In this document: positions 1 to 64,000 of the stretch, piece by piece
Layout: every line of letters starts with the position of its first letter
Numbering within the stretch: the first letter of the stretch is position 1
NCBI RefSeq assembly: GCF_030693405.1
Contig: NZ_JAUYAW010000046.1
Location: 1 to 64,000, forward strand
Source of the DNA: Phenylobacterium sp.
Lineage (GTDB): Bacteria; Pseudomonadota; Alphaproteobacteria; Caulobacterales; Caulobacteraceae
DNA length: 64,000 nt
Reading direction: 5' to 3'
Notes under the pieces: generated by a model
Told to the model about the DNA's origin: nothing
What the model saw: only the letters and a program-made list of their open reading frames with translations
Databases searched by the model: none
Translations under genes and position numbers: made by a program

Positions 1-282
1 GGGCGATATCCCCATAGCCGCGTCCAGCATCACCAGCGCTCCGCCAGCTGACCGCGGCTTCCTCCCCTGAAGGCTTCCGGACGCCGGCCCGCAGCCGGAC
101 CCATCAGCATGCGCTGGGGCCGGCATCCGAAACCCTCAACAGTTCCGGACTCTACCTGGCGGCCCACATCCGGGCATTCGAGACCATGCGTACAGTCGCG
201 TTGGCGCCGGTGAGCGACAGACTAATTTACCCCCTGTGGCGACGGCGAAGCCTGTTGTCGGGCTGCACTCTCCGGGGTCCGG

Positions 283-609
283 CTACCAACGAATGGGCCA
301 CAGGCGCCAGTTGCGGGGATTGTATTTCCTGCTGTTGCGGATGCCGGTTGGGTCAAAACGGGTCTTCATTCCAAGGCAGACCGCCACCAGGAAGAAGGTG
401 GCCACGCCCAGTCGCACCAATTCTCCAGCCCTGCCCTCGGGTCCGACGACTAGCAGACATGTTGTAATGAGGTGGAAGCCGCCAGCCGCCAGGATCGAGC
501 GCCATCTGAAGCCAAACCCGAGTACCGCGAGCACTAGAGCCGCTACAACTCCAATCGCGAACGACCAGGGTGGCCCGATGAGGAAGGAGTCAGAGGAGCA
601 CGGTGCCAT
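283..609 (-). CDS. Small hypothetical membrane protein
   Basis: Unrecognised 108-residue protein. Three hydrophobic stretches are visible (about residues 16-36, 41-56 and 65-82), so a three-helix inner-membrane protein is plausible, with a basic C-terminus rich in R, N and W that would sit in the cytoplasm. Two plus-strand ORFs overlap it but have the low-complexity P/R/C composition of shadow frames, so the minus frame is the best choice here. No operon partner is evident; the next plus-strand gene lies about 300 bp away. Whether it is a real gene is uncertain, as it lies in a stretch of atypical, poorly coding DNA. Confidence 0.4.
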   Translation of the reverse strand: MAPCSSDSFLIGPPWSFAIGVVAALVLAVLGFGFRWRSILAAGGFHLITTCLLVVGPEGRAGELVRLGVATFFLVAVCLGMKTRFDPTGIRNSRKYNPRNWRLWPIRW

Positions 610-904
610 GTCTCGTGCAGTAGCATGGCCCTACTAACATTGGCTTTTCATCCCACGGCTGAGCCGGGCTCTCCCAGAGCGGGGTGGCTAGCTTACGCGG
701 CGGCATCGGGGCTGCGCCAGGAGCTGGCCTTGGGGAGTTGGCAGAATGCGGACATTCCGCGGCCCAGACGGATGTGCGGTTGCCGGCCCGCTGGCCACGG
801 CCGAGTCCGCCCCCGCGCTGACTTCCGGGCAGTCGGCTTTTCGGCAGGCAGCTATGCGGCCTCCGAGGCTATGCGGAGATGAGGTGGGTTGCTAGGTTTT
901 CGCA
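610..904. other. Gap with no supported gene
   Basis: The only ORF here (625-882, plus) gives an R/P/A-rich translation with no recognisable domain. I see no tRNA, terminator or clear promoter. The composition resembles decayed or non-coding DNA. Confidence 0.4.
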
Positions 905-1315
905 GTGGAAGTAACCGAAGCAAATCTCAGCGACGTTGACGCCGCCGGCGCGCTTTGGGAGCGCTGCGGCCTTGCTCGCCCGTCGAGTGACCCTGGCGAA
1001 GACTTCCGCCGGTGCGTCGGCTCGCCCAACGCAGCTGTGCTGATCGGACGCTTAGATGGCGTGCTCGTGGCGACGGTGATGGTGGGCTTCGATGGTCATC
1101 GTGCTTGGGTGTACTTTCTGGCCATCGAGCCGACATTCAGGCGCCAAGGCTTGGCAAAGACCATGATGAGCGCAGCCGAACAGTGGGCTCGGGCGCGGGG
1201 GGCACCGAGGCTCAATCTCATGGTCCGAGAGTCGAATGCTGCAGCTTTGAGCCTCTACGAGGAGTTGGGCATGGAGCGTCAGCCGGTGCTCGTCATCGGA
1301 AAGGCACTCAACTAA
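905..1315 (+). CDS. GNAT family N-acetyltransferase, YpeA-like
   Basis: Predicted cytoplasmic acetyl-CoA-dependent N-acetyltransferase of 136 residues, the usual size of a single GNAT domain. The N-terminus with LWERCGL and the later FDGHRAWVYFLAIEP block closely resemble the YpeA subgroup. The acetyl-CoA pyrophosphate loop is readable as RRQGLAKTM at about residues 78-86, and the C-terminal N-A-A-x-S-L-Y-E-E-L-G-M helix is typical. The start is a GTG with no strong Shine-Dalgarno, chosen because it begins the conserved fold. The substrate is unknown. It stands alone between poorly coding regions. Confidence 0.85.
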   Translation: MEVTEANLSDVDAAGALWERCGLARPSSDPGEDFRRCVGSPNAAVLIGRLDGVLVATVMVGFDGHRAWVYFLAIEPTFRRQGLAKTMMSAAEQWARARGAPRLNLMVRESNAAALSLYEELGMERQPVLVIGKALN

Positions 1316-1586
1316 CCCTGTGCGCGGCAGGGGCGATCGATGTCAGATTGGCGCCAGTTCCGGACCCAGGCCCGCGGCCGATATTCTGACATTGGCTGAA
1401 CCGCCAGCTCCGGCCGCAGTTTGCGGGCATAACGCAATTACTGGCTTTAGTCGGGGGCACAGGGCGTATCTGGTCGAAGTCCCTGGCCGGCCAGTCGTGA
1501 TGGCTCGAGAAAATAGCGCAGGACCGCGCGCTGCTTAGGACTGATCAAGCATCGACCCCCAGTTTCATCACCGTGACGGTGTCTCG
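1316..1586. other. Intergenic gap with inverted repeats
   Basis: No gene supported. A perfect 8-bp inverted repeat (ATGTCAGA at 1340-1347 and TCTGACAT at 1385-1392) and a compact palindrome CACCGTGACGGTG at 1569-1581 are present. The second lies just past the stop of the minus-strand ankyrin gene and could be a weak terminator, though no T-run follows it. Confidence 0.35.
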
Positions 1587-2321
1587 TTAGACATCTGGCC
1601 AGAACCCGCGGTTGCTAAGTCTCTTCAGCAGCCTCGCTTTTGCCTCAGCCTGCTCCGAACTGTACACCTGCCCCAATTCAACAATGTCGGTCAGATGTTG
1701 CAGGTTGTTATCATATCCGCGGTCGAGAATGTCTTGAACCACCTCAAATCGCGCAAGCGCCGCGGCAAAAGTCGCAATAGTGCGCCCCTCTTGCTCCTGA
1801 TTGATGTCGGCTCCTGCCTTTAGAAGTGTCTGATAGTTCTGCATGTCCTCATGCTCGATTCCGAATGCGAACGCCCGCATAAGCGGCGTCTCCGAACTCC
1901 CATCGCACGTCATGTTGGGATCTCCACCGTGCGCTAACAGGAGAGGAAGAATTTTTGGATTTGGATTCCTCGCTGCGACCCAAACTGCACCGCAATTCAG
2001 CCCGCCCGCAGCGTACTTGGCGTTAGGATCCGCCCCAGCACCGAGCAGCGCTTCCACGCCGCGCTCGTCACAGAATCTCATTGCCCAGAAGAGCGGCGGC
2101 AGCCCATTTCGCCCAAGTTCGTTTGGCTTCGCGCCCGCGGCCACCGCCTTGCCGACGGCTGCGCTATCTCCTCGACAGGCGGCCTCGATCAACGCTCGGC
2201 TTTCAGCTTTGTCGAAGTGGTTCCGAAGTGATCCTGATCGATCCGCACAACCGGCTGTTCCGAGGCCAATGACGACAGCGAGCGCCGTTGATAGTAGCTC
2301 GCGAGTGATCATGCCCCTCAT
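1587..2321 (-). CDS. Ankyrin-repeat lipoprotein
   Basis: 244-residue predicted envelope lipoprotein. A short signal peptide ends in a lipobox-like GTAGC with the lipidated cysteine near residue 25. Ankyrin repeats follow: recognisable units include the stretch around LIEAACRGDSAAV, then LLGAGADPNAK, LLLAHGGDPN and LLKAGADINQE, so about four to five repeats over residues 42-200. Such repeats bind protein partners; no enzymatic domain is visible. It stands alone, with no neighbouring secretion or toxin gene that would explain its partner. Its base composition is less GC-rich than the core genes further right, which fits an accessory gene. The start at MRGMITREL or the internal Met four codons later are equally possible. 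Confidence 0.8.
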   Translation of the reverse strand: MRGMITRELLSTALAVVIGLGTAGCADRSGSLRNHFDKAESRALIEAACRGDSAAVGKAVAAGAKPNELGRNGLPPLFWAMRFCDERGVEALLGAGADPNAKYAAGGLNCGAVWVAARNPNPKILPLLLAHGGDPNMTCDGSSETPLMRAFAFGIEHEDMQNYQTLLKAGADINQEQEGRTIATFAAALARFEVVQDILDRGYDNNLQHLTDIVELGQVYSSEQAEAKARLLKRLSNRGFWPDV

Positions 2322-2597
2322 CCCTTCCGGCTGTTCCTCGGCCCAGATCTAACCCCGGAAAACGAGATGGGTGGGCTAGAGCTTTCCCGCTTTGGATCTT
2401 GGCCGCGGAGACTGGAGCGACCATGCCCAAGGCGTCCGGTAAGCGTCCAGCCTCTTTCCGAAAGCAGACCTTCGGAAGGTCGCCTAGGAGCCCATCTCAG
2501 ACGCTCCGGCGCACCCACCCCCACCCTCGCCCTTGACCTCCCGCCTTCGCCCGCCTCTCTTCACGCCCAACAAGTGTTTGAAAGTGAGGAGGACGCC

Positions 2598-3377
2598 GTG
2601 GCCTATAAACCCTTCGACCTGACTGGAAAGGTGGCCCTGGTCACGGGCGGCAATGGCGGGATCGGCTTTGGCATGGTCGAGGCCATGGCGCAGGCCGGGG
2701 CCGATATCGTCATCTGGGGCTCCAATCCCGACAAGAACCGGGCGGCCGAAGAGAAGCTGAAGCCCACCGGCGTGCGGGTGCTGACCCAGGTGGTCAATGT
2801 GGCCGATGAGACCGCGGTGGCTGACGGCATGGAGGCCGCCGTGGCCAAGATGGGCGCGGTGCACACCGTGGTGGCCAATGCCGGCATCGGCGGCGGGGCG
2901 AAGTCGTTCTCGGAGTTTCCCACCGAGACCTATCGCAAGGTGCTGTCGGTCAATCTGGACGGGGTGTTCTTCACCTTCCGCGAGGCGTGCAAGCACATGG
3001 TCGCTAGGGGCGGGGACGGGCAGGGGGGCTCGCTGGTGGCGATCTCGTCCCTGTCGGCCCTGGACGGGGCGGCGCGCAACCAGGCCTATGCGGCCACCAA
3101 GGGCGCCCTGATCCCCATGGTCCGGGCCATCGCCGTGGAGCATGCGCGCTATGGGGTGCGGGCCAATGTGATCCTGCCCGGCTGGGTCGCCACCGACATG
3201 ACGGCCGCGGCCCAGGACAATGACAAGTTCAACGAGAACGTCATCAAGCGCGTGCCCATGCGCCGTTGGGGGGAGCCTGCGGACTTCGGCGGCATGGCGG
3301 TCTATCTGGCCTCGGACGCCTCGCGCTTCCACACCGGCGACTCCTTCCTGATCGACGGCGGCTACGGCGTCTTCTGA
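2598..3377 (+). CDS. SDR family oxidoreductase
   Basis: Classical short-chain dehydrogenase/reductase, 259 residues, NAD(P)-dependent. The Rossmann motif TGGNGGIG lies near residue 17, the NAG motif (VANAGIGGG) near 92, the catalytic serine in LVAISSLSAL and the catalytic Y-x-x-x-K in QAYAATKGA. The C-terminus ends SFLIDGGYGVF, as in 3-oxoacyl reductase/gluconate dehydrogenase-like SDRs. The ORF track starts 231 bp earlier, but a GTG directly after a GAGGAGG Shine-Dalgarno gives the correct family length, so I use it. The substrate cannot be assigned. The nitronate monooxygenase-like gene follows about 100 bp downstream in the same direction. Confidence 0.92.
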   Translation: MAYKPFDLTGKVALVTGGNGGIGFGMVEAMAQAGADIVIWGSNPDKNRAAEEKLKPTGVRVLTQVVNVADETAVADGMEAAVAKMGAVHTVVANAGIGGGAKSFSEFPTETYRKVLSVNLDGVFFTFREACKHMVARGGDGQGGSLVAISSLSALDGAARNQAYAATKGALIPMVRAIAVEHARYGVRANVILPGWVATDMTAAAQDNDKFNENVIKRVPMRRWGEPADFGGMAVYLASDASRFHTGDSFLIDGGYGVF

Positions 3378-3474
3378 TCGGGGGTCTTGGGCGTCCTGAC
3401 GCAGGGTCAGTGTTTGCGGGCGCGGTCGTCGGCGCCATGGTGGGGACAAAGAGAACACCACGGGAGACGACGCC

Positions 3475-4452
3475 ATGACCCTGCACACGCCGCTTTGCGA
3501 CCTGCTGGACGTCCAGCATCCGATCATGCAGGCCGGGATGGGCGGGGTCGCCTATGCCGAGCTGGTGGCTGCGGTCTGTGAGGCCGGCGGCTATGGGGTG
3601 CTGGGCATGGCCGGCCGCTCGCCGGACTTCATCCGCGAGGAGATGCGCAAGGTCCGCAAGCTGACCGACAAGCCGTTTGGCGTCGACCTGCTGGCCGCCT
3701 CGCCCGAGAGCCTGACGGCCTCGGTGGAGATCATCATCGAAGAGGGCGCCTCGTCCTTCATCGCGGGGCTGGGCGTGCCCATGCCGATCATGGAGAAGCT
3801 GAAGGCCGCGGGCCTCAAGGTCATGGTGGTCTGCGGGGCGGTGAAACATGCGGTCAAGGCCGAGCAGGCCGGCTGCGACGCCGTCATCTGCCAGGGCGGG
3901 GAAGGCGGCGGCCATACGGGCCTCGTCGGCACCCTGCCGCTGGTCTCCCAGGCCGTTGAGGCGGTGAAGATCCCCGTGGTCGCCGCCGGCGGCATTTCCG
4001 ATGGCCGGGGGCTGGCGGCGGCGCTGGCGCTGGGCGCGCAAGGGGTTTGGATCGGCACGCGGTTCATCGCCTCGACCGAGGCCCATGCGGGCCAGGCCTA
4101 TCGCGAGGCGGTGGTGGCCGCCCAGGACGTCGATACGGTGCGGACCCGCTGCTATTCGGGCAAGCCCATGCGGGTGATGAGCAACCCCTATGTGGCCGAT
4201 TGGGAGAGCCGGCCCCAGGAAATCCAGCCCTTCCCCCTGCAGGCCATGCACTCGACCCAGACCGGGGTCATGGGGGGCATCGGCGGCCAGATCGAGGGCC
4301 TGGACCCCGACCGCTCCTGCTTCGCCATGGGCCAGTCGGCGGGCGGCGTCCACGACATCAAGCCGGCCGCCCAGATCGTCGCCGAGATGGTCGCCGAGGC
4401 CGAGGCCGCCATCGACCGGATGGCGCGCTTGCGGGGTCTGGTCCCGGCCTGA
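3475..4452 (+). CDS. Nitronate monooxygenase family FMN enzyme
   Basis: 325-residue flavoprotein of the 2-nitropropane dioxygenase/nitronate monooxygenase family, a TIM barrel binding FMN. Seen directly: the N-terminal PIMQAGMGGVA, the QGGEGGGHTG segment carrying the histidine region, the phosphate-binding VVAAGGISDGRG and the GVWIGTRFIAS strand. Family members oxidise alkyl nitronates, but related proteins include trans-2-enoyl-ACP reductases, so the substrate is open. The ATG follows a GGGAG Shine-Dalgarno. It probably forms a transcription unit with the upstream SDR; the gap is about 100 bp without an obvious terminator. Confidence 0.88.
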   Translation: MTLHTPLCDLLDVQHPIMQAGMGGVAYAELVAAVCEAGGYGVLGMAGRSPDFIREEMRKVRKLTDKPFGVDLLAASPESLTASVEIIIEEGASSFIAGLGVPMPIMEKLKAAGLKVMVVCGAVKHAVKAEQAGCDAVICQGGEGGGHTGLVGTLPLVSQAVEAVKIPVVAAGGISDGRGLAAALALGAQGVWIGTRFIASTEAHAGQAYREAVVAAQDVDTVRTRCYSGKPMRVMSNPYVADWESRPQEIQPFPLQAMHSTQTGVMGGIGGQIEGLDPDRSCFAMGQSAGGVHDIKPAAQIVAEMVAEAEAAIDRMARLRGLVPA

Positions 4453-4474
4453 TGCGGCTTGGCGCGGCCTGGCG

Positions 4475-4969
4475 TCAGGGGGCGCCGAGGAAGCCTTCGG
4501 GGTCATTGGCGAGGCCCGCAAAGGCGCCCAGACAGCGCTGCCAGACGGCGACCTGGTCGCGCAGGTCGCCCTCGGTCTGGCTGTCGGCCAGCAGCAGGCC
4601 ATAGCGGATATCGGCCTGTTCGCCGCGCATCACGGTGCGGCAGAGGATGTCGCGGCTGTTGAAGGCGTTGAGGTGTTCCAGCGTCATCGCGCGCTTTTCG
4701 ACGCTGGCGGAGAAGCCGAGCGCGCGGCAGGCGCGTCCGGCCTCGTCACAGCCGATGAACTCGGCGCCGAAGATGCCGCCTGGCGTCACCACATTGAGGC
4801 GGACCTGGCCGCCGTCGCGGCCCTCCATCTCGCCCCGGGCGCCCATGCCGGCCAGGACGGCGATCAGGGTGCTGGGGTCGCGGGCCGGCGCCTGGGCCTG
4901 GGCCGCCCCGGCGGCGACGGTGAACGCCAGGCCGATGGCCAGGCTCTTGGCGAGGTGAAGTTGCAGCAT
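4475..4969 (-). CDS. YbjN domain-containing exported protein
   Basis: 164-residue protein with a signal peptide (LAIGLAFTVAAGAAQAQA, cleavage after about residue 27). The mature part matches the YbjN/type III chaperone-like fold by pattern: a FIGCD strand, then a helix-forming stretch T-L-E-H-L-N-A-F-N, then R-x-x-x-Y-G-L-L-L-A-D and the terminal D-Q-V-A-V-W-Q-R-C-L helix. YbjN proteins lack a settled function. It is convergent with the upstream nitronate monooxygenase gene (22-bp gap). Three cysteines in the mature region could form a disulfide in the periplasm. Confidence 0.75.
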   Translation of the reverse strand: MLQLHLAKSLAIGLAFTVAAGAAQAQAPARDPSTLIAVLAGMGARGEMEGRDGGQVRLNVVTPGGIFGAEFIGCDEAGRACRALGFSASVEKRAMTLEHLNAFNSRDILCRTVMRGEQADIRYGLLLADSQTEGDLRDQVAVWQRCLGAFAGLANDPEGFLGAP

Positions 4970-5088
4970 GATCTCGTCCCCCAGAAGTGTCCCCTGATCC
5001 GCTAGCAGAAGCGCCCGGCCCGCGCGAGCTTTCGCCCCTCAGGGGCGCGCCCGTGACAAGCTCGGCCTCAGCCCCTTAGATTGCCGCC

Positions 5089-5541
5089 ATGCGTCCCGCC
5101 GCCCTGATCCTTGCTCTGTTCCTGTCGAGTCTGGCCCTGCCTGCTCAGGCGCAGGAGCGGACGCCGACGCAACGCCAGACCCTGGCGGACATCGCCTATG
5201 TGCTGGGCGAAAGCCATGCCCTGCGGCAGGCCTGCGAGGGCGCCTATGACCAGTACTGGCGCGATCGCATGATGGGGGTGACCGACACCGAGGCGCCGGA
5301 CGCGGCCCTGGATCGCCGGCTGAAGGAAGCCTTCAATTCCGGCTTCGCCAGCCGCCGGGCGGAGTTTCCTGAGTGCAGCCGCGCCAGCCGCATCGCCGAG
5401 GCCGCCGCCGCCCGCCGGGGCCAGGCTCTGGCCGCCAGCCTCGCCTCGGTCCGCCACCGGGTCGATCCCCGCGAGGCCGAGGCCCGGCGCAAGGCGCTGG
5501 AGATGGAGGCGATTGAGCAGGACCTGTCCCTGCGGCCGTGA
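5089..5541 (+). CDS. TIGR02301 family exported protein
   Basis: 150-residue exported protein with a clear signal peptide (LILALFLSSLALPAQAQ, about residues 6-22). The mature region starts with TLADIAYVLGESHALRQACEG, typical of the alphaproteobacterial TIGR02301 family of unknown function, and ends in an A/E/R-rich helix. Two cysteines (the RQAC and FPEC positions) could pair in the periplasm. It is divergent from the YbjN-domain gene and upstream of the antiporter leader. The name is from motif recall, so the family assignment is good but not certain. Confidence 0.8.
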   Translation: MRPAALILALFLSSLALPAQAQERTPTQRQTLADIAYVLGESHALRQACEGAYDQYWRDRMMGVTDTEAPDAALDRRLKEAFNSGFASRRAEFPECSRASRIAEAAAARRGQALAASLASVRHRVDPREAEARRKALEMEAIEQDLSLRP

Positions 5542-5574
5542 TGGCCATCGGCTTCGCCCCTGGCGCGACCGACC

Positions 5575-5793
5575 TTGACAGGTGAGGTTCAGCTCCCAAT
5601 TTGGGCGCTGCGGGCCGGGCCCCTCTGACAGTCATGGTGACTGTGATGTCGGACCGCATCGAGGGTGCTCGATGCCTGGGCTCGGACCGATTTCTTCGCC
5701 ATATGCGTTGGATCGCGATGTCCGCCGCTCCGTCAGCGCGGGCGCCAGAATCGCAACGGGGCCTGTGGGCCCCCATGGAGACATGCGACCCCG
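5575..5793 (+). promoter_or_regulatory. Promoter-like element and hairpin-rich leader of the antiporter gene
   Basis: A perfect -35 hexamer TTGACA is at 5575-5580; the -10 is poor (AATTTG after 17 nt). Downstream are inverted repeats CCCAA-T-TTGGG (5595-5605), ACAGTCA-TGG-TGACTGT (5628-5644), GCATCGAG-GGTG-CTCGATGC (5656-5675) and GGGGCC-(TGTG)-GGCCCC near 5758-5773, just ahead of the GGAG Shine-Dalgarno at 5777-5780. TCGGACCG occurs twice (5649, 5682). Such stacking of perfect hairpins suggests a structured RNA leader or operator cluster. It matches no riboswitch class I can name. Confidence 0.45.
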
Positions 5794-6741
5794 ATGATAA
5801 TCGCCCTGCTCATTCTTGGCGGATTGATCCTGCTCGCCGTGGGCGGCGAGTCTCTGGTGAGGGGCGCCGTCGGCGTCGCCCGCACCCTGGGGGTGTCGCC
5901 CCTGCTGACCGGCCTGGTCATTGTCGGGTTCGGCACCTCGACCCCGGAGCTGGTCACCAGCCTGATGGCCGCGCTCCAGCATTCTCCCGGCATAGCCGTG
6001 GGCAACGTGGTCGGCTCAAATATCGCCAACATTCTGCTGATCCTGGGCGTAACCGCGGTCATCTCGCCGATCATGATCCGGCCGTCCGCCATCCGCCGCG
6101 ACATGATCGTGCTGGGCCTGTCGTCGGCCGCCGCCCTGCTGGCGGTGCTGGCCGGCTTCATCGACCGCTGGTTCGGCGGCCTGCTGGTCTTCGCGCTGAT
6201 CGCCTATGTGGCCTACGCCTATGTCCGCGAACGCGGCCGGATGGCGGCTGAGGATGCAGCCTCTGACGTCGCGCGTCCCAAGGCGGATCTCGTCACGGTC
6301 GGGAAGTTCCTCGCCATGTCGGTGGCGGGCATTGCGCTCACAGTCCTGGGCGCCCGCCTGTTGGTGTCCGGCGCCATCGACCTGGCCGAGGGCTTCGGGG
6401 TCTCCCAGACCATCATCGGCCTGACCATTGTCGCCGTCGGCACCTCGCTGCCGGAAATGGTGGCCTGTGTGATCGCCGCCCTTCGCCGCCATTCTGACGT
6501 GGCCGTGGGCAATGTGATCGGCTCGAACATCTACAACGTGCTCGGCGTGCTGGGCGTCACGGCGATCGTCTATCCGATCCGCATTCCGCCGGAGATCGCC
6601 AGCCTCGACATCTGGGTGCTGCTGGGCGCCACCGGCCTGCTGGCGGTGTTCCTGCGCACCGGCGGTGGCCTGCAGCGGCTGGAGGGCGTGGCCTTCCTGA
6701 TCGCCTATATCGCCTATGTGGGCGTGCTGGCCCTGGCCTGA
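5794..6741 (+). CDS. Calcium/sodium antiporter (CaCA superfamily)
   Basis: 315-residue inner-membrane cation antiporter of the YrbG/CaCA type. The two inverted alpha-repeats are plain: GFGTSTPELVTSLMAA followed by VGNVVGSNIANILLILG in the first half, and VAVGTSLPEMVACVIAA followed by VGNVIGSNIYNVLGVLG in the second, each carrying the ion-binding acidic residue in the P-E motif. About ten hydrophobic segments are visible. The track ORF begins 129 bp earlier, but ATG at 5794 follows GGAG and starts directly with the first helix MIIALLILGG. Known relatives exchange Ca2+ or another cation for Na+ or H+. It lies behind an unusually structured leader. Confidence 0.9.
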   Translation: MIIALLILGGLILLAVGGESLVRGAVGVARTLGVSPLLTGLVIVGFGTSTPELVTSLMAALQHSPGIAVGNVVGSNIANILLILGVTAVISPIMIRPSAIRRDMIVLGLSSAAALLAVLAGFIDRWFGGLLVFALIAYVAYAYVRERGRMAAEDAASDVARPKADLVTVGKFLAMSVAGIALTVLGARLLVSGAIDLAEGFGVSQTIIGLTIVAVGTSLPEMVACVIAALRRHSDVAVGNVIGSNIYNVLGVLGVTAIVYPIRIPPEIASLDIWVLLGATGLLAVFLRTGGGLQRLEGVAFLIAYIAYVGVLALA

Positions 6742-6757
6742 CTTGAGGCCGGCCTGA

Positions 6758-7207
6758 TCAAACCCTGGCGGCCTGGGCCTCACGCAGGCCCTTGCCCGCC
6801 AGGGCGTCGGCCCGCTCGTTGAGGACGTGGCCGGCATGACCCTTGACCCAGCGCCAGTCCACCTGGTGGCGCAGGCGCGCCTCGTCCAGCCGCACCCAGA
6901 GGTCGGCGTTCTTCACAGGCGCCTTGGCGGCGGTCTTCCAGCCGCGGGCCTTCCAGCCGGGCAGCCACTCGGTGATGCCCTTCATCACGTACTGGCTATC
7001 AGTGTGCAGCTCCACATGGCAGGGACGATTGAGCGTCTCCAGGGCCTGGATGGCGGCCATCATCTCCATGCGGTTGTTGGTGGTCGCCGGCTCGCCGCCG
7101 CAGATCTCCTTTTCCTTGTCCCCAAAGATCAGGATGGCGCCCCAGCCGCCGGGGCCGGGATTGCCGCTGCAGGCGCCGTCAGTGAAGACCGTGACCTTGG
7201 GCGTCAC
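6758..7207 (-). CDS. rnhA: Ribonuclease HI
   Basis: 149-residue RNase HI, which cleaves the RNA strand of RNA:DNA hybrids. All four catalytic acids are present by position: D10 in [13 protein letters not shown]48 in NNRMEMM, D70 in HTDSQYV and D134 in ERADALA. The G-H-A-G-H loop near residue 123 holds the assisting histidine. Length is normal. Its ATG overlaps the stop of thrB by 4 bp on the same strand, so it is translationally coupled as the last gene of ispH-thrB-rnhA, an order I recall from other alphaproteobacteria. Confidence 0.96.
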
Positions 7208-8169
7208 GAGTCCGCCCCGAACAGGACGAGGTCAGCGGCGCTGCGATGGACCGCCAGCTTGCGTTCGTATTCCAGCGGGTCCTTGGGACGGACCAGGGCG
7301 CCCGCGGGCGTGGCCCCCCAGTCGTTCAGCCGGGTCAGGAAGAAGCGCATGGCCGCCCCGTGCGCCAGGATCGGCAGGGCGTCGCGTTCCGCATCGCTCA
7401 AGGGTCGGTGGGCCTCATAGCCCGCCACCAGGGCCCGGGCGCTGGTGATGTTGAAACTGCCGTCGGCCTCGAAGCACCAGGCGTTCAGGGCTACGGCGAT
7501 GTCGTAGGCGAGCGCATCCACGCAGGCGAAATAGAAGTCGATGGCCGCGGCGAACTGGTCGCCCTGGAAGAAGACGTTGTCCGGGAAATAGTCGGCGTGG
7601 ATGACGCCGCGGGGCAGATCAGCCGGCCAGTTGGCGGCCAGATGGTCCAGGTCGGCGGAGATGGTGGCCGCCAGCCCCGGCTTCAGGTCCTCGGCGGCGC
7701 CCTTCAGTCCGGCGAACAGCGGCGCCCAGGCCGCCTGTCCCAGATCATTGGCCCGGCCCATGGGGAAGCCCTCGGCCGCCAGATGCAGCCGCGCCAGGCC
7801 CTCGCCGGCCTGCCGGCAGTGGGTTGCGCTTGGCCGGCGGACCGACAGGCCCGACATGAAGCTGACGATGGCCGCAGGCTTGCCCCGCACGGTCTGGATC
7901 AGCTCGCCATCCCGGCCAGGCATGGGCGTGGCGCAGGGGTAGTCGTGATCGGCCAGCCAGCGCATCAGACCCAGGAAGAAGGGCAGATCCTCAGGGTCCA
8001 CCCGGCGCTCATAGATGGTCAGGATGAAGCGGCCGCGATCGGTCTCCAGCAGGAAGTTGGAGTTCTCCACGCCTTCGGCGATGCCCTTGAAGGTCTGCGC
8101 CTCCCCCAGGTCATAGCGGGCGAGCAGCTGCGCGAGCTCTTCATCGGAGATGTCGGTATAGACGGCCAT
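7204..8169 (-). CDS. thrB: Homoserine kinase (APH-fold)
   Basis: 321-residue kinase of the aminoglycoside phosphotransferase/choline kinase fold, the alphaproteobacterial type of ThrB that phosphorylates homoserine with ATP in threonine synthesis. Visible motifs: N-terminal [16 protein letters not shown], the glycine-poor G-V-E-N-S-N-F-L-L loop, catalytic [14 protein letters not shown] (H-x-D type Brenner motif, about residues 188-201) and the metal-binding [11 protein letters not shown]. This differs from the GHMP-type ThrB of enterobacteria. It overlaps rnhA by 4 bp and follows ispH after 75 bp. The fold assignment is firm; the substrate rests on family resemblance and conserved neighbours. 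Confidence 0.92.
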
Positions 8170-8244
8170 GGGGCGGGCATGGGGGAGGCCGCTGGCGCGG
8201 TCAAGACGGCGGAGGGTGCGGTCTCGATTTTTAGCTGCGCGGGG

Positions 8245-9210
8245 CTAGGCGGATTCCGCCTCGGCCAACAGCCGGGGCAGCTTGAAGGTCACGGCCTCGC
8301 GGGCGGCTTCCTCCATTTCGATGGTCAGGTCGAAGCGTTCGGCCAGGCGGTCGATCACCCCCTGGACGAGGTCTTCAGGGGCCGAGGCCCCGGCGGTGAC
8401 TCCTACCGTGCGGACCCCCTCAAGCCAGGCAAAGTCCAGGGCCTGGGCGTCGTCGATCAGGTGGGCGGGGCAGCCGGCCCGGGCGCCGACCTCGGCCAGG
8501 CGCACCGAGTTGGAGGAATTGGCCGAGCCGATCACCAGCAGGAGATCAGCCCGGGTCGAGACCGACTTCACCGCCTCCTGGCGGTTGGTGGTGGCGTAGC
8601 AGATGTCCTCCTTGTGGGGGGCGGCCATCAGGGGAAAGCGGGCGCGCAGGGCGCCGACGATGCCGGCCGTATCATCCACCGACAGGGTCGTCTGGGTGGC
8701 GAAGGCCAGATTGGCCGGGTCCTTGGGGGTGAAGGCCTGGGCGTCCTCCACAGTCTCGATCAGGGTGACCGCGCCATCGGGCAGCTGACCCATGGTGCCG
8801 ATGACCTCGGGGTGGCCGGCGTGGCCGATCAGCACGATCTCCTTGCCGGCCTCATAGTGGCGCTGGGCCTCCACATGGACCTTGGAGACCAGGGGGCAGG
8901 TGGCGTCGAGATAGAGCATCTGCCGACGGCCGGCCTCGGCTGGCACCGACTTGGGCACCCCGTGGGCCGAGAAGACGACGGGACGGTCGTCAGGGCATTC
9001 GTCCAGTTCCTCGACGAAGATGGCGCCCATGGCCCGCAGCCGGTCGACCACATGGCGGTTATGGACGATCTCGTGGCGGACATAGACCGGCGCCCCGAAT
9101 TTCTCGATCGCCCGCTCGACGATCTGGATGGCCCGGTCGACGCCGGCGCAGAACCCCCGGGGGGCGGCCAGCAGGACGGTGAGGGGCGGGCGGGCGGGGG
9201 CGATGCTCAT
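8245..9210 (-). CDS. ispH: 4-hydroxy-3-methylbut-2-enyl diphosphate reductase
   Basis: 321-residue iron-sulfur enzyme catalysing the last step of the MEP isoprenoid pathway, giving IPP and DMAPP. The three cluster-ligating cysteines are seen: C21 in [13 protein letters not shown]105 in [11 protein letters not shown] and C204 in [11 protein letters not shown]. Substrate-contact motifs IVHN, SAHGVP and GSANSSNS are intact. The track ORF starts 54 bp further upstream, but [10 protein letters not shown] gives the normal family N-terminus, so I start at 9210. It is first in a minus-strand unit with thrB and rnhA and is divergent from the exported-protein/argS unit. Confidence 0.96.
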
Positions 9211-9328
9211 GGGGCGAAATCTAAGGGTTCTGGCCCCACGCCGCCAGCCGCGTTGCGGCCTCAATCGAGAACCATTAGTAGAGGCATCTCATGCGCGGTC
9301 CCACCGCGCCGACAGAGTTGGACGTTTT

Positions 9329-10009
9329 ATGCGCCGTTCCCTGCTATCGGTCCTCGCCCTGGCGCTCGCCGTCACCTCGTTCCCCCTGGAGAGCGCGGCT
9401 CAGAACCGACGCGGCCAGGAGGCCGACGGCCAGGCGCAGGCTTCGGATCGCCGCCGCCGCGAATCCGAATGGGGCGACCGTCAGGCCCCCCTGCCGCAGC
9501 TGCGCAACGCCGGCCCGTGCCCCTTCGCCAAGGTGCTCTATGACGCCGGCCGCTATGTGGAGTTCGAGGGCGGGCGTGAGGCCTCGGCCGCCGTGGGCTT
9601 TTCCGGTGAAATCCAGGGGGTTTCCGCCGGTTGTTCCTATGAGGACGATGAGCCGATCCAGGTGGCCATGGAGGTCCTGTTCGAGCTGGGCCGTGGGCCG
9701 GCCGCCCAAGGGGCGCAGAAGACCTATCGCTACTGGGTGGCCGTGACCAAGCGCAACGACGCGGTCATCGCCAAAGAGTATTTCGACCTGCCTGTCACCT
9801 TCGCGCCTGGCGCTGACCGCACCTATTCGCGCCAGATGATCGAGGGGATCGTCATTCCCCGCGCGCAGCTGACCACCAGCGGGGCCAATTTCGAGATCCT
9901 GATCGGCTTCGACGTGACGCCGCAGATGGCCGAGTTCAACCGCGCCGGTAAGCGCTTCCGTATCGACGTTGTCAGCGGCGCCGCTGGGACCGCCCAAGCC
10001 AGCCAATGA
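9329..10009 (+). CDS. Hypothetical exported protein coupled to argS
   Basis: 226-residue protein with a signal peptide ([21 protein letters not shown], cleavage near residue 25), then a charged linker rich in R, Q and E to about residue 60. The folded part starts at [20 protein letters not shown] and contains two cysteines and many alternating hydrophobics, so a beta-sandwich in the periplasm is plausible. I do not recognise a named family. Its stop overlaps the argS start (ATGA), so both are translated from one mRNA. The track start lies 201 bp upstream in shadow sequence; ATG at 9329 begins the signal peptide. Confidence 0.8.
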
Positions 10010-11805
10010 CCGATCTTAAGCGGGGACTTGGGGAGGCGGTCTCGGCCGCCTTCGCCTCTGCGGGTCTGTCGGCCGAGCTTGGCCGTGTGACGCCGTCCGA
10101 CCGGCCCGACCTGGCCGATTTTCAATGCAACGGCGCCCTGGCTGCGGCCAAGCAGGCCCGCCGCGATCCCCGTGAGATCGCCGCCGGCGTGGTGGCCGAA
10201 CTCGCCAAGGACCCGCGACTGGCCTCGGTGGAAATCGCCGGGCTCGGCTTCATCAATATGCGCGTGGCGCCCGAGGCCCTGTCGGCCCGGGCCAATGAGA
10301 TTGCCGCTGATCCGCGCCTGGGCGCCGGCGCGGTGGCCGAGCCGCGGCGGGTGCTGGTGGACTATGGCGGTCCCAATGTGGCCAAGCCGATGCATGTGGG
10401 CCATCTGCGGTCGTCCATCATCGGCGAGGCGATCAAGCGGCTCTACCGGTTCCGTGGCGACGAGGTGGTCGGCGACGCCCACTTCGGCGACTGGGGCTAT
10501 CAGATGGGCCTGCTGATCGGCGCGGTCTGCGATGAGGACGCCTTCGTCGCCAAGCTGGTCGAGCAGGTCAACGCCCGGTCCACACCGCTGACGCCCGACG
10601 ACGAGGCCCAGGCCTTCGCCGCCCTGGACGAGCGGATCAGCCTGGCCGATCTCGACCGCCTCTATCCGGCCGCTGCGGCCAAGGGCAAGGAAGACCCCGA
10701 CTACCGCGATCGGGCCCGGAAGCTGACCGCCGAGCTGCAGGCGCATAATCGCGGCTATCACCTCCTGTGGCGGCACTTCGCCCGGGTGACTCAGGTGGCC
10801 CTGGCCCGGGACTTCCACGCCATCGGCGTGGATTTCGACCTCTGGAAAGGGGAGAGCGACGCCGATCCGCTGATCCCGGACATGGTCAAGGATTTGGAGG
10901 CCAAGGCCCTGCTGGTCGAGGACCAGGGCGCGCGCATCATCCGCGTGAGCCGCCAGGGGGACAAGCGCGAGTTGCCGCCCCTGCTGGTGGTGTCCTCCGA
11001 AGGCTCGGCCATGTACGGCACGACCGACCTGGCCACCATCCTGGACCGCAAGCAGAGCTTTGATCCCCACCACGTCCTCTATGTGGTGGACCAGCGGCAG
11101 GCCGATCACTTCGAGATCGTCTTCCGGGCCGCCTATCTCGCCGGCTACGCCCAGGAGGGCAGCCTCGAGCATATCGGCTTTGGCACCATGAACGGGACCG
11201 ACGGTAAGCCGTTCAAGACCCGCGAAGGCGGCGTGCTGAAGCTCCACGACCTGATCGAGATGACCCGCGACAAGGCGCGCGAGCGGCTGAAGGAGGCCGA
11301 TCTCGGCGGCGGGCTCGATGCGGAGACCTTCGAGGACACCGCCCACAAGGTCGCCGTGGCGGCCCTGAAGTTCGCCGACCTGCAGAACTTCCGCGGCACC
11401 TCCTATGTGTTCGACCTCGACCGCTTCACCAGTTTCGAGGGCAAGACCGGTCCCTATCTGCTCTATCAGGCCGTTCGGGTGAAATCGGTGCTGCGCAAGG
11501 CCGCCGACGAGGGCGCCGAAGCCGGCGAGATCGTTATCGGCGAGCCGGCCGAGCGGGAGCTGGCTCTGCTGCTGGACGCCTTCGACCACGCCCTGGCCGA
11601 AGCCTATGAACGCAAGGCGCCGAACTTCATCGCCGACCATGCCTACAAGCTGGCCCAGGCCTTCTCGCGGTTCTACGCAGCCTGCCCGATCCTGATCGCC
11701 GAGCCGCCGGTCAAGGCCTCGCGCCTCGCCCTGGCCTCGGCCACCCTGCGCCAGCTGGAGCTGGCCCTCACCCTGCTGGGTATCGAGACCCCCGAACGCA
11801 TGTAG
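10006..11805 (+). CDS. argS: Arginyl-tRNA synthetase
   Basis: Class I aminoacyl-tRNA synthetase of 599 residues charging tRNA-Arg. The class signature appears as [11 protein letters not shown] with HVGH at 130-133, following the [10 protein letters not shown] segment. An N-terminal Add1-type domain covers about residues 1-105 ([13 protein letters not shown]). The DALR anticodon-binding domain is C-terminal and ends in [12 protein letters not shown], the usual ArgS tail. The KMSKS loop is replaced by a degenerate KPFKTREGG sequence, common in bacterial ArgS. It overlaps the preceding exported-protein gene by 4 bp. Confidence 0.97.
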
Positions 11806-11831
11806 GCTCGGACCTCCATCAAGGGGGGCGC

Positions 11832-12167
11832 ATGAAGTTCTGGTTGCTGACCTATGTGGGCGCCGCGGTCGCCGAGATCGCTGGCTGCTTCGCCTTCTGG
11901 GCCTGGCTGCGCCAGGGGCAGAGCATCCTCTGGCTCATCCCGGGGCTGGCGGCGCTGGGCCTGTTCGCCTGGCTGCTGACTCTCGCCGATGTTGAACATG
12001 CCGGCCGCACCTACGCGGCCTATGGCGGAGTCTATATCGCCTCTGCGCTCGCCTGGCTCTGGGTTGTGGAGGGCGTGCGACCGGACCGCTGGGACCTGGT
12101 CGGTCTCCTGGTCTGTCTGCTGGGGGCGGCCATCATCCTGTTTGGCCCCCGTCAGCCCGTCGTCTGA
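11832..12167 (+). CDS. YnfA family (UPF0060) membrane protein
   Basis: 111-residue inner-membrane protein with four hydrophobic helices, matching the UPF0060/YnfA family in length and pattern: an N-terminal [20 protein letters not shown] helix, the central [20 protein letters not shown] and the [13 protein letters not shown] helix at the end. The family resembles small multidrug-resistance transporters, but a substrate is not settled. It starts 26 bp after argS behind AGGGGGGC and may be co-transcribed with it. The arsI promoter begins right after its stop. Confidence 0.9.
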
Positions 12168-12172
12168 AAAGC

Positions 12173-12200
12173 TTGACGAGGGTCTATGTTTCCATAATAT
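12173..12200 (+). promoter_or_regulatory. Sigma70-type promoter for the arsI-like gene
   Basis: TTGACG at 12173-12178 and TAATAT at 12195-12200 are separated by 16 nt, a near-consensus sigma70-type promoter and AT-rich against the surrounding DNA. It starts 6 nt past the YnfA gene stop. The -10 lies inside the palindrome listed next. Confidence 0.7.
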
Positions 12201-12215
12201 AGGAATTATCGAAAC
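12188..12215 (+). promoter_or_regulatory. Palindromic operator, ArsR/SmtB-like
   Basis: GTTTCCATAAT (12188-12198) and ATTATCGAAAC (12205-12215) form an inverted repeat matching at 10 of 11 positions around a 6-nt centre. The arm resembles ArsR-type half-sites in AT-richness and the TTTCGATA core. It covers the -10 element, so binding would block transcription. The regulator itself is not encoded nearby, so its identity is inference. Confidence 0.6.
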
Positions 12216-12265
12216 AAGGGCGCGGGGGAGCCTTCCCATCTGCGACCGCAATCCAGGAGCCTGCC

Positions 12266-12730
12266 ATGAAGCGTCTGCATGTTCACGTCTCGGTCGAGGA
12301 CCTCGACCGCTCGATCGGGTTCTACGCCACCCTGTTCGGCGCCGCGCCAGCGGTGGTGAAGGACGACTATGCCAAGTGGATGCTGGAGGATCCGCGGGTG
12401 AACTTCGCCATCTCCACCCACGGCGCCCAGGCCGGCGTGGACCATCTGGGCATCCAGGTGGACGAGGCCGCTGAGCTGACCGAACTGGCTGGCCGGCTCA
12501 AGGCGGCGGGCGAGACCACCTTCGACCAGGAAGCCGCCACCTGCTGCTACGCCCGGTCGGACAAGGCCTGGGTCAGCGACCCGGCTGGCCTGCGCTGGGA
12601 GACCTTCCACACCTTTGGCGAGGCGGTCACCTATGGCGAGGACGATGTTCCGGCCATGGCTCTGGACCCTGCAGCGGCCGCCTGTTGCGGCGCGCCAGCC
12701 AAGGCTGAGCCGGTCCCCGCCTGCTGTTGA
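12266..12730 (+). CDS. arsI: ArsI/CadI family metalloenzyme (C-As lyase-like dioxygenase)
   Basis: 154-residue vicinal-oxygen-chelate (glyoxalase fold) protein. The ArsI signature residues are present: metal ligands H5, H60 and E112 and the arsenical-binding pair C93-C94 in TCCYARSDKAWV followed by SDPAGLRWETF. Characterised ArsI enzymes cleave the C-As bond of trivalent organoarsenicals; CadI relatives are cadmium-induced. An extra C-terminal tail carries two further Cys pairs (C140-C141, C153-C154). In other genomes arsI normally sits with arsR and other ars genes; here it stands alone. The promoter-overlapping palindrome upstream supports metal(loid)-responsive control. Confidence 0.85.
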   Translation: MKRLHVHVSVEDLDRSIGFYATLFGAAPAVVKDDYAKWMLEDPRVNFAISTHGAQAGVDHLGIQVDEAAELTELAGRLKAAGETTFDQEAATCCYARSDKAWVSDPAGLRWETFHTFGEAVTYGEDDVPAMALDPAAAACCGAPAKAEPVPACC

Positions 12731-12810
12731 GGCGCCTCCGCCGGGCGGGAGGCTGCGCTGACTTTGCGCGTTGACTCCCGCCCGGCGATCGCGGAGTTTC
12801 CGCTCATCTC

Positions 12811-13003
12811 CTCGCGGGAGAGACCGGCCCTTCACGGGGTCGGCGCCGAAGGCGCAACCGCCCCGGAAACGCTCAGGCAAACGGACCGCGAAGAGCTGAT
12901 GAACGCTGGAAAGCAGCCCGCCGAAAGGTAGGGCTCGCCGAAGGAGCAATGGGCGCGGACTCGCTTGTCCGCCTCTAAATCTCTCAGGCTCAGGGACAGC
13001 GGG
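12811..13003 (+). ncRNA. Tandem glycine riboswitch (gcvT element)
   Basis: Two consecutive glycine aptamers precede gcvT. Aptamer 1 runs from CTCGCGGGAGAGACCGG through GCCGAAGGCGCAACCGCCCC and CTCAGGCAAACGGACCGCG; aptamer 2 from GAACGCTGGAAAGCAG through CTCGCCGAAGGAGCAA and AAATCTCTCAGGCTCAGGGACAGCG. The repeated GCCGAAGG-GCAA and CTCAGGC signatures are diagnostic. A TTGACT -35 at 12771-12776 with a weak -10 may drive it. Glycine binding turns on the cleavage system genes in known cases. No intrinsic terminator is obvious after aptamer 2, so control may be at translation initiation of the GTG at 13067. Confidence 0.95.
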
Positions 13004-13066
13004 GGCGCGTGTTGGGAATGGGCGACCAGGCCCCCGGCGCGTCGCAACATCAGCCGGAGACCCGCC

Positions 13067-14176
13067 GTGTCGGACGAGACGCTAAAGCATACGCCCCTTT
13101 ACGCCGCCCATGTGGAGGCCGGCGCGCGGATGGTGCCCTTCGCGGGCTACGCCATGCCGGTGCAGTACAAGGACGGGGTGCTCAAGGAGCACCTCTGGAC
13201 CCGCGAGCACGCCGGCCTGTTCGACGTCTCCCATATGGGCCAGGCCCGGCTGCGCGGGGTTTCGCCCCTGTCGGCCTTCGAGGAGGTGACGCCAGGCGAT
13301 TTCATCGGCCTGAAGCCCGGCAAGCAGCGCTATTCGGTTCTCCTGAACAAGACGGGCGGTATCATCGACGACCTGATGGCCGGCCGGCCCGATGACGACG
13401 GCCTGTTCGTGGTGGTCAACGGCGCCTGCAAGGAGAACGACTTCAAGGTCATCGACGCCGAACTGGCCGGCCAGGTGCGAATCGATCGCCTGGAGGACCG
13501 GGCGCTCATGGCGTTGCAGGGGCCAAAGGCTGCGCAGGTGCTGGCCATTCATGCGCCGGACGCCGCAAAACTGGCCTTTATGGAGACCGCCGCCCTCCAG
13601 GCCTTCGGGGTCGACGCCATCATCTCGCGCTCGGGCTACACCGGCGAAGACGGCTACGAGATTTCCGTGCCGGGCGAGGCGGCTTTGCACATCTGGAACA
13701 CTCTCCTCGCCGACGAGCGGGTCCGACCCATCGGCCTGGGCGCCCGTGACAGCCTGCGCCTGGAGGCCGGGCTGCCGCTCTATGGCCATGACCTGGACGA
13801 GACCGTGTCCCCTATCGAGGCGGGCCTGGGCTTTGCGGTCTCCAAGAAGCGCCGTGACGCCCGGGACTTCCCCGGCGCCCGCCGCATCGCCGCCGAACTG
13901 GGTGGCGACGTGACCCGCAAGGCCGTGGGCCTGAAGGTCGAGGGCGCGCCGGCCCGGGAAGGCGCCGAGATCGCCGACGCCGAGGGCGCGGTCGTCGGCG
14001 TCATCACCTCCGGCGGTTTTTCCCCCACCCTCGGCTATCCCATCGCGCTGGGTTTCGTGCCGCCGGCCCTGGCCGCGGCGGGAACGGAGCTGAAGGTGAT
14101 CGTCCGGGGCAGGGCCCAGGCCGCCCAGGTGGTCGCCACCCCATTCGTCGCCCATCGTTATGTGCGCAAGGTTTAG
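13067..14176 (+). CDS. gcvT: Glycine cleavage system T protein (aminomethyltransferase)
   Basis: 369-residue tetrahydrofolate-dependent aminomethyltransferase. It takes the methylamine carried on lipoyl-GcvH, releases ammonia and forms methylene-THF. Seen: N-terminal [20 protein letters not shown], the DVSHMGQ motif, the folate-site [13 protein letters not shown] and the [13 protein letters not shown] motif, all in family order and length. The track ORF begins inside the riboswitch; the GTG at 13067 after GGAGA gives the conserved start. First gene of gcvT-H-PA-PB. Confidence 0.96.
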
Positions 14177-14193
14177 AGAAGGAACGTCCCGAA

Positions 14194-14559
14194 ATGCGCT
14201 TCACCAAGGATCATGAGTGGGTTTCCCTGGATGGGGACGTGGCCACCATCGGGATCACCGCCTATGCCGCCGAGCAGCTGGGCGACGTGGTCTTTGTCGA
14301 AACCCCTGAGGTCGGCAAGAGCGTCACCGCCGGCGAAGGCCTGGCCGTGGTCGAAAGCGTCAAGGCCGCTTCGGATGTCTACGCCCCCCTGACGGGAGAG
14401 GTGCTTGAGGCCAACGCCGCCCTGGCCGAGGCCCCCGAGACCGTCAACCAGGCGCCGGAGGCCGACGGCTGGTTCGCCAAGGTGAAGATCGCCGACGCCT
14501 CGGCCTATGAGGCGCTGATGGACCGCGCCGCCTACGACGCCTTCCTGGAGACCCTGTAA
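14194..14559 (+). CDS. gcvH: Glycine cleavage system H protein
   Basis: 121-residue lipoyl carrier that shuttles the aminomethyl group between the P, T and L proteins. The lipoylation site is K57 in [14 protein letters not shown], and the FTKDHEWV start and [13 protein letters not shown] strand are typical. Normal length for the family. It follows gcvT after 17 bp with an AGAAGGA Shine-Dalgarno and precedes gcvPA by 5 bp, so it is in the riboswitch-controlled operon. Confidence 0.97.
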
Positions 14560-14564
14560 GCCCC

Positions 14565-15908
14565 ATGCGCTACCTGCCGCTCACGCCCGACGACCGCGCC
14601 CAGATGCTGGGCGTGATCGGCGCTGCGACCATCGACGACCTCTTCGCCGACGTGCCGGCCGCCGCCCGCAAGTCCGAGCCCTTCGACCTCCCACACCATG
14701 CCGGCGAGCTGGAGGTCGAGCGTGAGCTGTCGGCCCTGGCCGGCCTGAACCGGGCGGCCGGCGCCGGGCCGTTCTTCTGTGGGGCGGGCGCCTATCGCCA
14801 CCATGTCCCGGCGACCGTGGACCACATCATCCAGCGCTCGGAATTCCTGACAAGCTATACGCCCTACCAGCCCGAGATCGCCCAGGGCACCTTGCAGGTC
14901 CTGTTCGAGTTCCAGACCCAGGTTGCGGCCCTGACCGGCCTCGATGTGGCCAACGCCTCGATGTACGACGGCTCCACGGCCTGCGCCGAGGCGGTGATGA
15001 TGGCCAGGCGCGTCACCCGCCGGAAGCGGGCGGTGCTGTCAGGCGGCCTGCATCCCCACTACGCCGCCACCACCCAGACCATCGCCCATGCCGAGGGCAT
15101 GGATATTGTCCGTCAGACCGTCGCCATCGACGCCGAGGCCGCGGTGATCGAGGCCATCGATTCAGAGACCGCCTGCGTGGTGGTCCAGACCCCCAACGTC
15201 TTTGGCGTGGCGACCGACGTCACGGCCATCGCCGAGGCCGCCCATGCGGCCGGCGCCCTGCTGATCGTGGTGACCACCGAGGCGGTCTCCTACGGCCTGC
15301 TCAAGTCGCCCGGCGAGATGGGCGCCGACATCGCCGTGGCTGAGGGCCAGTCCATCGGCAATGCGCTGAATTTCGGCGGCCCCTATATCGGCCTGTTCAC
15401 CTGCAAGGAAAAACTGGTCCGGCAGATGCCGGGCCGCCTGTGCGGCGAGACCGTGGACGCCGACGGGCGCCGGGGCTTCGTGCTGACCCTGTCCACCCGC
15501 GAGCAGCACATTCGCCGGGACAAGGCGACCTCCAACATCTGCACCAATTCCGGCCTCTGCGCGCTCGCCTTCACCGTCCATCTCTCCCTGCTCGGCGAGA
15601 CGGGGCTGCGACAGCTGGCGGCGATCAACCACGCCAAGGCCCAGCGTCTGGCCAAGGCGCTGGCGGCCATCCCAGGCGTCGAGGTGCTGACCAAGCGCTA
15701 CTTCAACGAGATCGCCATCCGGCTTCCGGGGAACGCGACCCAGATGGTCGAGGCGCTGCTGGAGGACGGCATCGTCGCCGGCGTGCCCTTCTCCAGGCTC
15801 GACCCGGCCGCGGGCCTGGACGACGTGCTGCTGTGCGCGGCGACCGAAACCACCCTGGATGAGGATATCGACGCCTTCGCCCAGGCCCTGTCCCGGAGAA
15901 TCGGCTGA
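14565..15908 (+). CDS. gcvPA: Glycine dehydrogenase (decarboxylating) subunit 1
   Basis: 447-residue N-terminal half of the P protein, in the two-subunit form common in alphaproteobacteria and Gram-positives. The family start [15 protein letters not shown] is followed by the [16 protein letters not shown] segment, [20 protein letters not shown] and the [11 protein letters not shown] block. It lacks the PLP lysine, which lies in GcvPB, and assembles with it to decarboxylate glycine. Its stop shares one base with the gcvPB start (TGATG), indicating translational coupling and equal output of the two subunits. Confidence 0.97.
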
Positions 15909-17488
15909 TGACCATGCAAACTGTCGGCCGGCCCACCCGGCCCGAGGACGTTCAGCCTCTCGACTCTGGCTTCGCCTCCCTGACCGGCGGTCGCGGCTTG
16001 CTGCAGGACGAGGCCCTGATCTTCGAGCGGGACGGCTGGGGCAAGACCGGCGTCGACCTGCCGGCTGTAGACGCCGCCGCCGATGATCTCGGCGACCTGG
16101 TCCGCACAAGCCCGATCGGCCTGCCTGGCCTGTCCGAGCCCGAGGCCATGCGCCACTATGTGCGCCTGTCGCAGAAGAACCACGCCATCGACCTGGCCCT
16201 CTATCCCCTGGGCTCGTGCACGATGAAGCACAATCCGCGCCTGAACGAGAAGATGGCGCGGCTGGCCGGTTTCGCCGACCTGCATCCCATGGCCCCCCTG
16301 CCGACGATCCAGGGGGCCCTGACCCTGATGGACCGGCTGTCGCACTGGCTGAAGACGCTGACGGGCATGCCGGCCGTGGCGCTGTCGCCCAAGGCCGGGG
16401 CGCATGGCGAACTGTGCGGCCTGCTGGCCATCCGCGCGGCCCATGAGGCCAAGGGCGATCCCCGTCGCCGGGTCCTGGTGCCCACCTCGGCCCATGGCAC
16501 CAATCCGGCCACGGCGGCCTTTGTGGGCTATTCGGTGACCGAGATCGCCCAGACCGACGACGGCCGGGTGGATCTGGCCGACCTGGAGGCCAAGCTTGGT
16601 CCGGACGTGGCGGCCATCATGGTCACCAATCCCAACACCTGCGGCCTGTTCGAGCGCGACATCATCGAGATCGCCCGGCTGACCCATGCGGCCGGGGCCT
16701 ATTTCTACTGCGACGGCGCCAACTTCAACGCCATTGTCGGCCGGGTCCGTCCCGGGGACCTGGGCGTCGACGCCATGCACATCAACCTGCACAAGACCTT
16801 CTCCACCCCCCATGGGGGCGGCGGTCCCGGCGCTGGGCCGGTGGTGCTGTCTGAAGCGCTCGCGCCCTTCGCCCCGGCCCCTTGGGTGGTGCATGGCCCT
16901 GAGGGGCTGACCCTGGTGGAGGAGACTGTCGAGGAGGCCGCCCAGGCCTTTGGCCGCATGAGCGCCTTCCATGGCCAGATGGGCATGTTCGTCCGCGCCT
17001 ACGCCTATATGCGCAGCCATGGCGCCGATGGGCTGCGGCAGGTGGCCGAGGACGCCGTCCTCAACGCCAACTACATCAAAGCCCGCCTCTCCGGCGTGAT
17101 GACTCCGGCCTTTCCCGAAGGCCCGTGCATGCACGAGGCCCTGTTCGACGACTCCTGGCTGGAGGGGACCGGCGTCACCACGCTGGACTTCGCCAAGGCG
17201 ATGATCGACGAGGGCTTCCACCCGATGACCATGTACTTCCCGCTGGTGGTGCATGGGGCGATGCTGATCGAGCCGACCGAGACGGAGTCCAAGCAAGAGC
17301 TCGACCGCTTCTGCGAGGCCCTGATCGCCCTGGCGACGGCGGCCAAGGCCGGCGATGTGGACCGCTTCAAGGGCGCGCCCTATCTGGCGCCCATGCGCCG
17401 GCTGGACGAGACCCTGGCGGCCCGCAAGCCCCGCCTGACCTGGAAACCGGAGCCAGGTGTGGCGCCGGCGCCGCTCGCCGCGGAATAG
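15908..17488 (+). CDS. gcvPB: Glycine dehydrogenase (decarboxylating) subunit 2
   Basis: 526-residue C-terminal half of the P protein, carrying pyridoxal phosphate. The PLP lysine lies in INLHKTFSTPHGGGGPG; upstream is the conserved YPLGSCTMKHNPRLNE segment and the AHGTNPATA motif. It catalyses glycine decarboxylation and transfer of methylamine to lipoyl-GcvH. Last gene of the riboswitch-controlled operon; the lipoamide dehydrogenase (L protein) is not in this window and is usually shared with the 2-oxoacid complexes. A hairpin follows 8 bp after the stop. Confidence 0.97.
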   Translation: MTMQTVGRPTRPEDVQPLDSGFASLTGGRGLLQDEALIFERDGWGKTGVDLPAVDAAADDLGDLVRTSPIGLPGLSEPEAMRHYVRLSQKNHAIDLALYPLGSCTMKHNPRLNEKMARLAGFADLHPMAPLPTIQGALTLMDRLSHWLKTLTGMPAVALSPKAGAHGELCGLLAIRAAHEAKGDPRRRVLVPTSAHGTNPATAAFVGYSVTEIAQTDDGRVDLADLEAKLGPDVAAIMVTNPNTCGLFERDIIEIARLTHAAGAYFYCDGANFNAIVGRVRPGDLGVDAMHINLHKTFSTPHGGGGPGAGPVVLSEALAPFAPAPWVVHGPEGLTLVEETVEEAAQAFGRMSAFHGQMGMFVRAYAYMRSHGADGLRQVAEDAVLNANYIKARLSGVMTPAFPEGPCMHEALFDDSWLEGTGVTTLDFAKAMIDEGFHPMTMYFPLVVHGAMLIEPTETESKQELDRFCEALIALATAAKAGDVDRFKGAPYLAPMRRLDETLAARKPRLTWKPEPGVAPAPLAAE

Positions 17489-17495
17489 CAACGGC

Positions 17496-17520
17496 CGGGC
17501 CTGAAATGGGCCCGTCTGTC
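17496..17520 (+). terminator. Possible terminator of the gcv operon
   Basis: CGGGCC (17496-17501) and GGCCCG (17509-17514) form a short GC stem with a 7-nt loop just after gcvPB, followed by the pyrimidine-rich TCTGTC. No long T-run, so efficiency is doubtful. Confidence 0.4.
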
Positions 17521-17582
17521 GCCTTACTTTCAGACTGGCGCTGCACATATGAGGAAGACGCGCGGGAGCCTCGCCTCCCCGG

Positions 17583-18041
17583 ATGGGTCCACCCGCGCGT
17601 CATCCCTGGTTTCCCAGCGTGTCTCTCGCCCTCTCTGCGCGGCCGCACGGCCGCACCGCCGCCCCAGGGGCCCATGGCCGGCTGTCTCGCCGGGTGCTTC
17701 GCCTTGGGCTGACGGTTCTGGGCGGACTGATCGTCATCGCCGGGGTCCTCATCGCGCCCCTGCCGGGACCCATGGGGCTGCCGGTGGCGACGGTGGGCCT
17801 GATCCTGATCCTGCGGAATTCCTACAAGGCCCGCCGGGCCTTCGTGCGTCTGCGGCGGGCTCATCCCAAGACCCTGCACCCCTTCCGCCGCCTGCTGCGG
17901 CGCAAGCCTCAGGTGGTCCCGGTGATGTGGCAGATGATGCTGAGAACTGAGCGCCTGCTGGTCCCACGGCGCTACCGGGTGGGGGTCCGCGGGCGGCGCC
18001 TGTTCCGGCGCCGCCGCAGGTCTTCGACTATTGTAGCTTAG
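17583..18041 (+). CDS. PGPGW-type small transmembrane protein
   Basis: 152-residue protein with a long hydrophobic hairpin ([23 protein letters not shown] followed by [16 protein letters not shown]), fitting the putative transmembrane PGPGW family, whose mark is the P-G-P-x turn between two helices. The C-terminus is extremely basic, R-rich, and cytoplasmic by the positive-inside rule. The N-terminus before residue 40 looks like poorly conserved sequence, so the true start may be the in-frame GTG at 17619. Its last 14 bases overlap the convergent end of atpF. No function is known. Confidence 0.7.
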
Positions 18042-18519
18042 ACGCCATCTGGCCGATGGCCTTGTCCACCAGAGGATCGGTGGTCGCAGCCGCCAGACGG
18101 CCGGCGAGAACGGTGCGCGCGGCCTCAGCGGCGAGTTCGGCAGCCGCAGCCTTCACGTCCGCCATGGCCTGAGCCTCGGCGGTGGCGATCTTGCGCTCGG
18201 CCATCTCGGTGCGACGGACGATCTGCTCCTCGAGCTTCACGGCCGCGTCCTTGCGCATGCGCTCGGCGTCTTCCTTGGCCTGGGCCAGCATGTCGGCGGC
18301 CAGGGCCTCAGTTTCTTCCCGCTGGGCCTTGATCTGGGTGAGCAGACGCTCGGCCTCGGCGCGCAGGTTCTGAGCCTCATCCAGCTCGGCCTGGATCCGC
18401 TCGGCGCGGGAGTCCAGCGCCTTGGCCATGGCCGCGGGCACCTTCAGATAGATCAGCAGCCCGAAGAAGATGAGGACGGCGACCAGAACCCAGAATTCGG
18501 GGGTCACGAAAAAGGACAT
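18028..18519 (-). CDS. atpF: F0F1 ATP synthase subunit B
   Basis: 163-residue b subunit, the peripheral stalk linking F0 to F1. One N-terminal membrane helix ([23 protein letters not shown], about residues 8-30) is followed by a long charged coiled coil rich in A, E, K and R to the C-terminus (ending IGQMASKLQ), the classical layout. It follows the divergent b' gene after 13 bp and is last in the F0 operon. Alphaproteobacteria carry both b and b' in one complex as a heterodimer. Confidence 0.95.
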
Positions 18520-18532
18520 CTCGTCTCTCTCC

Positions 18533-19132
18533 TCAGGCCGCGTTGCGCGCGATCGCGGCGTCCACCTCGGCGCGGGTCGGCGCCTGGCCGCTCAGCTTCT
18601 CGACGATGGCTTCAGCGGTCTCGGCGGCCAGGTTGCGCACGTTCGACATGGCCTTTTCACGGCCAGCCTGGATGCCGGCTTCGGCGGCGGCCAGACGCTC
18701 GTGCAGCTTGGCTTCTTCAGCCGCGTTGCGGGTGTCAGCTTCGGCCTTGGCCGCAGCCTTGGCGTCGGCGGCGGTCTTCTGGGCGCGGGCGCGGGCCTGG
18801 GCCAGCTCCGCGGCGGCCTCAGACGACTGGCGCTCGGCCTCGTCGCGGGCGATGCGGGCGTCAGCCAGGTCGCCCTCGATCTTCGCCGCCCGGGCCTCGA
18901 TGGCGCCGCCCACCCGGGGCAGGAACAGCTTGGACAGGATGACGTAGAGAATGGCGAAAACGATGAGCAGCCAGAAGATCTGGCCCGGCCAGTAGCCGAA
19001 CTCGAACTGGGGCAGGCCAGACGAGCCGTGCTCGGCGGCTTCCGTGCTTTCGTGCAGATCGTGGCTCAGCGTGGTCGGCGGCGTCTCGACGATCGCCCCG
19101 CCCGGCTCGAGCTCTGGTGTGGTCTGGGCCAT
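18533..19132 (-). CDS. atpG: F0F1 ATP synthase subunit B'
   Basis: 199-residue b' subunit (AtpF'/AtpG in alphaproteobacterial naming). An N-terminal extension of about 55 residues, acidic and P/T/E-rich, precedes the single membrane helix [20 protein letters not shown], then comes an A/E/K/R-rich coiled coil. Pairs with subunit b in the peripheral stalk. The track start lies 99 bp upstream in shadow sequence; [11 protein letters not shown] gives the normal start. Located between atpE and atpF in the usual order. Confidence 0.93.
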
Positions 19133-19249
19133 CAAGGCGCTCCGTTGAGTCTGCTCAGGTCCATGCGGCGTGTGGGCCCTCCGCAGGGCGGGCCATGCGA
19201 AAGGCGGGCTGTTCTCCAGCCCGCCCCCCAACGCACGGATAGTCTCGCC

Positions 19250-19477
19250 TTAGGCGGCGAACAGGATCAGCAGCGCGACCACGAAGGCGAAGATGCCCAG
19301 CGCTTCGGTCAGGGCCATGCCCAGGAAGAGCATCGGGCGCTCGCCGGCCGAGGCCGACGGGTTGCGCAGGGCGCCGTTGAGGTATTGGCCGAACATGGTG
19401 CCGAGGCCGATACCGGCTCCGATCATGCCCAGCATCGCCAGGCCGGCGCCGATGTACTTAGCTGCAAGGGGATCCAT
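19250..19477 (-). CDS. atpE: F0F1 ATP synthase subunit C
   Basis: 75-residue c subunit that forms the rotating ring of F0. Two hydrophobic helices with the glycine-rich [17 protein letters not shown] in the first, the polar R38-N39-P40 loop and the proton-binding E58 in [10 protein letters not shown] of the second. It is a glutamate, proton-type site without the extra polar residues of Na+ rings. Sits between atpB and b' with 57 bp and 117 bp gaps. Confidence 0.97.
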
Positions 19478-19534
19478 CGAAAGTGCTCCGTGTAAGCGAT
19501 GGGGTCGGGAAACGGGGTGAGCAGTCGGTCGTGA

Positions 19535-20287
19535 TCAGTGGCTGTGCAGGTTCACGACGTCGTTCAGATAGACGCAGGCCAGCACGGCGAAGACGAACGC
19601 CTGCAGGAACGCGACCATGAACTCAAGGGCGGTGATGGCGACGGTGCCGGTCAGGGTGACCAGGGCGCCGACGATCCCCAGCGCGCCGAGCGCGCCAAGC
19701 GACACCACGAAGCCGCCGAAGACCTTCAGGACGACGTGGCCGCCGACCATGTTGCCGAACAGTCGAAGGGCAAGCGTCACCGGGCGCACCAGGAAGGAGA
19801 TGACCTCGATCACCACCACCAGGGGCAGGACGAAGAAGGGCACGCCCGAGGGGACGAACAGCTTGAAGAAGCCCAGGCCATTGCGGGCGAAGCCCACGGC
19901 GATGACCACGGCGATCACCAGGAGGCCCAGAGTGGCGGTCACCGCCAGCTGCGAGGTCGAGGTGAAGAAATAGGGGACCATGCCCAGCAGGTTCATGGCC
20001 AGGATGAAGGCGAACAGGGTGAAGACGAAGGGGAAGTACTTCTTGCCTTCGTGGCCGATGATCGAGTCCGTCAGGTTGTGGATCAGCTCATAGAGCATCT
20101 CGCCTACCGACTGCAGGCGGCCCGGCACCACGGCGGCCTTGGCCGAGGCCGCGGCGAAGAACAGGGTCACGCTGGCCGCGGCGATGATCATCCACAGGGC
20201 CGAATTGGTGATCGAGAGATCGAAGCCCGCAACAGCAGGAAGTTCGAGAACCTGTTGGATCTCGAACTGGTGCATCGGATCGGCCAC
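19535..20287 (-). CDS. atpB: F0F1 ATP synthase subunit A
   Basis: 250-residue a subunit, the stator of the proton channel. Seen: N-terminal MADPMHQFEIQQVLELP, FPFVFTLFAFILAMNLLGMVPY, and the essential arginine in VTLALRLFGNMVGGHVVLKV, with the C-terminal AFVFAVLACVYLNDVVNLH helix. Five to six membrane segments; normal length. It starts 3 bp after the atpI stop, so the two are coupled. Confidence 0.97.
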   Translation of the reverse strand: MADPMHQFEIQQVLELPAVAGFDLSITNSALWMIIAAASVTLFFAAASAKAAVVPGRLQSVGEMLYELIHNLTDSIIGHEGKKYFPFVFTLFAFILAMNLLGMVPYFFTSTSQLAVTATLGLLVIAVVIAVGFARNGLGFFKLFVPSGVPFFVLPLVVVIEVISFLVRPVTLALRLFGNMVGGHVVLKVFGGFVVSLGALGALGIVGALVTLTGTVAITALEFMVAFLQAFVFAVLACVYLNDVVNLHSH

Positions 20288-20290
20288 GCC

Positions 20291-20692
20291 TCAGTCCCTC
20301 TTGTTCTGGCCAGGCCCCGCGGGCCAGCCGTCGTCGTCATCTTCGTCATCGTCGAAGGGGACCGAGGAAACCGGTCCGGCCTTCGCCGCCGCCTGCGCGC
20401 TCATGCGTCCCGCAGAACGCGAGATCAAGAACATCGCCAGGGCGGTACCCACTAGCACGCCCAGGAGCAAGCCCCAGGGCGAGGTTCCAGCCCATTGATC
20501 GAAGAGCCAGCCAAGGCCGAGCCCCCCCAGAACGCCCCCGATCAGCTCGGCCACCAGCTTGTAGCCGGAACCGATTGCGCCGGTGTCGAACTTCCCCTTC
20601 CGGTCCCGCGCCGCCCGCTGGACATCGACCGCGTCCAGCTGTGCGTCGAGACGTTTCAGCGCCTCGTGGTGCGGATCGGACGGTTGCGACAT
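20291..20692 (-). CDS. atpI: ATP synthase assembly protein AtpI
   Basis: 133-residue AtpI-type protein with a charged N-terminus, then two membrane helices (KLVAELIGGVLGGLGLGWLFDQW and GLLLGVLVGTALAMFLI), and an unusually acidic C-terminus with a run of D/E (DDDEDDDD). Family members aid c-ring assembly or Mg2+ supply for the ATP synthase. First gene of the F0 operon; a good promoter lies 64 bp upstream. The F1 genes are elsewhere, as is usual in this lineage. Confidence 0.92.
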   Translation of the reverse strand: MSQPSDPHHEALKRLDAQLDAVDVQRAARDRKGKFDTGAIGSGYKLVAELIGGVLGGLGLGWLFDQWAGTSPWGLLLGVLVGTALAMFLISRSAGRMSAQAAAKAGPVSSVPFDDDEDDDDGWPAGPGQNKRD

Positions 20693-20755
20693 GAGCGGAT
20701 GGCGCCTTCCGGGGGCGAGGGCGGCCAGCCGGCGCCCCTGGTTCGATCGCGGCGG

Positions 20756-20784
20756 AACCTAAAGGGGCGAGGGTACAGCGTCAA
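20756..20784 (-). promoter_or_regulatory. Sigma70-type promoter of the F0 operon
   Basis: Read on the minus strand: TTGACG (20784-20779), a 17-nt spacer, TAGGTT (20761-20756). Optimal spacing and a strong -35. It lies 64 bp ahead of the atpI ATG and is the only good promoter in the 168-bp gap between smc and atpI. Confidence 0.75.
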
Positions 20785-20860
20785 GGCGCTGGCGCCTGTG
20801 TCTAATTGTTTGATTTGTCTTGAGTATCGGCTTAGCCGCCCGATTCGGCCGCCGCGGCGC

Positions 20861-23800
20861 CTATTCCGCGGCCAGGGCCTCGGCCTGGCGGAGGTCCACC
20901 GAGACCAGTTGCGACACGCCCCGCTCGGCCATGGTCACCCCAAACAGCCGGTCCATGCGGGCCATGGTCACCGGATTGTGGGTGATGGTGATGAAGCGGG
21001 TCTCGGTGCGGCTGCGCATCTCGTCGAGCATGTTGCAGAAGCGGTCCACATTGGCGTCGTCCAGGGGGGCGTCGACCTCGTCCAGCACGCAGATGGGGGC
21101 GGGATTGGCCAGGAAGACTGCGAAGATCAGGGCCGCGGCCGTCAGCGCCTGCTCGCCGCCGCTCATCAGACTCATGGTCGCCATGCGCTTGCCGGGCGGG
21201 CAGGCGTAGATTTCGAGCCCCGCCTCCAGGGGATCGTCAGACTCCACGAGCCGCAGTTCAGCCTGTCCCCCCTCGAACAGGGTCTGGAAGAGGGTCTTGA
21301 AGTGGCCGTTGATCACTTCGAAGGCCGCCGTCAGCCGCTCGCGGCCCTCGCTGTTGAGCTCGTCGATGCCCTGGCGAAGGCGGGCGATGGCGCCGGTCAG
21401 ATCGGCGCGCTCGGTCTGCATGGTCTCCAGCCGGGCCGCGCTCTCGCGGGCCTCGTCCTCGGCCCGCAGATTGACCGCGCCGATGGACTCCCGCTGCCGC
21501 TCAAGGGCGGCCAGATGGGCCTCCATGCCGCCGGCGTCGGCGGGGATGGCCACGGCCTCGTCGGTCAGCTGGCGGGCGAGATCCTCCGGCTCGACCCGCG
21601 CGGCCTCGCGAATCTGCTCGGCCAGTTCGGCCAGGCGTTCCACCGCCGCCTCCAGCCGGGCGTCCAGGGCGACCCGGCCTTCACGGGCCTGGGCGGCGGC
21701 GGCGTCTGCGGCCCGCAGGCCCCGCTCGGCCTCGCCGCGGGCGGTCTCGCCGGCCTGCAGAGCGTCATGGGTCTGGGCCCGACGGGTCTCGGCGGCGGCG
21801 AAGGCGTCAAGCAGGCTGATGCGCCGGCCCTCGAGCTGCTGCGGCGCTTCCCGGGCGAGATCGAGGGCGCGGAGCGCCCGGGCCCGGTCGGCCTCCAGGA
21901 CCTCCAGGCGGCGGGCGGCCGAATCGGCCCGGCGGGACCAGTCGTCGCGCTCACGGGTGAGGGTCGCCAGGCGCCGCGCCCGGCCATCGCGTTCGCGGGT
22001 CTCCACCTCCAGCGCCGAGCGCGCGGCAGCCGCGGCCTCCCGGGCCGGTCCCGCGGCGATGCGGGCGGCCGCCAAGTCGGCGCCGAGGTCGGCGGTCTCA
22101 CCTACGGCGCCCACCTCGGACAGGACGGCGGCGTGACCAGCCTCGGCCTCGGCCAGTTCGACGGCGAACCGGGCGATCATGTCGTCGAGGGACTGGGCCT
22201 GGGCTTCCCGGCGGGCGTCCTCCCGCTCCAGCTTCTCGAGGGCAGCGCGCGCCTGGCCCAGGCGCTGCTCGCAGGCCGGCGGCTCGCGACGGGCGGCCTT
22301 CTGGTCGGCTTCGGCCTGGGCCAGGACCTGTCTAGCGGCGGCCAGGGCCCCGCGGGCCTGCTGGGCGGCGGGCGCGAGGGCCTCGATCTCGGCTTCCACC
22401 TCGGCCAGGCGGGACTTCTGCTCCAGGCGGACGGCGGCCGGCTTCTTGGCCTCGGCCTTGGCGGTGAAACCGTCCCAGCGCCAAAGGTCGCCTTCGCGGG
22501 AGACCAGACGGCAGCCTGGGGGAATGCTCTTGGCCAGGGTCTCGCCCTGGGACCTGTCGACCAGGGCCACATAGGCCAGACGGGCGGCGAGCTGTGGCGG
22601 GGCCTGCACAAGGTCGCTGAGCGGCGATGCGCCCGGGGGCCAGGTGGGCGGTGGGGCCTGCGCGCCTGCCCAGTGGGCCGGCGCCTTGGGATCGAGCGAG
22701 GCCTCCAGGTCATCGCCCAGGGCGGCGGCCAGGGCCATCTCCAGGCCCCGCTCAGGCGCCATGGCGTCCAGCGCCGGGGCGAAGCCGCCGCGCAGCTGCG
22801 GGGCGACGATCTGGGCCAGGGCCCGGGCCTCGGCGGTCAGGCGGGAAATCTGCTCGTCCTGGCGCCTCGCGGTCTCGCGGGCCTCGGCTTCCCGCGCCTG
22901 GGCCTGGCCTTGCGCCTCCTCGGCGGCGGTCTGGGCCTGGCGGGCGGCGGTGAGGGCGGCCAGGGCATCATCGAAGGCTGTCCGGGCCACAGCGATCTGT
23001 GGGTTCTCCAGCGGTCCCAGGGCCGTGCGCTCGGCGCGGGTCTGCTCCAGGGTGCGCCTCGCGCGGGCCACGCGGCCCTCGGCCTCGCTGATCCGCGCGC
23101 TGGCGGCCCGGCGGCGGGCCTCCTCGGCGGCGGCCGCAGCGGCCAGGCGCTCGACCTGCGCGTCGGCTTCGGCCCGGGCGGCCTCGGCGGCGGCCAGGGC
23201 GGCCTCGAGCTCAGGGATGCGTTCCGGGGCGCCGGACACGGCGCCCTCAAGGGCCGCGACCTCTTCGACCAGGCGGGAGAGGGCGGCCTGGGAGTCCTCG
23301 GCCATCTGGCTCTCGCGGCCCCGGTCGGCGTCGATGCGGGCGATCTCGGCCTCGCCCCTGGCGACCTCAGCGGCGAGCGCTTCGGCCTCGCGCTCGATGC
23401 GGTCCTTGTCGATGGCCAGCTTGCCAAGCACGGCGGCGGCCACGGCCTCGGCTTCCCTTAAGGGGGCGAGGGCGGCGTCAGCCTGCGCCGCGGCGGTGGC
23501 GGCGACAGCGGCCGTGCGGGTGGCGGTCTCGACGTGGCGGGCGGCCTCGCCGGCTTCGATCTTCAGTTGCTGAGCCGCCTGGGCGGCCTGGCTCCAGCGG
23601 GCGTAGAGGACAGCCCCTTGCAGGGTGCGGATCTCCGCCGACAGCCGGCGGTAGCGCTCGGCCTGTCGGGCCTCCCGACGCAGGCGGGCGAGTCCCCCCT
23701 CTAGCTCCTGGGCGACATCGTCGAGGCGGGCGAGATTGGCCTCGGCCGCCCTTAGCCGCAGTTCGGCCTCATGGCGGCGGGAGTGCAGGCCAGAGACGCC

Positions 23801-24304
23801 GGCCGCCTCTTCCAGGATCAGTCGGCGGTTCTGCGGCCTGGCGGCGATGAGTTCGGAAATCTGCCCCTGGCGGACCAGGGCCGGGGAGTTGGAGCCGGTC
23901 GAGGCGTCGGCGAACAACAGCTGGACGTCCCTGGCCCGGACCTCCTTGCCGTTGATCCTGTAGGTGGAGCCCGAACCCCGGTCGATCCGCCGCACCACCT
24001 CCAGCACCGGGTGGTCGTTATAGGCCGCCGGGGCGCGACGGTCGGCGTTGTCGATGGTCAGGGTGACATCGGCATGATTGCGGGACGGACGCTTGCCCGA
24101 TCCCGCAAAGATCACGTCATCCATGCCGCCGGCCCGCATGGCCTTGGCGGAATTGGCGCCCATGACCCAGCGCAGGGCTTCCAGCAGATTCGACTTGCCG
24201 CAGCCGTTCGGCCCGACAATCCCCGTCAGCCCCGGCTCGATCCGGAACTCCGTCGAATCGACGAAGGACTTGAAGCCGGTGAGCCGAAGCCGCTGGAAGC
24301 GCAC
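20861..24304 (-). CDS. smc: Chromosome segregation protein SMC
   Basis: 1147-residue SMC ATPase that extrudes and organises chromosomal DNA with ScpA/ScpB. Head parts: [12 protein letters not shown], Walker [10 protein letters not shown] at 31-39, C-terminal signature [19 protein letters not shown] and Walker [18 protein letters not shown]. Two long coiled coils of A/E/R-rich sequence flank a hinge around residues 500-620 ([28 protein letters not shown]). Length is typical. The scpA/scpB genes are not in this window. The coiled coils produce very long antisense ORFs (up to 988 aa), which are shadows. Confidence 0.97.
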
Positions 24305-24327
24305 GGGCGCCTAGGTCCCCCTCAGCC

Positions 24328-24939
24328 CTACTTCTGGGCCGCAGCGATGGCGGCGTCGATCTCGGCCATGCTCATGGCGCCTTCCTTGGCCAGCTTGCCA
24401 TTGATCATGAAGGTGGGGGTCGAGGTGATGCGCGCGTCGCGCTGGGTCTTCTCGATGCGGGCGTTGAGGGCGCGAAGGCCTTCTTCGCTGGAGATACAGG
24501 TCTGGAACTGGTCTTCGGTCATGCCAGCCGAGCGGGCCACGCGCAGCAGGGTGCCGCGGACGTCGCCGGAGGTGAACATCTCCTGCTGGCTATGGAAGAT
24601 GGCGTCGACCACGTTGAAGTACTTGTCCTCGCCGGCGCAGCGGGCGAGCAGGAAGCCGGCGGCGGCCACCTCGGCCGGCGGGGTCAGGAATTCCTTGAAG
24701 GTGTAGTGCACCTTGCCGGTGTCGATGTACTTGGCCTTCAGCTCCGGGAAGACCTCGTTGTTGAAGGTCGCGCAGTGGACGCAGCTCAGCGAGGCGTACT
24801 CGACCATCTTCACCGGCGCATTGGGATCGCCCAGGCTCATATCGCCGTCGGCGGCGGCCGAGGACTGGCCCGAGCAGGCGCCCAGGAAGAGGGTCGCGGC
24901 GGCGACGGCCATCATGAGGCGGCGGCTGAGGTTCGGCAT
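24328..24939 (-). CDS. DsbA-type thioredoxin-fold lipoprotein
   Basis: 203-residue exported thiol-disulfide protein. The signal peptide ends in a lipobox (LFLGACSG), so it is probably membrane-anchored. The mature domain has the redox motif C-V-H-C in YASLSCVHCATFNNEVFPEL, the DsbA helical insertion and the cis-proline loop TSTPTFMINGK. This matches the DsbA_4/thioredoxin_4 family common in Caulobacterales. The ATG at 24939 starts the signal peptide; the longer track frame is unsupported. It lies between dciA and smc on the same strand, 23 bp from the smc start. Confidence 0.9.
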   Translation of the reverse strand: MPNLSRRLMMAVAAATLFLGACSGQSSAAADGDMSLGDPNAPVKMVEYASLSCVHCATFNNEVFPELKAKYIDTGKVHYTFKEFLTPPAEVAAAGFLLARCAGEDKYFNVVDAIFHSQQEMFTSGDVRGTLLRVARSAGMTEDQFQTCISSEEGLRALNARIEKTQRDARITSTPTFMINGKLAKEGAMSMAEIDAAIAAAQK

Positions 24940-25049
24940 GGTGGTCGGCCCTTTGTGCAGGAAGGTCGAGATTGTGAAGTAAAGCGCGATTCCCAAGGCT
25001 TGGCCCATGGCGCCCTTTTGACGTCAAGAACGGCCCCGGACCGACAATG

Positions 25050-25601
25050 TCAACGGCGGCTGGCGTTGCGCATAACGCCGCGCCCCAGGGCCAGCAGGGC
25101 GCTCTTCAAGGGCCCGTCGGGCGCCAGGGCCAGACCCTGGCTGAGTTCGGCTTCCTGGGCGGCGTCGAGGGGGGCCTCCCGCTTGCGGGGCGGCTGTGTG
25201 GCGCTGGCCGGGGCGGGTCGCAGCGGTCCCTGGACGATCCGCAGGCGTTCCACCGCGCCCGAGCCGAGAAACAGGTTCACCCGGGCCAGGATTTCCGGCG
25301 CCTGATGCTGAATCAGGGCCGCGGCGGGGCCGGCCACCCGGATCTCGAGGGCCGCGCCGGCGCCATTGCGGCCCTTGACCAGCTTCACCGGCTCAGTGCG
25401 CCGAGCGATCTGTTCGCCGACAATCTCCCGCCAGCGGGCCTGCAGGGCGCCAGGACCCTGGCCGAAACGGGCGTCGAGCTCACGGATCAGCTTGGACAAT
25501 CCCCGTCCAGCCGGCGGCGGCGGCCGTGGCGCAGGCCGCGTGCGACGGCTGGCCAGAATGCGGCGGGTCTCTTCCAGATCGGGCAGGGGGCGGGTCGGCA
25601 T
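25050..25601 (-). CDS. DUF721/DciA-like protein
   Basis: 183-residue protein of the DUF721 family, which includes DciA, the ancestral replicative-helicase loader/operator of many bacteria. Recognisable: LSKLIRELDARFGQGPGALQARWREIVGEQIARRTEPVKL in pieces, followed by the beta strand region L-E-I-R-V-A-G-P-A-A-A-L-I-Q-H. The C-terminal half is P/A/R-rich and probably disordered. In alphaproteobacteria DUF721 genes often adjoin a DsbA-like gene and smc, as here. The start at MPTRPLPDLEET is chosen over the track start, 156 bp upstream, which would overlap mutY. Helicase role is inference. Confidence 0.82.
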   Translation of the reverse strand: MPTRPLPDLEETRRILASRRTRPAPRPPPPAGRGLSKLIRELDARFGQGPGALQARWREIVGEQIARRTEPVKLVKGRNGAGAALEIRVAGPAAALIQHQAPEILARVNLFLGSGAVERLRIVQGPLRPAPASATQPPRKREAPLDAAQEAELSQGLALAPDGPLKSALLALGRGVMRNASRR

Positions 25602-25683
25602 GTCGAGGCCAAGGATACACCCGGACGCGCCTGTCGCGGAGTCCCCCTGCCCAAGGGGCGCAAGAGGCCCTAAGTCTGGCGCC

Positions 25684-26730
25684 GTGACCCCTGAACAGAT
25701 CCGCCACAGCCTGTTGTCCTGGTACGACGCCCACGCCCGGGACCTGCCCTGGCGCACGGGCCCGGCGGCCGGGCAGGGCGGCGTTCGCTCCGATCCCTAC
25801 CGGGTCTGGCTCTCAGAGGTGATGCTGCAGCAGACCACCGTGCCGCACGCCGCGCCCTATTTCCTGAAGTTCACCGCCCGCTGGCCCACCGTGTCGGACC
25901 TCGCCGCCGCGCCGGACGACGAGGTGATGGCCGCCTGGGCGGGGCTTGGCTACTACGCCCGGGCCCGCAACCTGCTGGCCTGCGCCCGGGCGGTGGCGAA
26001 CGAGCATGGCGGCGTCTTCCCCGACACCGAGGCGGCCTTGCGCGCCCTGCCGGGGCTTGGCCCCTATACGGCGGCGGCCGTGGCGGCGATCGCCTTCGAT
26101 GAAGCGACCAATGTGGTCGACGGCAATGTGGAGCGGGTGATGGCCCGGCTGTTCGCCGTCGAGACGCCCCTGCCGGCCGCCAAGCCGGAACTGAAGGCCT
26201 TGGCCGCCGCTCTGGTCCGCGATGAGCGGCCCGGCGACTGGGCCCAGGCGCTGATGGACCTGGGGGCCACGGTCTGCCGGCCCAGGTCGCCGCTCTGCGA
26301 CCGCTGTCCCTTGACGGGAGCCTGTGCGGGCCTCGCCACCGGCGCGCCGGAGACCTATCCGCGCAAGAGCGCCAAGGCGGTCCGGCCCCGTCGCCACGGG
26401 GTGGCCTATATCCTGACCCGTGGCGAGGCGGTCGCCCTGGTCCGCCGGCCGCCCAAGGGCCTGCTCGGCGGGATGCTCGGCCTGCCTACCAGCGACTGGC
26501 GTGCGGCGCCCTGGTCTGACGAGGAGGCGCGAGCCGATGCGCCTGTCCAGGCCCGCTGGCGGAGCGCCGGCGAGGTGGAGCACGTCTTCACCCACTTCTC
26601 CCTAACCCTGCGGCTGCTACGGGCCGAAGGCGAGGCCGAGGGTGTGATCTGGACGGCGAGGCGGGACATCGAAGCCCTGCCCAGCGTCTTTCTGAAGGCC
26701 GTCCGGGCGGGGCTGTCGAACCTGCTGTAG
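25684..26730 (+). CDS. mutY: Adenine DNA glycosylase
   Basis: 348-residue A/G-specific glycosylase removing adenine opposite 8-oxoguanine. Catalytic residues are seen: E45 in WLSEVMLQQTTV and D146 in NVVDGNVERVMARL; the helix-hairpin-helix is LPGLGPYTAAAVA. A [4Fe-4S] cluster is ligated by C198-x6-C205-x2-C208-x5-C214. The C-terminal Nudix-like domain (RHGVAYILTRGEAVALVRRPP, ending LLRAEGE...) reads the oxoG strand. The GTG start at 25684 is divergent from dciA with an 82-bp gap. Normal family length. Confidence 0.96.
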   Translation: MTPEQIRHSLLSWYDAHARDLPWRTGPAAGQGGVRSDPYRVWLSEVMLQQTTVPHAAPYFLKFTARWPTVSDLAAAPDDEVMAAWAGLGYYARARNLLACARAVANEHGGVFPDTEAALRALPGLGPYTAAAVAAIAFDEATNVVDGNVERVMARLFAVETPLPAAKPELKALAAALVRDERPGDWAQALMDLGATVCRPRSPLCDRCPLTGACAGLATGAPETYPRKSAKAVRPRRHGVAYILTRGEAVALVRRPPKGLLGGMLGLPTSDWRAAPWSDEEARADAPVQARWRSAGEVEHVFTHFSLTLRLLRAEGEAEGVIWTARRDIEALPSVFLKAVRAGLSNLL

Positions 26731-26756
26731 GCGGTGGTCATATCCCGTCTGTATTG

Positions 26757-26845
26757 CCGTCATGGTCGGGCTTGGCCCGACCATCGATGCACGCCGGGCC
26801 CGCCAGGGTGTTCATGGACCCTCCGGTCAAGCCGGAGGGTGACGG
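26757..26845 (+). repeat. Bipartite palindromic dispersed repeat, copy 1
   Basis: Two palindromes joined by a spacer: ATGGTCGGGCTTGGCCCGACCAT, then a linker ending GTTCATGGACC, then CCTCCGGTCAAGCCGGAGGG, bounded by GTCAT and GTGACGG. It sits between convergent mutY and ccrM, so it may also serve as a bidirectional terminator. Same orientation as copy 2, opposite to copy 3. Confidence 0.85.
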
Positions 26846-26865
26846 ACGAGAGGAGGGTTTGTCTC

Positions 26866-27969
<1,104 letters not shown>

Positions 27970-27979
27970 TCACAGAAGG

Positions 27980-28037
27980 GAATCCTCCCCTATCGTGGTG
28001 AAGGGGCCGTTTCGAAACGTGGTGAACGAGGGGTTAA
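27980..28037 (-). promoter_or_regulatory. Candidate regulatory region of ccrM
   Basis: In the 79-bp gap before ccrM there is one GANTC site (GAATC, 27980-27984), a direct repeat CGTGGTGAA at 27994-28002 and 28018-28026 (plus-strand reading), a 12-bp palindrome CGTTTCGAAACG (28008-28019) between them, and TTAA at 28034-28037, which could be a CtrA half-site. CcrM genes in Caulobacter are known to be CtrA-activated and methylation-sensitive; a full TTAA-N7-TTAA site is not present here. Confidence 0.45.
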
Positions 28038-28687
28038 GCCTCGAATTCGGCGGTAATGCGCTCCCCGCGCAGAACCTTCTGCACCGGCGCCCAGGTGGTG
28101 CGGTGGATTTCGCAGGGGCCGAGACGTTCAAGGGCGCTGATATGGACGGGTGCGCCATAGCCCTTGTGGCCGGCGAAACCGTAGCCGGGATAGCGCTCGT
28201 CCATCTCGATCATCAGCCGGTCCCGCGCGACCTTGGCCAGGATCGAGGCCGCGGCGATGGAGAGCGACTTGCCGTCGCCGCCCACCACCGTCTTCACCGG
28301 GCAGGGCAGCTTGAAGGGGTAGTTGCCATCCACCAGGGCGAAGACCGGAGTCACTTCAAGCGCCTCGATGGCCCGGCACATGGCCAGGCCCGCAGCATGC
28401 AGGATGTTGAGCTCGCCGATCTCTTCCACCGAGGCGAAGCCGACGCCCCAGGCGATGGCGCTGGCCTTGATCTCGATCTCCAGGCCTTCGCGGGCCTTGG
28501 CGGTCAGCTTCTTGGAATCGTTGAGGCCGGCGGGAAGGCGCGCCGGATCGAGGATCACCGCGCCGGCGCTGACCGGCCCTGCCCACGGGCCGCGGCCGGC
28601 CTCGTCCACGCCGCAGACGGGGGAGGGGCAGGCGGTTTCCAGCAGCAGGTCCGGGACGACGAGCAGGGGGGCGGGCTTGCGGGCCAT
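28034..28687 (-). CDS. rnhB: Ribonuclease HII
   Basis: 217-residue RNase HII that removes ribonucleotides from DNA. The active-site block [16 protein letters not shown] carries D28 and E29; later motifs [12 protein letters not shown], the DGNYPFKLP strand and the terminal [24 protein letters not shown] are typical. The track ORF starts 189 bp upstream within tag; the ATG at 28687 shares one base with the tag stop (TGATG), giving the right length and translational coupling. Its end lies 79 bp before ccrM, on the same strand. Confidence 0.95.
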
Positions 28688-29277
28688 CAGGCGCTCATAG
28701 CGGCGACTTCGTCGTGACGGAAGCAGCAGGTGAGGTGGTCGTTGACCATGCCCACGGCCTGCATGAAGGCGTAGACGATCACCGGGCCGACGAACTTGTA
28801 GCCCTGGGCCTTGAGCGCCTTGGACACCTCGACCGCCAGCGGCGTCTGGGCTGGCACCTGGCCTATCTCGTTCCACTGGTTCTGAATCGGCTTGCCGTCG
28901 GTGAAGGCCCAGAGGAAGGACGACAGGTCCTGACCGCGTTCACGCATGTCCAGATAGATCCGCGCGCTGGCGATGGCCGCATCGATCTTGGCGTTGGAGC
29001 GCACGATGCCGGCGTCCTCCATCAGGCGGGCGCGGTCGGCCTCGCCGAAGCGGGCGACGATCTCGGGATCGAAGCCCGCAAAGGCCTCTCGGAAGGCCTC
29101 GCGCTTGCGCAGGATGGTGATCCAGGAAAGCCCGGCCTGGAAGCCGTCGAGCACCAGCTTCTCCCAGAGCGCCCGAGGATCGTACTCCGGCACGCCCCAG
29201 TCGGTGTCATGATAGGCCTCGTACAGCGGGTCGCCCGCCATGCCGCGCCAGCCGCATCGAATCAGGTCGCTGCTCAT
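28687..29277 (-). CDS. tag: DNA-3-methyladenine glycosylase I
   Basis: 196-residue Tag glycosylase, base-excision repair of 3-methyladenine. The zinc-binding residues fit the E. coli pattern: C8 in RCGWRG, H23 in YHDTDWG, and a His/Cys pair in the C-terminal [10 protein letters not shown]. The central [21 protein letters not shown] block is diagnostic. [10 protein letters not shown] is the proper start; the longer track frame runs through the repeat element. Coupled with rnhB downstream, giving a small DNA-maintenance unit. Confidence 0.95.
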
Positions 29278-29334
29278 GGGCGAAGTCTCGCCGGGGCCTT
29301 GTTGGCTCGCAAGGGTGAGCAGGTTTCCCTCACG

Positions 29335-29421
29335 TGTCATGCTCGGGCTTGTCCCGACCATCCATGAGCACCGGCGAGCGGCTGTGCGCATGGACCCTCG
29401 GGACAAGCCCGAGGGTGACGG
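29335..29421 (+). repeat. Bipartite palindromic dispersed repeat, copy 2
   Basis: Same architecture as copy 1: TCATGCTCGGGCTTGTCCCGACCAT, a spacer of about 35 nt starting CCATGAGCACCGG and ending GCATGGA, and CCCTCGGGACAAGCCCGAGGG followed by TGACGG. The first palindrome has a mismatch in its left arm. Lies between ygfZ and tag, both minus strand. Confidence 0.85.
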
Positions 29422-29424
29422 TGA

Positions 29425-30249
29425 TTATTGTTTGAGCGCCTGTTCGAACCAGTCAGGCCGCACCACGCGCACCGGCCGGCCGTCGACGGTGAGGTCGGCG
29501 CCCTCGATCCGGTCCAGGCGCAGCGACGCCATCGCCAGGCCGTCTGCGCCGCTGAGCACCTGTCCGGCCCGCAGCTCGCCGGCCAGCACCTCGGCGCCGG
29601 GCGCAGGCGCCTCGCCGTCGAAGGCGAGCGGCAGGAACCGGGTCTTCACCGTGCCGCGGCGCTTCATGCGCGAGGTCGTCTCCTGGCCGACGAAGCAGCC
29701 CTTCTTGAAGTCGATCCCGTTCAGCAGGTCGAAATTGGCCTCGATGGGATAGGTCTGCTCGACCCCCCAGTCGGCTGGTCCCGGCACGCCCAGGGACTGG
29801 GCGAAGGCGGTGTAGTCGGCCTCATCTCCTTCCGTCGCGTCCTGTGGCGCGGCCAGGCCATAGCCCCGCCAGCCCAGCTCCGGCAGCCGAGGGTCGTTGA
29901 GCCAGCCTTCGACCGGGGTCTCGCCGCCTCCGAACAGCACCGCGACCTCGGCCTCGCTGGCGGCGATCGTCACCTTGGCCCGCAGGCGGTAGATCGTCAG
30001 CCGCTGCAGGATCAGGTCCCGATGCTCGGCGGCCACGTCCAGCCAACATCCGTCCTCCCGGCCGATCACGAAGAGGTCATAGAGCACCCTGCCCTGGGGT
30101 GTGAGCAGGGCCCCGAAGCGGATCTCGCCTTCTGCCAGGGTTTCGACATTCTGGCTGATCAGATTGTGCAGGAAGTCCCGCCAGTCGGCCCCGCCCAGGG
30201 CGATGAGGGCGCGGCTGCGCAGGCGGACATAGCTCAGGGTGTGGACCAT
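29425..30249 (-). CDS. ygfZ: Folate-binding protein YgfZ/GcvT-like
   Basis: 274-residue GcvT-fold protein of the YgfZ/IBA57 family, which helps maintain certain Fe-S enzymes (such as MiaB) with folate. The diagnostic K-G-C-x-x-G-Q-E motif is present as KKGCFVGQETTSRMKRRG. The N-terminus (ALIALGGADWRDFLHNLISQ) matches the folate-binding region. Normal length. It is divergent from the GT9 gene with a 61-bp gap and separated from tag by repeat copy 2, so probably its own unit. Confidence 0.92.
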   Translation of the reverse strand: MVHTLSYVRLRSRALIALGGADWRDFLHNLISQNVETLAEGEIRFGALLTPQGRVLYDLFVIGREDGCWLDVAAEHRDLILQRLTIYRLRAKVTIAASEAEVAVLFGGGETPVEGWLNDPRLPELGWRGYGLAAPQDATEGDEADYTAFAQSLGVPGPADWGVEQTYPIEANFDLLNGIDFKKGCFVGQETTSRMKRRGTVKTRFLPLAFDGEAPAPGAEVLAGELRAGQVLSGADGLAMASLRLDRIEGADLTVDGRPVRVVRPDWFEQALKQ

Positions 30250-30310
30250 GCAGCACCACTTAGGATCGCGGCGGCTCGCGCGCCAGCCAGAGGCCCTCTA
30301 TAACCGGCCG

Positions 30311-31300
30311 ATGACGCAAGGGTCCTTCCCCATTCTGTTCATCACCGCGACCCGGATCGGGGACGCGGTGCTGGCCTCTGGCCTCCTGGCCAAGCTGCGC
30401 GAAGAGATTCCCAACGCCCGCTTCACCATCGTCGCCGGGCCGGCGGCCGCCCCGCTGTTTGCTGACACGCCGGGCCTGGATGAGGTGATCGTCTTCCAGA
30501 AGTCCCGCAATGGCGGCCACTGGTTCGCCCTGTGGAACAGGGTCCGTCACCGGCGCTGGGGCCTGGTGGTCGATCTGCGCGGCTCGGCCATGGCGAGCTT
30601 CGTGCGCACCAGGCGCCGGGCCATCTTCCGCCGCCAGCCGGGCGCACCGGTCCACAAGGTGATCGAGGCCGCTCGCCTGCTGAAGCTGGAGGATGAGCCG
30701 CCAGCCCCGCACATCTTCACCAGCCCGGAGACCGAGGCCGCCGCCGCCGCCCTGACCCAGGGCGAGGGGCCGATCCTGGCGCTGGCGCCGGCCGCCAACT
30801 GGGTGGGCAAGACCTGGCCCCTGGAGCGCTTCGCCCAACTGGCCATCCGCCTGCTGGGTGAGGGCGGCGATCTGCAGGGCGCGCGGCTGATGGTGTTGGG
30901 TTCGCCCGATGACACAGGCGTCGTCGCCTCCCTCAGGCACGTGGTCCCCAAGGCGAGATTCATCGATCTGGTGGGCAAGGTCGACCTGCTGACCAGCTAT
31001 GCGGCGCTGAGGCATGCGCGGCTGTTCGTCGGTAATGATTCGGGGCTGATGCACATGGCCGCCGCGGCCGGCGCCCCGACGCTCGGCCTGTTCGGCCCCT
31101 CCGACGACGCCCTGTATGGGCCGTGGGGGCCGCATACCCGGGTGGTGCGCGGGACCCGGGATTTCGAACAGATTCGCCTGCAGGACCCCGCCCTCAACCA
31201 GAGCTTCTGCCATATGATGGATCTCAGCGTCGACACGGTGGCCCAGGCTGCTAATCAATTGCTGAAACAGACGGAGATGAGCCATGGCCGCCACCTATGA
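30311..31300 (+). CDS. Glycosyltransferase family 9 (heptosyltransferase-like)
   Basis: 329-residue GT9 protein. The N-terminal domain starts ILFITATRIGDAVLASGLLAKL, as in ADP-heptose:LPS heptosyltransferases, and the C-terminal domain has the nucleotide-sugar site PAANWVGKTWPLERFAQLA and FVGNDSGLMHMAAAAGAPTLGLFGPSD. It likely adds a sugar to lipopolysaccharide core at the inner membrane; the exact sugar is unknown. No other LPS genes are adjacent. Its last 17 bases overlap the start of the next gene, so it is coupled with the dihydroorotase-like gene. The ATG at 30311 follows the true family N-terminus. Confidence 0.88.
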   Translation: MTQGSFPILFITATRIGDAVLASGLLAKLREEIPNARFTIVAGPAAAPLFADTPGLDEVIVFQKSRNGGHWFALWNRVRHRRWGLVVDLRGSAMASFVRTRRRAIFRRQPGAPVHKVIEAARLLKLEDEPPAPHIFTSPETEAAAAALTQGEGPILALAPAANWVGKTWPLERFAQLAIRLLGEGGDLQGARLMVLGSPDDTGVVASLRHVVPKARFIDLVGKVDLLTSYAALRHARLFVGNDSGLMHMAAAAGAPTLGLFGPSDDALYGPWGPHTRVVRGTRDFEQIRLQDPALNQSFCHMMDLSVDTVAQAANQLLKQTEMSHGRHL

Positions 31301-32618
31301 CCTGATCGTCCATGGAGGCGAGGTGGTGAATCACGACGGTCGTGGCGGCGCCGACGTCGGGGTGCGCGACGGCAAGATCGTCGCCATCGGCGACCTGTCC
31401 CAGGCCTCGGCCGCCGAGCGCTTCGATGCGACAGGGCTCCACGTCCTGCCGGGCGTGATCGACACCCAGGTCCACTTCCGAGAGCCGGGCCTGGAGTGGA
31501 AGGAAGACCTCGAAAGCGGCTCGCGCGGGGCGGTGCTGGGCGGCGTGGTCGCCGTCTTCGAGATGCCCAATACCGAGCCCACCACCACCGATCCCGACGC
31601 CCTGGCCGACAAGCTGGCGAGGGCCAAGGGGCGGATGCATTGCGACCACGCCTTCTATGTGGGCGGCACCCACGAGAACGCCACCTTCCTCGGCGAGCTG
31701 GAGCGCCTGCCCGGCTGTTGCGGGATCAAGGTGTTCATGGGCGCGTCGACCGGCACCCTGCTGGTGCAGGACGACGAGGGCGTCGAGCAGGTGCTGCGCC
31801 ACATCAATCGAAGGGCGGCGTTCCACTCCGAAGACGAGTACCGGCTCGCCGATCGGCGCCATCTGGCGCGGACCGGCGACTGGACCAGCCATCCTGAGGT
31901 GCGTGACGCCGAGGCCGCGATCCAGTCGACAGAGCGCCTGCTGCGCCTTGCCCGCAAGCTGGGCAAGCGCATCCACGTCCTGCACGTGACCACGGCCGAA
32001 GAGGTCGAGATCCTGGCCCGCAACAAGGACGTGGCCAGCGTCGAGATGACGCCCCAGCACCTGACGCTCGAAGGCCCAGAGGCCTATGAGCGGCTGAAGG
32101 GCTTCGCCCAGATGAATCCGCCGATCCGCGACGCCGCCCACCGGGCCGGCCTCTGGCGCGGCATGGCCGCCGGGGTCACCGACGTGATTGGCTCCGACCA
32201 TGCCCCCCACACCCGCGAGGAGAAGGCCAGGCCCTATCCCGCCTCGCCCTCGGGCATGCCCGGCGTGCAGACCCTGGTGCCGGTCATGCTGACCCATGTG
32301 GCCGACGGGCGTCTGTCCCTGGAGCGGTTCGTGGACCTGACCAGCCACGGCGCCAACCGGCTGTTTGGCCTGGCCGACAAGGGCCGACTGGCGGTGGGCT
32401 ATGACGCCGACCTCACCATCGTCGATCTGAAGGCCCGGCGGACCATCACCCACGCCGCCCAGGCCAACCGGGCCGGCTGGACGCCCTTTGACGGCATGGA
32501 GGCCAAGGGCTGGCCCATGGCCACCATCATCCGCGGCCGGGTGGTCATGCGCGATGACGAGGTGGTGGCCGAGGGGATCGGGGAGCCGGCCCGCTTCGCC
32601 GAGACCCTGGCGGGCTGA
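31284..32618 (+). CDS. Dihydroorotase-like amidohydrolase
   Basis: 444-residue amidohydrolase of the class I dihydroorotase family, which would close carbamoyl-aspartate to dihydroorotate in pyrimidine synthesis. Seen: metal-site region VIDTQVHFREPG, the putative carboxylated lysine in GIKVFMGAST, FHSEDEYRL, the HVLHVTT histidine and the catalytic aspartate in GSDHAPHTREEK. The usual D-x-H-V-H is D-T-Q-V-H here, so the first metal histidine is a glutamine. I recall a related alphaproteobacterial clade sharing this. It may be an authentic variant or a non-pyrimidine or inactive homologue. Overlaps the GT9 gene by 17 bp; no other pyr gene is near. Confidence 0.82.
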   Translation: MAATYDLIVHGGEVVNHDGRGGADVGVRDGKIVAIGDLSQASAAERFDATGLHVLPGVIDTQVHFREPGLEWKEDLESGSRGAVLGGVVAVFEMPNTEPTTTDPDALADKLARAKGRMHCDHAFYVGGTHENATFLGELERLPGCCGIKVFMGASTGTLLVQDDEGVEQVLRHINRRAAFHSEDEYRLADRRHLARTGDWTSHPEVRDAEAAIQSTERLLRLARKLGKRIHVLHVTTAEEVEILARNKDVASVEMTPQHLTLEGPEAYERLKGFAQMNPPIRDAAHRAGLWRGMAAGVTDVIGSDHAPHTREEKARPYPASPSGMPGVQTLVPVMLTHVADGRLSLERFVDLTSHGANRLFGLADKGRLAVGYDADLTIVDLKARRTITHAAQANRAGWTPFDGMEAKGWPMATIIRGRVVMRDDEVVAEGIGEPARFAETLAG

Positions 32619-32687
32619 GGGACCTTTCCGACCGGCCGCCTTCGGCGCCCCCTTTCCAGGCGCCGTCGCTCGCGTCCATAAAGTTGC

Positions 32688-34463
32688 ATGGACGCAGAGC
32701 TTCGCATCGAGACGGCCCCCTTCCGGGATCCCCGCTACGCCCCCAAGCGACTTGAGGTGGACCGGCGGCCTGACGGGACCCTGGTGCTCGCCAATCCCAC
32801 CCCGTTTTCCCAGGGCTTCCAGACCGCGCTAGACGCCCTAGACTACTGGCGGGCCGCCGCGCCTGACCGGGTCTGGCTGGCCGAGCGGGCCGGGGCGGGC
32901 TGGCGCACGCTCACCTATGGCGAGGCGTGGCATGCGGTGACCCATCTGGCCGGCGGCCTGGTCGCCCGGGGCCTGACCGGTCCGCGGCCGATCCTGATCC
33001 TGGCCCACAACGGCATCGACCACGCGCTGTTGATGTATGCGGCCATGAGCCAGGGAACGCCGGTGGCGCCGGTCTCGCCCCAGTATGGCCTGGCCGGGGC
33101 CAATCTCGCGCGGCTGACCCACGCCTGCGAGGTTCTGAAGCCGGCGGTGGTCTTTACCGAGGACGCCGAACGCTTCGCCAGCGGCCTCTCTGCGGAAATC
33201 CTGGCGGGCCTGCCGGTGATCGCCGCCAGCCACGGCCGGCCCGGCCACATCACCCCGGCCGAGCTCTATGGGGCGGCGACGTCGCCCACGGCCAGGCCCG
33301 AACATCACGCCAAGTATCTGCTGACCTCCGGCTCCACCGGCCTGCCCAAGGCGGTGATCATCACCCAGCAGGCTCTGGCTCTGAACTCGGCCCAGATCGC
33401 GGCCTGTTTCGAAGATGACGAGCCGCCGGTGATGGTCAATTCCGCCCCCTGGAGCCACAGCCTGGGGGCCAATTCCATCCTGCACATGGCCGCCACCCGG
33501 GGCGGCACGCTCTATATCGACGCCGGCCAGCCCACGGCGGCGCGGTTTGCCGAGACCGTTCGGAACCTGCGCGAGGTCGCGCCGACCTATCACAACATGG
33601 TGCCGGCCGGCTGGATGCTGCTGGTGGACGAGCTGGAGAAGGACGAGGCGCTGGCGCGCACCTTCTTCTCCCGGGTGCGGCTGATGCAGTATGGCGGCGC
33701 AAGCCTCGGCCAGGACATCAGCGACCGGATCCAGGCCGTGGCCGTTCGCACGGTGGGCGAGAGGATCAGCTTCGCCAGCGGCTATGGCGCCACCGAGACC
33801 GGCCCTACCGCCTGCAATGTCCACTGGCCCAATGACCGCATGGGCCTCATCGGCCTGCCCGTGCCCGGCACGGCGGTGAAGCTGGTTCCTGTGGCCGGCA
33901 AGCTGGAGTTCCGGGTTAAGGGGCCGCAGATCACCCCGGGCTATCTGGGCCGTCCCGAACTCTCGGCCCAGTCCTTCGACGAGGACGGTTTCTACATCCT
34001 CGGTGATGCGGCGCGCCTGGTGGAGGCCGATCGGCCAGAGGCTGGGCTCGCCTTCGACGGCCGCATCTCGGAGAACTTCAAGCTGGCCAGCGGCACCTTC
34101 GTCGCCGTCGGCGAGGTGCGGATCGCGGCCCTGTCGGCGGTCGGTGGCGCGGTCACCGACGCGGTGGTTTGCGGTGAGGGCCAGGCGTCGCTCGGCCTGA
34201 TGTTCTATCCCGATCCGCGCCGGCCCCGAGAAGAGGTGGACGCTGCCGTCCGCACGGGTCTCGCCGCCTACAACGCCAGGGCTCGCGGCGGCGGCCGCAT
34301 CGCTCGCGCCCTGGTCTTGCCTGACGGACCGGACGGCGCGTCCGGCGAGATCACCGACAAGGGTTATATCGCCCAGGCCCTGGCCCGCACCCGCCGCGCA
34401 GAGGCGCTCACCCGCCTCTTCGCCCGACCTGTCCCCCCTGACGTGATGGTGTTTGACCAATGA
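32688..34463 (+). CDS. Acyl-CoA synthetase, feruloyl-CoA synthase-like
   Basis: 591-residue ANL-superfamily adenylating enzyme that activates a carboxylic acid to an acyl-CoA. Motif A3 is LLTSGSTGLPKAVI (about residue 205-218), then A5 ASGYGATETGP, the A7-type F-Y-I-L-G-D-A and the A8 region F-D-G-R-I-S-E-N-F-K-L. N-terminal sequence YAPKRLEVDRRPDGTLVLANPTPF resembles feruloyl-CoA synthases acting on hydroxycinnamates. The terminal A10 lysine region is not obvious by eye. The stop overlaps the following ThDP-enzyme start (ATGA), so the two are co-translated. Confidence 0.82.
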   Translation: MDAELRIETAPFRDPRYAPKRLEVDRRPDGTLVLANPTPFSQGFQTALDALDYWRAAAPDRVWLAERAGAGWRTLTYGEAWHAVTHLAGGLVARGLTGPRPILILAHNGIDHALLMYAAMSQGTPVAPVSPQYGLAGANLARLTHACEVLKPAVVFTEDAERFASGLSAEILAGLPVIAASHGRPGHITPAELYGAATSPTARPEHHAKYLLTSGSTGLPKAVIITQQALALNSAQIAACFEDDEPPVMVNSAPWSHSLGANSILHMAATRGGTLYIDAGQPTAARFAETVRNLREVAPTYHNMVPAGWMLLVDELEKDEALARTFFSRVRLMQYGGASLGQDISDRIQAVAVRTVGERISFASGYGATETGPTACNVHWPNDRMGLIGLPVPGTAVKLVPVAGKLEFRVKGPQITPGYLGRPELSAQSFDEDGFYILGDAARLVEADRPEAGLAFDGRISENFKLASGTFVAVGEVRIAALSAVGGAVTDAVVCGEGQASLGLMFYPDPRRPREEVDAAVRTGLAAYNARARGGGRIARALVLPDGPDGASGEITDKGYIAQALARTRRAEALTRLFARPVPPDVMVFDQ

Positions 34464-36004
34464 ATGGCGCCGACGCCCTGATCGAGACCCTGTTGGCCAA
34501 TGGGGTCGACGCCTGCTTCGCCAATCCCGGCACCAGCGAGATGCAGTTCGTCGCCGCCCTGGACGGGCAGCCGAAGATGCGGCCGGTGCTCTGTCTGTTC
34601 GAAGGCGTGGCCACCGGCGCCGCCGACGGCTTCGGCCGCATGGCCGACCGGCCAGCCTGCACCCTGCTGCACCTGGGCCCAGGCTACGGCAACGGCCTGG
34701 CCAATCTGCACAATGCGCGCCGGGCCTATACGCCGCTGGTCAATGTGGTGGGCGATCACGCCACCTATCACCGGCAGTACGACGCACCGCTGAACTCCGA
34801 CATCCCGACCATCGTGGGGCCAAACTCCCTGTGGGTGAAGTCGGCCGACCGCGCCCACGACGTGGCTGCGCTGACCGCAGAGGCGGTCGCCGCCAGCTAT
34901 GGTCCCCCGGGCGGCCCGGTCAGTCTGATCCTGCCCGCCGACTCCGCCTGGACCGAGACGACGGCCGGCGCGGTGAAGGCGAAGAAACCTGAGCGGCCGG
35001 CCCCTTCGGGGGCGGCGGTGGACGCCGCGGCCCGGGCTGTCCGCGGGGCGAAGAAACCCGTCCTGCTGATCGGCGGTCAGGCCTGTCGAGCCGAGGCCAT
35101 GGTCCAGGCCGCCCGGCTCTCGGCCCACGGGGTGCGCGTCCTGGCCGACACCTTCGTCGCCCGGCAGGGTCGGGGCGCGGGCCTCTTCCAGCCGGGACGC
35201 ATGCAGTATTTCGGCGAGGCGGCCCTGGCCGACCTCGACGGGACCGACCTGATGCTGCTGGCGGGCACGACCCAGCCGGTGGCCTTCTTCGCCTATCCGG
35301 ACCGGCCAAGCCTGCTGGTGCCGGAGGGCTGCGACCTGATGACCCTGGTCAGCCGGGCCGAGGACGCGGTGGCGGGCCTGCGCGCCCTGGCCGATGCGCT
35401 GGGCGCCCCGGCGTCCGGCCCCGTCCAGCCGCTCAAGCGGCCGGAGGCTGCGCCCACCGGTGCGATGACCCCCCAGGCGGCCGGGGTCTCCATCGCCCGA
35501 CACCTGCCGGAGGGCGCCATCATCTGCGATGACTCGGTGACGTCTGGCGGCGGCGTGGCCAGCCAGACCGGCACGGCGGCGCCGCACGAGGTGCTGGCGC
35601 TGACCGGCGGCGCCATCGGCCAGGCGATCCCGCTGTCCATTGGTGCGGCCGTCGCCTGTCCTGACCGCAAGGTCCTGTCGCTGAACGGCGACGGGGCGGC
35701 CATGTACACCGTCCAGGGCCTGTGGACGATCGCCCGGGAAAATCTCGACGTCACCGTGGTGGTCTTCGCCAACCACGCCTATCGGATCCTGGGTATCGAG
35801 CTTGGCCGGACCGGCGCAGGGGCGGCGGGGCCGTCCGCCGCCAAGCTGCTGGACCTGGGCGATCCGAAGATCGACTGGGTGTCCATGGCCAAGGCCATGG
35901 GCCTGCCGGCGGTGCGCTGCGAAACCGCCGAGTCCTTCGAGACCGTCTTCGCCTCGGCCATGCGCCAGACCGGGCCGATGTTCATCGAGGCCGCCATCGC
36001 CTGA
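34460..36004 (+). CDS. Thiamine diphosphate-dependent enzyme (acetolactate synthase/benzoylformate decarboxylase-like)
   Basis: 514-residue ThDP enzyme of the acetolactate synthase/benzoylformate decarboxylase superfamily. The N-terminal Pyr domain holds the activator glutamate in LCLFEGVATGAADGFGRMA; the PP domain has the ThDP/Mg motif LSLNGDGAAMYTVQGLWTIARENLDVTVVVFANHAYRIL in segments (GDG followed by N about 27 residues on). It is shorter than true acetolactate synthases (about 560-600) and no regulatory ilvN subunit is nearby. Overlap with the acyl-CoA ligase gene suggests a shared pathway on an aromatic or branched acid rather than branched-chain amino acids. Product not assignable. Confidence 0.8.
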   Translation: MNGADALIETLLANGVDACFANPGTSEMQFVAALDGQPKMRPVLCLFEGVATGAADGFGRMADRPACTLLHLGPGYGNGLANLHNARRAYTPLVNVVGDHATYHRQYDAPLNSDIPTIVGPNSLWVKSADRAHDVAALTAEAVAASYGPPGGPVSLILPADSAWTETTAGAVKAKKPERPAPSGAAVDAAARAVRGAKKPVLLIGGQACRAEAMVQAARLSAHGVRVLADTFVARQGRGAGLFQPGRMQYFGEAALADLDGTDLMLLAGTTQPVAFFAYPDRPSLLVPEGCDLMTLVSRAEDAVAGLRALADALGAPASGPVQPLKRPEAAPTGAMTPQAAGVSIARHLPEGAIICDDSVTSGGGVASQTGTAAPHEVLALTGGAIGQAIPLSIGAAVACPDRKVLSLNGDGAAMYTVQGLWTIARENLDVTVVVFANHAYRILGIELGRTGAGAAGPSAAKLLDLGDPKIDWVSMAKAMGLPAVRCETAESFETVFASAMRQTGPMFIEAAIA

Positions 36005-36028
36005 GCCATCAGTACGCCGCGCAAAGCA

Positions 36029-36058
36029 AAGGGCCCGCGGCTTGCGCCGCGGGCCCTT
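36029..36058 (+). terminator. Strong bidirectional hairpin terminator
   Basis: AAGGGCCCGCGGC-TTGC-GCCGCGGGCCCTT: a perfect 13-bp stem with a 4-nt loop (36029-36058), followed by CTTCGT on the plus strand and TTGCTTTGC on the minus strand. It lies between the convergent ThDP gene and the cysteine-repeat gene. Confidence 0.85.
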
Positions 36059-36082
36059 CTTCGTGCCGTCTGATCGAGGCGA

Positions 36083-37414
36083 TCAGGTGTTGCCCGGCAG
36101 CTTGCAGCCGCCGGCGATGCCCTTGGCGAAGGCGCAGCCCATGGCTTCCACCGCATTGATCGGGTTCTGCTTGTACTCGATCATGTAGCCGGCCAGGCCG
36201 TCGGCGCAGGCGACCTCGACATAGGCCGAGCCGTCGGCGGTCTTGCCCACCAGGCGCTGGCCCGAGACGACGCAGCTGTCACGGCCAAGCTTCTTCAGGT
36301 CGCCGGTCAGGGCGGCATAGGCGCTGTTCTCGGGGTTCAGGCCGCAGCGATAGCCGACGATCGGCGCATAGGCGCAGTTGTAGACGGCGCTCTTGTTGAG
36401 TTCGAAGACGCCGACGCCGCCGGGCTTGCCGTCCTTGCAGACCAGCTCGACCACGTCCTTGCCGCCGGAAGCCGGGAAGACCGCATACTTGTCGACGTCG
36501 CAGTCGAAGCCCGCGGCCTTGGACAGACGGGTGTAGAGGGCAGCCTGCTCGGTGGCCGCCTCACGGGCGTCGGTCAGGGTGCAGCCGCCCAGGACGCCGA
36601 GGGCGCGGGCGCAGTCCCAGGATTCCGCCAGCTGGCCGGTGCTGGCCACCTTGTAGATGTAGCCCTTGCCGTCCTCGCAGGCGGCTTCGAAGTAGTTGGA
36701 GCCATCGGTGGTGGCGCCCACGAAGCGACGCTGGCTGACCGCGCAGCTCTTGGCGTCGGCGGTCGCCATCTGGTCCACGATCCGCAGGCGCGAGGCGGCG
36801 TCGCCGAGCTCGCAGCGGATGTTGGTCTCGGCCTGGTCGTAGACAAGGCAGTTGGTGGCGTCGACCTTGGTGTCGGCGGTGGCCGGATAGCCGGTGTTCA
36901 GGATGTAGCCGGAGACGCCATCCTCGCAGGCCACTTCGAAGAAGGTGTTGGTGGCCGAACGGCCGATGGAGCGGCTGTTGACGATGGGGCAGGTCACCCC
37001 GTCCTTGGCGGCCAGCTTGGCCAGCTCAGCCTGCGGGTTCTGGTTGCCGGGCAGTTGGCAGGCGAGCGCCGAGGGCTTGCCGTCGGCGGTCGGGGCGGCG
37101 GCCTCGATGCAGGTGTAGAGGTTGGTGGCCCCGCCGGTCACGGCCTCGATCACGAAGCCCATGCCTTCCTGGCAGTCGACTTCGTAGTACGAGGTCGAGG
37201 TCTTGGCCCGGCGATCCTCGTTCTTGCCGATCAGGCGGGCGTCGACGACCTGGCAGTTCAGGCCGGCGGCCTGGGCCACGGCCGGGGCCTCGGCCATGCC
37301 CTGGGTGCGCGCCTTTTCGGTGACGCCGGCGTCGCGGGACTGCGACATCACAGCGGCCGGCGCCAGGGCGACCAGGGCCAGGGCTGCGGCGAGCCCGATT
37401 GTCTTGCGCCTCAT
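36083..37414 (-). CDS. Exported protein of five cysteine-rich repeats
   Basis: 443-residue secreted protein with a signal peptide (LAAALALVALAPAAVMSQS, cleavage near residue 25). The mature part is five tandem domains of 65-85 residues with the pattern C-x-V/I ... R-x-I/V-G ... Y/F-x-E-V-A-C-x-D-G ... G-Y-x-I ... C ... C-x-L, starting at CQVVDARLIG, CPIVNSRSIG, CAVSQRRFVG, CDVDKYAVFP and CVVSGQRLVG. Each has four cysteines, enough for two disulfides. Repeat four is the most diverged: it has lost the R-x-V-G. I do not recognise a named family. It is alone between a terminator and a divergent promoter region. Confidence 0.85.
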   Translation of the reverse strand: MRRKTIGLAAALALVALAPAAVMSQSRDAGVTEKARTQGMAEAPAVAQAAGLNCQVVDARLIGKNEDRRAKTSTSYYEVDCQEGMGFVIEAVTGGATNLYTCIEAAAPTADGKPSALACQLPGNQNPQAELAKLAAKDGVTCPIVNSRSIGRSATNTFFEVACEDGVSGYILNTGYPATADTKVDATNCLVYDQAETNIRCELGDAASRLRIVDQMATADAKSCAVSQRRFVGATTDGSNYFEAACEDGKGYIYKVASTGQLAESWDCARALGVLGGCTLTDAREAATEQAALYTRLSKAAGFDCDVDKYAVFPASGGKDVVELVCKDGKPGGVGVFELNKSAVYNCAYAPIVGYRCGLNPENSAYAALTGDLKKLGRDSCVVSGQRLVGKTADGSAYVEVACADGLAGYMIEYKQNPINAVEAMGCAFAKGIAGGCKLPGNT

Positions 37415-37446
37415 GATAAGCTCATCTCCTGGGGGTGGTTCCTCTG

Positions 37447-37481
37447 CGCGGAGATAAGCCTCCGCGAACCATTGGGGTCAA
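37447..37481 (-). promoter_or_regulatory. Promoter with overlapping inverted repeat for the cysteine-repeat gene
   Basis: Minus-strand TTGACC (37481-37476), 17-nt spacer, CTTATC (37458-37453). The inverted repeat CGCGGAG-ATAAGC-CTCCGCG (37447-37466) covers the -10, so it could be an operator or a hairpin at the mRNA 5' end. The ATG is about 39 nt downstream after AGGAGAT. Confidence 0.6.
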
Positions 37482-37680
37482 GGTCGCGTCTTTTGACGAC
37501 CGAACTGTGGCGCCCCGGCGAACGGCTTGGTTGCAAGCTTCACTATATAGAATTCGCCAGTCGTTTGGTCTGAACTCACCATCGACCTTGCCAGATGAAC
37601 GGCGACTGACTGGGCTCGGCCCTGTCTTCGCGCAAGGTGTCGGGAGCCCCATGGGCGCGAGCGGAATCCGCATTCGCCCG

Positions 37681-37709
37681 TCGACGCTCGTCGCAGACCG
37701 GCCTAGAAT
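37681..37709 (+). promoter_or_regulatory. Promoter-like element for the enoyl-CoA hydratase operon
   Basis: TCGACG (37681-37686), 17-nt spacer, TAGAAT (37704-37709). It is followed by a GGGAGG Shine-Dalgarno at 37729-37734 and ATG at 37741, giving a short leader. Confidence 0.6.
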
Positions 37710-37740
37710 TTACGGAGTAAGACAAATTGGGAGGACCGAC

Positions 37741-38526
37741 ATGAGCCAGCATGTCATCGCCGAGACGTCCGATGGGGTCCTGACCCTGACCTTGAACCGT
37801 CCGGAAAAGAAGAACGCGCTCACCCGGGACATGTATCAGGCCCTGGGGGACGCCATCGATGGGGCGGAATTCGACAAGGACGTCCGCTGCGTCCTGATCC
37901 AGGCCGAGGGCGACATGTTCACCGCCGGCAACGACCTGGCCGACTTCGCCGCGGTCAACGCCGGCGAGGCGCCGGCCAATGAGGCCCGCCGCGGCGGCAA
38001 TCCCCTGCTGGCCGCGCTCGCCCGGGCCAAGACGCCCCTGGTGGCCGCGGTCAACGGCCGGGCCGTGGGCGTCGGCGTCACCATGCTGCTGCATTGCGAC
38101 CTTGTGTATCTGACCGAGGATTCGGTGCTGACCACGCCATTCGTCAACCTGGCCCTGGTGCCAGAGGCCGCCTCCAGCCTGACCCTGCCCGACCGCATCG
38201 GCCATGCCAGGGCCTTCTCCATGTTCGTGCTGGGCGAGGCTGTCGACGCCCAGAAAGCGCTCGCCTGGGGCATCGCCAACGAGGTTCTGCCCCGGAGCGA
38301 GCTGCGCGCCCGGGCGCGAGCGGCGGCGCTGGCCGTGGCCGCCCGGCCGCCGGCCGCCGTCACCATCACCAAGGCCCTGATGCGCGATCCGGTGGCGCTG
38401 GCCGAGCGCATGGACCGGGAGGGCCGTCACTTCTCCGACCAGCTCAAGTCGCCCGAGGCCAAGGAGGCCTTTTCCGCCTTCGCCGAAAAGCGGACGCCCG
38501 ACTTCGCCAAGGTTGGCGGCCGGTGA
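37741..38526 (+). CDS. Enoyl-CoA hydratase/isomerase family protein
   Basis: 261-residue crotonase-fold enzyme acting on acyl-CoA thioesters. Seen: N-terminal LTLTLNRPEKKNALTRDMY, the oxyanion-hole segment FTAGNDLADFA, and the second NH donor region in AVNGRAVGVGVTMLLHCDLVYL; the C-terminal K-x-x-L-M helix is present. The usual catalytic Glu pair is not obvious: the position after P-F-V-N-L-A-L-V-P-E-A carries one Glu, so hydratase or isomerase activity is possible. Start chosen at 37741 by strong Shine-Dalgarno. First gene of a four-gene operon with GTGA and ATGA overlaps. Confidence 0.88.
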   Translation: MSQHVIAETSDGVLTLTLNRPEKKNALTRDMYQALGDAIDGAEFDKDVRCVLIQAEGDMFTAGNDLADFAAVNAGEAPANEARRGGNPLLAALARAKTPLVAAVNGRAVGVGVTMLLHCDLVYLTEDSVLTTPFVNLALVPEAASSLTLPDRIGHARAFSMFVLGEAVDAQKALAWGIANEVLPRSELRARARAAALAVAARPPAAVTITKALMRDPVALAERMDREGRHFSDQLKSPEAKEAFSAFAEKRTPDFAKVGGR

Positions 38527-39473
38527 AGTTCGGCGCCTTCACCCCCGCCCGTATCGTGGCCGGCGAGCATGACCTGAACGGCCGCAACATCATCGTCACC
38601 GGCGGCGCCAGCGGCATCGGCCTGGAGACCGCCCGGGCGCTCGCCGGGGCCGGCGCCGATGTCATGCTGGCCGTCCGGGACCGCTCCGCCGGCGAGCGGG
38701 CCGCGGTCCAGATCAATGAGAGCATCGGCGCCGACAAGGTGGTGGCCGGGACCCTTGATCTGGCCAGCCTGTCCTCGGTCAGTTCCTTCGTCGACGCCTG
38801 GGGGGACGCGCCCCTGGACGTGCTGATCAACAATGCCGGCGTCATGGCCTGTCCGCAGGCCTACACCTCCGACGAGCTGGAGATGCAGATCGGGGTCAAC
38901 CACTTTGGCCACTTCCTGTTGAACGTGGGCCTGGCCCGGGCGCTGATGAACGCCGCCGACGAGGACCGCGCCGCCCGGGTCGTGGCCCTGTCCTCCATCG
39001 GCCACCGGCGCAGCCCGATCCACTTCGACGACATCCATTATCGCAACCGCCCCTACGACAAGTGGGAGGCCTATGGTCAGTCCAAGACCGCCAACGCCCT
39101 GTTCGCCGTGGCCTTTGACGAGCGGTTCGCCGAGCACGGGATCAACGCCAATGCGGTCATGCCCGGCGGCATCATGACGCCGCTGCAGCGCTACCTCTCC
39201 CTCGAGGAGATGGCGGCCATGGGCTGGCTGGACGAGGACGGCAAGCCCGTCGAGGGCTTCAAGACCCCGGAACAGGGCGCGTCCACCAGCGTCTGGGCCG
39301 CGGTGGCCGAGGAGCTGGAAGGCGAAGGCGGCCTCTATCTGGAGGACTGCTCCGTCGCCATGCCCTGGACCAAGGACAAGCCCAATCACGGCGTGATGGA
39401 TCACGCCCTGGATCCCGAAGCCGCTGAACGCCTGTGGATCCTGTCAGAAGAAACCGTGGGAGCGACCCTATGA
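38523..39473 (+). CDS. SDR oxidoreductase (retinol dehydrogenase/WW-oxidoreductase-like)
   Basis: 316-residue short-chain dehydrogenase. Motifs: TGGASGIGLETARALA for the cofactor, NNAGVMACP, the catalytic serine in VALSSIGHRRSP and Y-x-x-x-K as EAYGQSKTANALFA. The longer C-terminal part, with the H-I-H-Y-R-N-R-P-Y insert, matches the subfamily of retinol-dehydrogenase-like SDRs. GTG start overlaps the enoyl-CoA hydratase stop (GTGA), giving translational coupling. The track frame starts over 400 bp upstream and is unsupported there. Substrate unknown. Confidence 0.9.
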   Translation: MKFGAFTPARIVAGEHDLNGRNIIVTGGASGIGLETARALAGAGADVMLAVRDRSAGERAAVQINESIGADKVVAGTLDLASLSSVSSFVDAWGDAPLDVLINNAGVMACPQAYTSDELEMQIGVNHFGHFLLNVGLARALMNAADEDRAARVVALSSIGHRRSPIHFDDIHYRNRPYDKWEAYGQSKTANALFAVAFDERFAEHGINANAVMPGGIMTPLQRYLSLEEMAAMGWLDEDGKPVEGFKTPEQGASTSVWAAVAEELEGEGGLYLEDCSVAMPWTKDKPNHGVMDHALDPEAAERLWILSEETVGATL

Positions 39474-40327
39474 GCCTGCAAGGCAAGACCCTTTTCGTCA
39501 CCGGCGCCAGCCGCGGCATCGGCCTGGCCATCGCGCTCCGCGCCGCCCGCGACGGCGCCAATGTGGCCATCGCCGCCAAGACCGCCGAGGCCCACAAGCA
39601 CCTGCCCGGCACCATCTATTCGGCGGCTGAGGAGATCGAGAAGGCCGGCGGCCAGGCCCTGCCGCTGATCGTCGATGTCCGCGACGAGGCCAATGTGATG
39701 GACGCCGTCGAGCAGGCGGCGGCGAAGTTCGGCGGCATCGACATCTGCGTGAACAACGCCTCGGCCATCCAACTGACCGGTACGCTGGCCACCGACATGA
39801 AGCGCTATGACCTGATGAACCAGGTCAATGCGCGAGGGACCTACCTCACCTCCAAGGCCTGCATCCCGCACCTGAAACGCAGCGCCAACCCGCACGTCCT
39901 GATGCTGTCGCCGCCGCTGGACATGAACCCCCGCTGGTTCAAGGGCCATGTGGCCTACACCATGGCCAAGTTCGGCATGAGCATGTGCGTGCTGGGCATG
40001 GCCGAGGAGTTCCGCGAGGACGGCATCGCCTTCAATGCGCTCTGGCCGCGCACCGGTATCGCCACCGCCGCCATCCAGTTCGCCCTGGCCGGCGAAGAGG
40101 GCATGAAGAGCTGCCGCACCACCGACATCATGGCCGATGCGGCCTATGCCATCTTCAACAAGCGCTCCCGCGATTTCAGCGGCAATTTCCTGATCGACGA
40201 CACCTTCCTCTATGGCGAGGGCGAGCGGGACTTCGACAAGTACCGGGTCGACCCCACCGCCCCCCTGATGCCGGACTTCTTCGTGCCGGAGGACTCCGTT
40301 CCGCCGCCGGGCGTGAAGATCGGCTAG
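39470..40327 (+). CDS. SDR oxidoreductase, HSDL2-like
   Basis: 285-residue SDR resembling hydroxysteroid dehydrogenase-like protein 2. Seen: TGASRGIGLAIALRAARDGAN, the characteristic AAKTAEAHKHLPGTIYSAAEEIE segment, NNASAIQLTGT (NNAS in place of NNAG, as in HSDL2) and the catalytic YTMAKFGMS. The C-terminal tail GNFLIDDTFLYGEGERDFDKY is also typical of that group. Family members are linked to fatty-acid metabolism. ATGA overlap with the preceding SDR. Role in the operon is inferred to be acyl or CoA-linked catabolism. Confidence 0.9.
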   Translation: MSLQGKTLFVTGASRGIGLAIALRAARDGANVAIAAKTAEAHKHLPGTIYSAAEEIEKAGGQALPLIVDVRDEANVMDAVEQAAAKFGGIDICVNNASAIQLTGTLATDMKRYDLMNQVNARGTYLTSKACIPHLKRSANPHVLMLSPPLDMNPRWFKGHVAYTMAKFGMSMCVLGMAEEFREDGIAFNALWPRTGIATAAIQFALAGEEGMKSCRTTDIMADAAYAIFNKRSRDFSGNFLIDDTFLYGEGERDFDKYRVDPTAPLMPDFFVPEDSVPPPGVKIG

Positions 40328-40338
40328 GGCGCAGGGCC

Positions 40339-40935
40339 ATGAGCGCCCCGCCCGTCACCGTGCTGCAGGCGAGCCCGGAGGAAGAAGCCGCCATCCGCGC
40401 AGCCGTGCGGGCGGTGAACGACCGGGTGCTGGCGGGACCGGAGCATGTGGAGGGGCTGCTGGCCCTCTTCCTCGATCCCCGGGTGTCGGACCCGATCTAT
40501 GACCTGCCGCGACCGTTCACCCACGACAGCGTCGCCCAATGGGTGGCTGACAGCCGGGGCGCCCATGATCGCGGGGAGTGCATCCTGTCGGTGACCCTGG
40601 ACGAGGCCGGAGAGGTGGCGGGCTATTCCCGCATCAGCGTCTGGCCCGACCGGTCTTCGGCCGAGATCGCCGGCGGCGCCCGGGCCGACCGCCAGAACGC
40701 CGGCCGGGGGCGCGGCGGGGTGTCGAACGCCGCGACCTTCATGTTCGAGACCCTGGGCGTGCGCCTGATCGGCCTGACCGCGGCCCTGGACAATGTCCGC
40801 TCCATCGCCGCGATCGACGGGGCCGGCTTCGTGCGCATGGGCGAGCGGGAGACGGTGCGGCCCGATGGGTCGGTGCGGCGGAGCCTCTATTGGGAGCTGA
40901 CCCGGGAGGCTTGGCGGGCCGGGCGCGAGGGCTGA
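40339..40935 (+). CDS. GNAT family N-acetyltransferase
   Basis: 198-residue acetyltransferase-like protein. A GNAT fold is suggested by the strands around ECILSVTLDEAGEVAGYSRISVWP, the acetyl-CoA region GRGRGGVSNAATFMFETLG and the C-terminal LDNVRSIAAIDGAGFVRMGERE block, typical of RimJ/L-like enzymes. The substrate is unknown. Starts 11 bp after the HSDL2-like gene, so it closes the operon. Repeat copy 3 follows 30 bp after its stop. Confidence 0.75.
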   Translation: MSAPPVTVLQASPEEEAAIRAAVRAVNDRVLAGPEHVEGLLALFLDPRVSDPIYDLPRPFTHDSVAQWVADSRGAHDRGECILSVTLDEAGEVAGYSRISVWPDRSSAEIAGGARADRQNAGRGRGGVSNAATFMFETLGVRLIGLTAALDNVRSIAAIDGAGFVRMGERETVRPDGSVRRSLYWELTREAWRAGREG

Positions 40936-40965
40936 GCGCTCAACCTTCACCCCCAACCTCAGTCG

Positions 40966-41052
40966 CCGTCGCCCTCGGACTTGATCCGAGGGCCCATGCA
41001 CACTGGACGTGCCGGTGTTCATGGATGGTCGGGTCAAGCCCGACCATGACGG
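40966..41052 (-). repeat. Bipartite palindromic dispersed repeat, copy 3 (inverted)
   Basis: Reverse complement of copies 1 and 2: read on the minus strand it is CCGTCATGGTCGGGCTTGACCCGACCATCC in segments, then ATGAACACCGG, then a spacer ending GTGCATGGGCCCTCGGATCAAGTCCGAGGG. It lies between convergent genes, like copy 1. Confidence 0.85.
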
Positions 41053-41074
41053 AGGGGGAGGCGCGGAACCTCGC

Positions 41075-41428
41075 CTAGACCGCGATGTCGATGATGGCGC
41101 CCTTGGCCTCGCCGGACTGGGCGGCCGCCTTGGCTTCCTGCTCGATGGCCTCGCGCAGGCGTCTGGCGATCTCGTCTGCGATGGCCGATTTCAGCGCCTG
41201 CGGGTCGCCGCCGCGGGCGGCGAACTCGGCCTCCACCTGGGCCCGGACCATGGCTTCCAGCTTCTCGCGCTTCACCTTCTTCTGCCACTCATAGAAGCCG
41301 CCAGCCTGACCGATCTCGGTCGTGAAGCTGGGCCCCTGAGGCTGGTCCGCGCGGGCCTTGTCGCGGGTGAAGGGGTTCGACGCCGCCAGAGCTGCGAAGG
41401 GGTTCGACGCGCCGATGCTGGCGACCAT
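41075..41428 (-). CDS. Hypothetical protein with ASNPF repeat
   Basis: 117-residue cytoplasmic-looking protein of unknown function. The N-terminus carries two copies of A-S-N-P-F (GASNPFAALAASNPFT), then a T-E-I-G-Q-A-G-G-F-Y-E-W-Q-K-K-V-K linker and a strongly helical C-terminal half full of A, E, R and K (about residues 45-105), which could form a coiled coil. It ends in a hydrophobic strand GAIIDIAV. Regular codon use supports a real gene. Convergent with the upstream operon through repeat copy 3. Confidence 0.7.
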   Translation of the reverse strand: MVASIGASNPFAALAASNPFTRDKARADQPQGPSFTTEIGQAGGFYEWQKKVKREKLEAMVRAQVEAEFAARGGDPQALKSAIADEIARRLREAIEQEAKAAAQSGEAKGAIIDIAV

Positions 41429-41534
41429 GGGAGCGCTCCGGGGCTGTTGAGGCTCCCGCCGTTAAGCAAGAACCGCGCCAGCCCGAGACGCACTGCTTAT
41501 CGCCGTCGACCCAACGCGGATTTTCCATAGATCT

Positions 41535-41692
41535 CAAGGCTTGGCCTTGGTATTTGCGAAGGCATGGTTCGTTTCGCCATGACTTCAGCCGCGACCAATT
41601 GCATCCCCCTTGCGGGGCGTGGAGCCGGCTGCGTGCGCGACACCTAGCCGTCGATCCAAGCCCCGCCGAGGACGGCTGGGGCTTGTTCTTTG
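41535..41692 (+). ncRNA. Candidate structured ncRNA or attenuator leader with terminator
   Basis: In the 305-bp gap before the RimJ-like gene: hairpin CAAGGC-TTG-GCCTTG (41535-41549); a long imperfect stem TTGGT..ACCAA closing GCGAAG-g-CATGG / CCATG-a-CTTC-a-GC (41547-41598); CCCC-TTGC-GGGG (41606-41617); and a terminator CAAGCCCC.GCCG / CGGC.GGGGCTTG followed by TTCTTTG (41657-41692). GCGGGGC at 41612-41618 can instead pair with the terminator arm GCCCCGC (41660-41666), the layout of an attenuator. No clear promoter and no known RNA family recognised. Independent sRNA or cis-leader are both open. Confidence 0.5.
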
Positions 41693-41733
41693 AAAGCATG
41701 TATCCCGGCCTCCCAACTCGAGAGACCTTCGAC

Positions 41734-42318
41734 ATGCCCTTCCTGCTGCCTCTTCCCGAAACGCCCCGTCTGGAGACGGACCGACTAGTCCTCCGGCCCT
41801 TGAAGGTCGAAGACATTCCGGCTGTTCAGCGTCATTTCCCGCACTGGGCGATGGTGCGCCACCTCGTGGCGAAAACGCCTTGGCCATACCCAGCCGATGG
41901 GGCGGAAACCCATGTCCGCGCGTGCCTGGAGAAACGCGCCCGCGGCGAGCAGTTCTACTGGGCGATTACGTTCAAGGACGGAGACGACGAGCTGATTGGC
42001 CGCATCGACCTGCGGCCAGACGCCGACGTCGGCGCCATGCGTGGCTTCTGGCTGGCTCAGGAATACTGGGGCCGCGGCCTGATGACGGAAGCGGCCGACG
42101 CGGTGAACGCCTATGCGTTTGAGGTGCTGGACTGGCCCTTCATCGAGGTGGCCACGAACAGCGCCAACCGGGCGTCTCAACGCATCAAGGAGAAGCAAGG
42201 CTTCATCCTCCTCTATATGAGCGTCGGCGAGTATGTCGAGGGTGTCAGAGAGACGGCGTTCTGGCGGCTCAATCAGGAGGCATGGCGGTCACGCCGAGGA
42301 GACGCGACCAGTCTCTAA
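41734..42318 (+). CDS. RimJ/RimL-like GNAT N-acetyltransferase
   Basis: 194-residue acetyltransferase. ETPRLETDRLVLRPLKVEDIPAVQRHF is the usual RimJ-type start, RGFWLAQEYWGRGLMTEAADAVNAYAF holds the acetyl-CoA loop, and ATNSANRASQRIKEKQGF the C-terminal helix. Probably acetylates a protein N-terminus or a small amine. The track start at 41554 would read through the terminator hairpin at 41657-41692, so I start at 41734 after CGAGAGACC; ATG 41698 is an alternative. Its expression may depend on that upstream hairpin. Confidence 0.88.
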   Translation: MPFLLPLPETPRLETDRLVLRPLKVEDIPAVQRHFPHWAMVRHLVAKTPWPYPADGAETHVRACLEKRARGEQFYWAITFKDGDDELIGRIDLRPDADVGAMRGFWLAQEYWGRGLMTEAADAVNAYAFEVLDWPFIEVATNSANRASQRIKEKQGFILLYMSVGEYVEGVRETAFWRLNQEAWRSRRGDATSL

Positions 42319-42429
42319 GCTTCGGAAAACGCGAGGACTGTGGATCCGGTTGGGCTGGTTGTAGAAGGTCCAATCGCCGTTGGGGTTCGCCGGTGCGAGA
42401 ACCATCCGACTCCCTCCAAAAATGCGAAA

Positions 42430-42457
42430 AGGCCCCGGCGCTTTCGAACCGGGGCCT
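42430..42457 (-). terminator. Intrinsic terminator between convergent genes
   Basis: AGGCCCCGG / CCGGGGCCT stem with a 10-nt loop. On the minus strand it is followed by TTTTCGCATTTTT, a good terminator for the minus-strand SDR at 42489; the plus side is followed by CGTCGTTC. Confidence 0.8.
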
Positions 42458-42488
42458 CGTCGTTCTAGTCAGGTCGCCCCGCTAGGGC

Positions 42489-43418
42489 TTAGGCGCCCTT
42501 GGCCGGGGCGGCGCCCTGGCTGGCGAGCGGCGGGCGCGAGAGCGGGAAGAACTTGTCGCTCATGGCCGGGACGGCTTCGGACAGGATGGTGTCGACGCTC
42601 CAGCCCTCTTCCTTGGTCTGGGTCGAGATCGGACGGGGCTGCGAGTAGAGGATGATGTTCTCACCCGAGGCGCCGAAGACCTGGCCCGAGACGTGGGCCG
42701 CAGCCGGCGAGACCAGGGCGACCGACAGACGGGCCGGCTGGTCGGGGCGGATGGCGGCGGCCATGGCCTCGCGGCGCTTGGCGGCGGCTTCGTCTTTCAC
42801 CGGAACCGACTGGGTCATGCGGGTCCAGGCGACGGGCGCCAGGCAGTTGGAGCGGACGTTGTTACGCTCGCCTTCCATGGCGATGATGCGCGACAGGCCA
42901 GCGATCCCCATCTTGGCCGCGCCGTAATTGGCCTGGCCGATATTGCCCAGCAGCCCCGAGGTCGAGGTGAAGAACATGTAGGCGCCGTCGTTCTGGTTGC
43001 GGAACAGCTCGATCGTGGCCCGGGCCACATTGAACGAGCCGCGCATGTGCACGTCGATGACCTTGTCCCAGTCGTCTTCCGACATCTTGTGGAACATCAC
43101 GTCACGCAGGATGCCGGCCGGATTGATCACCGCATGCAGGCCGCCGAAGGTGTCCATGGCCTGCTCGACCATGCCCTCGACCGCCTTGTAGCTGGTGACG
43201 CTCTCGGAGTTCGACGCCGCTTCGCCGCCGGCGGCGCGGATTTCCTGGGCGACCTGCTCGGCCGGACCGGCGGAACCTTCGTCCTCACCCTTCAGGCCGC
43301 CGCCCAGGTCGTTGACCAGGACCTTGGCGCCCTGTTGCGCCGCAATCAGCGCGCACTCACGTCCAATGCCGTTGCCGCCGCCGGTGACGAGGACAACCTT
43401 GCCTTCCAATACGCCCAT
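42489..43418 (-). CDS. SDR oxidoreductase, multifunctional-enzyme-2-like
   Basis: 309-residue SDR resembling the (3R)-hydroxyacyl-CoA dehydrogenase domain of peroxisomal multifunctional enzyme 2 and related bacterial proteins. Motifs: TGGGNGIGRECALIAA, then the D-L-G-G-G-L-K-G-E-D-E-G-S segment typical of that group, and catalytic GQANYGAAKMGIAG. The NNAG motif reads INPAGILRD, with Pro where Asn is usual. Probably acts on hydroxyacyl-CoA thioesters. It is followed by its own terminator. An MFS gene lies upstream on the same strand with a 35-bp gap. Confidence 0.85.
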   Translation of the reverse strand: MGVLEGKVVLVTGGGNGIGRECALIAAQQGAKVLVNDLGGGLKGEDEGSAGPAEQVAQEIRAAGGEAASNSESVTSYKAVEGMVEQAMDTFGGLHAVINPAGILRDVMFHKMSEDDWDKVIDVHMRGSFNVARATIELFRNQNDGAYMFFTSTSGLLGNIGQANYGAAKMGIAGLSRIIAMEGERNNVRSNCLAPVAWTRMTQSVPVKDEAAAKRREAMAAAIRPDQPARLSVALVSPAAAHVSGQVFGASGENIILYSQPRPISTQTKEEGWSVDTILSEAVPAMSDKFFPLSRPPLASQGAAPAKGA

Positions 43419-43453
43419 GGATCTATCTCCCTAAAAGAATATTGCGCGGATTG

Positions 43454-44710
43454 TTATTCGAGGCGGTCAGCCTTGCGCAAGTCGGGAAAGAGCTTGGCCC
43501 AAAGGCCGGTCACGATCAACGTGCCGACCCCGCCCACCACGGCGGCGGCCACCACCCCCATGAAGCGGGCGAAGACTCCGGCCCTGAACTCCCCCAGTTC
43601 GTTGGAGGCGCCGATGAACAGGGTCGAGACCGCCGCCACCCGGCCGCGCATATTGTCTGGGATGACCAGCTGGATCAGGGTCTGGCGCACATAGACGCTG
43701 AGCATGTCGGCTCCGCCGAGGATGGAGAGCGCGGCCACCGACAGCCAGAGCGACTGGGAGACGCCGAAGACGATGGTCGCCAGGCCAAAGACCGCGACGC
43801 CCGCGAACATGGTCATGCCGGCGTTGTGGCGGATCGGGCGGGCCGCCAGGATCAGGGCGATGACTGTGGCGCCGGCGGCCGGGGCGGCGCGCAGCAGGCC
43901 AAAGCCCTCCTCGCCCACATGCAGGATGTCCCGGGCAAAGACCGGCAGCAGGGCCGTCGCGCCCCCCAGCAGCACGGCGAACAGATCGAGCGAAATGGCC
44001 CCGAAGACGATCTTCTGGCGCCACACATAGACCAGCCCCTCCTTGATCAGGGCCAGGCGCGAGCCTGGCTGCAGATCGGGCTTGGTCCGTCCGTTGATGA
44101 AGAAGGTCAGGGTGGCGCCGGCCAGGTAAAGACAGAAGGCGGTCTCGTAGGCGAGTGCGGTGGAGCGGGCGAGCAGCAGGCCGCCGATGGCCGGGCCGAT
44201 GATGGAGGCGGTCTGCCAGGCGAGCGAATTCCAGGCGATGGCCCGGGGCAGCAGGCTGCGGGGCACTAGCATGGGCCCGAGCGCCGTGCCGGCCGGCGAC
44301 ATGAAGGCCCGGCCGGCGCCGAAGACCGCGGCCACACAGAGCAGCAGGGTCACCGAGGCGAAGCCCTGCCAGGTGGCCACGGCTAGCACGCCGGCGCTGG
44401 TCATCTCGACGCCGTAGCAGATCATCAGGATCTTGCGCCGGTCATAGCGGTCGACGGCCTCGCCGGCCGGCAGGGTCAGCAGGAAGACCGGGATGAAGGT
44501 GACCAGGCCCACCATGCCGACCACAAAGGCGGCCTCGGCCACGCTCATGGTCTGGCGGGCGAGCTCATAGATGTGCCAGCCGAGCGCCACACTCTGGATT
44601 TGCACCGCCAGCGATCCGGCCCACCGGGACCCCCAGAACAGCAGATAGCTCCGCTGGCTCAACAGAGCGCGGGCGGAGGGGAGAGGCTCTGAGTCGGGGA
44701 CCTGGGACAT
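43454..44710 (-). CDS. MFS transporter (DHA3/EntS-like exporter)
   Basis: 418-residue major facilitator with about 12 hydrophobic segments. The N-terminal SYLLFWGSRWAGSLAVQIQSVALGWHIYEL and the loop motif AGEAVDRYDRRKILM (the MFS A-motif between helices 2 and 3) resemble EntS/NreB-type exporters. Substrate unknown; the family exports siderophores, metals or drugs. It lies 35 bp upstream of the SDR gene and may be co-transcribed with it. The start MSQVPDSEPLPS is followed by a short cytoplasmic tail before helix 1. Confidence 0.9.
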   Translation of the reverse strand: MSQVPDSEPLPSARALLSQRSYLLFWGSRWAGSLAVQIQSVALGWHIYELARQTMSVAEAAFVVGMVGLVTFIPVFLLTLPAGEAVDRYDRRKILMICYGVEMTSAGVLAVATWQGFASVTLLLCVAAVFGAGRAFMSPAGTALGPMLVPRSLLPRAIAWNSLAWQTASIIGPAIGGLLLARSTALAYETAFCLYLAGATLTFFINGRTKPDLQPGSRLALIKEGLVYVWRQKIVFGAISLDLFAVLLGGATALLPVFARDILHVGEEGFGLLRAAPAAGATVIALILAARPIRHNAGMTMFAGVAVFGLATIVFGVSQSLWLSVAALSILGGADMLSVYVRQTLIQLVIPDNMRGRVAAVSTLFIGASNELGEFRAGVFARFMGVVAAAVVGGVGTLIVTGLWAKLFPDLRKADRLE

Positions 44711-44952
44711 GGGCGGCGAACTTGGCCCGCGCGGCGGCGACCCGCAACGCCCGTTTCGGTTTCCATTGACCTGGCGGAGCTTGCGCCTTATCGGCGCGTT
44801 TTCGGCGACATGATCGTCGAGGCCGACTGCGAGGGGCGCTCATGTGCGCGCTGCGACGAACCGGGCGCGTGATCCGCGCCCTCTAGAGCCTCCCGGCCCC
44901 GCAGCCTCGCGGGCCTGGGCCCGTCTGTCCCGCAGCCTGCAAAGTTCCCTCA

Positions 44953-45486
44953 ATGACCGCCGCCGTCGCATCCTGTGCGGACTCCGTCGCGAGTCCGGCC
45001 CCTGACATCCGCCCCGAGACGCCGCAGGACGCAGGCGCCATCGAGGCCCTGCTGGACCACGCCTTTGGCCCTGGCCGTTTCGCCAAGGCCTCCGAACGGG
45101 TGCGGGAGGTCGCGCCCCTGCGCCTGGACCTGTCCTTCTGCATCTGGGAGGGCGAGCGGCTGGTGGGGGTGGTGCGTCAGTCCGAGATCGCCGTGGGCGG
45201 CCGCAGGCTGATCTTCCTCGGTCCCCTGGCGGTGGACGCCGCCGCCCGTCGCCTGGGAGCCGGCGCCCGGCTGGTGGAGGTCGCCTCTGCAGCGGCTGAG
45301 GCGGCTGGCTATGGCGAGGTCCTGCTGGTGGGCGATCCGCCCTTTTTCGGACGGCTGGGCTTTTCCGCCGAGGCCACCGGCCAGATTGTGATGCCTGGCC
45401 CTGTCGATCCCCGCCGCCTGCTGCTCAAGCGGCTGGGTCAGTCTGGTGGAACCAACATCCTGCAGGGCGCCGTAACGGCGCCTTGA
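44953..45486 (+). CDS. GNAT N-acetyltransferase, YhbS-like
   Basis: 177-residue acetyltransferase. IRPETPQDAGAIEALLDHAFGPGRFAKASERVR is the typical YhbS start, LGPLAVDAAARRLGAGARLVE holds the acetyl-CoA loop, and VLLVGDPPFFGRLGFSAEA the C-terminal signature of this group. Substrate unknown. A possible promoter (TTGACC-N17-TATCGG) lies 160 bp upstream at 44766-44794. It is followed by DUF1285 and the Nudix gene in the same direction and may open that unit. Confidence 0.85.
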   Translation: MTAAVASCADSVASPAPDIRPETPQDAGAIEALLDHAFGPGRFAKASERVREVAPLRLDLSFCIWEGERLVGVVRQSEIAVGGRRLIFLGPLAVDAAARRLGAGARLVEVASAAAEAAGYGEVLLVGDPPFFGRLGFSAEATGQIVMPGPVDPRRLLLKRLGQSGGTNILQGAVTAP

Positions 45487-45517
45487 GGCGCCCCGCGCAC
45501 GCGCCTACCTTCTGGCG

Positions 45518-46096
45518 ATGACAGAGCTCGACTCCAAACCCGGTCTGGACGGGGTGATCGCTGCGGCCAAGCAGGCGCCCGGCCGCGGACTGCCCCCGGT
45601 GCACCTGTGGAACCCCGCCCATTCCGGCGAAATCGACATCGTCATCACCGCCGATGGCCGCTGGGTCCATGAAGGGGCGACCATAAATCGCGCCCCCCTG
45701 GTGCGCCTGTTCTCCACCGTCCTGCGCCGCGACCCGGACGGCTACTGGCTGGTGACGCCGGTGGAGAAGATGAAGATCACCGTCGAAGACGCCCCCTTCA
45801 TCGCCACCGCCCTGGACGCCGGCGCCGACGCCGAGGGCCGTCCGGTCCTGCGCTTCAACACCAATGTGGGCGACGAGGTCGAGGCGGGACCAGAGCACCT
45901 GATCCGGGTGGAGATCGACCCGGCCACCGACGAGCCGCGTCCATATCTGCATGTCCGCCGCGGGCTGGAGGCCCTGATCAGTCGGCCGGTCTTCTATGAG
46001 CTGGTGGAGATGGCCCAGGAGCGGGACGGGACCCTGGGGGTCGAGTCGGGCGGGACGTGGTTCGCCATCGGGCCTGTGGAGGCGCCGGTCTCGTGA
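45518..46096 (+). CDS. DUF1285 domain-containing protein
   Basis: 192-residue cytoplasmic protein of the DUF1285 family. Recognisable: LPPVHLWNPAHSGEIDIVITADGRWVHEGATINRAPLVRLFSTVLRRD in segments, then the GYWLVTPVEKMKITVEDAPF block. Function is unknown in the literature I recall; the fold is beta-rich with a ligand-site-like cleft in solved homologues. Its stop overlaps the GTG of the Nudix gene (GTGA), so the two are translated together. This pairing, with the CCA enzyme after it, is common in alphaproteobacteria and hints at nucleotide or RNA metabolism. Confidence 0.88.
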   Translation: MTELDSKPGLDGVIAAAKQAPGRGLPPVHLWNPAHSGEIDIVITADGRWVHEGATINRAPLVRLFSTVLRRDPDGYWLVTPVEKMKITVEDAPFIATALDAGADAEGRPVLRFNTNVGDEVEAGPEHLIRVEIDPATDEPRPYLHVRRGLEALISRPVFYELVEMAQERDGTLGVESGGTWFAIGPVEAPVS

Positions 46097-46737
46097 GTCC
46101 CAACGCGCCGATGACGGCCTTGCGCGAATGGATCACCCAGCGCCTGGATCCCCTTGAAGACCGCGAGCCCGCTGATGGTCTTGTGGAATCCGACTTCGGA
46201 CCGCGAACCGCCGATCTTGCCGCCGAGCCTGCCCCCCTGACCCCAGCGGCTGTGCTGGTGGGGCTGGTGGAGCGCGAGCATGGCTATTCGGTGCTGCTGA
46301 CGCGGCGGGCCGACACATTGCGCCGTCACACCGGTCAGATCGCCTTTCCCGGTGGCCGCCGTGATCCGGGCGAGACCATCTGGGAGACGGCCCTTCGGGA
46401 GACCGAGGAAGAGGTGGGCATCTCCCGCAGCCTGGTCACCCTGGGCGGGCTCTCGACCCCCTATCGGACCGGCACGGGCTTTCTGGTGACGCCGGTGGTG
46501 GGCTTCATCGCGCCGGACTTCACGCTCACGCCCAACCCCGCCGAGGTCGCCGACGTGTTCGAGACCCCGTTCGGCTTTCTCATGGATCCCACCAATCACG
46601 AGGAACATGAGCGGGAATTCGCGGGTCAGCTACGTCGGTTCTATGCCATGACTCACGAGAACAGATTCATCTGGGGCGCCACGGCCGGCATGCTCCGGTC
46701 CCTGTACGACCGGCTATATGGAGGCGCAGTTGCTTAG
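46093..46737 (+). CDS. Nudix hydrolase, CoA pyrophosphatase-like
   Basis: 214-residue Nudix hydrolase. The box is GGRRDPGETIWETALRETEEEVGI, preceded by LLTRRADTLRRHTGQIAFPGG, the NuCoA-type extension, so it probably cleaves CoA or acyl-CoA to 3',5'-ADP and phosphopantetheine. GTG at 46093 overlaps the DUF1285 stop; ATG at 46111 is an alternative start. The C-terminus overlaps the start of the DUF6111 gene by 20 bp. Confidence 0.9.
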   Translation: MSPNAPMTALREWITQRLDPLEDREPADGLVESDFGPRTADLAAEPAPLTPAAVLVGLVEREHGYSVLLTRRADTLRRHTGQIAFPGGRRDPGETIWETALRETEEEVGISRSLVTLGGLSTPYRTGTGFLVTPVVGFIAPDFTLTPNPAEVADVFETPFGFLMDPTNHEEHEREFAGQLRRFYAMTHENRFIWGATAGMLRSLYDRLYGGAVA

Positions 46738-47008
46738 GGTCATTCTCATCCGCTCGATCCTGATCGCGCTGCCCTTCATAATCTGGTTCGCCTGGGCTGA
46801 ATGGGCCAAGCGCAATGGCCGCCCCATGGGGGCGACCCCGTGGGCCTGGCTGGCCACGGCCTCAGCTGTGCTGTTTGGCCTTTCTCTGATGTTCATGGTC
46901 GTGTTCCAATCGGACAACCGCGGCGAGGTCTATGTGCCCGCGGAAGTCACAGAGGGCGGCCGGGTCTCCCCAGGTCGCTTCCAGGAAAAGGAAACGCCCG
47001 CCCCATGA
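46718..47008 (+). CDS. DUF6111 family small membrane protein
   Basis: 96-residue protein with two membrane helices (LLRVILIRSILIALPFIIWFAW and AWLATASAVLFGLSLMFMVVF) and a charged C-terminal tail containing V-Y-V-P-A, fitting the alphaproteobacterial DUF6111 group. Its start is inside the Nudix gene and its stop overlaps the CCA enzyme start (ATGA), so it is an obligate member of the unit. Function unknown. Confidence 0.82.
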   Translation: MEAQLLRVILIRSILIALPFIIWFAWAEWAKRNGRPMGATPWAWLATASAVLFGLSLMFMVVFQSDNRGEVYVPAEVTEGGRVSPGRFQEKETPAP

Positions 47009-48255
47009 GCGAGAGCCTCGGATCACGCCCCTGGTTGAATGCGCCGGCCACTGCGGCGGTGTTCGACGCCCTGGAAGCCAAGGGCGGCGCAGGCTGCGCC
47101 CGGGTCGTCGGCGGGGCGGTGCGCAATGCGGTGATCGGCGCGCCGGTGGGCGATATCGACATCGCCACCCAGCTCACGCCTGACGCGGTCACCGAGGCCC
47201 TGCAGGCCGCCGGCCTCAAGGCGATTCCCACCGGCGTGGAGCACGGCACGGTCACCGCGCTCGCCCACGGCCAGACCTTCGAGATCACCACCCTGCGGCG
47301 GGACGTGGAGACCGACGGGCGGCGCGCGGTGGTGGCCTTCACCACCGATTGGACCGAAGACGCCCAGCGTCGGGACTTCACCCTCAACGCCCTCTATGCC
47401 GACCGCGACGGGACGTTGCACGATCCCCTGGGAACGGGCCTGGCCGACGCCAGGGCGCGGCGGATCGTCTTCGTCGGCGAGGCCCGCACGCGGATCGCCG
47501 AGGACTATCTGCGCATCCTGCGCTTCTTCCGCTTCCAGGCCTGGTATGGCCGGGGCGAGGCCGATCCCGAGGCCCTGGCCGCCTGCGAGGCCCTGCGCGA
47601 CACCCTGGCCGACCGGCCGGGCGAGCGGGTCTCCAAGGAGCTGCTCAAGCTGCTGGCCGCCGATGATCCGCGGGGCAGCATCCGCCAGATGGCGTCCGCC
47701 GGAATTCTCGATGTGATTCTGCCCCCTGTCGGCGATCTTCACGACTTCGGGGCCCTCGTGGAGATCGAGAGCGAGATGCTCTTCGAATGCGATCCCATCC
47801 TGCGCCTGGCCTGCCTGCTGCCGGCCGACCAGATCGGGGTCGCCCAGGCCGCTGAACGCCTTCGCCTGTCGAACGCCGAGCGCGACCGGCTGGTCGCCGC
47901 CAAGGGACAGACCCCGCGCATCACCAGCTGGATGAGCCCGCGGGAGTCCCGCCGGGCGGTCTATGCGCTCTCTGCGCCCACCTTCCATGACCGGATCAAG
48001 CTTGCCTGGGCCAAGTCCAACCGCACGGCGACAGCCGCCCAGTGGCGCGGCCTGCTGGCGCTCTGCGACAGCTGGACGCCGCCGCCCTTCCCCTTGAGCG
48101 GGGAGGAGGTGGTTTATGCCGGGGTGCCCAAGGGCCCCATGGTCGGCCAGGTGCTGCGGGAGGTGGAGGACTGGTGGGTTGACCACGACTTCCTCGAGGA
48201 CAAGTTCTCGGCCATCGAGAAGCTCAAGGCGGTGGCCCAGGGCCTGGCCTACTAG
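47005..48255 (+). CDS. cca: CCA tRNA nucleotidyltransferase/poly(A) polymerase family
   Basis: 416-residue class II nucleotidyltransferase that builds or repairs the CCA end of tRNAs. The catalytic DxD (D50, D52) lies in VGDIDIATQ, after VVGGAVRNAV; then the RRDFTLNALY motif B, and I-A-E-D-Y-L-R-I-L-R-F-F-R-F of the neck. Normal length for the alphaproteobacterial type with a long C-terminal body. The track start lies about 200 bp upstream; ATG 47005 overlaps the DUF6111 stop. Poly(A) polymerase activity cannot be excluded from sequence. Confidence 0.92.
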   Translation: MSESLGSRPWLNAPATAAVFDALEAKGGAGCARVVGGAVRNAVIGAPVGDIDIATQLTPDAVTEALQAAGLKAIPTGVEHGTVTALAHGQTFEITTLRRDVETDGRRAVVAFTTDWTEDAQRRDFTLNALYADRDGTLHDPLGTGLADARARRIVFVGEARTRIAEDYLRILRFFRFQAWYGRGEADPEALAACEALRDTLADRPGERVSKELLKLLAADDPRGSIRQMASAGILDVILPPVGDLHDFGALVEIESEMLFECDPILRLACLLPADQIGVAQAAERLRLSNAERDRLVAAKGQTPRITSWMSPRESRRAVYALSAPTFHDRIKLAWAKSNRTATAAQWRGLLALCDSWTPPPFPLSGEEVVYAGVPKGPMVGQVLREVEDWWVDHDFLEDKFSAIEKLKAVAQGLAY

Positions 48256-48261
48256 AGCCCG

Positions 48262-48975
48262 ATGAAGCTCGGCATCCTGAAGACCGGCGCGCCGCCGGCG
48301 CCGCTGGAGGCGCAGTTCGGCTCCTATCCCGACATGTTCAAGCGTCTGCTGGGGCAGGACGCCTATGACTATGCGGTCTTCGATGTGGCGGCCGGGGAGG
48401 GGCCGGCCAGTCCTGAGGCCTGCGACGCCTATCTGGTCACCGGCTCCTCGGCCGGCGTCTATGAGGCCGACCCGTGGATCGCGGACCTGATCGCCTTCCT
48501 GCAGGCCGCCAGGGGCCGGGCGGGACTTGTCGGCGTCTGCTTCGGCCATCAGGCGATGGCCCAGGCCTTCGGCGGCCAGGTGATCAAGTCCCCGAAGGGC
48601 TGGGGTGTCGGGCTGCACGCCTACGCGCTCAGGGAGTCTGTGCCGGGCCTGACGGACCAGACGCGCCTGGCCGCGCCGGCCTCGCACCAGGATCAGGTGG
48701 TGGCTCTGCCGCCGGGCGCCCGGGTTCTCGCGGCCAGCGACTTCACGCCGTTTGGCATGCTCGCCTATGACGACCAGCCGGCCATCTCCATTCAGCTGCA
48801 TCCGGAGTTCGAGCCGGACTACGCCAAGGCCCTGATCGAGGCCCGCCGGGGCAGCCGCTATGCCGACGAGCAGGCCGACCAGGCAGTGGCCAGTTATGCG
48901 GCGCCTGACGACCGGGCCGCCCTGGGCGCCTGGATATCGTCATTTCTCGCAACACTTCCGGCCGCCAGAGGTTAG
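48262..48975 (+). CDS. Class I glutamine amidotransferase-like protein
   Basis: 237-residue protein of the GATase1 fold, resembling the GMP-synthase-like amidotransferases of unknown partner. The nucleophile C93 is in GVCFGHQAMAQAFGG and the catalytic His/Glu pair in IQLHPEFEPDY. N-terminal MKLGILKTGAPP is typical. It may be a gamma-glutamyl hydrolase-like or stand-alone amidotransferase; no synthetase partner lies adjacent. Starts 6 bp after cca, so co-transcribed. Confidence 0.85.
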   Translation: MKLGILKTGAPPAPLEAQFGSYPDMFKRLLGQDAYDYAVFDVAAGEGPASPEACDAYLVTGSSAGVYEADPWIADLIAFLQAARGRAGLVGVCFGHQAMAQAFGGQVIKSPKGWGVGLHAYALRESVPGLTDQTRLAAPASHQDQVVALPPGARVLAASDFTPFGMLAYDDQPAISIQLHPEFEPDYAKALIEARRGSRYADEQADQAVASYAAPDDRAALGAWISSFLATLPAARG

Positions 48976-49014
48976 GTCTGTGCCCAGCCCGCTCAACAGG
49001 GAGCCTGAAAGCCC

Positions 49015-49152
49015 ATGACGTCCTTGCGGCTGATGATCGTCGCGGCCAGCGCCGCCGCCGCCCTGATGGTGGCGGGCGTTGAGACCCAGGCGGCAAATCC
49101 TGAGCCCCTGTCGCCGGAGATCTTCGTCGCCATGCTCGACGATCTCACCTGA
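49015..49152 (+). CDS. Small secreted peptide (45 aa), hypothetical
   Basis: Too short for the ORF track. The frame MTSLRLMIVAASAAAALMVAGVETQA... has a signal-peptide-like hydrophobic core and an alanine-rich cleavage region, then about 19 mature residues ending EIFVAMLDDLT. An AGGGAG Shine-Dalgarno lies 11 nt upstream. It sits 39 bp after the amidotransferase gene and converges with the lipoprotein gene. Could be a genuine short secreted peptide or a chance frame. Confidence 0.4.
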   Translation: MTSLRLMIVAASAAAALMVAGVETQAANPEPLSPEIFVAMLDDLT

Positions 49153-49162
49153 TCCGGCGCCT

Positions 49163-49771
49163 TCAGATCGCTTGGGCGACCCACACGAAGGCGCTGAGCC
49201 GGGCGGTCTGCTCAAGCACCTCGTCCTCCGGAAGCAGGTCGTCGGGTCCTTCGAACCCAGGCAGATCGAACACATAGCCCAGCAGCGGCGCCCCGGGCCG
49301 ATGGCAGATCAGGGTGTGCGACATATCGTCCTGACCCCGGCGACACTCGGTCGATGCAAAGCCCGCGGCTTGCCAGCCGGCGCCGATCTCTTCGCCCATC
49401 GGGCCGGTCACCGGTCCGCCCCGGCCAATGATCCGCCCGACCCGTTCCGGATCGACCCCCGCCTGAAGATCGAGGATCAGGCCATCGGGTCGGCGCACGG
49501 TGATGACCTTCGCTTTGGCCTCGCCCTCGGACGCCCGTTCGACCGTGGCGCCCGGGAAGACGTCGCCGATGCTGCGGACGTTCAAACGGGTCTGGCCATT
49601 GATCTCGCCCGCGCCGGTCTCGTTGAAGGTGATCAGGATCGGCCCGACCAGGGCCGGACTTTTCGGCCGCTCGGCCGGGGCCGATGGCGCTGGCGACGGG
49701 GGTTCTGACGTCTCCTGGCCACAGCCCGCCAGGAGGAGGACGGCCGCGAAGGTACTCAACAGGGCTCGCAT
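49163..49771 (-). CDS. DUF1131/YfeY-like lipoprotein
   Basis: 202-residue lipoprotein: signal peptide with lipobox LLLAGCGQ (Cys at about residue 17), a P/S/A-rich linker to about 40, then a domain patterned like the DUF1131/YfeY family (F-N-E-T-G-A-G-E-I-N-G-Q-T-R-L-N-V-R-S-I). YfeY is an RpoE-regulated lipoprotein in enterobacteria; no function is settled. Two cysteines (STECRR and LICHRP) may form a disulfide. The start at 49771 is the signal-peptide Met. It follows hemF on the same strand after 52 bp. Confidence 0.72.
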   Translation of the reverse strand: MRALLSTFAAVLLLAGCGQETSEPPSPAPSAPAERPKSPALVGPILITFNETGAGEINGQTRLNVRSIGDVFPGATVERASEGEAKAKVITVRRPDGLILDLQAGVDPERVGRIIGRGGPVTGPMGEEIGAGWQAAGFASTECRRGQDDMSHTLICHRPGAPLLGYVFDLPGFEGPDDLLPEDEVLEQTARLSAFVWVAQAI

Positions 49772-49823
49772 GGCGGGACCCTCGCACAGCCAAGCCGCAT
49801 AAGGCAAATCGACGCGGACCCCC

Positions 49824-50699
49824 TCAGGGCCAGCTTACCATGGGGGGCATAGACGAGAGGATCGAGGTGATGTTGCCGCCGGTCTTCAGGCCGAACATGG
49901 TGCCCCGGTCGTAGAGAAGGTTGAACTCCACATAGCGGCCTCGCCGCACCAGCTGCTCCTGCCGGTCGGCCTCGGTCCAGGGGGTGGCCATGCGGCCCCG
50001 GGCGATCGCCGGATAGACTTCGGCGAAGGCCTTGCCCACATCCTGGGTGAAGGCGAAGTCCCGCTCCCAGTCCCCGGAATTGTGGTGGTCATAGAAGATG
50101 CCGCCGATGCCCCGCGGCTCATTGCGGTGGGGCAGGAAGAAGTACTCGTCGCAACGGGCCTTGTAGGGGGCGTACCAGGCCGGGTCGTGGGCGTCGCAGG
50201 CGGCCTGCATGGCGGCGTGAAACGCCATGGCGTCAGGGTTTTCCTGGGTCCGCTGATAGTCCTGGGTGGGCGTCAGGTCCGCCCCGCCGCCGAACCAGCT
50301 CTGCCGGGTGGCCAGGAAGCGGGTGTTCATGTGCACGGCCGGGACATGCGGATTTCGCATGTGGGCGATCAGGCTGATCCCGGTTGCGGTGAAGGACGGA
50401 TCTTCGTCCGCGCCGGGCATGGTCGCGGCCATTTCCGGGGTGAAGGTCCCATGCACCAGGCTGATATGGACGCCGCATTTCTCGAAGAAGCGGCCGCCCT
50501 TCATGAAGCCCATCACCCCGCCGCCGCCGGCCGGGCGGTCCCAGGGGGTGAGCTCGAACCGGCCCGGCGCGCCCGGATAGAGGTCGGCGGGCGCCTCATC
50601 TTCCAGGGCCTCGAAGGCGGCGACGATCTGGTCGCGAAGGGAATCGAACCAGGCCCGGGCCCGGCTGTTGCGATCGGCGAGGGTGGCGGCGTCTGTCAT
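49824..50699 (-). CDS. hemF: Oxygen-dependent coproporphyrinogen III oxidase
   Basis: 291-residue HemF converting coproporphyrinogen III to protoporphyrinogen IX in haem synthesis. Diagnostic: the [26 protein letters not shown] block, [14 protein letters not shown], and [34 protein letters not shown] in segments near the end. The start overlaps the trmL stop (ATGA), so the two are coupled. Divergent from, and functionally linked to, the petABC cytochromes that need haem. Confidence 0.96.
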
Positions 50700-51166
50700 G
50701 GGACAAGGGGCTTAGGGAATCCGTCGGTCTGGCGCAACGCTTCCGAAAGACCGATGGCCGCCGAAACGGTGAGGTTGAGGGACCTGGCCTCTGGCGCAAG
50801 CGGGATCAGGAGCCGCGCCTGGGCGACCGCGTGCACCTCGTCGGGTACGCCCGAGCTCTCCCGGCCAAACAGCAGGGTGTCGCCCGGCTGGAAGGCGAAG
50901 CTGTGCAGCGGCTGGGCCCCGCGGGTGGTGAACAGCACCAGCCGACCCTCCTGGCGCTCCGGCGCGGCCATGAAGGCTTCGAAGCTCTCGCGCCTTGTCC
51001 AGCGGGCGAGGCGGCCATAATCCAGGGCTGCGCGCTTCACCGCCTTATCGGATAGCGGGAACCCGCAGGGCTCGATCACCTCGAGGTCGACATCGAGGCA
51101 GGCGGCAAGACGAAGCGCCGCGCCGACGTTTTGCGGAATGTCCGGTTGAAAAAGGGCCAAACGCAT
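50696..51166 (-). CDS. trmL: tRNA (cytidine(34)-2'-O)-methyltransferase
   Basis: 156-residue SPOUT methyltransferase that 2'-O-methylates the wobble base of tRNA-Leu. Motifs: N-terminal [38 protein letters not shown], and the knot-forming [19 protein letters not shown] at the end. Length is right for TrmL. The start is the conserved [13 protein letters not shown]; the longer track frame is unsupported. Overlaps hemF by 4 bp and is divergent from petA. Confidence 0.93.
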
Positions 51167-51406
51167 TCTAAGCGATCCACCGACGGAATTAGCTGGGGCG
51201 TGGGACGAATCGCGAGGCTTGTCGCCGCACATGGGCGGCTTGGCTAGTGCGACTTTTCTCTCGGCCCTATATGGGTTCCAGAGCAGGCCTGATGCAGAGC
51301 TTCTGCTAGGCCGACAGACGGGGCGTCGCGGCATTTTTCGTGAGCGTCCGAACGGGCGGCGGCTCCTTCCGGAGCAGCGGCCTCAAAACCGAAGGGTAGC
51401 TTAAAG

Positions 51407-51961
51407 GTGGCTGACACCGTCGTGGGCGAAAATCCCGATCCGCATGCCGCGGGTGAAGACCCGAACCGGCGCGACTTCATTCACATCGCCGCAGGTGCGG
51501 CGGCCGTGGGCGCCGTGGGCGCGCTGGCCTGGCCGTTCATCGACCAGATGAACCCATCGGCCGACACCCTGGCCCTGGCCTCGGTCGAGTTCGACCTGTC
51601 CAAGGTCGCGCTGGGCCAGCAGGTCACGATCAAGTGGCGCGGCAAGCCCCTGTTCATCCGCAAGCGCACCGAGGCGGAGATCGCCGCGGCGGTCGCCGAT
51701 GACGGCGCGAACATGCCCGATCCAGAAGCCGACGAGGTTCGTCACAAGCCCGGCAAGGCCGAGTGGATGATCCTGATCGGCGCCTGCACCCATCTGGGCT
51801 GCGTGCCGACCTTCGCCGGCGGCGACTATGGCGGCTGGTTCTGCCCCTGCCACGGCTCGCACTATGATACGTCCGGCCGGATCCGTCGGGGTCCTGCGCC
51901 CCTCAACCTGCCGGTGCCGGAATATGAGTTCCTCTCCGACACGACTGTGAAGGTGGGCTGA
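51407..51961 (+). CDS. petA: Ubiquinol-cytochrome c reductase iron-sulfur (Rieske) subunit
   Basis: 184-residue Rieske protein of the bc1 complex. A Tat-type leader (NRRDF, residues 20-24) precedes the single helix [19 protein letters not shown], which anchors the protein. The 2Fe-2S ligands are C127 and H129 in CTHLGC and C146 and H149 in CPCHG, with C132-C148 as the disulfide pair. GTG start after AAGGG. Opens the petABC operon with a 5-bp gap to petB. Confidence 0.96.
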
Positions 51962-51966
51962 GAACC

Positions 51967-53286
51967 ATGAGCGGACATTCCACTTACGAACCCAAGACTG
52001 GGATCGAGCGCTGGCTCGACACCCGCCTGCCGATCGTTCGGCTGGGCTGGGACAGCATCGTCGACTATCCGACGCCGAAGAACCTGAACTACTGGTGGAC
52101 CTTCGGGGGCATCCTGGCCGTCTGCCTGGGCATCCAGATCGTCACCGGCGTCGTGCTGGCCATGCACTATGTGCCGCACGTGGACCACGCCTTCGCGTCG
52201 GTCGAGCGCATCATGCGCGACGTGAACTACGGCTGGCTGGTGCGCTACATGCACGCCAACGGGGCCTCGATGTTCTTCATCGCGGTCTACATCCACATGT
52301 TCCGCGGCCTCTATTACGGGTCCTACAAGGCGCCCCGCGAGGTGCTGTGGATCCTCGGCTGCATCATCTACCTGCTGATGATGGCGACGGCCTTCATGGG
52401 CTACGTCCTGCCCTGGGGTCAGATGAGCTTCCACGGCGCGGTCGTGATCACCAACCTGTTCGGCGCCCTGCCGATCGTCGGTGAAGCCATCACCACCTGG
52501 CTTTGGGGCGGCTTCGCGGTGGATAACGCCACCCTGAACCGCTTCTTCTCGCTGCACTTCCTGCTGCCGTTCATGATCGCCGGCGTCGTGGGCCTGCACA
52601 TCTGGGCCCTGCATGTGCCGGGGAACAACAACCCGACCGGCGTGAACGTTAAGTCCAAGGCCGATACCGTGCCCTTCCACCCGTACTATACGGTGAAGGA
52701 CGGCTTCGCGATCGTGCTGTTCCTGATCCTCTTCGCCACCTTCCTGTTCTTCAATCCGAACGCGCTGGGCCATGCGGACAACTACATTCCCGCCAACCCG
52801 CTGGTGACGCCGGCCCATATCGTGCCCGAATGGTACTTCCTGCCCTTCTACGCGATCCTGCGGGCGGTGCCGGACAAGCTGGGCGGCGTGATCCTGATGT
52901 TCGGCGCCATCGCGGTGCTGTTCGTCCTGCCCTGGCTCGACACCTCCAAGGTGCGGTCCATGCGCTATCGCCCCACCGGCAAGCTCTACTTCATGATCTT
53001 CGTGGTGGCCTGCCTGGTGCTCGGCTATTGCGGCGGCCAGCTGCCCGACAATCACGTCATCCCGGGCCTGTCGACCTTCATCCTGATCGATGCGGACCTG
53101 AACAGCATGGTCTGGCTCTCGCGCCTGGCCACCCTCTACTACTTTGGCTACTTCCTGGTGATCCTGCCGCTTCTTGGGCTGACCGAGACGCCGACAGCCC
53201 AGCCGGAATCCATCTCCACGCCTGTCCTGTCCCATCCGGCGGGTATGCCGGCCGGCGCAGTCGCTGCGCCTGAAAAGAAGGGTTGA
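51967..53286 (+). CDS. petB: Cytochrome b of the bc1 complex
   Basis: 439-residue cytochrome b, the quinol-oxidising core of complex III. Eight or more membrane helices; the haem-ligating histidine pairs appear in helix B ([28 protein letters not shown] in segments) and helix D ([12 protein letters not shown] and [14 protein letters not shown]). The Qo-site motif is present as [12 protein letters not shown] (PEWY). N-terminus WLDTRLPIV and C-terminal tail fit alphaproteobacterial forms. Between petA and petC with 5- and 6-bp gaps. Confidence 0.97.
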
Positions 53287-53292
53287 GCCCAG

Positions 53293-54135
53293 ATGCTGCG
53301 TAAAGGTATCGCTCTGGCGGCGCTTGGGCTGGCCCTTGTGGGCGGCCCGGCGCTCGCCGCCGGGGACGCCAAGACCCCCGAGCCCGTCGACTTCAGCTTC
53401 AAGGGCCCGTTCGGCAAGTTCGACCAGGCCCAGCTGCAGCGCGGCTACAAGGTCTATCGGGAGGTCTGCGCGGCCTGCCACGGCATGGAGCTGCTCTCGT
53501 TCCGGAACCTCGGCCAGAAGGGCGGGCCCTTCTACGACCCGGACTACAGCAATCCGAACGACAATCCGTACGTGAAGACCATCGCGGCGGAGTATCAGGT
53601 CAACGACATCGACTCCGAGACCGGCGACATCATCCAGCGTCCCGGCACCTCCGCCGACGCCTTCCCGAGCCCCTATCCCAACGAGGCGGCGGCCCGGGCT
53701 GGCAATGGCGGCGCCCTGCCGCCGGATCTCTCGGTGATGGCCAAGGCCCGCAAATATGGGCCGGACTACATCCACGCCCTGCTGGCAGGCTATCGCGAAC
53801 CGCCGGCCGGCCTGACCGTGGCGCCGGGCCAGTACTACAACCCCTACATGGCCGGGGACACGACCCCGTTCTGGACGGGTGAAGGCCATGCGCCGGAGGG
53901 CGGCTTCATCGCCATGCCGCCGCAGCTGGCGCCCGACAAGGTGACCTTCGACGACGGCACGCCGTCGACCATCGACCAGCAAGCCAAGGACGTGGCCGCC
54001 TTCCTGTACTGGGCGGCTGAGCCCAAGATGGAAGAGCGCAAGGCCTTCGGGTTCGGCGCGATGATCTATCTCGTGATCTTCGCCGGCCTGCTCTATGCGA
54101 GCTACCGCCGCATCTGGCGCAACGTCGCCCACTAG
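53293..54135 (+). CDS. petC: Cytochrome c1 of the bc1 complex
   Basis: 280-residue cytochrome c1 with a Sec signal peptide (LAALGLALVGGPALAAG). The haem c motif is C59-A-A-C62-H63 in REVCAACHGMELLSFRNLG, the axial methionine region is GGFIAMPPQL, and one C-terminal helix (AMIYLVIFAGLLYASYRRIW) anchors it to the inner membrane. Passes electrons from the Rieske centre to soluble or membrane cytochrome c. Followed by an intrinsic terminator 26 bp after the stop. Confidence 0.97.
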   Translation: MLRKGIALAALGLALVGGPALAAGDAKTPEPVDFSFKGPFGKFDQAQLQRGYKVYREVCAACHGMELLSFRNLGQKGGPFYDPDYSNPNDNPYVKTIAAEYQVNDIDSETGDIIQRPGTSADAFPSPYPNEAAARAGNGGALPPDLSVMAKARKYGPDYIHALLAGYREPPAGLTVAPGQYYNPYMAGDTTPFWTGEGHAPEGGFIAMPPQLAPDKVTFDDGTPSTIDQQAKDVAAFLYWAAEPKMEERKAFGFGAMIYLVIFAGLLYASYRRIWRNVAH

Positions 54136-54161
54136 GCTGCGTCGCCAGATCTGAAATGAAG

Positions 54162-54187
54162 AACCCGCCGGGGCGACCTGGCGGGTT
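54162..54187 (+). terminator. Terminator of petABC
   Basis: AACCCGCC (54162-54169), 10-nt loop, GGCGGGTT (54180-54187) and then TTCTCTTATT. On the minus strand the same hairpin is followed by CTTCATTTC, so it may serve the convergent protease-like gene also. Confidence 0.8.
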
Positions 54188-54192
54188 TTCTC

Positions 54193-54969
54193 TTATTCGC
54201 TGATCAGATGGAGCCGGCCGGCCGGGAAGTCGAACCGAAGCCGCCAACGGCCTAGAACCTCCAGGCCGACCGCGCCGTCTGATGTGGCCGCCTCGTCATT
54301 CAGACCCACGCTCAGATGCTCAAACAGCGCGCCCCCCAGGGACAGGGCCCGCAGCTCGGCCCTGCCCGCCTCATAGGGCGTCAGGGACTTGTCGTCGGCC
54401 CCAGGGGCGCTGGCGATGGCGGGAGAGAGCCGGGCGGGGGCGTCCAGGCCAGTAGCGGGGATCAGGGCCACGGTTCGCGCCCGGGGGCCGTCACTGATCG
54501 CCCCGTCCACCACAGGGACGGCGCCGCGCCAGACCATGGGCAGGCTGGCGCCTTGGGCGCGGGGAAGAGTGTCGACCGAGGCCAGGGTCAAACGACAGGG
54601 CGAGGTGTCCAGCTCCACCACAAACCCCCTCAGGACATCGGCCCCAATCACGCCTGCGATGGGGGTCGGGAAGGCCCAGGTCCGGGCGTCCAGGTCTTCC
54701 ACCGCAAGATTTCGCCCCGGCACCTGGGCGCCCGCCAGACGCACCTCGCCGGCCAGAGAGTCGCCCTCGACGCCGGCGGCCTGAGCCCGGGTGTTGTGGA
54801 TGGCGCTGTGATCGGCGCCGGTGTCGATGATGAAGTCGCCGCTGACGCCTGCGGCGGTGGCCGGCGCCACCAGCACCCCGCGGTCCAGCCAGCAGGCGAT
54901 CTCGGCGCCCATCGCCTCGCCGCTGAAGGCGGCCAGACCGCAGGCCAGTAGGGCGGCGCGCGCGTTCAT
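54193..54969 (-). CDS. Retropepsin-like aspartic protease family, exported
   Basis: 258-residue protein with a signal peptide (about residues 1-22). The first lobe holds an active-site-like D-T-G-A in GDFIIDTGADHSAIHN and flap-like VIGADVLRGF; a second, more diverged half (A-V-P-V-V-D-G-A-I and A-L-I-P-A-T-G-L-D) shows A-T-G-L where D-T-G would be expected. This resembles bacterial retropepsin-like proteins, some with proven proteolysis as homodimers. Here the second motif lacks the Asp, so it would need to dimerise or be inactive. Located in the periplasm; no operon partner. Confidence 0.75.
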   Translation of the reverse strand: MNARAALLACGLAAFSGEAMGAEIACWLDRGVLVAPATAAGVSGDFIIDTGADHSAIHNTRAQAAGVEGDSLAGEVRLAGAQVPGRNLAVEDLDARTWAFPTPIAGVIGADVLRGFVVELDTSPCRLTLASVDTLPRAQGASLPMVWRGAVPVVDGAISDGPRARTVALIPATGLDAPARLSPAIASAPGADDKSLTPYEAGRAELRALSLGGALFEHLSVGLNDEAATSDGAVGLEVLGRWRLRFDFPAGRLHLISE

Positions 54970-55047
54970 GGTCAGGTCCTATCGCGGCCATAGCCAGAGC
55001 CGCACCCCTTCGGCCATAACAGAGGCCCGTCAGAGAGGGGAGGGGCC

Positions 55048-55575
55048 ATGGACCTACGCGACGCCATTCGTACGATTCCGGACTATCCCAAGCCGGGCAT
55101 CCAGTTTCGCGACATCACCACCTTGCTGGCCGATGCGAGAGCTTTTCGTCAGGCGGTGGACGAGCTGGTCCAGCCCTTTGCGGGCCTGAAGATCGACAAG
55201 GTGGCCGGTATCGAGGCCCGGGGCTTCATCCTGGGCGGCGCAGTGGCGCACCAGCTGTCGGCCGGCTTCGTCCCCCTGCGCAAGAAGGGCAAGCTGCCGC
55301 ACGAGACCCGGGCGGTGGAGTACGCGCTCGAATATGGCTCCGACATCCTTGAGGTCCATCTGGACGCCTTCCTGGCCGGCGAGCGGGTCATGCTGGTGGA
55401 TGACCTCATCGCCACCGGCGGCACGGCGCTGGCCGCTGTCGACCTGCTGCGCCAGGGCGGCACGGAGATTGTGGCTGCGGCCTTCGTGGTGGACCTGCCG
55501 GAGCTCGGCGGCGCGGCACGGCTTGCGGCCGCGGGCGTGCCGGTCTCGACCCTGGTGGCGTTCGAGGGTCACTGA
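55048..55575 (+). CDS. apt: Adenine phosphoribosyltransferase
   Basis: 175-residue purine salvage enzyme: adenine plus PRPP gives AMP. The N-terminal [22 protein letters not shown] is diagnostic of APRT and the PRPP loop is [31 protein letters not shown] binds the pyrophosphate side. Length normal. It is divergent from the protease-like gene (78-bp gap) and convergent with the hydrolase genes, so probably single. Confidence 0.96.
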
Positions 55576-55581
55576 GGCGCC

Positions 55582-56274
55582 TCAGGCGCCTTCGCCACGC
55601 CCCCCACCGCTGCGGGCGAAGAGCTGCAGGGTGCGCAGGCGCGCCAGGCGGGCGGCGTCGGGGTGGTAGTCCTTGCGTCGGTCCGAGGCGAAGCCGTGGC
55701 CGGCGTCGTACAGATGGACCGGCATGTCAGGGTAGCGGTCCCGGATCTCCTCGACCCGCTCGAGCGGGATCGAGGCGTCGGTCTTGCCAAAGTGCAGGAT
55801 GGTCGGGCAGCGGGGCGCCTCGTCCAGCAGCTCGGTGATCCGGCGGCCATAGAAGCAGGAGGCGCCCGCCACGCCCTCACAACGGGCCGCCACGGCCCAG
55901 CTCGCCGCCCCGCCCCAGCAGAAGCCGGCGACGAAGACCTGGCCCTGAAGGGCGTCTATGGCCGCCTGAGCGTCGCCTGCGACCTCGTCCCAGGGCGCGG
56001 CCTGGGACAGCGCCACGGCGCGCGCCATGTGGTCAGCTTCATAGGTCGCTTCGAAGCCGCGCTGCTGGCGGTCGAAGAAGGCCGGTGCGATCACCTCATA
56101 GCCATCCTCGGCGAAGCCATCGGCCACCTCGCGGATGTGGTCGGTGACGCCGAAGATCTCCTGGATCAGCACCAGACCGCCACGCCGGGCGTCTCCCGGC
56201 TTCACATGATAGGCGTCGAAGACAAAACCATCGGCGCGGCTCTCCAGCCGAATCGTCTCGCCGGCCCGGCTCAT
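55582..56274 (-). CDS. Dienelactone hydrolase family protein (paralogue A)
   Basis: 230-residue alpha/beta-hydrolase of the dienelactone hydrolase family. The nucleophile is a cysteine in VFVAGFCWGGAASWAV (G-x-C-x-G-G), with the early GGLVLIQEIFGVTDHIREVADGFAEDGYEV strand-helix, the DASIPLERVEEI aspartate region and the terminal DAGHGFASD histidine. The substrate is not assignable; relatives open lactones of ortho-cleavage or hydrolyse esters. Overlaps the paralogue at 56271 by 4 bp. Confidence 0.88.
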   Translation of the reverse strand: MSRAGETIRLESRADGFVFDAYHVKPGDARRGGLVLIQEIFGVTDHIREVADGFAEDGYEVIAPAFFDRQQRGFEATYEADHMARAVALSQAAPWDEVAGDAQAAIDALQGQVFVAGFCWGGAASWAVAARCEGVAGASCFYGRRITELLDEAPRCPTILHFGKTDASIPLERVEEIRDRYPDMPVHLYDAGHGFASDRRKDYHPDAARLARLRTLQLFARSGGGRGEGA

Positions 56275-56942
56275 GCGCTTTCGAACAGTTCGCGGGTGCG
56301 CAGGCGGGCGAGGTCGGCGGCCTCCTCGTGATAGCGCTCGGGGCTCTCATTGTTGAAGCCGTGGCCCGCACCCTCATAGATATAGACCGGAACCTCCGGA
56401 TGGGCGGCCTTGACTGCGGCCTCCACCTCGTCGGCCTTGATGCCCGGATCGGTGTGGCCCAGGTGGACGATGACGGGGCAGGCGAGCGGCAGATCGGCAT
56501 TGGCCTTGACCATGCTGCCGTAATAGCTCGACGCCGCCGCGATCCCCTCGACCTTGGCGGCGCTCAGCCAGGCCAGTGAGCCGCCATAGCAGTAGCCCAC
56601 GACGCAGACCTTGCCCCGGGGCGCGAGGAAGTCCCGGGCCGCGGCGATGTCGGCCAGGGCCTGTTCCATCGGCGTGGCGCGGGCGTGCGCGATGCCAGCG
56701 GCCATGCCGTCTGCGTCGTGACCGGCGGTGAAGCCCCGCTCACGCCGGTCGAACAAGGACGGGGCGAGCGCCTCATATCCGGCCTTGGCCCAACGCTCGA
56801 CATCGGCGCGGACGTATTTGTCGATGCCGAAGATCTCCTGCAGTACGATGACCCCGCCCTTGCGGGACGTGAACGGGGCCTCGTGATAGGCCGACAGCTC
56901 GTAGCCGTCGGCGGCGCTCTTCAGCGTAATGGTGTCGCCCAT
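56271..56942 (-). CDS. Dienelactone hydrolase family protein (paralogue B)
   Basis: 223-residue paralogue of the following gene: GGVIVLQEIFGIDKYVRADVERWAKAGYEA, the nucleophilic cysteine in VCVVGYCYGGSLAWL, then DPGIKADEVEAAVK and the terminal GAGHGFNNESPERYH. The pair share architecture along their whole length, so they arose by tandem duplication. Start at 56942 after GGGAGACCACCC. Upstream is a short gap to ychF, which lies on the same strand. Confidence 0.88.
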   Translation of the reverse strand: MGDTITLKSAADGYELSAYHEAPFTSRKGGVIVLQEIFGIDKYVRADVERWAKAGYEALAPSLFDRRERGFTAGHDADGMAAGIAHARATPMEQALADIAAARDFLAPRGKVCVVGYCYGGSLAWLSAAKVEGIAAASSYYGSMVKANADLPLACPVIVHLGHTDPGIKADEVEAAVKAAHPEVPVYIYEGAGHGFNNESPERYHEEAADLARLRTRELFESA

Positions 56943-57006
56943 GGGTGGTCTCCCTTGGCGCCAAGCCTAGGGGCAGGACCGGGCGCCTGTCACGCCCTGT
57001 GAGCGA

Positions 57007-58104
57007 TCAGACGTTGAAGCGGAAGTTCATCACGTCGCCGTCCTGGACGACATATTCCTTGCCCTCCTGGCGCAGCTTGCCCGCGTCCCGGGCCCCGGCC
57101 TCGCCGTTGAACTTGATGTAGTCGGGGAAGGCGATGGTTTCGGCCCGGATAAAGCCCTTCTCGAAGTCGGTATGGATCACGCCGGCCGCCTGGGGCGCAG
57201 TGGCGCCCACGGGGATGGTCCAGGCCCGGGTCTCCTTGGGGCCGCAGGTGAAATAGCTCTGCAGGCCGAGCAGCTTGAAGGCCTCGCGAATCATGCGGTT
57301 CAGGCCGGGCTCTTCGAGGCCCAGTGTCTCCAGGAACTCCGCCCGCTCGGCGGCGTCCAGCATGGCGATCTCGCTTTCGATCTGGGCGGAGATGACCACG
57401 CTCTCGGCGTCGTCGCGCTTGGCCCGCTCGGCGACGGCGGTCGACATCTCATTGCCGGTCCCGGCAGCGCCCTCGTCCACATTGCAGACATAGAGGGTGG
57501 GCTTGGCGGTCAGCAGTTGCAGCATCCGCCAGGCCTTTTCGTCGTCCTCGGAGATCTTGGCGGTCCGGGCGGGACGGCCGGCATTGAGCTCCTCCAGGGC
57601 GAGCTTCACCAGGCGCAGGGTGTTGGCGCTCTCCTTGTCGCCGGTCTTGGCGCGCTTATCGAGATTGGCGACCCGCTTCTCCAGGCTCTCCAGATCGGCG
57701 AGCATCAGCTCGGTCTCGATGATCTCCAGGTCGGCCAGGGGATCGATCCGGCCCTCGACGTGGGTGATGTCGTCATTGACGAAGCAGCGGGCGACGAAGG
57801 CCACGGCGTCGCAGTCACGGATATTGGCCAGGAACTGGTTGCCCAGGCCCTCGCCCTTGGACGCGCCGCGCACCAGGCCGGCCACATCGACGAAGTTGAT
57901 GCGGGCCGGGATGATCTCCTTGGAGCCGGCCACCTTGGCGAGCGCCTCGAGGCGCGGCTCGGGCACCGCCACGTCGCCCACGTTCGGCTCGATGGTGCAG
58001 AAGGGGTAATTGGCCGCCTGGGCCGCCGCCGTCTGGGTGAGCGCGTTGAACAGGGTGGACTTGCCGACATTGGGCAGGCCGACGATGGCGACTTTGAGAG
58101 CCAT
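57007..58104 (-). CDS. ychF: Redox-regulated/ribosome-associated ATPase YchF
   Basis: 365-residue OBG-family P-loop protein (YchF/Ola1), which binds ATP rather than GTP in known cases and associates with ribosomes. Motifs: G1 GLPNVGKSTLFNAL (residues 8-21), G3 DVAGLVRGASKGEGLGNQFL, a coiled-coil arm, and the C-terminal TGS domain ending QEGKEYVVQDGDVMNFRFNV. Normal length. It lies 71 bp downstream of pth, a pairing common in bacteria. Confidence 0.97.
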   Translation of the reverse strand: MALKVAIVGLPNVGKSTLFNALTQTAAAQAANYPFCTIEPNVGDVAVPEPRLEALAKVAGSKEIIPARINFVDVAGLVRGASKGEGLGNQFLANIRDCDAVAFVARCFVNDDITHVEGRIDPLADLEIIETELMLADLESLEKRVANLDKRAKTGDKESANTLRLVKLALEELNAGRPARTAKISEDDEKAWRMLQLLTAKPTLYVCNVDEGAAGTGNEMSTAVAERAKRDDAESVVISAQIESEIAMLDAAERAEFLETLGLEEPGLNRMIREAFKLLGLQSYFTCGPKETRAWTIPVGATAPQAAGVIHTDFEKGFIRAETIAFPDYIKFNGEAGARDAGKLRQEGKEYVVQDGDVMNFRFNV

Positions 58105-58175
58105 GGAGTCCTCGGAGAATTGGAGCCGGCGCCGTCTTAGCCGAGCCGGCCGGGATTGTCGTCAGCCGTGCGGCC

Positions 58176-58802
58176 TCAGGGCGCGTCGCGGCCCTGGCGC
58201 TGCTGGCGGGTGTCGGCCTTGTCGGCCGGCGCCAGGCGCATGACCTCGGCCTGATACTTCTCGTCCTCGCCGGCCGCCAGCAGGGGGGCGGCGTCGGCGC
58301 AGGCGTGCAGCAGGTCGTTCAGCCAGGGATGTTCGACCTTGTGGAAGTCCGACAGGACGTGACCCTGGACCAGCTCCTTGTGGCCGGGATGACCAACCCC
58401 CAGCCGGGCGCGCCGGAAGTCGGGGCCGATCTGACCGGTGATGGAGCGAATGCCGTTATTGCCGGCTGCGCCGCCGCCGGCCTTCATCCGGAAGCGGCCG
58501 GGCGCCAGGTCGATCTCGTCGTGGAAGACGACCAGGTCCGCGGGCGTCAGCTTGTAGAATTTCAGCGCCTCGCCGACAGCGTTGCCGCTGTCGTTGTAAT
58601 AGGTCTGAGGCTTCAGCGTCATGGCCCTTACAGGGCCAGCCGGGGTCTCGATGGACCCCTCGCGGACCAGCGACTGAAAGCGCGACCGCTCGGGGCCAAA
58701 GCTCCAGCGGCGCGCAATCTGGTCGACGGTCATGGACCCCACATTATGCCGATTGCCAGCATAGCGGGGGCCTGGATTGCCCAGGCCAGCGAGGATCAGC
58801 AT
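58176..58802 (-). CDS. pth: Peptidyl-tRNA hydrolase
   Basis: 208-residue Pth that recycles stalled peptidyl-tRNA. The N-terminal LAGLGNPGPRYAGNRHNVGSM includes the catalytic H19 region, followed by KPQTYYNDSGNAVGEALKFY, VFHDEIDLAPGRFRMKAGGGAAGNNGIRSI (in segments) and the FRRARLGVGHPGHKELVQGHVLSDF domain. Length is normal with a slightly extended C-terminus. It follows rplY after 41 bp, the rplY-pth order seen in many bacteria. Confidence 0.97.
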   Translation of the reverse strand: MLILAGLGNPGPRYAGNRHNVGSMTVDQIARRWSFGPERSRFQSLVREGSIETPAGPVRAMTLKPQTYYNDSGNAVGEALKFYKLTPADLVVFHDEIDLAPGRFRMKAGGGAAGNNGIRSITGQIGPDFRRARLGVGHPGHKELVQGHVLSDFHKVEHPWLNDLLHACADAAPLLAAGEDEKYQAEVMRLAPADKADTRQQRQGRDAP

Positions 58803-58843
58803 GCGACCCTCCGGTGCGGGCCGGCCCTGGGCGAAGAGGCGTT

Positions 58844-59455
58844 TTAGGCCTCAGGCTCCGAGCCGGCGTCGGCGGCCGCGTCCTGCGCCGCCTGGGCCGA
58901 GGTGCCGGCCAGGGTGGCGATGACGAAGTCGCGGTCCACGGTGGCCTCAACGCCCTTGGGCAGCTTGAAGCCGGAGATGCGGATGGTGTCGCCGATGTCC
59001 AGGCCGGTCAGGTCGAAGATCAGCTCTTCGGGGATGGCGTCGGCCGGGCAGGACAGCTCGACGTCGTGACGGACCACATTCAGGGTGCCGCCGCGCTTCA
59101 GGCCCGGGGACTCTTCGTGGTTGATGAAGTGCACGGGCACCGAGATCTTGATCTGTTGGTGCTCATCGACCCGGTACAGGTCGAAGTGCCACGGCTCATC
59201 GGTCACCGGATGCATGTCGATGGCCTTGGCGATGACCGGCTGGGTCTCTTCGCCATACTTCAGGGTCACCAGGTGGCCCAACAGCTTGCCCGTATAGAGC
59301 GCCTTGCGGAACTCATTGGCCGGCACGGCGATCGCCACCGGGTCCTTGGAGCCGCCATAGAGCACGCCGGGGACCTTGCCGCTGCGGCGCACACTGCGCG
59401 TAGCGCCGGTGCCGGTCTGCTCACGCACTTCCACGTTCAATACGATATCGGCCAT
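58844..59455 (-). CDS. rplY: 50S ribosomal protein L25/general stress protein Ctc
   Basis: 203-residue L25 of the long TL5/CTC type, which binds 5S rRNA. N-terminal VREQTGTGATRSVRRSGKVPGVLYGG is the L25 fold; the C-terminal TL5 domain (PVHFINHEESPGLKRGGTLNVVRHDVEL in pieces) follows. An A/D/E-rich C-terminal tail is present. It precedes pth on the same strand. A GC hairpin lies in its leader. Confidence 0.96.
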   Translation of the reverse strand: MADIVLNVEVREQTGTGATRSVRRSGKVPGVLYGGSKDPVAIAVPANEFRKALYTGKLLGHLVTLKYGEETQPVIAKAIDMHPVTDEPWHFDLYRVDEHQQIKISVPVHFINHEESPGLKRGGTLNVVRHDVELSCPADAIPEELIFDLTGLDIGDTIRISGFKLPKGVEATVDRDFVIATLAGTSAQAAQDAAADAGSEPEA

Positions 59456-59476
59456 CGCCCTGCCTCAAAACGAAAC

Positions 59477-59498
59477 CGCCGCGCGAACCCGCGCGGCG
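59477..59498 (-). promoter_or_regulatory. Hairpin with T-rich tail in the rplY leader
   Basis: Minus-strand CGCCGCGCG-GGTT-CGCGCGGCG is followed by GTTTCGTTTTG before the rplY start. It could be the terminator of the upstream lipoprotein gene, transcribed in the same direction, or an attenuator of rplY. Confidence 0.5.
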
Positions 59499-59578
59499 TG
59501 GGTCGCGATCCCGGGGGGGATCGGAAGGTCGGCGTCATTACACAGAAGTTGACCCTCTGGCAACGGCGCCCGCGGACT

Positions 59579-60607
59579 TCAGCGCGTTTTAACCGCGCTG
59601 AGCCCCGCTGTCTCGGCCGCGGCCCCGGTTTCGGCCACCTGCACGGGGGTCGCCTTGGCCGGATCGACCAGGCCCGCGCCCTTCATCAGGCACTGTCCGG
59701 TGTCCATCAGGGCGTGCTGGCCGAGGCAGAAGACATCCTCATAGTGCGGCTTGGAGACCGCCAGGCACTGATAGAGGTTCAGCTTGGCCATGTTCAGGCA
59801 GGAGGCCGAGGTCGGCTCGATCATCACGGCGGTCAGAAGGTCAGCCCGGTTCTCGCCAGCCTCGCCCAGGACGGCCAGGGCCGCGACCGCCAGGCTGCGC
59901 AGCACCATGCGGCTGTAGGGCGGCTCCACGGGGGCGGCGGTGAGGTCCAGCACGCCAGCGCCGATGGCGGCCTGTTGCAGGCGGGCGGTCTCTTCGATCT
60001 CGCCGACGATGGGGGTGGCCGACAGGGCCTTGGCCTGGGACAGGCGCAGGGCGCGGTTCTCGACCTCGGCCTTGGACCATTTGGCCTTCTGGACATCATA
60101 GGCCGCCTGCTTGACCGCAGATCCGGTGTCGAACAGGCGTTTGCCCTCGGCCCCGTAGGCGGCGATCACCAGGCCCGCGGCGCTGCGGGCGCCAGGCAGG
60201 GTGGCCGCATAGGTCGGATCGGCCACGAGGTCGGCGAACATCTTGTTCCGCGTCTCGGGGTTGGTGGAGTAGCTGCGCACCGCCGCCACGAACTCGGGAT
60301 CCTGCAGGGCGGCCACGGCGCCGTAGGCCACGGCGCCTTTCAAGAGTTGGATCGGCTCATAGGCGGCGCTGGTCTTCAGGGATTCAGCGATCTCGGCGCC
60401 GTCGTCAAAGGCCGGGGAAATGGCCGATGAGCGGGACATGTAATAGCGATAGGCGCTGGCGTGCTCGATGAGGGATGGGGCGAGCGCCACCGCCGGCGGG
60501 GCCGGGGCCGGAGCTTCCGGCTTAGGCTCGGCGCACCCCGCAAGCACCGCGGTTCCGATCAGCGCCAGCGCGGTCAGCGCGCTGCGAAAGCCAATAGCCG
60601 AGCTCAT
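59579..60607 (-). CDS. Hypothetical lipoprotein with cysteine-rich C-terminus
   Basis: 342-residue lipoprotein. Signal peptide with lipobox VLAGCAEP (Cys near residue 25), P/A/E-rich linker to about 45, then an A/L-rich helical body. A C-terminal region (about 265-320) contains four cysteines in the pattern SASCLNMAKLNLYQCLA ... VFCLGQHALMDTGQC, likely two disulfides. It resembles no family I can name; similar proteins seem to occur in Caulobacterales. MSSAIGFRS is the start by signal peptide, 14 codons inside the track frame. Lies upstream of rplY; a palindrome precedes its start. Confidence 0.75.
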   Translation of the reverse strand: MSSAIGFRSALTALALIGTAVLAGCAEPKPEAPAPAPPAVALAPSLIEHASAYRYYMSRSSAISPAFDDGAEIAESLKTSAAYEPIQLLKGAVAYGAVAALQDPEFVAAVRSYSTNPETRNKMFADLVADPTYAATLPGARSAAGLVIAAYGAEGKRLFDTGSAVKQAAYDVQKAKWSKAEVENRALRLSQAKALSATPIVGEIEETARLQQAAIGAGVLDLTAAPVEPPYSRMVLRSLAVAALAVLGEAGENRADLLTAVMIEPTSASCLNMAKLNLYQCLAVSKPHYEDVFCLGQHALMDTGQCLMKGAGLVDPAKATPVQVAETGAAAETAGLSAVKTR

Positions 60608-60637
60608 GGGTCTGTGTTCCCCTAAATGGTACGCCAG

Positions 60638-60654
60638 CGAACATAGCATGTTCG
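60638..60654 (-). promoter_or_regulatory. Palindromic operator candidate upstream of the lipoprotein gene
   Basis: CGAACAT-AGC-ATGTTCG is a perfect 7-bp inverted repeat, 31 nt ahead of the lipoprotein ATG. A further imperfect repeat GTAAAC-TATT-GTTCAC lies at 60682-60697, and TTGGTG-N16-TATGGG on the minus strand could be the promoter. Confidence 0.45.
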
Positions 60655-60744
60655 GTCAGGCGAGATCATGGCCCCCATATCGTAAACTATTGTTCACCAA
60701 GCTTAGCCAGTCGTCTCCCCTGGCGAGCGAGATCAGCGGCGCCG

Positions 60745-61680
60745 TCAGTCGAACAGTTTCGAGACAGACTCTTCGTTGGCGATGCGGCGAACCGCCTCAC
60801 CGATCAGGGCCGCGCAGCTCACATAGCGGATCTTGGGCGCAGAGGCGGCCCGCTCCGGGGCGGCGATGGAGTCGGTCATCACCAGCTCCTTGAGCACCGA
60901 GGCGTCCACCCGCTCGATGGCTGCGCCCGACAGCACCCCGTGGGTGACATAGGCCGAGACCTCAGAGGCGCCGCCATCCACCAGGGCCTGAGCGGCGTTA
61001 CAAAGGGTGCCGCCGCCGTCGATGATGTCGTCGAACAGCACACAGCGCCGGCCCTCGACGTCGCCGATGATATTGGCCACCTCGCTCTTGCCAGGACCCG
61101 AGCGACGCTTGTCGACAATGGCCAGTTCGGCGTTGAGGCGGCTGGCCACCGACAGGGCGCGAACCACCCCGCCGACGTCCGGCGAGACGATCATCAGTTC
61201 GTCGGGCTTGGGGTAGTGGGCCTTGATGTCATTGGCCAGCAGGGGCGCCGACAGCAGGTTGTCGGTGGGGATGTCGAAGAAGCCCTGAATCTGGCCCGAA
61301 TGCAGATCCATGGTCAGGACCCGGTCGGCGCCCGCGCGGGTGATCAGATTGGAGACCAGCTTGGCCGAGATGGGGGTGCGCCCGCCCGTCTTCCGGTCCT
61401 GCCGGGCATAACCGAAATAGGGCATCACCGCCGTGATCCGCCGGGCAGACGCGCGTTTCAGCGCATCGATGCAGATCAGCAGCTCCATCAGATTGTCGTT
61501 GGTGGGATAGCTAGTGGACTGGATGACGAAGACGTCCTCGCCGCGGACGTTCTCGTCGATGGTCACCCAGACCTCGTTGTCGGCGAACCGCTTGACCTGG
61601 GCCCGGGTCAGGGGAACGTCCAGATGGTCGGATACGGCCTGGGCGAGAGCCTGGTTAGAATTGCCCGCCAGCAGCTTCAT
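60745..61680 (-). CDS. prs: Ribose-phosphate pyrophosphokinase
   Basis: 311-residue PRPP synthetase, making PRPP from ribose-5-phosphate and ATP for purine, pyrimidine, His and Trp synthesis. Seen: [23 protein letters not shown], the [16 protein letters not shown] site, the ATP flag region [20 protein letters not shown], and the PRPP loop [18 protein letters not shown]. Length normal. The gap to the downstream lipoprotein gene is 137 bp with a palindrome, so they are probably separate units. Confidence 0.97.
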
Positions 61681-61752
61681 GAGATTCCCCGGGGTCGTTC
61701 CGCATCTTCAGGCGGGCTTTAATGCAGGGGGCCGACCTGCGGCAACCCTCAG

Positions 61753-62535
61753 CTAAAGAACGATGGCCGAGAGCAGCCGCCCATAGTCACTTTCCCCCCG
61801 CTGAAACGCCCGGCGATTGGAGAAGAAGTGGTCAGGTTCGGCGCAGGTGTCGCGTCCGATCCATTCCCGCTGCTCCACGCCTGCGGCGGCCAACTGGGCC
61901 AGGACGAAGGCCGGCAGGTCGAACTGGCGCTTGTCGGTCGCCGCGCCGGGGCTGAAGAACCGGGCGTTGGCGGGATCGGTCTCCACGAAGCGGTCCAGGA
62001 ACTCCAGACCCACCTCGTAGGATGCCGGCCCGATGCAGGGCCCCACGGCGGCCAGGATGCGGTCGCGCCGGGCGCCGAGCCGCTCCATCTGCGCCACGGT
62101 GTCGGCGACGACCCCGGACAGGGCGCCCTTCCAGCCCGCATGGGCGGCGGCGACCACGCGGCCCTCCGGGTCAGCCAGCAGGATGGGCGCACAGTCGGCC
62201 GCCAGGGCGCCGCAGATCAGGCCGGGGGTGGACGTCACCACGCCGTCGGCCTCCGGCCGCGCCGCGCCCCACGGGCGATCGGCGATCTCGGCCCGGGCGG
62301 AATGGATCTGGTGGCAGGTGTTGAGCGCCTCATGCGGCAGGCCGAAATGGGCCGCGGCCCGGCGGCGGTTCTCGGCCACGTCTTCCGGCGAATCGGCCGA
62401 TCCAGGCCCCACATTGAGCGAGTTGTAGAGACCCGCCGAGACGCCCCCCTGTCGGGTGAAGAAGGCGTGGCGCAGGCCGGCCTTCGTCAGCAGGGGCGAG
62501 GTGATCGCCGGCAGGGTCGCTTGGGCGTCGGTCAT
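61753..62535 (-). CDS. pgeF: Peptidoglycan editing factor PgeF (YfiH/laccase domain)
   Basis: 260-residue DUF152/laccase-domain protein. The zinc-binding triad region is seen as H in QIHSA, C in VGPCIGPASYEVG and H in HAGWKGALSGVV. The E. coli homologue YfiH corrects L-Ala misincorporation in peptidoglycan and related proteins have purine nucleoside phosphorylase/adenosine deaminase activity. The gene is downstream of midA by 2 bp, in the lgt-midA-pgeF order known from other alphaproteobacteria. Confidence 0.94.
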   Translation of the reverse strand: MTDAQATLPAITSPLLTKAGLRHAFFTRQGGVSAGLYNSLNVGPGSADSPEDVAENRRRAAAHFGLPHEALNTCHQIHSARAEIADRPWGAARPEADGVVTSTPGLICGALAADCAPILLADPEGRVVAAAHAGWKGALSGVVADTVAQMERLGARRDRILAAVGPCIGPASYEVGLEFLDRFVETDPANARFFSPGAATDKRQFDLPAFVLAQLAAAGVEQREWIGRDTCAEPDHFFSNRRAFQRGESDYGRLLSAIVL

Positions 62536-62537
62536 GA

Positions 62538-63599
62538 TCAGTCCGCCTCGAAGGCCGGAGGAATGAAGCCTGGCCCGTGCAGGGCCAGGACCTTGAACAG
62601 GACCCCCATCTGGTTCTGGGCGGTCAGGCGGTCGAACTGCCGGCCGATCTGGTCGGCCAGCTCGGGCCGGCTGCGGGCCAGCGCCGAGGCCCGGGCCTCG
62701 ATCCCGAGCCGTCGCAGGAACTCGGCCTGGGTGAGCAGCGGCCGGGCCAGGGCGCCTTCGGCGCGGGCGGCCTCCGCCACCCCGCCGAAGTCGGCGTGGA
62801 CGGTCAGGTCCGCTTCCCCAGGACAGGCCAGGGGATCGACCTTTTGATGACCCTTCAGGGCCTGAAAGGTGTCACCGCCTTCCTCGCCAGCCGCCGGACC
62901 ATAGTCGATCAGCAGGGCCGCGCCCCCATCGGCGGCCAGCCGGGCGCCGATCTGGGAGCCAAGGGCCGCCTGGGCCGGCGAAGACTCGAACACCGCCCCC
63001 ACCTCGCCCGGACGGCCCTTCGCGGGCAGGGGAGCGGCAAGGCCGAAGGCCAGGTCACCAGCCGCATCCAGACCCACCATCCGCTCGGCCCAGCCCTGGG
63101 GCGTGCGGACGAACTGCCGGGTGGGCAGGCAGTCCAGCAGCTCATTGGCCACCAGGATCATCGGCGCTCCGTCCGGGATCTGATCCAGGCTGTCGCACCA
63201 CTGGGCTCTGGCCGTGGAAAGTCGCTCGGCCTGGCGAGCCCGCAAGGGTTGGGAAACCTCCACAAGCCAGAGGTCGGCCGCTTCCACGAACCCCGGAACG
63301 GTCCCCCCGGCCCTCAGCAGGTCGGACATCAGAGTCCCGTCGCCCGGCCCCATCTCCACCAGCCGAAAGCTGCGCGGGGCGCCCTGCGTCTGCCAGCAGG
63401 CCGCCGCCCACAAGCCGATCAGCTCCCCGAACATCTGGCTGACCAGGGGGGCGGTGATGAAGTCCCCGCCGGCGCCCAGGCCGGGGCGGGTGGCGTAATA
63501 GCCCGCCTGGGGGTCGTGCAGGCAAATCGTCATGAACTCGGCGAGGCTCAGGGGCCCCGTGGCGGCGATCTGCGCCGCCAGCCGGTCACGCAGGGCCAT
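62538..63599 (-). CDS. MidA/NDUFAF7-type SAM-dependent methyltransferase
   Basis: 353-residue class I methyltransferase of the DUF185/MidA family; the mitochondrial NDUFAF7 methylates complex I subunit NDUFS2. SAM motif: [20 protein letters not shown] (about residues 79-98). Family-specific [26 protein letters not shown] and [22 protein letters not shown] blocks are present in pieces. The target here is not shown. It starts 14 bp before the lgt stop and ends 2 bp before pgeF. Confidence 0.9.
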
Positions 63600-64000
63600 C
63601 GGACCCCGGAGCGGGACGAATGCGGAAGGGGTCTTCGGCCTCGACGGTCGGCGGTGTTTCAGCCGGCAGGGGGGCGGGGGGCGCCTCGGTCGCCGGGAGC
63701 GGCTCGCGCAGGCCCCGCCAGATCAGGAAGGCGCCGCCCAGCAGCATGGGCAGGCTGAGCATCATGCCCATGGTCAGGCCCAGCGGGAAGTCGGGCAGAT
63801 AGGCGTCGGGCTCGCGCACCTGCTCGACCAGGGTGCGGAAGACGGCGTAGCCGACCAGGAACAGGCCGGCGACCGCACCGCGACGCTCTAGCCAATGGGC
63901 CCTGTGGGTGGCGAGGCGCAGGATGATGAACAGGACGATCCCCTCAAGCAGGGCCTCGTAGAGCTGGCTGGGATGGCGGGGATAGGGGCCGGCGCCGGGG
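63586..64000 (-). CDS. lgt: Prolipoprotein diacylglyceryl transferase, truncated by the window
   Basis: C-terminal 137 residues of Lgt, which adds diacylglycerol to lipobox cysteines at the inner membrane. The visible part starts with [18 protein letters not shown], containing the signature R-H-P-S-Q-L-Y-E, then two helices ([18 protein letters not shown] and [22 protein letters not shown]) and a P/A/E-rich tail. The frame is open to base 64000, so the N-terminal part lies outside. The stop overlaps midA. It supports the several lipoprotein genes in the window. Confidence 0.93.

Follow-up and report, generated by a model that had tools for sequence, protein, structure and literature searches.

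Attenuators of the trp/his/ilv type, including the Caulobacter ilvBN and trpS leader (PMC4117421), combine a translated leader ORF with three mutually exclusive pairings, termed 1:2, 2:3 and a terminator-like 3:4. In the translational attenuators of ermC and cat (PMC5418344), a ribosome stalled on a leader ORF reshuffles the hairpins, one of which holds the downstream ribosome-binding site; their targets are modifying enzymes, and cat is itself an acetyltransferase. The aac/aad leader RNA, a proposed aminoglycoside riboswitch, is a structured leader that hides the ribosome-binding site of an acetyltransferase-type gene. Leader-ORF attenuators have rarely been catalogued outside amino-acid and clinical resistance genes, and no GNAT attenuator in these bacteria was reported in the literature searched. 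Here, we describe a candidate from a 64,000-nucleotide stretch of Phenylobacterium DNA (hereafter, the window), where an initial sequence-only reading had proposed a structured RNA or attenuator at 41535-41692, ahead of a GNAT gene. On comparative evidence, we consider this element to be a ribosome-mediated attenuator, with a probability of about 0.85.

The GNAT locus shares the presumably translated leader ORF and the exclusive pairings with the trp/his/ilv systems, but its leaders have no run of cognate codons, its target is a GNAT rather than a biosynthetic gene, a hairpin over the presumed ribosome-binding site is added, and in Reyranellaceae the U-tract is missing. With ermC and cat it shares the leader ORF, the predicted stall-driven reshuffling, a presumed downstream ribosome-binding site that may lie within a hairpin and a modifying enzyme as target, although GNAT and cat belong to different families. 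Unlike ermC and cat, it has an intrinsic-terminator-like hairpin before the ribosome-binding site in the window species, no demonstrated inducer and a leader peptide that is not conserved; because of the latter, drug-specific nascent-peptide stalling appears unlikely. The aac/aad leader RNA is similar in general plan and differs in its aptamer core and Rfam family, neither of which is found here. The features of the locus are as follows, all on the + strand.

41531..41563, + strand: probable promoter, with a -10-like GGTATTTG around 41549-41556 (homologue comparison)
41564..41647, + strand: leader ORF, 27 codons plus TAG, encoding MVRFAMTSAATNCIPLAGRGAGCVRDT
41594..41602, + strand: predicted decision codons ACC AAT TGC (Thr-Asn-Cys), from occupancy folding and an AAN codon at the same place
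41605..41609, + strand: segment 1, CCCCC, which forms protector hairpin 1:2 (loop TTGC) with segment 2 (swap tests and compensation in genome G045)
41614..41623, + strand: segment 2, GGGGCGTGGA, common to hairpin 1:2 and antiterminator 2:3 (folds, swap test)
41655..41668, + strand: segment 3, TCCAAGCCCCGCCG, common to antiterminator 2:3 and terminator-like 3:4 (swap tests)
41673..41684, + strand: segment 4, CGGCTGGGGCTT, 3' arm of hairpin 3:4 (folds, swap tests)
41683..41691, + strand: U-rich tail TTGTTCTTT of a possible intrinsic terminator (sequence; weak or absent in several homologues)
41704..41714, + strand: segment 5, CCCGGCCTCCC, able to pair with segment 6 or 4 (conserved GGCCTCC; 5:6 covariation in Reyranellaceae)
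41720..41727, + strand: segment 6, GAGAGACC, presumed GNAT ribosome-binding site region (alignment, Reyranellaceae swap test)
41734..42318, + strand: GNAT acetyltransferase, the putative regulated gene, 194 aa (orthologue alignment)

The GNAT protein matches Pfam Acetyltransf_3 (RimJ/RimL type, E 4e-30), and protein comparison found only weak similarity to characterised enzymes. A competing 254-aa ORF start had been dismissed from the sequence alone, and correctly so, since the homologues fit a start at 41734; as also stated there, and as read from the sequence, this ATG lies 42 nt past 41692. Another Acetyltransf_3 protein is encoded on the same strand at 40327-40935. Downstream of the GNAT gene, a below-threshold Rfam match to asX2 at 42370-42457 is driven by a GC-rich, terminator-like hairpin.

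The leader ORF, which overlaps segments 1 and 2 and so runs through the hairpins, is the key part that the sequence-only reading lacked; its attenuator idea is largely upheld, while a stand-alone structured RNA or ligand aptamer is disfavoured by a leader that is probably translated. Searching at the DNA level identified the leader in further genomes of the genus, and a covariance model (R1) built from 11 genus leader sequences matched 34 of the 101 genomes at genus level and 33 of the 299 at family level. Strong matches precede GNAT, with its ATG about 47-62 nt downstream, and the weaker ones inspected precede other genes. In total, leader and GNAT occur together in 23 Caulobacteraceae genomes (the window species and 22 others, almost all Phenylobacterium) and at 25 orthologous loci of the Reyranella/Enhydrobacter type. 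Class-wide model searches contributed a single further Reyranella-type case (L162), so the element is not a general feature of Alphaproteobacteria. Two other class-wide matches (L163 and L164) were spurious, and a short second match in the window's genome (L002) proved to be unrelated coding sequence. No such leader precedes the Bradyrhizobium GNAT orthologues inspected (L122, L124, L126, L130, L138 and L153). Five of these (L122, L124, L126, L138 and L153) follow a gene with a MutM/Fpg-looking C-terminus, the name being based on a zinc-finger motif. One orthologue, L020 in genome G013, has lost the leader ORF and hairpins 1-4 and retains, upstream of its ATG, the stretch with segments 5 and 6.

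All 23 Caulobacteraceae leaders preserve the start, the open frame and the stop; in their alignment, start and stop fall in register, and indels within the ORF come in multiples of three. The Reyranellaceae leaders (MLRQDPRMTSATKGTFGAGKVVRVRLI-like) have a matching ORF at 25/25 loci, and as these were chosen partly by peptide motif, the presence of the ORF is by construction, while its equivalent position and its conservation are not. The peptide itself is hardly conserved, with pN/pS values of 0.98 in Caulobacteraceae and 0.79 in Reyranellaceae; since start, frame and stop are nonetheless retained, selection appears to act on translation and on the RNA while sparing the peptide. Some Reyranellaceae leaders shift frame after hairpin 1 and end at the same place via TGATCTAG, which has stops in two frames. 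The codons over the 1:2 hairpin spell T-L-A-G-R in GNAT leaders and, in another frame, P-S-R-G in related methyltransferase leaders, so the hairpin is kept as RNA. No run of codons for one amino acid was found among the 23 and 25 leaders, which mostly have a single AAN codon just before hairpin 1 (Asn in 21/23 Caulobacteraceae, Lys in 25/25 Reyranellaceae).

Upstream of the leader ATG, homologues carry TGTGCTATG or GTTTAC-17-CTATGT, with 7-10 nt between its end and the ATG; in Reyranellaceae, the -35-like GTTTAC is clear and lies 17 nt from the -10-like element. With this element so close to the ATG and no Shine-Dalgarno sequence in the homologue upstream regions, the leader ORF is probably leaderless or nearly so, with transcription starting at the 41564 ATG or just before it. 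Leaderless mRNAs are common in Caulobacter, where 375 have been counted (PMC4117421). This revises the 5' part of the element as originally drawn. An outer TTGGT/ACCAA stem had been proposed, and its 5' arm (41547-41551) falls in the promoter-like region before the conserved ATG, so that it is probably promoter DNA rather than RNA, and we rejected it as an RNA stem. The GAAG.CATGG/CCATG.CTTC stem, which overlaps the start of the leader, is not preserved among homologues. Of the 41535-41692 interval, the first ~29 nt are probably promoter, and the element continues to the GNAT start, giving 41564-41733.

The central pairings fared better. Both the GCGGGGC at 41612-41618 and the CCCCC-TTGC-GGGG hairpin (41605-41617) are present, as is the terminator hairpin, a bulged AAGCCCCGCCG-AGGA-CGGC(T)GGGGCTT at 41658-41684 with TTCTTT after it. 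The three exclusive pairings inferred from them exist by folding and are supported by homologues and covariation: 1:2 is CCCC/GGGG, and 2:3 joins GGGGC-g-TGGA (41614-41623) to TCCA-a-GCCCC (41655-41664). Folding energy is -29 kcal/mol for 2:3 alone and -18 for 3:4, a hairpin not listed by a simple terminator scan.

To measure covariation, a swap test was used in which the duplex energy of each species' own segments is compared with that of segments exchanged among species (2000 permutations, relatedness uncorrected). In Caulobacteraceae (n = 23, kinship ignored), z-scores were -4.4 for 2:3, -4.7 for 3:4, -1.8 for 1:2, -1.8 for 4:5 and +0.3 for 5:6, with -2.6 for an upstream extension of 1:2. 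The corresponding Reyranellaceae values (n = 25, kinship ignored) were -3.3 for 1:2, -3.3 for 2:3, -4.5 for 3:4, -4.3 for 5:6 and -0.2 for 4:5. Because the controls fell between -1.6 and +1.9 and 4:6, tried as an exploratory pairing, reached -1.9, a z near -1.8 is no evidence. The 2:3 and 3:4 pairings covary in both groups and 1:2 clearly in one, while the alternative 4:5 pairing had no covariation support in either (-1.8 and -0.2). In the alignment, genome G045 carries a compensatory GAAGCC/GGGGCUUC for 1:2, and in both G045 and G012 the changes in segments 1, 2 and 3 match one another. The absence of a recognised Rfam class also held, as a search of the locus and its homologues gave nothing near threshold over the element.

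Might these be ordinary GC-rich palindromes with no regulatory role? The modest folding z-scores, -2.1 on the + strand and -2.6 on the other, would suit that explanation, and as both strands fold about equally well, we rejected any argument from stability alone. Against it stand the conservation, the in-frame indels and the covariation seen in two orders, which leave it barely credible; it is through conservation and covariation, stability aside, that the element appears to stand above chance.

The output of the switch seems to differ between the two lineages. The tract after 3:4 is TTCTTT in the window species, there is little or none in several Caulobacteraceae, and none was seen at the 25 Reyranellaceae loci, where hairpin 5:6, over the presumed GNAT ribosome-binding site, covaries instead (z -4.3). 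Output in Reyranellaceae is therefore probably translational, and the conserved output is probably control of translation at least as much as termination, which may have been added in some Caulobacteraceae. The translational arm is drawn mainly from Reyranellaceae; in the 23 Caulobacteraceae the 5:6 swap test gave no covariation signal, although GGCCTCC of segment 5 is conserved there. The two lineages permit a direct comparison of a terminator-type and a translation-type output from what looks like one ancestral layout.

The consequences of stalling were predicted by occupancy folding, in which a ribosome footprint is set at each codon and the leader is folded; this is an equilibrium calculation and takes no account of the timing of folding during transcription. 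In the window and many homologues, simulated stalling frees 2:3 only within a short codon window just before hairpin 1. For the window leader, the antiterminator opens with the A site at codons 10-12 (Ala-Thr-Asn), robustly over several footprint sizes. For the Reyranella leader L095, it opens mainly with the A site on the Lys codon, and the model favours 2:3 when this leader is unoccupied. No clear switch was obtained for G046, G009, G130, G111, L123, L116, L099, L113 and L115, among others. As a mild control, given that the leaders are His-rich, the procedure placed a His codon in the A site for 4/4 His leaders of the same layout.

Comparison establishes the ORF, the pairings and the gene linkage; where transcription starts, where ribosomes stall and in which direction the locus responds are inferred. 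Transcription would start at the leader ATG or immediately before it. If the leader were translated fast, or not at all, hairpins 1:2 and 3:4 would form; 3:4 would halt RNA polymerase (plausible in the window species, with its TTCTTT), and the next hairpin, 5:6, would cover the GNAT ribosome-binding site, so that little enzyme would be made. A ribosome stalled just before segment 1, with its A site near ACC AAT TGC, would mask that segment, allowing 2:3 to pair, blocking 3:4 and permitting GNAT expression.

The stall may be caused by general translation stress or by scarcity of one tRNA. We favour a general slowing of translation, whether from compounds that target the ribosome or from broad starvation, since the leaders lack a single-amino-acid run and the peptide sequence is under little constraint. 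Tentatively, the element could then sense translation stress and induce a GNAT that might modify either a ribosomal protein or a compound directed at the ribosome, with the peptide irrelevant and the output having moved between termination and translation among Alphaproteobacteria. If the switch does sense stalled ribosomes, it offers a handle on the GNAT substrate. Less probably, the element is a his/ilv-like tRNA-charging attenuator that senses the codon conserved just before hairpin 1, for Asn in Caulobacteraceae and for Lys in Reyranellaceae. The AAN codon is the most nearly universal leader codon and often lies in or beside the decisive A site (AAA in L095, L107, L103, L132, L102 and L121; AAC in G051), and Asn also occurs at a comparable position in the leader of another GNAT gene of the window's genome. 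Each leader has only one or two AAN codons, however, compared with six or seven codons for His in the leaders of that kind; AAN lies partly inside a paired arm, where RNA structure may explain its conservation; the decisive codon differs among species (T, C, G, S); and the GNAT has no link to Asn or Lys supply.

A terminator-ended leader would give a ~120-nt RNA, and this RNA or a small protein might act elsewhere, with GNAT control secondary. There is precedent in the Sinorhizobium trp attenuator, whose leader peptide acts in trans (PMC7298713). The strict GNAT linkage, the near-neutral evolution of the peptide and the missing U-tract in Reyranellaceae make such a product improbable. A new class of ligand-binding riboswitch would account for the exclusive pairings, the expression-platform-like hairpin and the missing Rfam match; yet the ORF passes through all of segments 1 and 2, and the alignments reveal no conserved unpaired aptamer-like core and hairpin loops that vary freely, so we regard it as slightly less probable still.

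Because similar leaders precede hisS-like and asd genes, a SAM methyltransferase gene and the second GNAT gene of the same genome, the layout appears to be an attenuator plan common to Caulobacteraceae that has been extended to new genes. The second GNAT leader (L158, C32:52381-52500) has a leader ORF encoding MILASHRGNCSYRPSRGRTDVRLRA and similar hairpins before a different GNAT paralogue (C32:52564), and an alignment shows it conserved in at least four further genomes of Phenylobacterium. His-rich leaders of the same layout precede hisS-like genes (L069, L070, L072 and L075), and a Thr/Ile/Met/Lys leader, likewise of this layout, precedes an aspartate-semialdehyde-dehydrogenase-like gene (L071). 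At five loci (L065, L066, L067, L068 and L074), an attenuator-like leader of the MLHRAAQIMTSTIAPSRGVGGRARD type lies before a class I SAM methyltransferase, which is distantly similar to the daptide methyltransferase model.
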